From assembly GCA_003566675.1 (NCBI GenBank), contig PXCI01000068.1, positions 1-40,387 on the forward strand: a stretch of 40,387 nucleotides of DNA. The letters run 5' to 3'. The number at the start of each line of letters is the position of its first letter. Positions within the stretch are counted from its first letter, which is position 1. The position numbers and the translations under genes are program-made. The notes beneath the pieces are model-generated. The model was not told the DNA's origin, made no database searches, and saw only the letters and a list, made by a program, of their open reading frames with translations. Positions 1-40,387 of this stretch are shown piece by piece. The DNA is from Clostridia bacterium (GTDB lineage: Bacteria; Bacillota; Sulfobacillia; SLMV01).

Positions 1-2
1 AG

Positions 3-276
3 TTTCCCACCACCAACCACTACGGAGCCACCGACGACAGCCTGGTCATGGCCGGGCCGGCTGCAGGCTGGGTTTGCTCGACGCCACCCAGTTTCACCCC
101 ACGGGCGTTGCCCACCCGGAGCAGATCCTGGAGCAACTGGTGACGAAGAAAATCGGGGGCCGCGTAGCCAAGCTGGCCTACCCGGACGGGCAGCAATTCG
201 CCCACTCCCTGCAGACCGTGATGCCGTGACCTCGGCCATCATCCCGGAGTGTGATGCCAGGAAACGGGGCTTTTAA
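3..276 (+). pseudogene. Fragment of an FAD-dependent fumarate reductase/succinate dehydrogenase-type flavoprotein
   Basis: Three consecutive reading frames each encode a piece of one protein. The first reads TTNHYGATDDSLVMA, the second (from about 68) LLDATQFHPTGVAHPEQIL, and the third (from about 217) RDAVTSAIIPECDARKRGF before a TAA at 274-276. The order and motifs (a GATDDSLVMA-like nucleotide segment, QFHPTG, then an R-D-x-V segment) match the flavoprotein subunit family of fumarate reductases, succinate dehydrogenases and aspartate oxidases. Two frame changes, near 60-70 and near 217, and the lack of the C-terminal domain after 276 mean the piece cannot make a working enzyme. The 5' part lies outside the window, so the true extent is unknown. 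Family assignment is by motif only and the exact substrate class cannot be told. Confidence 0.6.
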
Positions 277-594
277 GCCCAGGCAGGGCAGCAGGGTGGA
301 TACTCCATGATTGACCTGATCTCGGGACTCGGCGATCGGACCTCGGACCTCACCCATGCTCCTGCCCCAATACACCCGGTCCCGAAGCGATGGGCACCCC
401 GGGGTCCCGGTGATTCCGAGGGACCTGTCCAGTTCGTCAGAGGCACTGGGATCTTCCGTCGAGGGTGTCTTGTGGCGTCCCCGAACCCCGTCGGATGATC
501 CATCCCGGGATTCACCCCTTAACTGGCGATACCCGTACGGAGACAGGGTTCGTCCAGCACCTCCGGACAGGAAGCTACCGGGCCATTTGAACAC

Positions 595-605
595 TATGGT
601 AGAAT
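595..605 (+). promoter_or_regulatory. Candidate extended -10 promoter element
   Basis: TATGGTAGAAT contains TGG followed by TAGAAT, an extended -10 (TGnTAnnnT) arrangement. No convincing -35 hexamer lies 16-18 bases upstream. Transcription would start about 6-8 bases downstream, right at the GGGAGG ribosome binding site of the small membrane protein gene. The same 11 bases occur at 2920-2930 in front of the riboflavin operon. Confidence 0.35.
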
Positions 606-624
606 CGTTGGGGAGGTGAAAACG

Positions 625-855
625 TTGTCTCAGCTTGCAAAATGGCTGTTAATCCTGTTGCTATTCCTTTACTGTCATATCGCATACCTGATATTAACCG
701 TAACAACCCTCAGTGGTGGGAGCACCACAACGACCGTCCTGCCCTTCGGGGACCTCACACAAAGCAGGGTTCAGGGCGTCGCACATGTTGAAATCCTGAT
801 CGCTCTCCTGGTTCTGTTTGGCTTTTCCATCTCGCTATTACGCGACTCAAGATGA
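625..855 (+). CDS. Small two-TM membrane protein, unknown function
   Basis: This 76-residue protein has two hydrophobic segments, roughly residues 5-27 (WLLILLLFLYCHIAYLI) and 52-71 (ILIALLVLFGFSISLL), joined by a polar Ser/Thr-rich loop of about 25 residues. A membrane hairpin is therefore likely. The TTG at 625 is preferred because GGGAGG (611-616) lies 8 bases upstream. An in-frame GTG at 616 overlaps that ribosome binding site and is a less likely start. I do not recognise a family. It stands alone between non-coding stretches, with a candidate extended -10 box directly upstream. It could be a phage-type or stress-type small membrane protein, but nothing in the sequence decides this. Confidence 0.55.
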   Translation: MSQLAKWLLILLLFLYCHIAYLILTVTTLSGGSTTTTVLPFGDLTQSRVQGVAHVEILIALLVLFGFSISLLRDSR

Positions 856-1115
856 CGCGAGACCCTGCATCAACGTGGTCTCGCGCCGATCCTGGGACTC
901 AAATTGGTGTGGTTGGTAGGTTTTCAAGTACCGGGTGGGCACTTCAACCTGGCTGGAGGATCACAGCGTTGTTTCGCCGTTGTCAGAACCTGAGGTCAAT
1001 GAATCGACGGTCTAAAGATCCACGAGCCGCGAAGCATCATCGATGTTACACACTTCAGATGAAGCACAGCAGGGGAGCAGGACCTCAATGTGTGGATTGC
1101 CTCCTCGCCCTGCGT

Positions 1116-1475
1116 CTACGGGGAGCTACTGTCCCCGTCATCACAGTCATCATCGTCGCCCCGCTCCTCAGAGGGGGTGCCCTCGTTCGTCCGCTCCGTC
1201 CAGTTCATCGACCTGAGGTAGGATGAAATAGACTCCCGGCCAGTTTCGATCCCGGCAGTCTGCACCTCACAGTGCTCTCCCCGGTGGAGCTCTCGCTGTG
1301 CCTGGGCGATCTTCAACGTCTCCTCCATCAGGGCCTGCCTGGTCATCCCAGCCAGCTCACGCCAGAAAGCCGCGAGCGCCGGACGGCGCTCTTCAAATCC
1401 ATCTGCTATGCCAACGCAATATCCCTGCAGACCTCCAAGTTCGTCAACATTCAACCCTTGCAGCGACTTCATCAT
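1116..1475 (-). CDS. Small hypothetical protein with acidic C-terminus
   Basis: This 119-residue soluble protein begins ATGATG, and AGGAGG (1482-1487) sits 6 bases before the first ATG, which makes real translation likely. The N-terminal two thirds is rich in Ala, Glu, Arg and Gln with helix-like spacing (LAAFWRELAGMTRQALMEET). The C-terminus is a run of Asp, Glu and Ser (DDDDCDDGDSSSP). There are no membrane segments and no signal peptide. I do not recognise a domain. The leading helical part resembles small phasin-like or coiled-coil proteins only in composition. It has no same-strand neighbour, so it is probably monocistronic. The overlapping plus-strand frames lack ribosome binding sites and look like noise. 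Confidence 0.6.
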   Translation of the reverse strand: MMKSLQGLNVDELGGLQGYCVGIADGFEERRPALAAFWRELAGMTRQALMEETLKIAQAQRELHRGEHCEVQTAGIETGRESISSYLRSMNWTERTNEGTPSEERGDDDDCDDGDSSSP

Positions 1476-2102
1476 CGCTCGCCTCCTAACACCTTGCCTC
1501 TGTATGTATTCATCGGTTGGAAATCAGAAAATGAACATGTTCGCCGGATCGTGGAATTCTATCTGGCCGCAGGAGCAGACAACGCCCCCACACGAAGCGC
1601 AAAACGATCACATTGCAAATGCCACCCGGTGAATCCTGACAAAAATCTCCTTCGAGGCATTTTCGTTGTCTCTGAGACCTGATGTGGTGGGGCTTGGTGG
1701 ACTTGTTGAGATTCATCTTACCCCACAGATCGCGTCATCTGTCGGGTTTATAGCCGATTTTGGGTTGAGGAGCGAAAATCGACCCCGAAATGAGAAAGAG
1801 CCCCGACCTCCTTGTGTAATTGGTAAGTAGAGACAGAAAGGAGGCCAGGACAACCAATGAGTACTATACCTTTTCGACAGTTAACTCTATTTTCCTAATG
1901 ACAATGCACAGTCCACCAGGAGGTGTCGGTTCACAGACAGGCCTTGCAAAAGAGTTTACCTGGAAGACGTTGCTTGTCCTTTGTGTCCCGGAGGGCGCAG
2001 CGCGAAAGGCTCCGGACGCACCGGCGTTTACAAAGAAGAGGCACAGCATGGTAAGATGAATGGAGGGGTGCTCCGGAGGCAGCGGGGCTTTGCCACCGCC
2101 GG
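1476..2102. other. Gene-poor stretch with a short ORF and an SD-pairing sequence
   Basis: No recognisable gene is present. The one ordered feature is AAAGGAGG (1837-1844), a perfect ribosome binding site 12 bases before an ATG at 1857 that opens only 13 codons (MSTIPFRQLTLFS, TAA at 1896-1898). CCTCCTT at 1807-1813 could pair with AAGGAGG at 1838-1844 and hide that site. Downstream to about 2100, no frame reads on convincingly. This may be the start of a decayed gene, but its identity cannot be established by eye. Confidence 0.4.
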
Positions 2103-2432
2103 ATGCATCTGAAGTGCACGGTACGCATGCCGAAAAGAGGGGCGTGGCAGCAAGTGGATTCAACTCATCTAAGGCGACATCTGGTTCTTGTTAGCATCAT
2201 AATGCTGGTGAGCATGCACGCTGCGGAATTTCTCATCGTGGCAGAGGTAAATGTGCACTGGGCATTTCTGCTCGCGCTCATGGCCATATCCATCATGTCC
2301 AGCCTCTACACAGGCATGCTCGTCGGAATTGCCGGTTACCTGATCATCAGTTGGACCCTTGATGCAATAGGCGGGCAATTGGAGGAACTCGAGGTCATGA
2401 GGAATCATGGAATGGAAAACTCCGGTCTGTAA
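2103..2432 (+). CDS. Hypothetical small membrane protein
   Basis: The open frame encodes up to 109 residues with hydrophobic stretches at about 26-48 (LVLVSIIMLVSMHAAEFLIV) and 53-87 (WAFLLALMAISIMSSLYTGMLVGIAGYLIISW), so two or three membrane spans are likely. It ends in a short charged tail. No good ribosome binding site precedes the ATG at 2103 or the in-frame ATG at 2127, so the start is uncertain and the call rests on composition alone. No family is recognised. It has no operon partner, since the next feature is the riboflavin operon promoter about 470 bases downstream. Confidence 0.4.
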   Translation: MHLKCTVRMPKRGAWQQVDSTHLRRHLVLVSIIMLVSMHAAEFLIVAEVNVHWAFLLALMAISIMSSLYTGMLVGIAGYLIISWTLDAIGGQLEELEVMRNHGMENSGL

Positions 2433-2901
2433 CGAACGAGAGGTCTGATCCCGGAGAGCACCGTCCCAACCTGTGCATTGACCACAAACGGATTCGGCAC
2501 ATGGGCCCGGCTTGTCGAGGAGACCATTGGATCATGGACTGACACGGCAGCCGTGCACCGGGCATCTTATGCTTATGGGAGGCCCTTTGCGGGTTGGAGC
2601 AACTTCAACCCACTCTTTGCGACGAATATCTGGTGCTGATTTTGGAACCTGCCAGGCATTAGCCTGTGCAATGGGTGATCCCGGCTGGCGTGTTCCTCGT
2701 TGCCGGGAAGGCGGAGCGCCGGCAGGGCACAGGGAGCGGGATTGCAGAAGATCAACTGCTCCGACAGGCCCGGAATGCCCAGCTGCCGCCCGCACATATG
2801 CCCACTCGCCCTTTCGTAGATCAGATGCCCGAAGACACGATACTGACGTTCTAGCATTCTCCTGCGGGCCACAACGAAGAAGGCATCCTTCGGATCTGCC
2901 C
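2433..2901. other. Intergenic stretch before the riboflavin operon
   Basis: No supported gene was found. A minus-strand frame ending at 2573 has some protein-like composition (MLERQYRVFGHLIYE from about 2851), but its only ribosome-binding-like sequence sits directly against the ATG. Its upstream part runs antisense through the riboflavin promoter and riboswitch. It may be a remnant or chance. Confidence 0.35.
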
Positions 2902-2930
2902 TTGCTGAAGCAACTCGGATATGGTAGAAT
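2902..2930 (+). promoter_or_regulatory. Promoter of the riboflavin operon
   Basis: TTGCTG at 2902-2907 and TAGAAT at 2925-2930 are separated by exactly 17 bases. The -10 also carries an upstream TG (TGG before TAGAAT). The predicted start near 2937 lies just before the FMN aptamer, as expected for a riboswitch-controlled operon. Confidence 0.65.
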
Positions 2931-2944
2931 GCCGAAAATACAAC

Positions 2945-3088
2945 ACAGCTTCGGGGCAAGGTGAGGAGACCGTATGTCTTCAATTCCTGACCGGCGGTAA
3001 TTCCCAGATGGGACGAGCCCGCGAGCCGAAAGGCAGGATTCCGGTGCGATTCCGGAGCCGACAGTACAGTCTGGAGGAGAGAAGCGAA
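2945..3088 (+). promoter_or_regulatory. FMN riboswitch (RFN element)
   Basis: The hallmark conserved blocks of the FMN aptamer occur in order: TCGGGGCAAGGTGAGGAGAC, CCTGACCGGCGGT, GAGCCCGCGAGCC, GCAGGATTCCGGTGCGATTC and AGCCGACAGTACAGTCTGG, closing with GAGAGAAGCGAA pairing back towards the 5' end. It lies between the promoter at 2902-2930 and an intrinsic terminator at 3096-3124. FMN binding should therefore favour termination before ribD. The variable helix between GTGAGGAGAC and CCTGACC is slightly extended. An open reading frame in phase with ribD crosses this element but is not translated sequence. Confidence 0.95.
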
Positions 3089-3095
3089 ATCGAGG

Positions 3096-3124
3096 GCCCT
3101 GAACCTGTGTTCAGGGCATTTTTT
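3096..3124 (+). terminator. Riboswitch-controlled intrinsic terminator
   Basis: GCCCTGAAC (3096-3104) and GTTCAGGGC (3109-3117) form a perfect 9-bp stem with a CTGT loop, followed by ATTTTTT (3118-3124). This is a classic intrinsic terminator between the FMN aptamer and the ribD ribosome binding site, so it is the expression platform of the riboswitch. Confidence 0.92.
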
Positions 3125-3136
3125 ATGGAGGTCGAG

Positions 3137-4255
3137 ATGCAGGAACAGTTCATGCACAGAGCACTACAGCTGGCGCGCCAGGGGTGGGGATTTACCAATC
3201 CTAATCCCATGGTAGGAGCCGTAATCATCCGTGAAGGAGCCGTGATAGGGCAGGGCTATCACCGGGCCGCGGGGCAGCCCCACGCCGAAATCGAGGCAAT
3301 CACTGATGCCGGAAGGAATGCGCGAGGAACCACGATGTATGTCAACTTAGAACCCTGCACCCACTGGGGGAAAACTCCCCCGTGTACCGATGCCATCATC
3401 GATGCAGGCATAGACCACGTGGTCACCGCCATGGAAGATCCCAACCCACAGGTATCCGGACGGGGCATAGAAACCCTCCGCAGAGCGGGTGTGAAGGTGA
3501 CGGTAGGACTGCTCGAGGAGCGGGCGAGAAAACTCAACGAGGCCTTTGTGAGCTATATGACGCAGGATCAACCCTTTGTCGTTGTCAAGTCTGCCATGAG
3601 CCTGGACGGAAAGATAGCCACACGGACCGGGGATTCCCGCTGGATCAGCGGACTGCCGGCACGAACCTACGTTCACTACCTGAGAACGGGTTACGATGCG
3701 GTGATGGTGGGGATCAACACCGTACTAAAAGATGACCCCCGCCTCACCTCCCGTCTGGGCCCTTTCCGCAAGAGAGATCCCACCAGGATCGTAGTAGATT
3801 CGACGGCCAGGATTCCGCTGGAGGCTAAAGTCCTCAGGTCGTCCGAGGCTCCCCTGATCCTCGCCACGACGACGCAGGCAAACCAGGAGAAGCTCGAACT
3901 TCTGAGGAATAGCGGTGTTCAGGTCAGGGTGTTTCCAGGCCCACGAGTACCCCTGGCAGATCTTTTGAGGGACCTCGCAAAGGAGAAAATCATCAGTATA
4001 CTGGTAGAGGGCGGCGGGGCCATCAACGCGAGCCTCTTCATGGGGGGGTTGGTCAACAAGGTCCTGTTTTTCATCGCGCCGAAGATCCTGGGCGGACGAT
4101 CTGCACCTTCACCCGTAGACGGCACGGGAATCGCACAGGTTGCAGAGGCCACCGAACTACGCAATGTTACCTTCAAGCCCTTCCCCCCTGACATGCTGAT
4201 GGAAGGCTACCCTCACTACCGAAAGGAGGCGACAAAGACGTGTTCACAGGCATAG
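3137..4255 (+). CDS. ribD: Bifunctional pyrimidine deaminase/reductase RibD
   Basis: RibD carries out the second and third steps of riboflavin synthesis: deamination of the 2,5-diaminopyrimidine phosphoribosyl compound, then NADPH-dependent reduction of the ribose. The 372-residue product has the N-terminal zinc deaminase domain with HAE (His49, Glu51), Cys74 (LEPCTHWGKTPPC) and Cys83. The C-terminal reductase domain follows from about residue 146 (VVKSAMSLDGKIATRTGDS, later ILVEGGGAINASL). The ATG at 3137 is chosen because GGAGG (3127-3131) lies 5 bases upstream and the protein then begins like its family. An upstream in-frame extension would run through the riboswitch and terminator. It is first in the rib operon, and its end overlaps ribE by 16 bases, so translation is probably coupled. 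Confidence 0.97.
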   Translation: MQEQFMHRALQLARQGWGFTNPNPMVGAVIIREGAVIGQGYHRAAGQPHAEIEAITDAGRNARGTTMYVNLEPCTHWGKTPPCTDAIIDAGIDHVVTAMEDPNPQVSGRGIETLRRAGVKVTVGLLEERARKLNEAFVSYMTQDQPFVVVKSAMSLDGKIATRTGDSRWISGLPARTYVHYLRTGYDAVMVGINTVLKDDPRLTSRLGPFRKRDPTRIVVDSTARIPLEAKVLRSSEAPLILATTTQANQEKLELLRNSGVQVRVFPGPRVPLADLLRDLAKEKIISILVEGGGAINASLFMGGLVNKVLFFIAPKILGGRSAPSPVDGTGIAQVAEATELRNVTFKPFPPDMLMEGYPHYRKEATKTCSQA

Positions 4256-4878
4256 TTCAGGAGATGGGCAAGATTGATCAGATCCAGGGGCAGGGCTCCT
4301 CATTGGTCCTCGTCATCAGGGCAACGCAGGTGTTGGGGGCGCTTGACGAGGGAGACAGCGTTGCCGTCAATGGCGTCTGCCTGACGGTAACCGGTCTTGA
4401 ACCCGGACGATTCACCGCTGATGTGATGCCAGAGACCTTTCGTCGCACGAGTCTCGGCAACCTCAAAAGGGGTGCGTTCGTCAACCTGGAACGAGCGATG
4501 AGGCCCGGAGACCGCCTGGATGGGCACATCGTCCAGGGTCATGTCGACGGAGTCGGCCGGCTGAAAGGGATCCGACGCGAATCCATTGCCACCCTATTCG
4601 AGATCGACGCCAACAGCGAAATCATGCGCTACCTGGTCCTGAAGGACTCTGTCGCCGTCGACGGGATCAGTCTGACCGTGGCCAAAACAGGAAGCAAAGG
4701 TTTCTCCGTCTCCGTGATCCCCCGCACCCTGGATGAGACGACACTGCAGTTCGCTACCGTGGGTGACCCTGTCAACCTTGAAGTCAATATCCTGGCTAAA
4801 TACGTCGAGCATTTCCTGCAACAGCGAGATGAAACGGGTCTGAATCTAGAAACACTAACGAGGAAGGGGTTCCAATGA
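4240..4878 (+). CDS. ribE: Riboflavin synthase, alpha subunit
   Basis: This enzyme dismutates two molecules of 6,7-dimethyl-8-ribityllumazine to riboflavin and the diaminopyrimidine precursor. The 212-residue protein starts with the family signature [10 protein letters not shown] and contains two homologous lumazine-binding barrels, about 1-97 and 98-200. Each has the expected motifs (VNGVCLTV with DVMPET, then [10 protein letters not shown] and VDGISLTV). It starts at a GTG inside the end of ribD, with AGGAGG 10 bases upstream. Its stop overlaps the ATG of ribBA as ATGA. The full-length trimeric enzyme is expected. The symbol follows the ribD/ribE/ribBA/ribH convention; the gene is also called ribC in some species. 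Confidence 0.97.
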
Positions 4879-6107
4879 CAAAAGTGATTTTCGATTCAGT
4901 GGAGGAAGCGATCGAGGACATCCGCCAGGGAAAAATGGTCGTGGTTGTGGACGACGAGAACCGCGAGAATGAGGGCGACCTGGTCGGTGCCGGTGAAGCT
5001 GTGACCCCAGAGATGATCAACTTCATGGCCCGGTTTGGCAGGGGGCTCATCTGCACTCCCCTCACCGAGGCCCGGGCAGCTGAACTGGACCTGTTCCCCA
5101 TGGTCGCCGAGAACACCGACAACATGCGGACTGCCTTCACCGTTTCTGTTGACGGAATAGGGACCTCGACAGGGATCTCCGCCGGTGACCGGGCAGCGAC
5201 GATACGGGCCCTGGTCTCTGCCGACACCAGGCCCCACGAACTCCGGCGCCCCGGACACATCTTCCCCCTGGTCGCCCGGGAGGGTGGCGTGTTGCGCAGG
5301 GCAGGTCACACCGAAGCGGCTGTGGACCTGGCGCGGCTGGCTGGGCTGGAGGCAGTTGGAGTCATTTGCGAGATCATGAAAGATGACGGCACCATGGCAA
5401 GGGTGCCTGACCTCCGCAAGTTCGCGGACGAGCACGGGCTGAAAATGCTGACCATCGCCGCGCTGATCCGATACAGGCGGAAGCGAGAGAAGTTGATAGA
5501 GAAGGTAGCTGAAAGCACCATGCCCCTGGAACAGGGAATCTTCAACATCCTTGCCTATCGCGAAGTACTGACAGACGATACGCACCTGGCCCTTGTCCTG
5601 GGCGATGTCACGAGCGATACGGCTCCCCTGATCCGCATCCATTCCCAGTGCCTGACCGGGGACGTGTTCCGATCCCTTCGCTGTGACTGTGGGGGCCAGC
5701 TCCACGAAGCCCTGGAATTGATTCAACAGCAAGGAAGCGGGGCCCTGCTGTACATGCGCCAGGAAGGAAGGGGCATTGGGCTGGTCAATAAGCTGCGGGC
5801 CTACGCCCTCCAGGACGATGGTCTGGACACCGTCGAGGCGAATGAGAGCCTGGGATTCTCCGCTGACCTTCGGGATTACGGCATCGGCGCCCAGATTCTG
5901 AAGGATCTCGGGGTGACCAAGCTTCGGCTGCTGACGAACAATCCGCGAAAGGTCGTGGGGTTGGAGGGCTACGGCCTGGAGGTCGTTGAAAGGGTGCCCG
6001 TACCATCCAGGATGAACCCCTTGAACGAACGGTACTTGAGAACGAAGCACAGCAAACTGGGGCACAGAGTTCACATCCACGGGAAGAACGGTGAGAAAAA
6101 TGACTAG
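4875..6107 (+). CDS. ribBA: Bifunctional DHBP synthase/GTP cyclohydrolase II
   Basis: This fusion supplies both precursors of riboflavin: 3,4-dihydroxy-2-butanone 4-phosphate from ribulose 5-phosphate, and the diaminopyrimidine from GTP. In the 410-residue protein, residues 1-200 are RibB, with [10 protein letters not shown] near the N-terminus, [10 protein letters not shown] and [12 protein letters not shown]. Residues 205-400 are RibA, with the zinc site [24 protein letters not shown] and [16 protein letters not shown]. All catalytic segments appear intact. It overlaps ribE by 4 bases (ATGA), and its end overlaps the start of ribH. The C-terminal tail after [10 protein letters not shown] is short and basic ([13 protein letters not shown]). 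Confidence 0.97.
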
Positions 6108-6570
6108 GGTATACGAGGGTGATCTTCTGGCAGAAGGACTGAGGTTCGGTATCGTGGTGAGCAGGTTCAACGAGTTCTTCTCCCGCAAGCTGCTCGACGG
6201 AGGCGTGGACCATCTCAAGCGTCACGGCGCCAGCGACGAGGATATCGAAGTCGCCTGGGTACCGGGAGGTTTCGAGATACCTCTGACAGCCGGGAAAATG
6301 GCGAAGACAGGTAAGTACGATGCCATCCTTTGTCTGGGTGCGATCATACGGGGAGACACGCCCCATTTTGAATACGTTGCGGCCGAGGTGGCCAAGGGAA
6401 TCGCCAGCGTATCCCTCCAGGAAGGGATCCCCGTTATCTTTGGAATCATCACTGCAGATACCCTGGAGCAAGCCGTGGAGCGATCGGGAACCAAGGCCGG
6501 GAATAAGGGTGCCGACGCTGCGGAGACAGCCATAGAAATGGCAAACCTGGTGAGACAAATCGAACAGTGA
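6100..6570 (+). CDS. ribH: 6,7-dimethyl-8-ribityllumazine synthase
   Basis: Lumazine synthase condenses the RibD and RibB products into the substrate of riboflavin synthase and normally assembles into pentamers or 60-mer shells. The product has the diagnostic blocks [35 protein letters not shown], and [17 protein letters not shown] with the catalytic His, then [20 protein letters not shown]. The ATG at 6100 gives MTRVYEGDL, matching family N-termini. A GTG nine bases upstream is possible. It overlaps the ribBA stop. No strong terminator follows; the next 200 bases lead to a convergent GGDEF gene. This completes the operon except for the phosphatase step, which is not in the window. Confidence 0.97.
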
Positions 6571-6778
6571 GGGCGTTGCCGGGGACGGTCATCTTCCCTA
6601 CCCGGCTGGCAAAGAGTCAACGGGCCTATTTATCATGTGGCCCGGCGAAGTGCTTCGGGAGGAGAGGATCGGGAGAATCATCCGCGGGCCCCCTCTCCCT
6701 TCGAACGCTCCGCCCTGCAAGGCATACCGCAGGGCCATGAGCCAGAGACTTGCTGGTGGGATACCTATCTTGGCCTGC

Positions 6779-7951
6779 CTATCCGCCCGGGTGATTGGGA
6801 GGAGACGTATAATCCCCTTCGCGCAGCTCGGCGCTGGTGACAACGGTGTCCTTGCCTCTTTCCTTCGCCACGAGGCACGCCTGTTGGGCCACCGTAATGA
6901 GATCGCTCATCCTCTCTCCATCATCAGGGCTTGTCGCCGTACCAATCGAAATGGTGATGGGAAGTTCCCAGTTGCGGGTCGCTTCCCTGACCTTCAGCCT
7001 CATCCTCTCGGCAACCTGCCTTGCTGAGTCCGCATCGGTGCCGGGAAGGACCACAAGGAACTCGTCTCCGACAAACCACCGGGCGAGAAAGTCCGAAGAC
7101 CGCTTGCTGTTTTGCAGCGTCTCGGCGAGTGTCTTCATCATGACGTTGCCGCCACTGTATCCGTAACGCGTATTGTGTTCCTTGAGTCGGTCTCCGTCGA
7201 TCAGAAGCACCGATAGGGGAAGAGTATCCCCGTCCCCGGAAGACAGTATCTTCCGCAGGTGTAGTTCCGCAGCGCGTTGATTGGGCAGTCCCGTAAGGGG
7301 ATCCGTCATGGCCATCTCCCCCACATCGACAACGATGTTCAACGTGTCCAGAATCTGACGCCCGAACACCGACAGCATGCTGCCAGCTGGAGACTCCCGG
7401 TCACCAGCCCGGCTGGGAGGCAGCGGCCTGATCTGCACCGAAGTCCCCCCCTGGTCCCTGGCCTCATGCAGCGCCCGGTTGGCGCAGAGGATCACCTCGC
7501 CCAGGGAGCAGCTATGTGTCACTGCAGTCCCTCCGATGCTCAACGTGAAGGGCTGCTCGCTACCCAGAACATCCGCGCATCGATCGCAGAAGGTCTCTGC
7601 CAGTTCGTGGGTGAGCTGGTCCAGATCATCGGGAGACACCGTTCCCACGGCAGCAAAACTGTCGAGGGCAAAACGAAAGACCTTACCCTGGGTGCCGAGG
7701 GTGTCCAGCATGGCGGTCTTTGTTAGAAGCAGCAGCTGGTCACTAACACTCGGCCCCATCTGTTCATTGACGTCGCCGAGGGCGTCCACGTCTACCAGGG
7801 CGAGGAAGAACGGGTCAGACTCCGAGCCAGCGGCTGCACAATAGTGGTCGAGCTCAACCAGGCAGCTGAAAAGGTTCCCCAGACCCGTGAGGGGATCCAC
7901 ATACAGCTCCTCCAGATCTACAGTCCGAGAAGCGCCGTAGGGAAGATACAC
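6779..7951 (-). CDS. Tandem GGDEF-domain protein, first copy degenerate
   Basis: The 390-residue protein contains two GGDEF modules, both opening with the DPLTGL signature (residues 19-24 and 217-222). The first (about 15-175) has ALDSF (95-99) where GGDEF should be, so it cannot be a cyclase. The second (about 212-375) reads WFVGDEF (292-298): the first Gly is Val and one residue seems inserted after the Arg-Trp, but GDEF, Asp252/Asp254 and the following LVVLPGTDAD are kept. It may be a weak cyclic-di-GMP synthase or a GTP/c-di-GMP sensor. No membrane span or sensor domain is seen. The start is uncertain. GTG at 7951 lacks a clear ribosome binding site and the frame stays open to 8015. It stands alone, convergent with ribH. 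Confidence 0.8.
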   Translation of the reverse strand: MYLPYGASRTVDLEELYVDPLTGLGNLFSCLVELDHYCAAAGSESDPFFLALVDVDALGDVNEQMGPSVSDQLLLLTKTAMLDTLGTQGKVFRFALDSFAAVGTVSPDDLDQLTHELAETFCDRCADVLGSEQPFTLSIGGTAVTHSCSLGEVILCANRALHEARDQGGTSVQIRPLPPSRAGDRESPAGSMLSVFGRQILDTLNIVVDVGEMAMTDPLTGLPNQRAAELHLRKILSSGDGDTLPLSVLLIDGDRLKEHNTRYGYSGGNVMMKTLAETLQNSKRSSDFLARWFVGDEFLVVLPGTDADSARQVAERMRLKVREATRNWELPITISIGTATSPDDGERMSDLITVAQQACLVAKERGKDTVVTSAELREGDYTSPPNHPGG

Positions 7952-8400
7952 TTGATCAGGGCGAGTAATAGCGGTGCACCCCTTTCCTTTTGATGAACAA
8001 CCTGCGGGCAGCGATCATTGCGGCGGCCCTTGATGGGCCCGATACCTATCTGTATCGGGTGCACCTGTTGGCCAATTCCAAGCATTCCTTATACTCTGAA
8101 TGATTCGCCTATTTGTCTTCGCCGCTGTTACCAGATATTCCTTCCACATGACCGAGATAACGCAAAAGCTGTTCTGAAACACGCCGGTGGGTGTCATCCG
8201 CTTGCATGAACGGATTGCTTCTCACCCGGTCGCATTCCAATGTCCGATACCGACCTACGAAGAAATGAGCACAGGCGATCAATGACCCTTCTCTGAGAGT
8301 ATAGTATACCCGGCATGATCCGGGCGCACATTATCTAAAGCGAGTCCACACCCCAGGGGCAACAACCTATCGGTCCTTTTTTTAAGGGTGGCGTGATGAG
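7952..8400. other. Intergenic region with one hairpin
   Basis: No gene is supported. CCCGATAC (8038-8045) and GTATCGGG (8052-8059) form a perfect 8-bp stem with a 6-base loop and no T-run. The region separates the divergent GGDEF and potassium channel genes, so it probably carries both promoters. A TATAGT at 8300-8305 is a possible -10 for the channel gene, without a good -35. Confidence 0.4.
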
Positions 8401-9189
8401 ATGGTTTTCAACCAGATAAAAAGGGTACTGCACCAGACGGTCCAGGTCCGGGGTTGGATGTTGATCCTTTGCTCGATCCTGTTCTTCGGTCTCAGCTCCT
8501 ATGTGGTCTATTACCTTGAACCCGGAAACTTCGAAAACCCTTTCAATGGCTTCTGGTACGTGATGACCACGGTTTCGCAGGTGGGATACGGGGACTACAC
8601 GCCTCAAACCCCCCTGGGAAGGATCTACGCGGTTGCTCTGTATGTACTTGGGATAGGGCTCTTCGGTGTTGTGGTGGCCAAGTGGGTAGATGCCGCCCTG
8701 CAGTTCCGTCAGCGGAAGGAAGAGGGAAAACTGCGCTACTACGGCAAAGATCACATCGTCATTGTGCACGGGTCGCCAAGGGCGAGAAGCACCATCAAGA
8801 AGCTGCTGCTCGACGAGGCCATTCGAATTGTGATCATTGATACGTTGCCGACCTCTCCCTTCCTCCACTCCCGCGTTCACTACGTTCAGGGTCAGCCCAC
8901 CGATGAAAGCGTACTTGCCCAGGCAAACATCCTTCAGGCGAGCGCGATCGGTCTCTTCGCCTCAGACGCAGCTGCGGACGAGGTCGGAATGGATGGCCGC
9001 ACACTGCTGATCGGTTCCAGTCTCAGGCAGGTGCTTGTGGCCCACGACCGCGAAGTCTATACCGTGGCCGAGGTAGCCAATGAATCCCACGCGCGCCATT
9101 TTCGGAACCTCGGAATCAACGACGTGGTTCTATCCAATCAGCCCTTCTCGAAAATCATGACCCAGTCCGTTCTCGAAAACGGGGACTGA
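8401..9189 (+). CDS. Two-TM potassium channel with cytoplasmic RCK (TrkA-N) domain
   Basis: The 262-residue protein begins with membrane segments at about 19-39 and 74-95. They flank a pore helix and the selectivity filter TVSQVGYGDYTP, in which VGYGD at 61-65 is the potassium signature. The cytoplasmic part from about residue 115 starts with a Rossmann strand (HIVIVHGSPRARSTIKKLL) and resembles the nucleotide- or ion-sensing RCK domain of Kch/MthK-type channels. In that strand the usual GxGxxG is altered to HGSPRA, so classical NAD binding is doubtful. The ATG at 8401 has AGGGTGG 9 bases upstream. It is monocistronic as far as can be seen. A likely role is potassium flux or turgor control, inferred from the family only. 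Confidence 0.9.
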   Translation: MVFNQIKRVLHQTVQVRGWMLILCSILFFGLSSYVVYYLEPGNFENPFNGFWYVMTTVSQVGYGDYTPQTPLGRIYAVALYVLGIGLFGVVVAKWVDAALQFRQRKEEGKLRYYGKDHIVIVHGSPRARSTIKKLLLDEAIRIVIIDTLPTSPFLHSRVHYVQGQPTDESVLAQANILQASAIGLFASDAAADEVGMDGRTLLIGSSLRQVLVAHDREVYTVAEVANESHARHFRNLGINDVVLSNQPFSKIMTQSVLENGD

Positions 9190-9481
9190 TCGGCGAGTGC
9201 CAACGATTCCCCCTATGGGCACCGTGTGCTTCCAGGCCCCTCTCCCAGCAATCCGTTCACCGCCCAGTCCCTTCCACCCACCAGACTGTCGCGCACCTCG
9301 CTACACCCTGTGCAGAGACGATCCCCCGGGGGCCTTTCTCACTCTCCGGACAACTGTGGTATCCTGTATGGGTTGGCTCGCAATTCCCTGCACCGGCGTT
9401 AACAATTTTGTAACATAGGGCGCCACATTCTGTCACAGGTGCCGGATATCCTGAAGTCGGAAAGAAAGGGAGGGATTGCTG

Positions 9482-10348
9482 ATGTACAGAATGCGAAAGG
9501 TGCTGGTCTTGCTTCTCGTTTTCGGCCTACTGCTGCTTCCATCGGGTTGCTCCCTGTTCGCCGCTGAGGAGGATGGTCCTCCTGTAGACGCCGATGATGA
9601 GATGGAGAGCGTGAACGAGCAAGAAGAAGGAGCCGAAGAAGACTCGCAGGAAAGCGATTCCCGTTCAGAGCCGGAAACCGACGGGATTGAGATCGTCACA
9701 TATATGCCCAATGCAGCGGGTCTGTGGCTGGAGCCGGACACGTACGTGGTGGCCGATGAGGGCCAAACTGCCGTCGAGTTGGCACTGCAGGCCTGGGTCC
9801 AGGGCGCCACCTTCCTTCCCACCGTTGAGGTGGCTGTCGAAACCGACGGGGGCCTGGCCTACGTATCCTTCTCCGAGGAGATCACGACCATGGAACTGGA
9901 ATACGAGGGACTGGTGCTGCTATCGCTGGTCAACACCCTTACCGAGGTTGAGGGCGTCAACAGGGTGCGGGTCCTGATCGCCGGTGAAGAGGCCTATACC
10001 CTGGCGGGCGCCTCGTACATCGGTGAAAACCTGGAACGCGATGAGTCCCTCATCGCTCGCAAAGGTTTCAGACCCCTGGCACCCACGGATCCCCGCAGGG
10101 GTGAACGCTTCACGGAGGGGGAAGTGACGGAGGTGGATGTGGAAGCCCTCACCATCCGGTTCACGGCCTTCGAGGGACCCGGCATGGGCGGCCAAACGGT
10201 CCAACTGGCCGAGGATGCCGTCATCCACCGACAGGTCTCGTCCGAGGAGCAGGTGGAGATCACCCTCGATGACATCGATGAAGGTGAGACCCTGGGGATC
10301 ATCCTCACCCCGGATGGACTGGCCCGGGGCATCATCCTCATGGAGTGA
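9482..10348 (+). CDS. GerMN-domain lipoprotein
   Basis: The 288-residue protein has a signal peptide (basic MYRMRK, then an all-Leu/Val/Phe core) ending in LLPSGC, so Cys23 is probably lipidated; Pro at -3 is not ideal for a lipobox. Residues 24-65 are a highly acidic, Glu/Asp/Ser-rich linker. Residues 68-185 match the GerMN fold: a YMPN...LWLEP start, ELALQAWVQGA, VSFSEEI, and GLVLLSLVNTLTEVEGVNRVRVLI. A C-terminal segment (200-288) looks like a small beta domain. The ATG at 9482 has GGGAGGG 7 bases upstream. GerMN proteins act at the cell envelope, for example in spore germination or cell-wall processes. The exact role here is unknown. Confidence 0.88.
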   Translation: MYRMRKVLVLLLVFGLLLLPSGCSLFAAEEDGPPVDADDEMESVNEQEEGAEEDSQESDSRSEPETDGIEIVTYMPNAAGLWLEPDTYVVADEGQTAVELALQAWVQGATFLPTVEVAVETDGGLAYVSFSEEITTMELEYEGLVLLSLVNTLTEVEGVNRVRVLIAGEEAYTLAGASYIGENLERDESLIARKGFRPLAPTDPRRGERFTEGEVTEVDVEALTIRFTAFEGPGMGGQTVQLAEDAVIHRQVSSEEQVEITLDDIDEGETLGIILTPDGLARGIILME

Positions 10349-10357
10349 GCCCCGTCA

Positions 10358-10389
10358 GGCCGACCAGGGATCTCCTCCCCTGGTCGGCC
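10358..10389 (+). terminator. Strong hairpin after the GerMN gene
   Basis: GGCCGACCAGGG (10358-10369) and CCCTGGTCGGCC (10378-10389) form a perfect 12-bp stem with an 8-base loop, starting 9 bases after the stop codon at 10346-10348. There is no T-run downstream, so it may be a T-less terminator or an mRNA-stabilising hairpin. Confidence 0.55.
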
Positions 10390-10487
10390 GCGCTGATGCC
10401 CTGTCGTTGTGAGGCTATCCATGCCAAGCAGCCCATGATACCGTAGCAATGTCATCACCTTCATCACACCGCATTGGAGGACGAACC

Positions 10488-10999
10488 ATGAACTGGCCCT
10501 GGTTTATGAGACTCTACTTTCTCGCCCTCTCCGTGGCGGTCATCGCCGGAGGCGTGCTGTTCACAAGCCAGGCGCAGTTCGGCGTGGCGCTGCTGCTAGC
10601 GGCCTGGCACTACGACTGGCTCGATGCGCTGCAGCAGCGACACCTGGTGCCGCCCTGCCTCGAGCGTTTCCCTGAACACAGCCGACACCTGCCGGAAGTG
10701 AGATACAGGCAACCATTCCGAGTGGTCCTGGCAATCCTCGGGTTGGTCAATATGGTGGGCGGCCTGTGGGGGCTCCCCGGTCCATCGATCCTCGAGATTC
10801 CTCCTGTCCTGTCGTTGTGGGCATCTGGCTCATCGTCGGCAGCATCTATCTCGCGGTGACTGAATTCGTGCGTGTCAGATGGGCGAGGGCCTCGGAAACC
10901 TTTGAACAGTATCACACCAACTTCACGGCCAGCATCCGTTGGATTTTTCTCTTCTTTTATACCGTGGCCATAGTCACCTCTTATGCGTATCCAACCTGA
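10488..10999 (+). pseudogene. Integral membrane protein gene with one frameshift
   Basis: ATG at 10488 has GGAGG 7 bases upstream and opens a membrane protein. The first frame carries hydrophobic stretches FLALSVAVIAGGVLF and FGVALLLAAWHYDWL, then VVLAILGLVNMVGGLWGL, and turns to noise before its stop at 10857-10859. A second frame, overlapping from about 10810, continues naturally with VVVGIWLIVGSIYLAV, an Arg-rich loop, and a last span IRWIFLFFYTVAIVTS, ending at 10999. Joined, they make a protein of about 170 residues with four membrane spans. A single indel near 10800-10830 explains the break. It is either a recent pseudogene or a sequencing error. No family is recognised. Confidence 0.65.
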
Positions 11000-11190
11000 A
11001 CAATTTTGCCCCCCAGCTAATCGCCGCCTCTCATTCCTGGCGCTGGCTCGGTTCTGTGTTGGTGGGGCTCTGCTGGGGCAGATCGGCGCGCAGCTCGTAA
11101 ACATGGCCAACGAACATTGGTCTGGCAGGCACTGCCGTTTCCTGCTGGGCCGGCAAGCAACACAGATCGGCATCGTCGAGAACCGGGGTC

Positions 11191-12663
11191 TCAGACCTTG
11201 AGGCGAACCCATTTTTCGCTGTCCCGGTAGCGATAGGCAATCACGTAGGACCGGGCCAGCTGATCCAGTGCCATGGAGGCCCATGCTCCGACCAGCCCCC
11301 ATCCCATGATCGTGACGAAGATGTAGCTGAGCAGTACCCTCGATCCCCACATGCCCACCATGGTGGCATACAGGGGCCAACGCGTATCCCCTGCTCCCCG
11401 CAGGGCGCCAGCCAGGATGAACTGGCTGATTTGCGGCGGCTGGATCAACCCAATGATTTTCAGGGCGATGGCGCCCTGGGCGATGACCGTGGGATCCGTC
11501 GTGTAAAGACGCATGATCCAGGGGCCCAGGAAGATGAACACCGCACTGACGGTCCACGCGAGCCACATGCCGAGCCGCCTGACCTCCCAGCCAACGGCAA
11601 CTGCCTCATCCGGGCGCCCAGCCCCGAGATTCTGACCGACGAGGGTCGTGGCCGCAACGGCAAAGGCCATACCGGGCATGAAAGACAGGCTCAACACATT
11701 CAGGGCAATCTGATGGGCCGCAAACACCTCGGTCCCGAGGCTGGCCACAACCCGGACAAAGAGGATCTGCCCGGTCCGCATCACGAACTGTTCCATCGCC
11801 GTCGGAATGCCGATGCGGCTGACGCGGGTGAGGAGCTGCCAGTCGGGGCGGCAGCCCGTTGCGAACCGGATGTGAACAGGAACATTGCCCCGCACCAGGG
11901 CCCACAAGCCCAGGGCCATCCCCACAAAGCGGGCGACCCCAGAGGCAATCGCCGCACCGGCTACACCGAGTCCTCCAAAGCCAAGGAGTCCATAAATAAG
12001 GGGATAGCCCACCAGCACAACGCAGATGTTCGCGATCATGTTGACCCGCATGGGGGTCCGGGTATCTCCGGCACCGCGAAGCATGGCCGCGATGCCCATG
12101 GAAAGGGAACTAAAGCCGAAGGTCAAACTGATGATGCGGAAGTAGACGAGTCCGCTGGGAAGAACATCGGGCGCAGCCCCCATGAACAGGAGAATGGCCT
12201 CAGCATAGTAGTAGCCGACAATACTGAAAAACACAGCCAGGACACCGTTGACCAGGAAGCTCTGCTTGGCGGTCTCATCGGCCGTGGCGTATTCCTTCGC
12301 CCCGATGGACCGGGCTATGACCGCCGTCGTACCGACGTTGAGGGCAAAGGATAGGGCCAGGCCGAGCATGAAAGGCTGGTTTGTGAGCCCCACAGCGGCC
12401 ACAGCAATGGGCCCCACCCTTCCCACCATGATCATGTTGAGCATCTGGGTCATGGTCGCGAAGAAGTTCTCCGCGAGAGCAGGGCCTGCCAGGTCCCAGA
12501 TCCTGGAGCGCATGGCTTCGAGTGGAGTAGGTTTGCCCAGGTCAGAGGCAGTCGATGAACGACCATTGATTGCGGAATGAACACGAGACTTCAAGGCAGA
12601 ACTGAAGGATTGCCTGCGTCTACCCTCTCCCAGGGCAGTGGGCCCTTCGGCAGATTCGTCCAA
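11191..12663 (-). CDS. MATE family efflux transporter
   Basis: The 490-residue protein has the twelve-span layout of the multidrug and toxin extrusion family. Two related halves each begin with a GPALAENF/GIPTAMEQF-like segment, and MLRGAGDTRTP in the first half is mirrored by ALRGAGDTRWP in the second. Other family marks are MVGRVGPIAVAAVGLTNQP and TTLVGQNLGAGRP. Such pumps expel cationic drugs or metabolites using a sodium or proton gradient. The TTG at 12663 is preferred because GGAGG (12673-12677) lies 9 bases upstream. The frame stays open to a GTG at 12729. The roughly 50 hydrophilic N-terminal residues before the first span are unusually long. It is monocistronic on the minus strand, with a candidate promoter just upstream. 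Confidence 0.93.
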   Translation of the reverse strand: MDESAEGPTALGEGRRRQSFSSALKSRVHSAINGRSSTASDLGKPTPLEAMRSRIWDLAGPALAENFFATMTQMLNMIMVGRVGPIAVAAVGLTNQPFMLGLALSFALNVGTTAVIARSIGAKEYATADETAKQSFLVNGVLAVFFSIVGYYYAEAILLFMGAAPDVLPSGLVYFRIISLTFGFSSLSMGIAAMLRGAGDTRTPMRVNMIANICVVLVGYPLIYGLLGFGGLGVAGAAIASGVARFVGMALGLWALVRGNVPVHIRFATGCRPDWQLLTRVSRIGIPTAMEQFVMRTGQILFVRVVASLGTEVFAAHQIALNVLSLSFMPGMAFAVAATTLVGQNLGAGRPDEAVAVGWEVRRLGMWLAWTVSAVFIFLGPWIMRLYTTDPTVIAQGAIALKIIGLIQPPQISQFILAGALRGAGDTRWPLYATMVGMWGSRVLLSYIFVTIMGWGLVGAWASMALDQLARSYVIAYRYRDSEKWVRLKV

Positions 12664-12762
12664 TGCTTCACGCCTCCGACTCTCATCGTGGTCGTACCGA
12701 CATCCGGGACCCCGAGAGCATGGTAGCACTTCGATACCCGAAACTATCGGGATTAGAACTAG

Positions 12763-12789
12763 ACTATATCACCCCTCCTCCCCAGTCAA
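12763..12789 (-). promoter_or_regulatory. Candidate promoter of the MATE gene
   Basis: On the minus strand TTGACT (12784-12789) and TATAGT (12763-12768) are separated by 15 bases. The hexamers are close to consensus but the spacer is short. The predicted start would lie about 90 bases before the TTG at 12663. Confidence 0.4.
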
Positions 12790-12892
12790 CAGGTCCATCT
12801 CGCATCAATCCATCAAAATCCCGCACCTCTGGCATCCAATCATAGAATAGATGGCAGATGTATGCATGTTCCGCCGTTATCGGCGCTTTGTG

Positions 12893-13020
12893 AGGCCTAG
12901 CACCTCGGCGCCGTAGCTTTCAGGTGTTGGACATCCTGGGCGACCTCCTGATATCCGAAACCAGCTCGGTCGTTGTTGATTTGTCGGTGGTGATCCATGC
13001 TAACATGAAGTGCTAGGCCT
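12893..13020. repeat. 128-bp segment bounded by an 11-bp perfect inverted repeat
   Basis: AGGCCTAGCAC (12893-12903) and GTGCTAGGCCT (13010-13020) are exact reverse complements, 106 bases apart. No coding frame is evident inside. The surrounding gap (12664-13082) holds no gene. No target-site duplication is visible outside the repeats. It could be a small non-autonomous element, a folded RNA leader or chance. Confidence 0.5.
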
Positions 13021-13082
13021 GACCGAGATCACTACTGAACCATGGGTGTGATACTCTCGGAAGGTCGGAGAGGAGACATGCC

Positions 13083-13862
13083 ATGAAACCGCCACAACAG
13101 GATCCAGAAGCATTCCCAGGCAACACACAAATCCTGGTATCGCCGCAGGGTGAGTTCATCCCATCAACCAGCCTGGTAGACCTATTTGTCCAGGGACGCG
13201 AGGCGTATCAATGGCGAGATTCGCCGTCCTCGAGTCAGCAAAGTGTGCTCGATGTCGAGCAGGAAGTCTCCAACCTGATCAAGAATCTGACGCCCGAAAG
13301 AGCCCGTGCCATTGTCTCGGTGGTATCGCACTGGGAAGCGAATAATGCCAACTCGCAACGGACCATGGATGATGCAGATCCGGACATCTGTGTGAAAATG
13401 CAGGACGGCATCAAGTCCTTGCTCCGAGCACGTTCCACCGCTGGCTCACTGGATCGGCTTTGCCAGCTACCCGGTCTCAGCTTGATGATGGCATCCAGGA
13501 TCTACCGCTTCTGCTGTCCCGGCGATGGTGCATCGCTCGACAGGCACTCGTCATATTTCTTCAACTCCGTGCCGATACGCTCATGTTCTGCGCGGTCTGG
13601 ATTTGCGACCGAGTTTCGCAGAGAGTGGTCGACTGAAAAGCGCACAACGAGCCGACTGGCAATCGATCGGCCGAACCTGTACAGAAAGAATCTGACGGAG
13701 TATGTGCAGGTCTACTTGCCGCTACTTACGCGCCTTGCACAGTTCCTCAACGAACACAAGGTTACGTACAGCTGCGCGGCTACCGGCCAGCAAAAGCAAT
13801 GGCGTGCCGCAGACGTGGAGATGGCAGGCTACCAATGGTGGTCGGAAAACGGGAGGAGCTAG
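13083..13862 (+). CDS. Hypothetical protein with a helix-hairpin-helix-like segment
   Basis: This 259-residue soluble protein starts at an ATG with AGAGGAG 7 bases upstream. Residues about 120-165 read LDRLCQLPGLSLMMASRIYR and then FCCPGDGASLDRHSSYFF. This resembles the L-PGvG-ASaiL-f-P-x-D pattern of helix-hairpin-helix DNA-glycosylase-like proteins, although the central Gly-rich loop is changed to PGLSLM. The C-terminal WRAADVEMAGYQWW also resembles the closing motif of that uncharacterised group. A DNA- or nucleotide-related role is therefore possible but not shown. Composition is ordinary and no membrane segment is present. It stands alone on the plus strand between two minus-strand genes, directly after the 128-bp inverted-repeat segment. 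Confidence 0.7.
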   Translation: MKPPQQDPEAFPGNTQILVSPQGEFIPSTSLVDLFVQGREAYQWRDSPSSSQQSVLDVEQEVSNLIKNLTPERARAIVSVVSHWEANNANSQRTMDDADPDICVKMQDGIKSLLRARSTAGSLDRLCQLPGLSLMMASRIYRFCCPGDGASLDRHSSYFFNSVPIRSCSARSGFATEFRREWSTEKRTTSRLAIDRPNLYRKNLTEYVQVYLPLLTRLAQFLNEHKVTYSCAATGQQKQWRAADVEMAGYQWWSENGRS

Positions 13863-13926
13863 GTGAAGATGATATCCAAGTGAGAGAACCACTCTGACAG
13901 CCCCTTCCTGGTGGAACGGATTATCG

Positions 13927-14190
13927 TCATGGTAGGTCCACCAGCTCCTCGTTCGGGTTCCGGGCAAAGCCATCCACGAGCTGAGACTCATTGCCGACAA
14001 AATCGAGCTCCCACGCACCTAGATCATCCAGGTTGGATCCCTCTTCTACCGCGGAGGGGCGCCCCCTCCAGGCAACGCGGAAGGTTGGTCACCCAGCACC
14101 ACCTGCTTGAACTCCCCGGTCGCTCAGGTGACCTGGATGGTACGAATCCCTACGATCACGCCATGGAGTATGCGGCCTGTGACTGCCAGG
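13927..14190 (-). pseudogene. Possible decayed 3' end of an unrecognised gene
   Basis: On the minus strand three short frames follow one another with protein-like composition: GRILHGVIVGIRTIQVT, then TGEFKQVVLGDQPSALPGG, then VEEGSNLDDLGAWELDFVGN continuing to a TGA at 13927-13929. This looks like the last 80 or so residues of a protein broken by two frame changes. No family is recognised and no start is present. The rest of the 13863-14217 gap shows nothing else. Confidence 0.3.
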
Positions 14191-14217
14191 GGAAGGAAAC
14201 CTAAACGGGTAGCCCCT

Positions 14218-14796
14218 TCATCGATCAACCCCGGGCCAGCCCGTCCTCAACCTCTCCCATTCCTCTCTCAGCATTCCATAGGCCACCGAATCATAGCGCC
14301 TGCCTTCAACCACCCGGGCCTTGCGGAAACGCGCCTCCACCGCGAAGCCGAGCTTGCAGGCAACCCGCAGCATCCGGTGATTACCCGACCACGTCCGCAG
14401 CCCAACCCGAACCAGGTCGGTCTCCGAGAAGACGTGATCTGTCCACAGGGCAAGAGCCTCCGTGCCGAGCCCGCAGCCCCACAATCCTGCCTCGGGCAGG
14501 TTGATGCCAACCTCCAGCCAGTCCGTTTTCCGGTCGATCCAGTAGCGGCTGACCCAGCCAATATGCTGTCCCTCGGCCGTGTCTACCTCCATGGTGCGGC
14601 GGGGAAGGGGAAGGTCCTTCGGCGATCTCGGGGCAAATTGCATGATCATCTCGGCCTCATCGACCACCGGAGAAAGATCCTCCCAGGGAGCATCCCACTT
14701 CTGCCATTCGCCGCCCTTGAACCACCTGAGATAATCTCCCAGATCCGAATGGTCCCGATCCCTGAGAACCACCCTGTCACCGTTTATTGCAAGCAA
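14218..14796 (-). CDS. GNAT family N-acetyltransferase (RimJ/RimL type)
   Basis: The 192-residue protein has the layout of RimJ/RimL-like acetyltransferases. It starts LAINGDRVVLRDRDHSDLGD, has a W/F-rich substrate region (YLRWFKGGEWQKWDAPWED), then the beta strand IGWVSRYWIDRKTDWLEVGI. The acetyl-CoA segment follows (LPEAGLWGCGLGTEALALW), and last the conserved NHRMLRVACKLGF with a C-terminal YDSVAYGMLREEW. It would transfer an acetyl group from acetyl-CoA to an amine; the substrate is unknown. The TTG at 14796 is preferred because GGGGAGGG lies 8 bases upstream. The frame is open to 14922 but without a better start. It is on the same strand as rluD but separated from it by about 190 bases. 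Confidence 0.88.
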   Translation of the reverse strand: MLAINGDRVVLRDRDHSDLGDYLRWFKGGEWQKWDAPWEDLSPVVDEAEMIMQFAPRSPKDLPLPRRTMEVDTAEGQHIGWVSRYWIDRKTDWLEVGINLPEAGLWGCGLGTEALALWTDHVFSETDLVRVGLRTWSGNHRMLRVACKLGFAVEARFRKARVVEGRRYDSVAYGMLREEWERLRTGWPGVDR

Positions 14797-14988
14797 TGCC
14801 CACACCCTCCCCCTCATCGTGGTATCCGCTGCACGAGCTACTGCACCGCAGTGCCGCAGCAAATCGACAGTACCATCCGCTGTGTCCGTGGAAACTCCGT
14901 GAAGAGGATCGCGCTCCCACACCGTGTCACCCGAATCAGCCAGCCATAACCGGCCGTTTCACCCTATCCGTGGTCCCAGGGGAGACCC

Positions 14989-15975
14989 TCAGACCTGTCC
15001 CGATCGGATACGGTCCAGCAGCTCCTGCATGTCCTCGGGCATGGGCGCCTCGAAGTCCATTCGTGTTCCCGTCGTCGGATGCTCGAAGGAGAGCTTATGG
15101 GCGTGCAGGGCCTGCCCCTCCATACCCCTGGAAGGCTGATCCTGGGCATACAGAGGATCATCAACAACGGGATAACCTATGTAGGCCAGATGGACCCGGA
15201 TCTGGTGGGTGCGGCCCGTATCCAGCTCGCAGCGAAGAAGGGAATGTCGCCCATCAAGAACATCGAGGACCCGAAACCACGTCACCGCCTTCTTTCCACC
15301 CCGGGTCGCAACCTTCATCTTGAACCGGGTGTCGGGATCCCGGGTGACGCGGGCATCGATCTTCCCCGTCTCGACGTCGACGGCTCCATAAACGAGGGCA
15401 AGGTAGATCCGTTTCATATGCCGCTTCCTGATCTGGTAGGAAAGATGCAGGTGGGCCGTGTTGTTCTTGGCCACCACCATCAGACCCGTGGTGTCCTTGT
15501 CGAGCCGATGCACGATCCCGGGCCGCATGATGTTGTTGATGCTGGAAAGATCCGAGCAATGGTAGAGCAGGGCGTGAACCAGGGTTCCCGAAGCATGTCC
15601 AGGAGCGGGATGGACCACGAGCCCCCGCTGCTTGTTGATCACCAGGAGATCCTCGTCCTCGAAGACAACGTCCAGGGGAATGTCTTCTGGCTCCAGGGCC
15701 GTCCTGCGAGCAGGGGGCACCATCAGGGTCACCGGATCGCCGGTGTGCACAAGATAACTGGGTGTGTCCACCATCTCACCGAAGACCTGGACGTTGCCCT
15801 CCCGGATCAGGTTCTGAATGTAGGTGCGGGAGTATGCCTCCGAGGTGCGACGGGCCAGAAACACATCCACCCGGCTGCCGCTGTCCTCCTCCTGGACGAT
15901 CCAATCGAGCACCTGGGTCCCAGGAGCTAGTTCGTTTTCTTCCCACTCTGGCTCATCAGAGAAGTCTTCGGCCAT
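14989..15975 (-). CDS. rluD: RluD-family 23S rRNA pseudouridine synthase
   Basis: RluA/RluD enzymes isomerise specific uridines in 23S rRNA. The 328-residue protein has an N-terminal S4 RNA-binding domain at about 34-85 (SRVDVFLARRTSEAYSR followed by IREGNVQVFG). The catalytic domain carries the family motif HRLDKDTTGLMV with catalytic Asp159. It also has LVINKQRGLVVHPAPGH before it, and LDTGRTHQIRVHLAYIGYPVV with LHAHKLSFEHP after it. The ATG at 15975 follows GGGAGGG closely. Longer frames would start inside lspA. It lies 37 bases downstream of lspA and is probably co-transcribed, an arrangement common in Firmicutes. Which uridines are modified cannot be told; the symbol is by family. Confidence 0.93.
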   Translation of the reverse strand: MAEDFSDEPEWEENELAPGTQVLDWIVQEEDSGSRVDVFLARRTSEAYSRTYIQNLIREGNVQVFGEMVDTPSYLVHTGDPVTLMVPPARRTALEPEDIPLDVVFEDEDLLVINKQRGLVVHPAPGHASGTLVHALLYHCSDLSSINNIMRPGIVHRLDKDTTGLMVVAKNNTAHLHLSYQIRKRHMKRIYLALVYGAVDVETGKIDARVTRDPDTRFKMKVATRGGKKAVTWFRVLDVLDGRHSLLRCELDTGRTHQIRVHLAYIGYPVVDDPLYAQDQPSRGMEGQALHAHKLSFEHPTTGTRMDFEAPMPEDMQELLDRIRSGQV

Positions 15976-16012
15976 CTTGCCCTCCCAATTAATCCGCTGC
16001 CATACGCCTATC

Positions 16013-16450
16013 CTACTCTTCTTTTGCACTCACCCGCCACAGGTGAACAGCCAGCAAGATGGAGCCAACCACAAGGCCGATGTCGGCCACATTGAAGACC
16101 GGCCACACCCGAAAATCAATGAAATCCACCACATAACCCCAGGCCATCCTGTCCACCAGGTTGCCCAGGGCACCGCCAAGGATCATTCCCGCGGCCGGCC
16201 GACTCAGAAGGTGAGCATCGCGGGAGAAATAGTGCCACCACAGGATCCCGGCAAAAAGTACCACGTTAGCCACAACGAAGAACAGGAAACGGCCGCGAAG
16301 AATGCCGAAGGCTGCTCCCGTATTTTGCACATAGGTCAAATGCAGGACATCCTCGATGACCGGCAGCGACTCTCCCAGGGAAAGTCCCTGCACGGCCAGG
16401 GCCTTGGTTACCCGGTCTGCGACAAAAACCAGCACCATCCACAAATACAC
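16013..16450 (-). CDS. lspA: Lipoprotein signal peptidase (signal peptidase II)
   Basis: LspA cleaves the signal peptide of diacylated prolipoproteins in the cytoplasmic membrane. The 145-residue, four-span protein has all family signatures: YVQNTGAAFGILRG, then GGALGNLVDR with catalytic Asp100, YVVDFID, and FNVADIGLVVG with catalytic Asp123. The GTG at 16450 has GGAGG (16459-16463) 8 bases upstream. It lacks the N-terminal few residues seen in some homologues but the first span is complete. The window encodes likely clients, including the GerMN and HtrA-like lipoproteins. It is first in a two-gene operon with rluD, with a promoter at 16483-16511. Confidence 0.96.
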   Translation of the reverse strand: MYLWMVLVFVADRVTKALAVQGLSLGESLPVIEDVLHLTYVQNTGAAFGILRGRFLFFVVANVVLFAGILWWHYFSRDAHLLSRPAAGMILGGALGNLVDRMAWGYVVDFIDFRVWPVFNVADIGLVVGSILLAVHLWRVSAKEE

Positions 16451-16482
16451 CCATTCACCCTCCGCTCTGCTATCTGGGCTTC

Positions 16483-16511
16483 ATTTTAGCACAGCCTGAA
16501 ACATATACCAA
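16483..16511 (-). promoter_or_regulatory. Promoter of lspA-rluD
   Basis: On the minus strand TTGGTA (16506-16511) and TAAAAT (16483-16488) are separated by 17 bases. The predicted start lies about 25 bases before the lspA GTG. Confidence 0.55.
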
Positions 16512-16682
16512 ACTCAGACGAGGGGCCAGGGAAGAGCGAATGATACCATTGGGGGACCTCACTGGTGCTCCCCTCCGACCAGATAGCCGCCGCAGATCAC
16601 CGGTTACGAGGCCACGGCAACGCCCTCCCGATGGCAGATCCTCCATCGTTGTGCGCGGCGCCCAGTGTTCGCCATCCTCCGG

Positions 16683-17561
16683 TCAGTCCCCGGAGGTGAT
16701 CGGCATTCCCGATGTCCTTGCCAGCTCCCGGTAGTCCTCGATCATCTTTGCAGTGATCGGTCCCATCTGCCTCGTCGTCCCGATCTGCCGCCCATCACAT
16801 TCGACCACCGGCATGATGTCGCAGGCCGTGCCGGTGAGGAAACACTCGTCGGCTGTATGTACATCGAACCTTGTGAAGGGCTCCTCCCTGACCACCAGGC
16901 CCCTCCCACGGGCCAGGTCCATTGCCGTATCCTTCAGGGCACCGGTCTAGGTTGGGGGCGTGAGCGTTCACCTTTCACCACAAGAAAGATGTTGTCCCCG
17001 GTGCACTCGACCACGTAACCCTCTGGTTGAGCATCAGGACCTCACTGTAGCCAACGAGATTGGCCTCGATCTTGGCCATGCTGTTGTTGAGGTCGTTGAG
17101 GGACTTGATGCGTGGATTTAGGGCCTCGTGGTGATTGCGCCGGATGGGTACGGTCATGATCCTCATCCGGGATTCGTAGAGGGCCTCGGGCTAAAGCTGA
17201 ATGGCATCGGCGATCACCACCACCGTCGATTCCGCGTACTTGCTGGGATCGAGACTCAGGTGTCCGACACCACGGGACACCACCACCCGGATGTATCCAT
17301 CGTGGATTTCATTTCTCCGGCACGTCTCAACGATCACCTCGGTCATCTCCTCCGGGACACGAAAACGACGTCCGTCATAATCACCCCGGCAGATTGGTAG
17401 AGCCGCTCGCCGTGCTCAGCCAGCTTAACACCCGCCCCGTTTTGTGGGCCCTGATACCCGTACAGACAACCCCGGTCAGAAGCCGAGACCTTCGCCTCAT
17501 TGCTGGGGACAAACTCCCCGTTGATCCACACCCACAAAAGAAAACAGATCTTCTTTTCCAA
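16683..17561 (-). pseudogene. ilvE: Decayed branched-chain amino acid aminotransferase
   Basis: The minus strand encodes, in changing frames, the whole length of a class IV aminotransferase. The pieces are WINGEFVPSNEAKVSASDRG, then GIRAHKTGRV and KLAEHGERLYQSAG. Next come EEMTEVIVETCRRNEIHDGY and RVVVSRGVGHLSLDP, an in-frame TAG after ADAIQL (about 17190), then MTVPIRRNHHEALNPRIKSL including the pyridoxal-phosphate lysine. The end is GYVVECTGDNIFLV and FTRFDVHTADECFLTGTA, to a stop at 16683. At least four frame changes and one nonsense codon rule out a working enzyme and a simple sequencing slip. It begins 10 bases after leuB and was evidently the last gene of the leucine operon, where it would have performed the final transamination. 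Another aminotransferase must serve now. Confidence 0.92.
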
Positions 17562-17570
17562 TCCCCCTGG

Positions 17571-18644
17571 TTAACCAATCCGGTCGGCGAAGGCTCCCGC
17601 GATCCGGCGCCCCATCTCGTCGGTCGACAGGGGGACCACGCCGGGCCGAGCCGTATCGACAGTGGCGCAGCCTGCGTCCAACACCTCATCGACGGCGGCC
17701 TGTAGCTGCCGGGCCAGGTCACCCCCGCCCAGGTCTTCAATCATGAGTGCAGCGGAGAGAATCATGCCCACGGGATTTGCCATCCCGGTTCCGGCAATGT
17801 CTGGCGCTGAGCCGTGAACCGGTTCATACAATCCCGGGCCGCTCTCGCCCACGCTGGCCGACGGCATCATCCCAATCGACCCCACCAGCGCTGCTCCCAG
17901 GTCACTCAAAATGTCGCCAAAGGTATTCTCCGTCACCATCACGTCAAAGGCCTCGGGATGAAGGACCATCTGCATGGCGCAGTTGTCCACGTAGAGGTGC
18001 TCCAGCTCCACCCCGGAGTACCCAGGGGCCATCTTGGTGACAACCCTTCGCCACAACCGCGATGAGGACAGAACGTTGGCCTTGTCGACGCTGGTCAATT
18101 TCCCTTTGCGCCGAAGGGCGTACTCGAAAGCCCTTTTCACCGCCCGCTGAATCTCACGACGCTCGTAGACCAGCGTGTCAACGGCCCGGTCCTCGTCAAG
18201 ACGCTGTGGGCCGTAATAGAGACCACCGGCCAGCTCGCGCAGGATGATCATGTCCACGCCCCGTCGAACCACCTCGGGTTTCAGAGGGCTCTGCTCTGAC
18301 AGGGCAGGCCTGAGCCGGACCGGCCTGATATTGGCAAACAGGCCCATCTCCTTTCTCAGCGCCAGAAGTGCAGCCTCGGGACGGCGCTCGTTCGGCACAT
18401 GATCCCACTGGGGTCCGCCGACAGCACCCAGAAGGACCGCATCGGCACCCAGGCACGCCCCCATGACCTCCGGGGTGATGGGGTGCCCGGTCTCGTCAAT
18501 CGAGGCGCCGCCGATGGGTGCCTCTTCCAGACGCAGCGGCATGTGTTCCGCAACCAGGTCCAGGATTCGCTGCGCCTGGCGGATCACCTCGGGGCCGACA
18601 CCGTCACCCGGAAGCAGCAGCACCCTTCGGGTCGGGTCCGTCAT
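17571..18644 (-). CDS. leuB: 3-isopropylmalate dehydrogenase
   Basis: LeuB oxidatively decarboxylates 3-isopropylmalate to 2-oxoisocaproate using NAD. The 357-residue protein shows the family order: [16 protein letters not shown], then the [20 protein letters not shown] segment. [16 protein letters not shown] is followed by the substrate loop [30 protein letters not shown], and the metal site [20 protein letters not shown]. The NAD region comes last ([20 protein letters not shown]). All key residues appear present. Its ATG overlaps the leuD stop as ATGA, with GGGGGAG just upstream. It is the fourth gene of the leu operon, followed at 10 bases by the ruined ilvE. Confidence 0.97.
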
Positions 18645-19168
18645 GTCTCCCCCTGTCCAGCGGCATGGCGCATCCGCGCATACGGGATCAGGCCGCCCGC
18701 AGAGAGGATCCCCCGAAGGAACCGGGGAAAGGGAGTGGCCTCATAGACATCGCCCGACGAGATATTGGAGATCAGGCCGCGTTCCGCATCGATCTCAACG
18801 GTGTCGCCTGTGGTGATCCCATCGACCGCCTCCGGGCACTCAAGGATGGGCAGGGCAACGTTAATTGCATTGCGATAGAAAATCCGCGCGAAGGAACGTG
18901 CGATGACGCAGGAGACGCCGGCAGCTCGCAGGGCCACGGGAGCGTGCTCCCGGGAGCTGCCGCAACCGAAGTTGTCACCGGCTGTGATGACATCGCCAGG
19001 TACAACCTCCCCGGCGAAACGGCCGTCGAGATCCTCCATAGCGTGTTGCGCAAGCTCCTCGGGATCCGAGGTGTAAAGGTACCGGGCCGGTATGATCAGA
19101 TCCGTGTTAATATCATCACCGTATGTCCAGGCCCGACCCTGATAGCGGATTCGGTGCTGCTCCTTCAC
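18641..19168 (-). CDS. leuD: 3-isopropylmalate dehydratase, small subunit
   Basis: LeuD is the swivelling small subunit that completes the active site of isopropylmalate isomerase with LeuC. The 175-residue protein has the signatures [40 protein letters not shown] and [20 protein letters not shown]. Its length and the [10 protein letters not shown] loop fit the short, archaeal-type subunits rather than the roughly 200-residue enterobacterial form. The GTG start at 19168 has GGGAGGG 7 bases upstream and lies 2 bases after the leuC stop. It overlaps leuB by 4 bases. Some relatives act on homoaconitate or dimethylmalate, but the leuA/leuB neighbours support the leucine role. Confidence 0.95.
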
Positions 19169-19170
19169 GA

Positions 19171-20464
19171 TCAGACCCTCCCTTCCTGGTCGCGCGGCGC
19201 GGGCGTCAGTTCACCGGGATGGCAAAGGTGGCCCGCCACCGCCGAGGCTGCGGCCACCGCAGGGCTGGCCAGATAAGTCTCAGAATCCGGATGCCCCATC
19301 CGTCCCACGAAGTTACGATTGGATGTGCTCACACAGCGTTCGCCCCTGCCGAGCACGCCCATGTGTCCTCCAAGACACGGGCCGCACGTGGGAACACTCA
19401 CACAGGCCCCCGCTTCCACGAAGATCTCCAGCAGGCCCTCCCGCAGGGCCGCCGCATACGTCGCGCGAGAGGCTGGGATCACCATCATATCCACATCGGG
19501 GTGAACGCTGCGGCTCTGCACGATCCCCGCGGCGACTCTCAGATCCTCCAGCCGCCCATTGGTGCAGGAGCCCACGAACACCCGATCCACGGGTAGAGCT
19601 CCGGCCTCATTGATCGGATGGACGTTGTCGGGCGCCGGTGGCAGGGCAACCTGGGGCTCGATAGCTCCCACATCGAAGGTTACTTCCCGGGCATACTGGG
19701 CGCCGGGGTCTGAGCAGAGGGGTGTGAACGCTCGCTGGGCCCGCTCCTCAACGTAGTCAAGGGTCTGTGCGTCCGGGTTGAAAATGCCGTTCTTGGCACC
19801 GGCCTCCACCGCCATGTTCGCCATGGTCAACCGGGCACTGGTGGACAAGTCTCCGAGGGCCGATCCGGCAAATTCGAGCGTGCGGTAAGTGGCCCCGTCG
19901 CATCCGATCTGCCCGAGGGCGTGAAGAATGAGGTCCTTGCCAGTCACCCAGGGTTGAAGGCGCCCGGTGAAGGTACAGAGTATGGACTCAGGCACCCTCA
20001 TCCACGTCTCCCCTGTGGCGAGGGTGTAGGCCAGGTCCGTACTCCCCACACCGGTGGACAGGCAACCCAGGGCGCCGTAGGTGCACGTGTGCGAATCCGC
20101 TCCCAAGACGATCTCACCCGGGAGGACCAGCCCCTGCTCCGGCAGGAGCACGTGCTCAATCCCCTCCCCCGGCCCATAAAAGTGACGGATTCCCTGCTGC
20201 CGGCCGAACTCCCGCGTGACCCGTCCCAGTTCCGCGCTCTCGATATCCTTGGCGGGAAGAAAATGAGACAGGACGAGGGCAACCCGATCCGGATCAAAAA
20301 CTTGCTCCGCCCCGATCTCCTCGAAGGCACGGATCGCAAGCGGAGCCGTGATGTCGTTGGCCATGGCAAAATCAACCCGGACCGTCATGAGTTCCCCGGG
20401 TTCGACCCACGGTCGGTCGGCGTGACCTGCAATGATCTTCTCCGTGATGGTCATCGGTCGGGCG

Positions 20465-20475
<11 letters not shown>
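19171..20475 (-). CDS. leuC: 3-isopropylmalate dehydratase, large subunit
   Basis: With LeuD this 4Fe-4S enzyme isomerises 2- to 3-isopropylmalate. The 434-residue protein begins near [13 protein letters not shown] and contains [38 protein letters not shown] and [15 protein letters not shown]. These supply the three cluster cysteines (SCTNGR, TCGPC). The [11 protein letters not shown] and [18 protein letters not shown] segments are those of the shorter archaeal/thermophile-type LeuC. The ATG at 20475 is chosen because GGGGAG (20484-20489) lies 8 bases upstream; it overlaps the end of leuA by 11 bases. An upstream in-frame start at 20532 lies further inside leuA. Confidence 0.96.
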
Positions 20476-22033
<1,558 letters not shown>

Positions 22034-22106
22034 ATAGATCCACCTCGCGTTCTATGATTAACAATTTGCGTCATGAGCCCCCGGGCTTTGCCTTCACAAC
22101 TCACCA

Positions 22107-22141
22107 TAAAAAAATAAACCCGCCCCAAATTAGAAGGGGCG
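22107..22141 (-). terminator. T-box attenuator terminator
   Basis: On the minus strand CGCCCC (22136-22141) and GGGGCG (22121-22126) form a 6-bp G+C stem with a 9-base loop, followed by GGTTTATTTTTTT. The left arm also belongs to the antiterminator that the T-box sequence would form. Confidence 0.88.
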
Positions 22142-22395
22142 AGGATCGTCTCAATCTCCCCGCGGTACCACCCTGATTCGCTACCACACAGAAGTGGCAG
22201 CCTCCACGAAGCGCAAACAGACTCCGCACTTCTTTTGGCTAACGGCCGGCCAGATTGGGCCGCCGGCTGGGGCTAGGGGGACATTCCCTTCACCGCAGCA
22301 GCTCGAGGGTGAGTTCAACGCCGTGATGATGCCGGCTCTCAGCTCCTCACCGGATCTCTGTGAGCATCACAAAGCACTTACTAATCCCCGTCATC
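22107..22395 (-). promoter_or_regulatory. T-box leader (tRNA-Leu responsive) of the leucine operon
   Basis: The perfect T-box sequence AGGGTGGTACCGCG is at 22161-22174 on the minus strand. Upstream are the stem I elements: GATGACGGGGATTAGTA (start near 22395), a CAGAGATCCGGTGAGGAG segment and GAGAGCCGGCATC. Then comes GAACTCACCCTCGAGC, where CTC (22311-22313) is in the specifier position and reads Leu. The leader ends in the intrinsic terminator at 22107-22141, about 75 bases before leuA. Uncharged tRNA-Leu should pair with the specifier and T-box and allow read-through. Confidence 0.93.
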
Positions 22396-22542
22396 GCGTT
22401 GAGATCTGATCTGCAAAACACGTCCCAGGCTCCACATGTTTGCGCATGATGACTGTCATCGTTGCTGTCCCTGCCGATCCGGGTCAGCTCCACCGCACCC
22501 ATACGATCCAATCCGTCCAGACGTGCGATAATGATAACAGAA

Positions 22543-22573
22543 ATTATAGCAGGATTCACCGCAATTCTGTCAA
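22543..22573 (-). promoter_or_regulatory. Promoter of the leucine operon
   Basis: On the minus strand a perfect TTGACA (22568-22573) and a perfect TATAAT (22543-22548) are 19 bases apart, longer than the ideal 17. Transcription would start near 22536, giving a leader of about 500 bases that includes roughly 140 bases ahead of the T-box stem I. Confidence 0.65.
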
Positions 22574-22661
22574 CCTCTTACTTTGCCCATAGACGCCAAA
22601 TAGTACATAATATGAAGATGCTGTCAAACTGGTTCCTAGTAATCGGGTGGGCACTGGCCCC

Positions 22662-23621
22662 CTACCCGGGATGGAAGGGTTCAATGCGGGGTGCATCCAT
22701 GACCACATCCAGATGGATCGGCGCCCTGTTATCGCCGCCGTAAAACACCGCATCTCCGATGCCGAAGTGACAGGTGCCAGCCAGGCACTCATCGACTCCA
22801 ATGTGGCCCGTCTGCTCCCCTGCACTGAGCCCAACTCCCAGTTCGACCACCTCGGCGCAGGATGGCGGGCAATCGTCGAGGAGCTTCGCCAGCCTCCGGG
22901 CGATGTCACCGCCGTCAACACCGATGATCCGACCGTTGCGGACGGTGAGCTGCACCGGGCAATCAACCGCCCCCAGGGGATCCCAGAGGTCCCCCTCGTA
23001 CACGAATTCGCCCACGGTCAGATCGACCACCACCTTACCCTGCGCACTTCCCGGGGAAAGGGAAGTGTATACCTCTGCGGCGGGGAGAAAGGCATGGGGA
23101 TTTGCCTCGAAGGGGATCTGATGAAATTCACCGGTGGAAAAGATCAGATCGGTGCCCGCCGACGATAACACTCGGAGCCATCCATGCCGACTGAGATCCA
23201 TTACCGAGACCGCCCTGCGGCGAATGCTGTGAAGATCGTCACACAGCATCCTCAACAGCGGTTCCTCGGGGATCCGCGGCCTGATGTGGGCAGACCGGCC
23301 GGAAAAGCCGGGAGGAGACACGAAGGGGGGAAACAGGGAACGCCCCGGAAACCCGGACAGAAACGCCCAGGAAAAAGCACTGATCATCACATCGACGGGC
23401 TCGGCACAGGTCAGAACCGACCGGAGACCTTCAACGTCCACCTGCTGGGTCAGGTCCGTCGGGATGACGGGCACGGACAGGTCCTCCGCTGCTTGTCTGA
23501 AAGCGGACGCCAACCAGCTCCTGCCGTCGTCATAGAAGATCCTCAACCGGCTCCCCTCCTCGATGGGAACAAAGGAGGTCAGGACATTTCTCGCAGCCCT
23601 TTGCAAAAGCGCCTCTTTCAC
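22662..23621 (-). CDS. M29-like aminopeptidase (thermophilic metalloprotease family)
   Basis: The 319-residue protein ends with the family's metal-binding C-terminus: CAEVVELGVGLSAGEQTGHI, then DECLAGTCHFGIGDAVFYGG and APIHLDVVMDAP. These resemble the AELGIGTN, EK.GT.H.A.G and HLD motifs of M29 leucyl aminopeptidases. The N-terminal half (ARNVLTSFVPIEEGSRLRIF, Rossmann-like) and a middle segment with SVMDLSRHGWLRVL fit the same fold. The canonical Glu-Lys before GTxH is Glu-Cys here, so catalysis could be altered. Related proteins include NicX-type dioxygenases. The GTG at 23621 is chosen for the adjacent GGGGAGGGG. The frame is open to 23711. It lies upstream of, and on the same strand as, the leu operon but has no evident link to it. 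Confidence 0.8.
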   Translation of the reverse strand: MKEALLQRAARNVLTSFVPIEEGSRLRIFYDDGRSWLASAFRQAAEDLSVPVIPTDLTQQVDVEGLRSVLTCAEPVDVMISAFSWAFLSGFPGRSLFPPFVSPPGFSGRSAHIRPRIPEEPLLRMLCDDLHSIRRRAVSVMDLSRHGWLRVLSSAGTDLIFSTGEFHQIPFEANPHAFLPAAEVYTSLSPGSAQGKVVVDLTVGEFVYEGDLWDPLGAVDCPVQLTVRNGRIIGVDGGDIARRLAKLLDDCPPSCAEVVELGVGLSAGEQTGHIGVDECLAGTCHFGIGDAVFYGGDNRAPIHLDVVMDAPRIEPFHPG

Positions 23622-23803
23622 TGCGACCCCTCCCCTGTGATTTGCCGTGATCGTCTCAGGAACGGCGGCAGCTGTCAAGGGATCCCATACGATGGCTGAG
23701 GCTTTCCCCATTAGCCGGGTGATCTAAGCCCTTTTCTGAGCATAGAATATGCTGGATTCATCCTTCACACACCGGTGGACGAAATACAGACACAGAAAGC
23801 GAG

Positions 23804-24165
23804 GTGAGCGCCCTGACCCGGTACCGCCAGCCGACACCCCGAGACTGGCTGAAGACCATCGCCGCCCTAGCCCTGTTCGTCGCAGGGGTCACAGCTGCGA
23901 CCCTGCTTCTCATGGTGATCTTCCCAACGGACACGGCTACATCTGGGCGCTGGCCCTGTTCTTGAGCCTGTTCCTGTTGGTCAGATGGCACGCGGGCTAT
24001 ACCGCCTACCGATGTATGCACTGCCAGTACGAGTTCGAGATTACCGTGGCAACGGACCTCGTGAGCCCCCACGGTCCGGGCAGGGTCCGAACCTGGAAAT
24101 ACCTCAAGTGCCCCCGCTGCGGAAGGCGTTCGAGGGCGACAGTGCTGATCAAGATCGACGATTAA
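23804..24165 (+). pseudogene. Zinc-ribbon membrane protein gene with one frameshift
   Basis: A frame from GTG 23804 encodes RYRQPTPRDWLKTIAALALF and VAGVTAATLLLMVIF, a good first membrane span, then becomes noise. Another frame takes over near 23930 with GYIWALALFLSLFLLVRW, a second span, followed by a zinc ribbon: YRCMHCQYEF, about 25 residues, then KCPRCGRRSRATVLIKIDD. The joined product would be about 120 residues with two spans and a cytoplasmic CxxC...CxxC ribbon. An alternative is a 138-residue frame from 23749 whose N-terminus is Arg/His/Pro-rich and unlike a protein. A single indel near 23920-23945 explains the data. No family is recognised. Confidence 0.6.
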
Positions 24166-24223
24166 AGCGCCCCCTTAGACCCCAGCTGAGCCACCGCTAT
24201 GTACATATATCTCCCCTTTTGAT

Positions 24224-24229
24224 TATAAT
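24224..24229 (+). promoter_or_regulatory. Candidate -10 box of the MFS gene
   Basis: TATAAT lies in the AT-rich stretch 40 bases before the MFS ATG. No good -35 hexamer is found at the right distance, so the assignment is tentative. Confidence 0.35.
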
Positions 24230-24268
24230 GTTAGGTAATCGAACTATTAGATAAGAAAGGTTGTTTCT

Positions 24269-25513
24269 ATGCTCCTTCGCAATCCTCGCTTTGCCCTTCT
24301 ATTCGGTTCCCTGTTCCTGGTTATGATTGGCTTTGGCCTTGTGATCCCGCTACTTCCCTTCTTTGCCCGGGACCTGGGCGCATCGTCCTTCGACATGGGC
24401 CTGTTGACCGCAGTATGGGCGGCCGCTCAATTCCTCACTGCCCCTCGCTGGGGCAGTATCTCCGACAAGTACGGACGCAGGCCCACCCTCATCCTGGGCC
24501 TGGTCGGTTTCGGACTCGGCTTCTTCCTTATGGGCATGTCCACACAGCTTTGGATGCTGTATGCAGCAAGGATCATCGGGGGGCTGCTCTCGGCCTCCTG
24601 CATTCCCTCGGCCAAGGCCTACATCGCCGACATCACCCCCCGCGAGGAGCGCGGGGCCAGCATGGGACTTCTGGGAGCAGCCTTCGGTCTCGGCTTCATG
24701 CTCGGACCGTCCATCGGAAGCCTCATGGTACCCCTCGGGGTGAGATTCACCTTCTTCACCGCCGGAACCTTCGGATGCATCAATGCCTTGCTGGTCTACT
24801 TCTTTCTGCCTGAACCCGAGGAACGCTCCGAGAGCAGTCTCGACGCCGGGTCGATGTTCTCGGCCATGGTCAATGCAGCGCGAAAACCCCACGCCGTTCT
24901 TTACTGGACTGCCTTTTTCATCACCTTCGCCAGTTCATCCATGTTCAGCATGATGGGGTTCTTCCTCATAGATAAGTTCACAGCCACGGCGGTTCAGGTG
25001 GGAATCGCCTTCACGGTGAACGGGGCCATCGGGGTTCTCGTCCAGGGGGTCCTGATTGGAGCGGCTATAAAAGCCTTCGGCGAAGTGCGTCTTCTCCGAA
25101 TCGGGATGATCCTCTCCGCTACGGGATTTGTCCTGTTCACCCTATCTCCAAGCTTCCCGTTGGTCCTGGTCTCGGTGGCACTGGTCGCCACGGGGATGGG
25201 CCTTGCCCGTCCCGTCGTGACCTCCCTGCTTTGCAATGCAACCGACCTTGGACAGGGCGTCACCATGGGCCTACAGACCTCCTACGACTCCCTTGGGCGT
25301 ATGCTTGGGCCTCTCTGGGCGGGGCTTTTATACATGGTGACGGTTGAGACGCCCTTCATCTCCTCTGCCGTGGTGTTTGTACTCGCGGTTCTTTACATCG
25401 AACGGGCGCACGGGGGTCTGGAGAATTGTCCTGTTGAAAGCGACGCCCCGGCCCCAGTGATATCCCCTCAACGAGCAGCTATCCACCAGCGGAGTGGATC
25501 GGCGAAGGACTGA
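24269..25513 (+). CDS. MFS drug/metabolite transporter (DHA1 type)
   Basis: The 414-residue, twelve-span protein belongs to the major facilitator superfamily. The first span reads FLVMIGFGLVIPLLPFFARD. The loop 2-3 motif A is WGSISDKYGRRPTLILGLVG, preceded by AAAQFLTAP. Motif C-like GLLGAAFGLGFMLGPSIGSL follows, typical of drug:proton antiporters of the TetA/Bmr group. The second half has a weaker repeat (GRMLGPLWAGLLY). A hydrophilic 40-residue tail follows the last span. The ATG at 24269 has AGAAAGG 8 bases upstream. The substrate is unknown. It is a single gene, convergent with the PIG-L deacetylase, with no terminator visible in the 32-base gap. Confidence 0.93.
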   Translation: MLLRNPRFALLFGSLFLVMIGFGLVIPLLPFFARDLGASSFDMGLLTAVWAAAQFLTAPRWGSISDKYGRRPTLILGLVGFGLGFFLMGMSTQLWMLYAARIIGGLLSASCIPSAKAYIADITPREERGASMGLLGAAFGLGFMLGPSIGSLMVPLGVRFTFFTAGTFGCINALLVYFFLPEPEERSESSLDAGSMFSAMVNAARKPHAVLYWTAFFITFASSSMFSMMGFFLIDKFTATAVQVGIAFTVNGAIGVLVQGVLIGAAIKAFGEVRLLRIGMILSATGFVLFTLSPSFPLVLVSVALVATGMGLARPVVTSLLCNATDLGQGVTMGLQTSYDSLGRMLGPLWAGLLYMVTVETPFISSAVVFVLAVLYIERAHGGLENCPVESDAPAPVISPQRAAIHQRSGSAKD

Positions 25514-25545
25514 AGAGACGGCAGCGATGAACATCCCAGTTAGGC

Positions 25546-26370
25546 CTAGTAGGCGCCGCCGGTTGGGGGCTTCCACTGCCCCCGCTGGACCTGCGAAGAG
25601 AGCCGGGGCATGGTCAGTACCCGGAACCCCTCCGCGTAAGATCTCTGAACAGGGCGGCCCCGCAATCTCCCATACAGCCGAATCAACAGCGAGTACAGGG
25701 CAGGCCAGGTCTGCAGTTGGCTCCGGTGGGCGACCACCGCATCAACCTTGTCCCAGATGACACTGGAGATGTCCACGATCACGCTGGTGTCGGCCGTGCC
25801 GTAGAAGTAAACCGCCGGCTCCGGATCGTGGCCCCCTCTGAGGATGTTCAGCACCACTCGTCCTGCGGTCAGGTGGTCGGGGTGGGCCAGGTAGGGCTCA
25901 GGAAAGGAAGGATCAAAGGTGAACACCACTTCTGGCCTGACAGAGCGCCATAGGTCCAGCAACTCGGGCTGCAGCTCATCCATCCGGGACAGGCTCAGAT
26001 CCCGGAAACCCAAGTGATACACGTTGCAATAACCGAGGATGTTCCCGGCATGCTGCTGCTCCACCTGGCGAATCTCAGCAAGGTTGCTTCTGCCGTTATC
26101 CTGCTGACGGCCGTCGGACAAAACTACAACGTCAATCCGACTGCCCGCCAGGGCCATTAACCTCAGGGCGCCCCCCGTTGTCGCCTCCAGGTCGTCGGGA
26201 TGGGCGGTGACGGCGAGGACCCTCTTTGCTCCCCGGACCAGGTGATAGCCCTGGAGTAGGGCGAGTTCCGCGTTGGCCGGCGTGTACTGTCTCATGACGC
26301 TGCGCCAGCCCATCCACAGGCACGGTGCGACGGCAAGCAGCCACCTGGGCATCGACCTTTCACGGGTCAT
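25546..26370 (-). CDS. PIG-L/LmbE family deacetylase
   Basis: The 274-residue protein has the zinc signature of N-acetylglucosaminyl deacetylases: VLAVTAHPDDLEATTGGALR (His57, Asp60) and the second metal motif AHPDHLTAGR around 162-171. Between them lies VVVLSDGRQQDNGRSNLAEI. Such enzymes remove acetyl groups from GlcNAc-linked substrates, including bacillithiol and mycothiol precursors. A hydrophobic N-terminal stretch (WLLAVAPCLWMGW, 10-22) suggests membrane association, and a non-cleaved anchor is possible. The ATG at 26370 has GGAGG 7 bases upstream; an upstream frame to 26400 lacks one. It is a single gene on the minus strand. The exact substrate is not determined. Confidence 0.92.
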   Translation of the reverse strand: MTRERSMPRWLLAVAPCLWMGWRSVMRQYTPANAELALLQGYHLVRGAKRVLAVTAHPDDLEATTGGALRLMALAGSRIDVVVLSDGRQQDNGRSNLAEIRQVEQQHAGNILGYCNVYHLGFRDLSLSRMDELQPELLDLWRSVRPEVVFTFDPSFPEPYLAHPDHLTAGRVVLNILRGGHDPEPAVYFYGTADTSVIVDISSVIWDKVDAVVAHRSQLQTWPALYSLLIRLYGRLRGRPVQRSYAEGFRVLTMPRLSSQVQRGQWKPPTGGAY

Positions 26371-26585
26371 CCCCTCACCTCCCTGGAGCACATCAAGCAT
26401 ATGGCTCTAGGGTCTCACCTCGTTGAGAAGATATGCTCTCGATGGGGGACAGATGAAGGAACATGCGCGGGCCACCCAGGTACGCGGCACCCGCGAGGCG
26501 CTACGCCCCGAGGATACCCTACACTAGCCATTAGCCGATGTACGTGGGAGCAACCCCGTGGGTCGTCCAGGCGGTCAGGGAACAA

Positions 26586-27440
26586 TCACAGGGTCTGCCC
26601 GTACACAACCCACCTGAGCACCTCCCACGGCTCTGGAAGGGCAACCTGGGCGCTCATGTCGTGCGGGTTCCACACCGGAAAGTCCATGTGGGCGCTCTCG
26701 TGGGGTCCCTCGTGTTGCTCCAGCAGGGCAGCCAGGAGTCCCCTGCTGTAGTGGGGAGCCGGGCGCAGAGCCATCATGTGAAGGTCTTCCGGATGAGCAG
26801 CCCGGTTCACGGCATACAGGATCGGCCCATCCGGAGAGGGCAGGCGGTGAAAAGTCAGTTGGCCGAGATATTCAGAGGAAAGCCCCTGTTCCGGCCAGGG
26901 TATGAGGGCATAGGGCGTACGGGGCAACAAGCGGGTCTGGGAGTAAGCATCCGCCAGCAGCGCTGCCTTCTCCTCGGAGGCCATGGACCAGGATGTATTC
27001 TCGCCCTTCTGCTTGCGCAACCTTCGATGATTGTGACAGCTGAGATGCCTGCCCACAAGTTCAAAATCGAGTCTCTCGGCCGTCCGCCTTGCTGGTACGT
27101 TTTCCGCCTCGGTGGACAGTCCGATCCACCGGTATCCCCGCTCACGGGCAAGGGCGATGAGGTGTCCGCACAGTGCTGTGGCAACACCCGATTTGCGGTA
27201 GCGGCGATCCACGCGGGCTGCTCCGAGATACGCGTGCTCATCGGTGAGATGTTCCAACATCATCACGCCCACCATGCGGCCTCGTTCCACCGCCTTGTAC
27301 AGCGCATGGTTCGCAGCAAACTCGCAGAAACAATGGGCAATGTGATCATCCTCGAGATCCAGGTCCATCTCAAGATAGGCTTCCAGGTCTTCGGGACATG
27401 CAGGCAGTAGGTGCAAGGCACGTCTCCTCTCCGAGCTCAT
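26586..27440 (-). CDS. GNAT acetyltransferase with an extra C-terminal region
   Basis: The 284-residue protein has an N-terminal GNAT domain (about 10-150). It includes ALYKAVERGRMVGVMMLEHL, GAARVDRRYRKSGVATALCG with the acetyl-CoA loop R-K-S-G-V-A, and ENVPARRTAERLDFELVGRH. The remaining 130 residues (SWSMASEEKAALLADAYSQT onwards) look like a separate domain with many Pro, Trp and His and no motif I know. It could be a second, degenerate GNAT fold, as in two-domain acetyltransferases. Starts at 27440, 27446 and 27455 are all possible; 27440 has GGTGGG 6 bases upstream. It is divergent from the YtrA operon and shares its intergenic region, so the palindrome there could affect both. Confidence 0.78.
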   Translation of the reverse strand: MSSERRRALHLLPACPEDLEAYLEMDLDLEDDHIAHCFCEFAANHALYKAVERGRMVGVMMLEHLTDEHAYLGAARVDRRYRKSGVATALCGHLIALARERGYRWIGLSTEAENVPARRTAERLDFELVGRHLSCHNHRRLRKQKGENTSWSMASEEKAALLADAYSQTRLLPRTPYALIPWPEQGLSSEYLGQLTFHRLPSPDGPILYAVNRAAHPEDLHMMALRPAPHYSRGLLAALLEQHEGPHESAHMDFPVWNPHDMSAQVALPEPWEVLRWVVYGQTL

Positions 27441-27524
27441 GAGCATCCCACCCATTCTACCCCAGAAGGTCCGCCCCCCGACAGAGGACCTCAACAGATC
27501 TTGCAGGATAGACCTCGGAGTATC

Positions 27525-27573
27525 TATACAATACCGCACCGCGACGGGTATAATTGTATCAATGCGTTGATAC
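27525..27573 (+). promoter_or_regulatory. Promoter and palindromic operator of the YtrA operon
   Basis: TATACA (27525-27530) and a perfect TATAAT (27549-27554) are 18 bases apart. Immediately downstream GTATCAATGCGTTGATAC (27556-27573) is a perfect inverted repeat with 7-base arms and a 4-base centre. It covers the likely transcription start. TGATACAG recurs at 27576-27583. This fits an operator through which the GntR protein represses its own operon. Confidence 0.72.
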
Positions 27574-27601
27574 AGTGATACAGACAGGAGCGAGCCCACC
27601 C

Positions 27602-28006
27602 ATGTGGCTGACCATCAACCCATCGCTTGGCAAACCGATCTACCTTCAGATCATCGATCAGATCCGCCATGCTATGGGCAGCGGCTACCTCAACCCCGGA
27701 GACAAACTGCCCTCCGTGCGAGACATGGCAACGGAGCTAACAGTAAGCCCCAATACGGTGGTCCGGGCCTATCGGGAGTTAGAAAGCGAGGGCCTGATCG
27801 CCACCCGACAGGGAAGCGGAACCTTCATCGCCCGAAAGATGCAATCGCACACGCCTGAACATCAGTACCGCATCCTGAAACCCCTGATCGGGCAGCTGGT
27901 GACCCGGTCCAGGCTGCTGGGGCTATCCCTCCAGGAACTGGTCGAAATGGTGCAAAAGTGGCACAGAACGGAGTGTGAAGATGACCGAAATAGCAGTGAA
28001 GATTGA
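27602..28006 (+). CDS. GntR-family transcriptional regulator, YtrA subfamily
   Basis: The 134-residue protein has the winged helix of GntR regulators at about 10-75 (PIYLQIIDQIRHAMGSGYL, then KLPSVRDMATELTVSPNTVV and GLIATRQGSGTFIA). Its C-terminal part is only about 60 helical residues (LIGQLVTRSRLLGLSLQELV). This short effector-less tail defines the YtrA subfamily, whose genes typically sit in front of an ABC transporter they control. The ATG at 27602 has AGGAG 11 bases upstream. The end overlaps the ATPase gene by 26 bases. It probably binds the palindrome at 27556-27573. Confidence 0.93.
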   Translation: MWLTINPSLGKPIYLQIIDQIRHAMGSGYLNPGDKLPSVRDMATELTVSPNTVVRAYRELESEGLIATRQGSGTFIARKMQSHTPEHQYRILKPLIGQLVTRSRLLGLSLQELVEMVQKWHRTECEDDRNSSED

Positions 28007-28892
28007 GAATCTGACCTGCCGCTTTGGTGACGTGACTGCCCTTGAGAACCTCAGCCTATCCGTTCCTGCAGGTTCCATCTATGCCATCGTTGGGAGAAAC
28101 GGGGCGGGTAAGACCACGACGCTGAGAACCCTCATGGGGATGGTTCGACCGACCAGTGGACGGGTCGAGATCCTGGGCCTCGATGGCACAACCGCGGGAG
28201 AAAGAGCCCGCCAGCAGGTGGGCTATCTGCCGGAGAGTCGCTCCCTCTACGGCTACATGCGGGCCGCGGAAATCCTCCGCTTCGCCCAGTCCTTTCACAG
28301 GGACTGGGATCATGGGCTGGCCCACCGCTACCTGGATCTCTTCCATATACCCCAGGGGCGCCTCATATCCCAGCTCTCCGCGGGAATGCTGACCCAGCTC
28401 GGATTAATTTTAGCTCTGGCCCACAACCCCCGCGTCCTCATTCTGGACGAACCGATCGCCCACCTCGATGCGGTCAGGGTCAAGGAACTTCTTACGGTTA
28501 TTTTGGAGGAGGCACTCGCCAAAGAACAGACCGTCGTCCTGTCATCCCACGCCCTGCACCAGGTCGAACGAGTGACCGATCACGTGGCGATCCTTGACCG
28601 GGGACGTCTGGTGGTGGAGAAACCCCTCGAAGACATGAAGATCGACGAGAAGCGCATCAGAGTCGCCTTCCAAGTGGACCCCCCTGGGGATCTCTTTGAC
28701 CATCCAGACGTGGTGAAAATCGAACGCGATGGCAGGAAGTACCTCGTCACGGTGCGCGGTTCCGTGGACCACATCATACACAAATGCTCTCGGATCCCCC
28801 ACTTCGCCCTAGACGTCATTGATATGAACCTCGAGGAAATCTTCCTGCAATACGCTCAATCTTCTGAGGAGGATCACACCCATGAGGCTTAA
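27981..28892 (+). CDS. ABC transporter ATP-binding protein
   Basis: The 303-residue protein has a standard ABC ATPase domain: Walker A GRNGAGKTTTLRTLMG near residue 38, Q-loop region VGYLPESRSLYG, signature LSAGM instead of LSGGQ (near 133), Walker B RVLILDEP, D-loop region IAHLD and switch His in SSHALHQVERV. A 90-residue C-terminal extension (about 215-303) ends in IDMNLEEIFLQY, typical of DrrA/YtrB-like exporters. The changed signature (LSAGM) and IAHLD in place of SGLD depart from the consensus but occur in this subgroup. The ATG at 27981 has GGAG 7 bases upstream. It energises the permease encoded next. Confidence 0.93.
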   Translation: MTEIAVKIENLTCRFGDVTALENLSLSVPAGSIYAIVGRNGAGKTTTLRTLMGMVRPTSGRVEILGLDGTTAGERARQQVGYLPESRSLYGYMRAAEILRFAQSFHRDWDHGLAHRYLDLFHIPQGRLISQLSAGMLTQLGLILALAHNPRVLILDEPIAHLDAVRVKELLTVILEEALAKEQTVVLSSHALHQVERVTDHVAILDRGRLVVEKPLEDMKIDEKRIRVAFQVDPPGDLFDHPDVVKIERDGRKYLVTVRGSVDHIIHKCSRIPHFALDVIDMNLEEIFLQYAQSSEEDHTHEA

Positions 28893-29652
28893 TCGAGGCC
28901 TTCTCGGCAAGGAACTCCGAGAGGCCCGCTGGAAATGGATCATCGGGGGAAGCGCACTCCTCGTCACGGCCCTGCTGCTACCTTTCGGTTTCGATATCCT
29001 GAGATCGTTCCTGTCCGATGCACCACCCCTGCCGGAGGCCTGGGGATCGCTGGTCTCCTCGCAGCTGGGCGACTACACTAACTATCTCTGGATGAACTGG
29101 TACGGCAAGAACCTCTTCCAACTGGTGGTGGTCATCGCGGTACTGTTGGGCGCGGCACCCCTCGCAGGGGAGCGATCCCGGCGCACCATGGAATTTCTGC
29201 TGTCTCAGCCGATCAGCAGGGCCACTTTGTTCCAGACCAAGTACGTCGCCGGCCTGGCCCTGCTGTGGGGCATGATCATCATCACCACGCTCACGATGGG
29301 ACCCTCATCAGCAGCGGCAGGGCATAGCCTGGACCTTCTCAGGTTCATCCGGGGCCTGCCTGTGACCCTGGCGGGCGCTGTCCTCTTCTACGCAATTAGC
29401 TGGGTGTATTCCGCTCTTCTCAGCGAGGAGATCAAGGCTGTGCTGGCAGGCGGAGCCACGTGCGCGGCGCTGATCGTCATCGGTTGGATCCCGGCGCTGA
29501 GGCCCGTCTCCCTGAGCAATCACCTGGCGGCGGCCCAGACCCTTCAGAGCAACGACATCCGCTGGGACGTGACCCTCGTCCTTTTGGGACTCTCCCTGGT
29601 CTGCACCGGCGTTGCTTGGCGAATCTTCAAGTCGCAAAGAAGCATGATCTGA
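28882..29652 (+). CDS. ABC-2 type transporter permease
   Basis: The 256-residue membrane protein has six predicted spans. A long external loop follows the first (about 35-75), and the ABC-2 hallmark AGERSRRTMEFLLSQPISR comes before the third. The N-terminus MRLNRGLLGKELREARWKW is the usual amphipathic ABC-2 start. The last span is followed by the short basic end RIFKSQRSMI. It should form a dimer with the ATPase at 27981-28892 and export an unknown compound, possibly a peptide antibiotic or lipid as in related YtrA operons. The ATG overlaps the ATPase stop by 11 bases, with GAGGAGG 9 bases upstream. Confidence 0.9.
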   Translation: MRLNRGLLGKELREARWKWIIGGSALLVTALLLPFGFDILRSFLSDAPPLPEAWGSLVSSQLGDYTNYLWMNWYGKNLFQLVVVIAVLLGAAPLAGERSRRTMEFLLSQPISRATLFQTKYVAGLALLWGMIIITTLTMGPSSAAAGHSLDLLRFIRGLPVTLAGAVLFYAISWVYSALLSEEIKAVLAGGATCAALIVIGWIPALRPVSLSNHLAAAQTLQSNDIRWDVTLVLLGLSLVCTGVAWRIFKSQRSMI

Positions 29653-29667
29653 AAGGAGATATAACGA

Positions 29668-29970
29668 ATGCTCCTAGCTACAAGTGATCTTCGCACGGAA
29701 TATGAGGTATTGGGACTGGTTCGTGGGAGCTGCATGCAGGCCACTCACCTCGGGCGGGACATACTTGCCTCCCTGCGCAAGCTGGTCGGAGGCGAAGTTA
29801 GTGAATACGCTGACCTGCTCAAGCGTGCTCGGGATCAGGCCATCGCCGAGATGATATCTGACGCCGCTGACCTGGGAGCCAACGGCGTCATCGGGGTGCG
29901 TTTTTCAACGGCCAGCATCACCAGCGGTGCCGCGGAGGTGATCGTCTACGGCACAGCCGTCAAGATCTAG
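29668..29970 (+). CDS. YbjQ family protein (UPF0145)
   Basis: The 100-residue protein is a full-length YbjQ homologue: YEVLGLVRGSCMQATHLGRD, then KLVGGEVSEYADLLKRARDQ, AIAEMISDAADLGANGVIGV and the closing strand EVIVYGTAVKI. The family forms a pentameric, metal-binding-like fold of unknown function. The usual GG-[DE] segment (LVGGEVSEY) is intact. The ATG at 29668 has AAAGGAG 8 bases upstream and lies 15 bases after the permease stop, so it is the fourth gene of the YtrA operon. Its placement hints that it works with the transporter or is simply co-regulated. Confidence 0.92.
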   Translation: MLLATSDLRTEYEVLGLVRGSCMQATHLGRDILASLRKLVGGEVSEYADLLKRARDQAIAEMISDAADLGANGVIGVRFSTASITSGAAEVIVYGTAVKI

Positions 29971-30012
29971 GTTAACAATGGCATCGGCCAAGTCCAACGC
30001 GTTAATATACGA

Positions 30013-30043
30013 TCCCCGCGGGCCAGGTTCTTCCCCGCGGGGA
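30013..30043 (+). terminator. Hairpin after the YtrA operon
   Basis: TCCCCGCGGG (30013-30022) and CCCGCGGGGA (30034-30043) form a perfect 10-bp stem with an 11-base loop, 43 bases after the YbjQ stop. No T-run follows, so it is a probable but atypical terminator. The rest of the gap to 30409 contains another weak stem (AAGGGTTT at 30215-30222 with AAACCCTT at 30237-30244) and no supported gene. Confidence 0.5.
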
Positions 30044-30409
30044 CTACCCTTCAAGGCAATGCCGATCAGGAACGGACCCTTCTGACGGACCAGGCAGTAT
30101 TCCTTTGGTCTCCCCGGTTCGCCTTTGCAGAAAAGAGGGTCTCAATGGTGAGTTCACCTCTGTCTCAGGGGGCATTGAACGCGTCCGCAAAACCACTCGT
30201 TGGGACGCCGTATCAAGGGTTTAGATTCAGCAAGCAAAACCCTTTTGAAGTGCCGGAGTTCCCGCCCCAGATGCCTAATATCTGGGACCGGCCAACACGG
30301 GATCGTAAGTGTGGAATCGCCCGACTGACCAATAAGCCCTTGAATTGAGCCCACCGACAGGGACTTATGGATACCAACCCTCCGGTCGTCAGGCTGGGCG
30401 AATCATCCC

Positions 30410-30928
30410 CTACGATTCATCCTGAGAGTCCAGCAATACTCGGACAAACTGGGTCATGCCTGTCGGCACACCCGGCAGATCCAAAAACTCAGCAAATAGC
30501 CGGGCACACTCCTGGGCCATCACGCCTCCGGTGAAATCAAAGGCGGCACCGCCACATCGCGCAACCGTTGTGAGGTCGTCCAAGAGATAGGTTCCCCCGT
30601 CTATCGGAGACGGCAGGCCAAACACCACCCGCCCTATCCCCTCCGTCATCAAGGCTGCCGTGCACATCACGCAGGGCTCCAACGTGCTGTACAGGGTGAG
30701 GCTATCGCGCCTGATCCCGACAGCGGGACTGTCCAGAAGCAGAAGCAGCTCGGCGTGGGATATCCGATTCCGACGCTGACGATCGGTGGCATGGGCCCGG
30801 GCGACGATCCCCTGTCCGGGGGCGACCATTACGGCCGCACAGGGTACTTCCCCCTGCTGCAGGGCTTCCCGGGCCGTCTTCAAAGCTTCTTTCATGTATC
30901 CAAGATCCTCTGGTGATGAACCATCCAT
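30410..30928 (-). CDS. Zinc-dependent nucleoside/nucleobase deaminase
   Basis: The 172-residue protein carries the cytidine/deoxycytidylate deaminase zinc motifs: HAE (His58, Glu60, in ISHAELLLLLD) and PCxxC (Cys86, Cys89, in LEPCVMCTAALM). The catalytic Glu is present. Around them are GEVPCAAVMVAPGQGIVARA and RVVFGLPSPIDGG. It resembles TadA/guanine-deaminase-type proteins more than dCMP deaminases, but the usual TadA NxxxxxxDPTAHAE context is changed (NRISHAE). It may deaminate a free base or nucleoside rather than tRNA. The ATG at 30928 has AGGAGG 7 bases upstream; the upstream frame to 31045 is unlikely. It is a single gene, divergent from the GNAT gene. Confidence 0.88.
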   Translation of the reverse strand: MDGSSPEDLGYMKEALKTAREALQQGEVPCAAVMVAPGQGIVARAHATDRQRRNRISHAELLLLLDSPAVGIRRDSLTLYSTLEPCVMCTAALMTEGIGRVVFGLPSPIDGGTYLLDDLTTVARCGGAAFDFTGGVMAQECARLFAEFLDLPGVPTGMTQFVRVLLDSQDES

Positions 30929-31113
30929 TGCGGTTCCTCCTAAGGCCGACCGACGGAGCAGTATACCCTCCTGGTGGCAATCGTTGGCGATATCGTTATC
31001 TTCGCCCCTTTGCCGCCCGATTCCCCCCCACCGATCCATGGACATCAGCTGGCGTCAACAGGCATGCGGTGTGGTTGATTTGCCCACGTCGTGCAGATTA
31101 TGTGATGCTGGGA

Positions 31114-31119
31114 TATAAT
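31114..31119 (+). promoter_or_regulatory. Candidate -10 box of the GNAT gene at 31234
   Basis: A perfect TATAAT lies in GGGATATAATCG, about 90 bases before the first plausible start codon. No good -35 hexamer stands at the right distance, so the call is tentative. Confidence 0.35.
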
Positions 31120-31233
31120 CGTACCCGGAAGCATCACCGATCCCAACACGATGGAGCACAGGGGCTTGCAATAAGGATACAGGGTAACGTTTGTGACGAC
31201 TGGTGCCATGAATATGGTGATACGGAAGAACTG

Positions 31234-31701
31234 TTGGGGTTTGAGAGCCGTAACAGATCCTATTTCGAAGCAATGGTACCTAGTCGCAGAGAGAGCTACT
31301 ATGTCCCTGCAGCATTTGGGGTAAGACACAGGGAATTGCTGAAAGAACAGGATCATGACCTGGCGCATTTTTACCTGATAAGAAACGACGCCCATCGCAT
31401 TGCAGGAAGAATTAACCTTGTTGATATCGATAAAGCTGCCGGTACTGCTCACATTGGTTTCAGGGTTGGCGAAGACTTTGCAGGAAAAGGTGTGGCGGGT
31501 AAGGCCACGAAACTCCTGTTGGAGAAAATCTCAGACGTAGGAGTGGCACACGTCTACGCCAAAACAACGACGGAGAACATCGCGTCACAGAGAGTCCTGG
31601 AGCGAAATGGATTCAGCGCGGTATCCATAGGCGACGAAGTCGTTCAAGTAAACGGTCGGGAGATGCGTTTCATCAACTACATTTGGAAGGCCCCGCTGTA
31701 G
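31234..31701 (+). CDS. GNAT family N-acetyltransferase, 5' end unclear
   Basis: The frame encodes a RimJ/RimL-like acetyltransferase: EELLGFESRNRSYFEAMVPS, HFYLIRNDAHRIAGRINLVD, GTAHIGFRVGEDFAGKGVAG with the acetyl-CoA loop, and NIASQRVLERNGFSAVSIG. Family members start about 12 residues before EELLGFE. In this frame no start codon with a ribosome binding site exists there. A different frame just upstream offers ATG 31208 with MNMVIRK, a typical family N-terminus. So either a small deletion with frame change removed the normal start, or translation begins at TTG 31234 or ATG 31273. The body of the enzyme is intact. The substrate is unknown. Confidence 0.7.
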   Translation: MGFESRNRSYFEAMVPSRRESYYVPAAFGVRHRELLKEQDHDLAHFYLIRNDAHRIAGRINLVDIDKAAGTAHIGFRVGEDFAGKGVAGKATKLLLEKISDVGVAHVYAKTTTENIASQRVLERNGFSAVSIGDEVVQVNGREMRFINYIWKAPL

Positions 31702-31718
31702 ATCGTGATCAAGGGAGT

Positions 31719-31735
31719 TCCTGGATTGTCCAGGA
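31719..31735 (+). terminator. Small hairpin after the GNAT gene
   Basis: TCCTGGA (31719-31725) and TCCAGGA (31729-31735) form a 7-bp stem with a 3-base loop, 17 bases after the stop. There is no T-run, so a terminator role is weakly supported. The remaining gap to 31965 shows no gene. Confidence 0.35.
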
Positions 31736-31965
31736 CATTGCGTACCATCTGACCCATGCAGCGGAAACCTGTACCAGCAATTACGCAGCACAGACTTTCA
31801 TTTACAAGCGGGGCAAGCATCACTCCCGCAGACATCGTAATGGTGGGCCTGCCCACTGAAAACGACGAACGACGGTAGAGTCTCCCATGTTGACCATCAG
31901 AGTCCTAGGTGACAGGGGGCGCTACGATGAGCATAAAGAACCCCCCATTATCACGGAGGTGACCC

Positions 31966-33126
31966 ATGAGCGCAAAGACACTGGAAGAAGCCCTGAGGCC
32001 CCTGGACAGACCGGGCCGGGTCTGGTCTACGGGAGCCTATGTGACCGTGGACGAGGGTTTTCTATTCGCCGGGGTACTTTCACCGGAGGCTCTCCTGGCT
32101 TTCGCTGTTGGAGGGCGCCGGGAGCAGGGTGAGAGCCTCCTGGAGGCTCTCAGGCGCGAGGGTAGAGAGGAAGCCAACGTGGACCTTGAGCCAACCGATG
32201 CCGCCCACACCTGCTTCCTGATGGACGGGACCGCCCCTGAGCGGGTGGTGCTGCCTGAATCCATGGCCCCCCGGCCAACCCTGGTGTGGACCGGACCGAT
32301 CCCCTTCGAGGGAAGATACCTGGACTACCTCTGCGTGGCCTGGAAGAGCCGCTTCCAGGGTCGTCCCCGACCCAGCTCAGAGATCGACCGTCTGTTGTGG
32401 ATCGACGCTGAATCCCTGTGCCGCTCCCATTGGGACCGGGCCAGGATCCTGGGAGAACCAGTGGCCCCCGGTACACCCATAAAGGTAACGGGAACCGCAG
32501 CCCGCGCTGCCACGTGGTTAAACATGCAGCAAGACAAGGCCTGTCCCGGCGTCCGTGACGCTCTCAGCCGAGCCCGTAAGATCCTGTCTCGTCACGGGGC
32601 ATCCCCTCGCCTGGTGAAGCACTCGGAGAAGGTCACTTCGGTAGCTCTGGCCCTGGGACGCCGACTAAGGGCCACCGGGGCCAACCTGGATCTTCCCCTG
32701 CTGGCCACAGCGGCCATGTGCCACGACGTGGGCAGGACCCATGCCGACCCCCGGGTGGCGGCCGGCCTGGAACACGCCAGGGCCTCAGCGCTCATCCTGA
32801 ACAGCGAAGGGCTGGACCACCTGGCTCCTGCAGTGGCAAATCACATCCTGCCTGCCATCGTGAATCCGGGCCTACGGGATGACCTTCTTGAGAGGGTGCT
32901 CTTCTACGCCGACAAGGTCGTGGGCCTTGAACACATGGGAATCGGGGCCCGCCTGGACGACTTCGCGGCCCGGAGGCCGGAGCTGACCGACGAAGTAGAC
33001 AGGACCAGAGACCCCCTTGCCAAGCTGCAGGGCCACCTGGCCTCGGCCGCCGGTCTGACCACGGAAACCCTGGAGACCCTATGTTACGTGGCGGCGCTGT
33101 CGGAAACCGTGGATCCCTCGGGATGA
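31966..33126 (+). CDS. NUDIX hydrolase-HD domain fusion protein
   Basis: The 386-residue protein joins two nucleotide-handling domains. Residues 15-190 form a NUDIX fold with the box GRREQGESLLEALRREGREEA near 50-72. The metal Glu residues of REGREE are kept, but the hydrophobic residue after RE is Gly and the last Gly is Asn. Residues 195-386 form an HD phosphohydrolase domain with His219 (LVKHSEKV), His253-Asp254 (AAMCHDVGRTH), His270 (LEHARAS) and Asp316 (FYADKVV). Together they could hydrolyse a nucleoside diphosphate derivative and then a phosphate ester. The ATG at 31966 follows GGAGGTGACCC. It is a single gene, convergent with the HtrA-like gene. A separate N-terminal role in sensing cannot be ruled out. 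Confidence 0.88.
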   Translation: MSAKTLEEALRPLDRPGRVWSTGAYVTVDEGFLFAGVLSPEALLAFAVGGRREQGESLLEALRREGREEANVDLEPTDAAHTCFLMDGTAPERVVLPESMAPRPTLVWTGPIPFEGRYLDYLCVAWKSRFQGRPRPSSEIDRLLWIDAESLCRSHWDRARILGEPVAPGTPIKVTGTAARAATWLNMQQDKACPGVRDALSRARKILSRHGASPRLVKHSEKVTSVALALGRRLRATGANLDLPLLATAAMCHDVGRTHADPRVAAGLEHARASALILNSEGLDHLAPAVANHILPAIVNPGLRDDLLERVLFYADKVVGLEHMGIGARLDDFAARRPELTDEVDRTRDPLAKLQGHLASAAGLTTETLETLCYVAALSETVDPSG

Positions 33127-33220
33127 AAGCCGTTGCCCAGTTCGCCCCTTTTGCTGGCCCCCACCCCTCTCCCCCACTCCCGTCACCGAAATTGCAACCA
33201 TCATCCCACGTTGCGCAGGA

Positions 33221-34891
33221 TCAATCGTCGAAGAAATCCAGTATCTCCACTCGGTTGCTGTCCACATCAATCAGAAGGGCAAACCACTGATCGTAAGGCG
33301 GCAGGTACGACAGCTCCTGCTGTAGCCTCTGCCTGCTGCCGTCGGGAAGGATCACCGTGAGGACAGCCAGAACCGTCTCCTCCGTCTCAGGCCCGAAGAA
33401 GAAAGGAGAGACCACGAAGCGTCCCCGGCTGAAATCCCATCCGTGAGAGACGTCGGTCTCCGGGTATTCGCGGAACACAAACCATTCCTCGCCGTCGTCA
33501 CCGTGGCCGATGTCCGGGGAATCTCCCAGGTCGAAGGCCGCTCCCAGGTAGTCGTACTCATCGGACCAGATCTCCAGGTCGAGATCCACGTCTCCTGCCC
33601 ATTCCAAGACCACGGCCAGATCACCCGCGCGGTGTTCATAGAACCCGGTGGTCGCACTCTCACTGCCGTCGGCAAAGGCGTCCAGCACCTCCGCGTCGTT
33701 TCGGTCGACATCAATCAGCACGGCGAACCACTGGTCATAGGGCGGCAAGTACGACAGCTCTTGCTGCAACTGCTGTGTGCTGCCATCGGGAAAGATCACC
33801 GTGAGGACAGCCTGGACCGTCTGCTCCGTCTCGGGCCCGAAGAAGAAAGGTGAGACCACAAAACGCCCCCGGCTGAAATCTCGGGGCAAGTCGTATTCAC
33901 GAGAAACACTCGTTTCAGGGTACTCGCGAAACACAAACCATTCCTCGCCTTGGTCGCCGCGACCGATGTCAGGAGAGTCTCCCAGGTCAAAAACGGCCCC
34001 CAGGTACTCGAACTCATCGGACCAGATCTCCAGGTCCAGGTCGAGATCTCCCTCCCACTGCAGTACCACGGCCAGTTCACCCACCTGGTGTTCATAGGCC
34101 CTTTCTGTGCCCCGACCGTCTCCGAATACCGCTGCCACCGTCTCCCCGGAACCGACTTGCTCAAGGAGCAGGTGGATCTGGTCCACGGGGACCGCGAAGT
34201 TCAAATTCTGGCCCCTTACATAAGTATAGGTGTTGACCCCAATGACCTCGCCCCACATGTTCAACAGGGGGCCTCCACTGCTGCCCTTGGAGATCGGGGT
34301 TGTGGTCTGAATCAGGTCGATTCCCATTTCCTCATCAAAGCGCAGCGCACTGACAATACCACTGGAGACGGTTCCCTCCAGCCCCTCGGGATTGCCCACA
34401 GCCATGACCTCTTCGCCCACCCGGACCACATTGACACCGACGCCCAGGGGCAATGCGTTCAAATTACCGCCGTCAATCTTCAGGACTGCCAGGTCCCATT
34501 TCTCACTGGCAGCAAGGACCGATACCACATCATAACGGCCACCGTTCAATTCAACATGGGCCCCATCCGATCCCTCCAGGACGTGAAAATTGGTGACAAC
34601 AACTCCCTCGGGCTGGATGACAAACCCGGAGCCAAAGGCAAAGGGAATCCCTCCTCGCGAAGCCTCTATGTAAGCTGTGGCGCCGCCAACCCTCTCAGAG
34701 AGCTCGGCGATCGTATAAGGCTCGCCAGAGTCCACCTCCTGCGGCGTCTCCGGTTGTGTCTCCGGCGGCGCCTCCTGTCCTTGTTCCACGGGACCGGCAC
34801 ACCCCCACAGAAACACGGCGATCAGGACAACGGGGACCAGCATCGCAAGTCTCAGGAACGATCTGGTGTTTGTCAATCTCAAACGCAACAC
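33221..34891 (-). CDS. HtrA-like serine protease lipoprotein with a duplicated C-terminal domain
   Basis: The 556-residue protein has a signal peptide ending at LWGC (Cys31), then a Glu/Pro/Thr-rich linker (35-56). A trypsin-like domain follows with the triad His103 (VVTNFHVLEG), Asp133 (KWDLAVLK) and Ser205 (SKGSSGGPLL). No PDZ domain follows. Instead two copies of a domain, about 150 residues apart, start at 266 and 418; each has LAVVL.W.GD.DLDLEIWSD, a YLGA.FDLGDSPDIG segment, EEWFVFREYPET, and SYLPPYDQWFA. The D-x-D-L-D-L-x-I/W pattern resembles YfaP/DUF2135-type beta sandwiches. The GTG at 34891 has AGGAGG 7 bases upstream; the ATG at 34897 is too close to it. It is likely an extracytoplasmic protease, anchored by lipid. 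Confidence 0.88.
   Translation of the reverse strand: MLRLRLTNTRSFLRLAMLVPVVLIAVFLWGCAGPVEQGQEAPPETQPETPQEVDSGEPYTIAELSERVGGATAYIEASRGGIPFAFGSGFVIQPEGVVVTNFHVLEGSDGAHVELNGGRYDVVSVLAASEKWDLAVLKIDGGNLNALPLGVGVNVVRVGEEVMAVGNPEGLEGTVSSGIVSALRFDEEMGIDLIQTTTPISKGSSGGPLLNMWGEVIGVNTYTYVRGQNLNFAVPVDQIHLLLEQVGSGETVAAVFGDGRGTERAYEHQVGELAVVLQWEGDLDLDLEIWSDEFEYLGAVFDLGDSPDIGRGDQGEEWFVFREYPETSVSREYDLPRDFSRGRFVVSPFFFGPETEQTVQAVLTVIFPDGSTQQLQQELSYLPPYDQWFAVLIDVDRNDAEVLDAFADGSESATTGFYEHRAGDLAVVLEWAGDVDLDLEIWSDEYDYLGAAFDLGDSPDIGHGDDGEEWFVFREYPETDVSHGWDFSRGRFVVSPFFFGPETEETVLAVLTVILPDGSRQRLQQELSYLPPYDQWFALLIDVDSNRVEILDFFDD
33224..34096 (-). repeat. Tandem intragenic repeat (two copies, 456-base period)
   Basis: The segments 33224-33640 and about 33692-34096 encode the two C-terminal domain copies of the protease. 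They keep long identical runs at DNA level, for instance TCGGACCAGATCTCCAGGTC occurs in both. The near-identity points to a recent duplication or ongoing gene conversion. Confidence 0.8.
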
Positions 34892-35111
34892 ACCCATTCC
34901 TCCTCACAAGTAATAGGCCGTATTATTGCCGGGTCATCAGCGGGCAGGCTCGTTCACATTGGCACACCCATACCCCATGCCACCGTATGACCACGAACCT
35001 GGAGTTCGATGCTCTAATCGCGGCAACAAGACGGCCCCTCGCCGTCTGGCGAACCGCGAATCGTTCCGCATCACCGGGAGGCTTCCCCACCCTCCGGGAG
35101 ATGCCTTTTTG

Positions 35112-36578
35112 CTACTCGGCGAGCTCGTCCACGTAGTCCTCGACATCCTTCAACAGTGCTTGCGCGTCGAAGAGCACCCCATCCCTTATGGTCCACCTGA
35201 CGCCCCCCGTCTGAACCTTCGTAACCCTGTCATCCATGAACCCTTCCATGCCCGTCCCATACATCACCTTGAAGTTGTCCAGTGGATTACCGTCAACGAT
35301 GGCCAGGTCGGCAGCATAGCCCTTCCTGATTCCCTCCGACAGATGGGTCAACCCGAGGGACTTGCTGGCGTTGGTGGTGGCCATCTTGATGATGTCAACA
35401 GGATGAATGCCCGCCTCCTGCAGCAGCTCCAGCTCCCGAATCATCGAAAAGCCAAAGAGAGCATACAGAAACCCTGCATCGGAGCCGACCGTGATGGTCC
35501 CGCCGCGATCGAAGAAGACGCCCAGGTACTCCATCCAGATCCGGTACTTCTCCTTCCAGGCGATCTCGTCTGCTGTCCTCCAGTTGAAATGGTAGGAGGC
35601 GTGAAGCCCCGGGCTCGGTTCCCAGCTCTTCCTCAGGGCCGGTGCCCCAAACCTGGCATTGGACGTGAGGTTTCTGCCCCGCTCCAGGTCCCGGTTTGAT
35701 TCATAGACGGCCATGGTCGGGTTCCACACCACCCCTTTTTCAATCATCACGTCCAGTACATCCAGGATGCGCTCGGGGTAATCCTCCGCCTCGATCCAAT
35801 TGTAGGCAGACTCACGGAAACGGGCCAGCTCGTCAGACTCGTTATAGTCGAGGGGGAAGGATTGAACGCCGCTGAGTGCTGCCTCGGGGATCCCATAGGT
35901 ATGCTCCAGGGTGCGAACACCGGCTTCCGCCGCCATGACGGCATCCACCTCGCTGTTCAGGGCGAGATGAACGGCCACCCCCCCATCCATATCAAGTTTC
36001 CTTGCTTCATCACAGATCGCCTCGAGAACATCTGCGTACGCCCCGATGAGCTTCACACCATCCGCTCCGAGCTCCCGGAACCTCTGGACCTGTTCCCGGG
36101 CTTCATCGGGTGACAGGTCGTTTGCACCGAGACATCCATGCATGACGAAGAGACGCGGAATCGGGAGCTCTGGGCTCTGCGCACCGAGCTCCCGCTGGGC
36201 ATACAGCATCTCCTCCACACCAAAACCGACGGTGCGAAGGGTCGTAACACCGTGGGCAAGCCAGAGTTTGAAAGCGTAGTCGGTGCCCAGCGGGCCACAT
36301 TTTTCGTGATTTGGTGGAACGTGGGCGTGCATCTCGATCAGCCCCGGAATCACGCACATGCCCGTTGCGTCGATGACCCGATCGCCCCCAGGCCTTTCCC
36401 AGTCGGCGGGATACCGGTGCAAAGAGATCGGATCCACCTTCACAAGATCGGTGATCACACCTCCTTCAATCACCAGATCCATCGGGCCCTCTGCGGGAGT
36501 TCCCCTTCCGCTGACCACGGTTGCGTTGCGAATTACCAGGCGTGGGTATTGATTTCCCATTATACCATTATTGCTCAT
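35112..36578 (-). CDS. Amidohydrolase family protein (imidazolonepropionase/prolidase-like)
   Basis: The 488-residue protein has the metal-dependent amidohydrolase layout: an N-terminal beta sandwich (LVIRNATVVSGRG), the HxH motif at His84/His86 (GLIEMHAHV), Lys176 (GVKLIGAYAD) as the probable bridging residue, His204 (AVHLAL), His226 (LEHTYG) and Asp367 (ITVGSDAG). The C-terminal strands rejoin the sandwich (GYAADLAIVDGNPLDN). It has no signal peptide. Such enzymes hydrolyse cyclic amides or the amide bonds of dipeptides; the substrate is not known. The ATG at 36578 has GGAGG 8 bases upstream, better than the GTG at 36587. It is on the same strand as the HtrA-like gene but over 200 bases upstream of it. 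Confidence 0.9.
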   Translation of the reverse strand: MSNNGIMGNQYPRLVIRNATVVSGRGTPAEGPMDLVIEGGVITDLVKVDPISLHRYPADWERPGGDRVIDATGMCVIPGLIEMHAHVPPNHEKCGPLGTDYAFKLWLAHGVTTLRTVGFGVEEMLYAQRELGAQSPELPIPRLFVMHGCLGANDLSPDEAREQVQRFRELGADGVKLIGAYADVLEAICDEARKLDMDGGVAVHLALNSEVDAVMAAEAGVRTLEHTYGIPEAALSGVQSFPLDYNESDELARFRESAYNWIEAEDYPERILDVLDVMIEKGVVWNPTMAVYESNRDLERGRNLTSNARFGAPALRKSWEPSPGLHASYHFNWRTADEIAWKEKYRIWMEYLGVFFDRGGTITVGSDAGFLYALFGFSMIRELELLQEAGIHPVDIIKMATTNASKSLGLTHLSEGIRKGYAADLAIVDGNPLDNFKVMYGTGMEGFMDDRVTKVQTGGVRWTIRDGVLFDAQALLKDVEDYVDELAE

Positions 36579-36964
36579 TATGACCACCTCCTGAGAATTA
36601 CACTATCCTGAAAATCGGATAAAGCCAAGAGTATTCGTCAACACCGGGGGTCACCCCCGGTCCTCCGGGTAGAATCCGCCCACAGGTGACCAGCGTGTGA
36701 AGTGTGCGCAGACATGGCGTAGGCTCTCCTTGCGGTGGCCCCCCAGGGCACTATTTGCACTCACATAGGGGCTGCCAGCAGGACCTAATTCCTGTATGTT
36801 CTACCATCCCAGCAGTCTCCATTGATCGAGGGCTCGTTCGTTGCTTAACATGTACACATGCAACTGAGCTTTATGAATTTGATAACATGCTGCGATCTGG
36901 CACGCCGAAGAGGTCCCAATCTATGCAGTATCCACTTCGGCACCATAACCGGAGGGAGTATCGA
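36579..36964. other. Divergent intergenic region with a GC hairpin
   Basis: This region separates the amidohydrolase and the subtilisin-like gene and probably holds both promoters. ACCGGGGG (36643-36650) and CCCCCGGT (36654-36661) form a perfect 8-bp stem with a 3-base loop. CATGTACACATG near 36849-36860 is palindromic and could be a protein-binding site. No gene is supported here. An in-frame extension of the protease to 36704 has no ribosome binding site and odd composition. Confidence 0.45.
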
Positions 36965-39556
36965 ATGCATTTAGAAAAAGCCACAAGGTCAAAACTACTG
37001 TTGATTGGCCTGGTAGCGCTCTTTGCCCTTGCTCTGGGTATCTACAGCGCAAACGTTGACGCATCCATTCTCCACTCTAGCACCGAAGGTGACCAGAATT
37101 GGGCCTTGGTTCATCACTCTGGCAATCAGGCTGTTGACCCCGATGCCGGGTTGACCGTTGAAGTGAACTATGGCGATTTTAGTCTCGCCCACGGCACCGC
37201 GGAGCAGCTGCAGCAGGTAGAGGCCATCGGTTACTTCGTGCAACCGCTTCCCGACCGAACCCGAATCTATCTCAACCACGCATCCTTCAGTACCGAAGAG
37301 GGCGAACCCTCGGTTCCCTCGACACTGCGCACCGAACCCGCCAGCGGAGAATCCGCACACTATTTACTCCAGTTCATCGGTCCGATCAGGGACGCCTGGA
37401 TAGCCGCACTACAGGGTGAGGGGATCGAGTTCCTGGCGTACATCCCCAACTACACCTACGCTGTCCGCGCTACACCGGAACAGATGACTGCAGTACAGCA
37501 GCGTCCAGAGGTGCAGTGGCACGGCCTTTATCACGAGGGACTGCGCATGAGCCCCTCGGTACGTCAAACCCTGGCTGGCGGTGCCTCCGATTCAGATGCG
37601 GACCAGAAATACGTCATTGAGTTCTTCGGGAGCGAGTTCCCCGAGCAGTTTGAGACGCTGCTCCAGGCAGTCGGGTTGATGAGCGATGAGATCACCCGTC
37701 TTGCCGGGTACCCCGACTCGGAGCCGCGCTATCGCGCTGTTGTCGAGGCACCCCTTGCGGCCCTGTTCTCCATTATTTCCGATACAGGATTCTCATACGT
37801 CGCACCGGCCGCCTCGATGCAGCTGTTCAACAGCGAGGCCCGGGGAGTGATCAACAGCGATACAGCTCACTCTCACCAGTTGTCAGGCAAAGGCCAGACA
37901 GTGGCCGTCACCGACAGCGGCCTTGACCTCAACCACGAGATGTTCTTTGATCGGGACCAACCCGATGACTCCGGTGGTGGGGGATTTCCCGGTTATGATT
38001 TGCCCTGGTGGTGGGACCTATTGGACCAAACGGACACGGACCAGGACATCAATGCCTCCGAGCATCAGCCCTTCCCCTTCCCCTGGCCCTGGCCCGTCAC
38101 TCCAGACGGCGAACCCAGGGTTGGAGACGACCACCGCAAAGTCCAGGCCTTCATCGACCTGGCAGGTGACTCCACGAGCAACGACCCTATTGGCCACGGC
38201 ACCCACGTGGCCGGAACTATAGCCGGAAACACAGAGCCCTACGAAGCGTGGGCCAAGTACGATGGACATGCCTACGAGGCCCGGCTCGTCATCATCAAGG
38301 CCTTCAGTGCCGCCGGAGGCTGGGGGGCGGGTTTCGACTTCTACAGCGTGTTTGAAGAAGCTCACAATGCAGGAGCCAGGATCAACAATCAGAGCTGGGG
38401 CGGCCAGAGCAGCAGCATAGATGACGGATACGGCACAGTGGGACGAGACGCTGATCGTTTCATGGCCGATTATCCTTCCAACCTGCTTGTGATCGCATCC
38501 GGTAACTTCGGAGATGAGAGCGGACTCACCATCGCCACACCCGGTGATGCCAAGAACGTCCTCACCGTTGGAGCGGTAGACACTGACAATCCCGAAGGGG
38601 TCGCGTTCTTCTCATCGCGCGGACCCACAGCCGACGACCGTCTGAAGCCCGACCTGGTAGCCCCGGGGAACCCGATCATCTCGGCGGATGCAGACACGAC
38701 AGATAACTACGTCGGCCTCCAGGGTACCAGCATGTCAACCCCGACAGCAACGGGCGCAGCAGCCCTGGTCCGTCAGTATTACTCGGGCGGCTACTATCCC
38801 ACGGGAACTGCGAGCAACGCCAGTCTTGAACCCAGCGCAGCCCTGGTCAAGGCGACCCTGCTCGCCGGCGCCCGGGAGATCTCCGGGCCGGACTCGGACC
38901 GCGACAATGAGAACAAGTACCCCAACGCCTCCCAGGGATGGGGACTACTCGATCTCGACGGCTCACTGTACTGGCCTGGTGACGAGCGCGCCATGCTGGT
39001 CTGGGATGACCCCGCAAGCCTGAGTACCGGTGACGCGTGGGAGCAGGAGATCCTCATCGGGGACGGTTCCCAGTCTCTGCATCTGCACCTGGCCTGGACC
39101 GATCCCGCCCCCGCCCAGGGAGCACAACGCCACCTGGTCAATGACCTTAACCTGGAACTCGTCGCGCCAGACGGAACGATCTACCGCGGAAACAACCTCA
39201 CCGGTCTGAACCCTGGCTACACCGTCGCCGGTGGAGAGCCCGATTCCATCAACAACACCGAGGGAATCCGCATGCTGCCCGGCTACAGTACTCCCGGTAA
39301 CCTGCCCGAAGGGGCATACACGGTCCGTGTCGTGGGAGGAAATATCGCCGAAGGCCAGCAGTCCTTCGCCCTGGTCGTGCGCGGTGGGCTCACCGAGGAA
39401 TGGACAGAGCCTCCGGTAGACGATGAAGATGACAAAGATGAGATCGTTGTGACGATGACAATCGAAACCGATGCATGGGCTGACCTCGAAGATGAAATCA
39501 TGGCCTATGATGCGATTGAAGGTGTCGAGGTCAGAGTCGCCATGCCCGGTGAGTGA
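36965..39556 (+). CDS. Secreted subtilisin-like serine protease (S8 family)
   Basis: The 863-residue protein has a signal peptide (LLLIGLVALFALALGIYSA, about 11-29), a long N-terminal region (30-300) and an S8 catalytic domain. The triad is Asp317 (VTDSGLD), His411 (GHGTHVAG) and Ser589 (GTSMSTP), with the oxyanion Asn514 (ASGNFGDES). Between Asp and His lies an insertion rich in Trp, Pro and Asp (WWWDLLDQTD, PFPFPWPWPV). After the catalytic domain, residues about 675-800 form a beta-sandwich like those of kumamolysin/KP-43-type subtilases (HLHLAWTDPAP, LNLELVAPDGTIYRGNN, GAYTVRVVGG). The tail is acidic (DDEDDKDE). No cell-wall anchor is seen. The ATG at 36965 has GGAGGGAG 6 bases upstream. 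Confidence 0.92.
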   Translation: MHLEKATRSKLLLIGLVALFALALGIYSANVDASILHSSTEGDQNWALVHHSGNQAVDPDAGLTVEVNYGDFSLAHGTAEQLQQVEAIGYFVQPLPDRTRIYLNHASFSTEEGEPSVPSTLRTEPASGESAHYLLQFIGPIRDAWIAALQGEGIEFLAYIPNYTYAVRATPEQMTAVQQRPEVQWHGLYHEGLRMSPSVRQTLAGGASDSDADQKYVIEFFGSEFPEQFETLLQAVGLMSDEITRLAGYPDSEPRYRAVVEAPLAALFSIISDTGFSYVAPAASMQLFNSEARGVINSDTAHSHQLSGKGQTVAVTDSGLDLNHEMFFDRDQPDDSGGGGFPGYDLPWWWDLLDQTDTDQDINASEHQPFPFPWPWPVTPDGEPRVGDDHRKVQAFIDLAGDSTSNDPIGHGTHVAGTIAGNTEPYEAWAKYDGHAYEARLVIIKAFSAAGGWGAGFDFYSVFEEAHNAGARINNQSWGGQSSSIDDGYGTVGRDADRFMADYPSNLLVIASGNFGDESGLTIATPGDAKNVLTVGAVDTDNPEGVAFFSSRGPTADDRLKPDLVAPGNPIISADADTTDNYVGLQGTSMSTPTATGAAALVRQYYSGGYYPTGTASNASLEPSAALVKATLLAGAREISGPDSDRDNENKYPNASQGWGLLDLDGSLYWPGDERAMLVWDDPASLSTGDAWEQEILIGDGSQSLHLHLAWTDPAPAQGAQRHLVNDLNLELVAPDGTIYRGNNLTGLNPGYTVAGGEPDSINNTEGIRMLPGYSTPGNLPEGAYTVRVVGGNIAEGQQSFALVVRGGLTEEWTEPPVDDEDDKDEIVVTMTIETDAWADLEDEIMAYDAIEGVEVRVAMPGE

Positions 39557-39591
39557 ACGCGGAACCGCGCCTGAACAGACTCAGCAGCCAC

Positions 39592-39622
39592 CAGCGCCCG
39601 GGCTCCATGCGCCCGGGCGCTG
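39592..39622 (+). terminator. Strong hairpin after the subtilisin-like gene
   Basis: CAGCGCCCGGGC (39592-39603) and GCCCGGGCGCTG (39611-39622) form a perfect 12-bp stem with a 7-base loop, 36 bases after the stop. It lacks a T-run but stands between two convergent genes, so it may serve as a terminator in either direction. Confidence 0.55.
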
Positions 39623-39688
39623 TGATGGTGTGCACGCCCTTACAGATGCTCGTTGAGGCCCCATGTTGGCAACGGGAGACCCGGTCGT

Positions 39689-40387
39689 TCACTCCCCAGC
39701 AAAGACCTCGAACTCACAGCCCATGCCGGTATCGCTGCGGTACGCCTCCAGCACGACGCTCTCGGGATGCTCCAGGTCCTTCCACTGCAGCCCGGAGATC
39801 CTCACCGTCACCCGGCTATCCTCCGGCAGCGCCTGTTCAGAAGAGATCGAAAGCATCATGGCATCCAGGTACGAATCGTACTCATAGCGGTGCGCCAATT
39901 CAGCCTCCGGGTCGTCACATGAGATGATGAAATCACCTGCATCGAAAAACCCCTTCTCAGCCCAGGATTCGACCGGAGCCCAATCTCCAACCTGGATTTC
40001 GTGTTCAGAAGCCAGGTTCCATCCCAACACCCTGAAGGTGACGAGGAGATCATCCTCGGATCCCAGTATGGGTTCGACGGTCTCCACCTCCAGGCCTCCC
40101 CAGGGCATGACAACATACGCCAGGGTCAGGGGTTCTTCGATCCCATCCACCCGTACCTGCATCTTGTAGGTCCCGGGAGGAACCTCTTGATGAAAAGTGA
40201 CCAGGAACTCGGCGGTGTTGTGGAAGATGGACTGCTCACCGACATCATAACCCTCTGCATCGACGCTGCCGGGACTGATGGTCACGTCGAGCACGCCAGG
40301 TTCCGACGCTTCACCTTCGAAAATCAGGAGATGGGCTGATGTGCCGTCTTGTACCCTGAAGGTGTTCACGGTCACCCGGACAGAGAC
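39689..40387 (-). CDS. Partial hypothetical protein, probably extracytoplasmic beta-rich
   Basis: The frame is open to the right edge of the window, so the 5' end is missing; at least 232 residues are seen. The sequence is acidic and rich in Val, Glu and Asp, with alternating hydrophobic residues typical of beta sandwiches (TAEFLVTFHQEVPPGTYKMQ, DLLVTFRVLGWNLASEHEIQ, DSRVTVRISGLQWKDLEHPE). There are two distant Cys (ISCDDPE, MGCEFE). The segment PPGTYKMQVRVDG resembles domains placed in exported proteins. No family is recognised. It is convergent with the subtilisin-like protease. Confidence 0.6.
   Translation of the reverse strand, partial: VSVRVTVNTFRVQDGTSAHLLIFEGEASEPGVLDVTISPGSVDAEGYDVGEQSIFHNTAEFLVTFHQEVPPGTYKMQVRVDGIEEPLTLAYVVMPWGGLEVETVEPILGSEDDLLVTFRVLGWNLASEHEIQVGDWAPVESWAEKGFFDAGDFIISCDDPEAELAHRYEYDSYLDAMMLSISSEQALPEDSRVTVRISGLQWKDLEHPESVVLEAYRSDTGMGCEFEVFAGE

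Follow-up and report, generated by a model that had tools for sequence, protein, structure and literature searches.

A predicted exported HtrA-type serine protease with two YfaP-like domains where PDZ domains are usual

A gene on the reverse strand of the window (the whole 40,387-nucleotide stretch of DNA analysed here) encodes, as judged from its sequence, an exported HtrA-type serine protease which is devoid of a PDZ domain. The reading we favour, and consider reasonably probable, is that of an exported HtrA-type endopeptidase in which two tandem beta-sandwiches of the YfaP/PPC superfamily occupy the place where PDZ is usual and capture substrate or ligand; that these domains serve above all for targeting or binding we likewise regard as fairly likely. 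The protease would cleave extracytoplasmic proteins, while the beta-sandwich domains would deliver to its active site whatever they bind, be it substrate, a surface polymer or a partner. We infer such a binding role by analogy with PPC domains in secreted proteases, which are believed to bind ligands of these kinds (PMC2605481). The coordinates of all features are compiled in Table 1.

Table 1. Features of the protease gene and their positions in the window.
Feature	Position	Strand	Basis
Entire gene, encoding the export signal, the HtrA-type protease domain and both YfaP-like domains	33221..34897	(-)	ORF, sequence
Shine-Dalgarno AGGAGG	34899..34904	(-)	sequence
Hydrophobic N-terminus for export, with LWGC (C33) as its last residues, a borderline lipobox	34799..34897	(-)	sequence
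HtrA-type (S1C/Trypsin_2) protease domain, aa 63-250	34148..34711	(-)	PF13365, HTRA1 match, model
H105	34583-34585	(-)	triad, sequence
D135	34493-34495	(-)	triad, sequence
S207	34277-34279	(-)	triad, sequence
First YfaP-like beta-sandwich (copy 1), aa 268-410	33668..34096	(-)	sequence, profile
Second YfaP-like beta-sandwich (copy 2), aa 420-558	33224..33640	(-)	sequence, profile, AlphaFold2 model

Counted from the ATG, the open reading frame comprises 558 amino acids. A GTG at position 34891, two codons downstream, is probably the better start because the AGGAGG motif is located 7 nt from this codon but only 1 nt from the ATG, a spacing which favours the gene end given in a preliminary description of this DNA over the ATG. 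Within the export signal the full-length structure model shows a helix at residues 14 to 31. The tryptophan at position -2 with respect to Cys33 breaks the PROSITE-like lipobox pattern, which is matched by the relative at locus L011. The earlier designation of the protein as a “lipoprotease” is plausible, although the lipobox of the window protein is borderline and several relatives, which look like ordinary secreted proteins, have none. The protein probably remains attached to the membrane on its outer side.

The Trypsin_2 model of Pfam (PF13365) matches residues 89 to 221 with an E value of 3.8e-28, and the top NCBIfam model, degP_htrA_DO, matches partially. By sequence, the best PDB relatives are HTRA1 (7.9e-30) and DegP-type proteases, and the structure model superimposes on the HTRA1 protease domain with an rmsd of about 2 Å (TM 0.83 to 0.87; Foldseek). 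The active serine, Ser207, resides in a GSSGGPL motif and is, together with His105 and Asp135, invariant in all eight family members. The protein therefore has the chymotrypsin-fold protease domain with His-Asp-Ser triad which is one hallmark of HtrA/Deg (S1C) proteases, as had been described before, and lacks another, namely at least one C-terminal PDZ domain; a further hallmark of these proteases is assembly into trimers or higher oligomers, and the full-length model of the window protein is that of a monomer. Neither in Pfam nor in NCBIfam does any PDZ model match the window protein at E≤1, which bears out its earlier description as PDZ-less; the classical HtrA of the same genome (on contig C299), which served as a positive control, does match PDZ by HMM.

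No Pfam or NCBIfam model recognises either C-terminal domain, and the comparison of single domain sequences with Pfam, NCBIfam, PHROGs and the PDB, as well as that of the domain profile with the PDB, yielded nothing convincing. A family profile (A5) built from 17 domain copies, in contrast, matches a YfaP-type profile with a probability of 86% (hhalign; E 4.7e-6, 31% identity over 90 of 138 columns), the latter profile comprising five sequences only, which are YfaP of E. coli and Citrobacter, VIT proteins of Deinococcus and Aureibacter and one Novosphingobium ORF. The score of 38.7 is far above the maximum of 19.0 reached in 100 column shuffles and the 11.5 of the reversed control. Trp14, Asp19, Asp21, Asp43, Gly47 and Glu52 of A5 align with Trp10, Asp16, Asp18, Asp45, Gly49 and Glu53 of the YfaP set, and the four acidic residues thereby fall on positions which are invariant in that set. 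These shared DxD...D...E positions may constitute a metal or structural site. With respect to PF09906, one of the 17 copies matches weakly (E 0.095) and below the gathering score, while no match to this model is present in the window's own genome or in 200 genomes of the host phylum. The term “YfaP-like” used in the preliminary description consequently holds at the superfamily level, by profile homology, but not as a PF09906 match at gathering score, and we file the domain as a YfaP/PPC-superfamily beta-sandwich outside PF09906 as curated. A5 itself matches PPC with a probability of 28% over 31 columns covering the DLDL core only, and the Pfam model PF04151 matches neither the window protein nor the domain family, whereas the YfaP set matches a PPC-type profile with a probability of 92.5%. 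Of three weak profile matches, one (L020) proved to be a subtilase carrying PPC-type domains.

For copy 2, AlphaFold2 gives a confident model (pLDDT 86.6, pTM 0.84) which is all-beta except for one short helical turn. Searching the PDB with this domain model by Foldseek gave a best E of 0.038 and no TM above about 0.5, and nothing at E≤0.001 was retrieved from either the PDB or BFVD. The top BFVD fold match (TM 0.49) is annotated “tellurium resistant like”, and this match, as well as a TerD-trypsin fusion on record (PMC2605481), would be in line with a TerD-type calcium-binding domain. We regard such an identity as extremely improbable, since the profile comparison with TerD (PF02342) gives a probability of 0.85% and a score of 17.2, which lies within the range of shuffled profiles. 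A PDZ variant, which was looked for by HMM, was rejected as well, the repeat showing no support for it.

The two copies lie 152 residues apart from start to start, as had been noted before, and share 112 of 139 amino acids (81%), with the edge of copy 1 lying about 24 nt outside the position 33692 proposed originally. The long DNA identity between them, also noticed earlier, amounts to 80% and is interrupted by one four-codon indel; ungapped matches of 212 nt at 82% and of 210 nt at 79% indicate that the likeness is not due to chance. With a dN of 0.11, a dS of 0.88 and a dN/dS ratio of 0.13 between the copies (Nei-Gojobori), both are under purifying selection and their synonymous sites are well diverged. 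To call the duplication recent, as was done initially, is overstated in view of a dS of about 0.9, yet the pair is the most alike of seven tandem pairs, the amino acid identity between copies being 50 to 54% in L010, L012 and L014 and 26 to 32% in L011, L016 and L017. In the domain tree, the backbone of which is weakly supported, each window copy has the other as its closest neighbour (path 0.25 versus 0.87 to L009), while the first and second copies of L010, L012 and L014 group by position. This fits either a later duplication in the window lineage or a homogenisation of the copies, two scenarios which are not separable because of the weak backbone.

HtrA proteases are generally regulated by C-terminal domains. 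A regulatory function of the repeats, which would then assume the allosteric role of PDZ, sense ligand, metal or salinity and switch the HtrA active site on, would agree with this general mode of control, with the location of the domains immediately behind the protease, where PDZ would be expected, and with the conserved acidic positions that could bind a metal. We nevertheless consider it rather unlikely, as the copy number varies between one (L009) and two, the second copies of L011, L016 and L017 are strongly diverged, and the full-length monomer model (pTM 0.46) does not reveal a confident interdomain arrangement. The preferred reading, a substrate or ligand binder in place of PDZ as put forward in the preliminary description, is consistent with the tree of protease domains. 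In this tree the eight family proteases are monophyletic (support 99/94; 98% of 200 bootstrap trees). When L004 and L050 are added, all ten PDZ-less proteases are placed on one side of a branch supported by 99/96 and 29 HtrA-type proteases on the opposite side, with L004 and L050 on long branches and the inner order of the ten being unsure. Two of these 29 (L002 and L064) were checked by HMM and both contain PDZ; in most of the others about 100 residues follow the protease domain. Because of this partition the family seems to have its origin in a branch already devoid of PDZ and not in a direct exchange of that domain. L004, encoded in the window's own genome (contig C219, 14.3-14.9 kb), carries SLH before the protease and has GSSGS instead of GSSGG at the active serine; L050 (genome G156, contig C8) is a PDZ-less Cu_amine_oxidN1-trypsin-MORN protein with unusual accessory domains.

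Among 399 genomes of the host phylum searched, one further genome harbours a relative. A scan of GTDB r220 contigs, which uses short exact patterns and may thus miss distant members, revealed nine loci, L011 being the contig of that further genome; searches of plasmid and virus collections for the domain yielded no relative. The protease is combined with two domains in L010, L011, L012, L014, L016 and L017, as in the window, and with a single one in L009, the nearest relative of the window protein by its protease domain (66%), so that the family comprises eight proteases with one or two YfaP-like domains. L015 is a fragment. L013 (2-1099), which shares its Atribacterota MAG with L009, encodes an exported protein having one domain and no protease, whose N-terminal ~200 amino acids match no Pfam family. 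The loci are labelled as Bacillota, Atribacterota and Spirochaetota, labels which come from MAGs and may include binning errors. Eight of the nine loci outside the window's genome carry CSSed or B1Sed isolate names, which denote soda-lake sediment MAGs from about pH 10 (PMC6146748, PMC6704655), the ninth being S22.Bin020; the domain family hence appears nearly restricted to soda-lake genomes. The theoretical pI is 4.05 for the window protein and ranges from 4.05 to 4.70 across the family, a very acidic composition which would suit a protein exported in a haloalkaline habitat or alkaline brine.

This extreme acidity and the predominance of soda-lake sediment genomes would also suit passive domains, that is, an acidic beta-sandwich bulk which stabilises, spaces or aids export in alkaline brine and has no specific ligand. 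We deem this quite unlikely, since the conservation of aromatic and acidic positions (e.g. PPYDQWF and DLDLEIW) and the purifying selection exceed the needs of a spacer, and the domain is also present without a protease in L013. A more far-reaching scenario, in which a niche-specific HtrA branch has spread horizontally among unrelated soda-lake bacteria and the new domain, in the regulatory place of PDZ, senses metal, salinity or cell-surface polymer, is in our view improbable and would have to be regarded as speculative.

The neighbours of the window gene encode an HD-domain protein, an amidohydrolase (upstream, same strand) and a large subtilase. The latter (36704-39556, plus strand), a 950-residue S8 protease with long N- and C-terminal extensions, lies two genes away from the HtrA-like protease. 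No neighbourhood is conserved across the family loci, so that the gene context is of little help in judging the function. A conserved operon with an amidohydrolase was considered and rejected, since the enzymes of this type encoded close to the window gene and to L010 and L017 belong to different subfamilies. An upstream isoaspartyl-dipeptidase gene is common to L010 and L014, and L016 and L017 have downstream genes in common. In L010 (835-4655) and L014 (1624-5455) a peptide-permease-like gene, the isoaspartyl dipeptidase and a gamma-glutamyl hydrolase-like gene (identified in L010) precede the protease, an order which suggests peptide use in that subgroup.

A beta-sandwich in place of PDZ is not new in kind, as proteins of the trypsin-PPC-PPC and TerD-trypsin types were already reported in 2008 (PMC2605481); beyond this analogy, the exact domain has, in the literature searched, not been described as a standard part of HtrA proteases. 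The domain family seems to be undescribed in that literature, as do its relationship to YfaP and its near confinement to genomes from soda lakes, and no publication dealing with DUF2135 together with a protease was found. An undescribed domain family thus joins the modules that can take the place of PDZ in proteases of the HtrA type, and DUF2135/YfaP gains a context beside an enzyme. Single-copy L009, the double-copy window protein and the diverged L011, L016 and L017 form a set for testing domain replacement and copy number. If the restriction to alkaline lakes holds, the gene is a candidate for niche adaptation.

YfaP/DUF2135 is, to our knowledge, a family without known function. With E. coli YfaP and the VIT-domain proteins of Deinococcus and Aureibacter the window domain shares the W, DxDL, D, G and E positions; it differs in being below PF09906 detection and in its C-terminal stretch (PPYDQWFALLVDVD), and YfaP, unlike the window protein, is not a protease. 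The protease fold and triad are common to the HtrA/Deg proteins DegP, DegQ, DegS and HTRA1 (S1C), the identity to the HTRA1 protease domain being about 40% over some 190 aligned residues, whereas the window protein has GSSGGPL instead of the usual GNSGGPL and C-terminal YfaP-like domains instead of PDZ. The SLH-trypsin protein of the same genome (L004) and the Cu_amine_oxidN1-trypsin-MORN protein (L050) are PDZ-less and possess related protease domains, but their accessory domains are different and their exact placing is unsure. In the trypsin-PPC-PPC and trypsin-PPC-SCP proteins of Hahella chejuensis (PMC2605481), as in the window protein, a trypsin-like protease is followed by one or two beta-sandwiches and not by PDZ; theirs, in contrast, are PF04151 PPC domains, to which the window domain shows only the short match to the DLDL core mentioned above.
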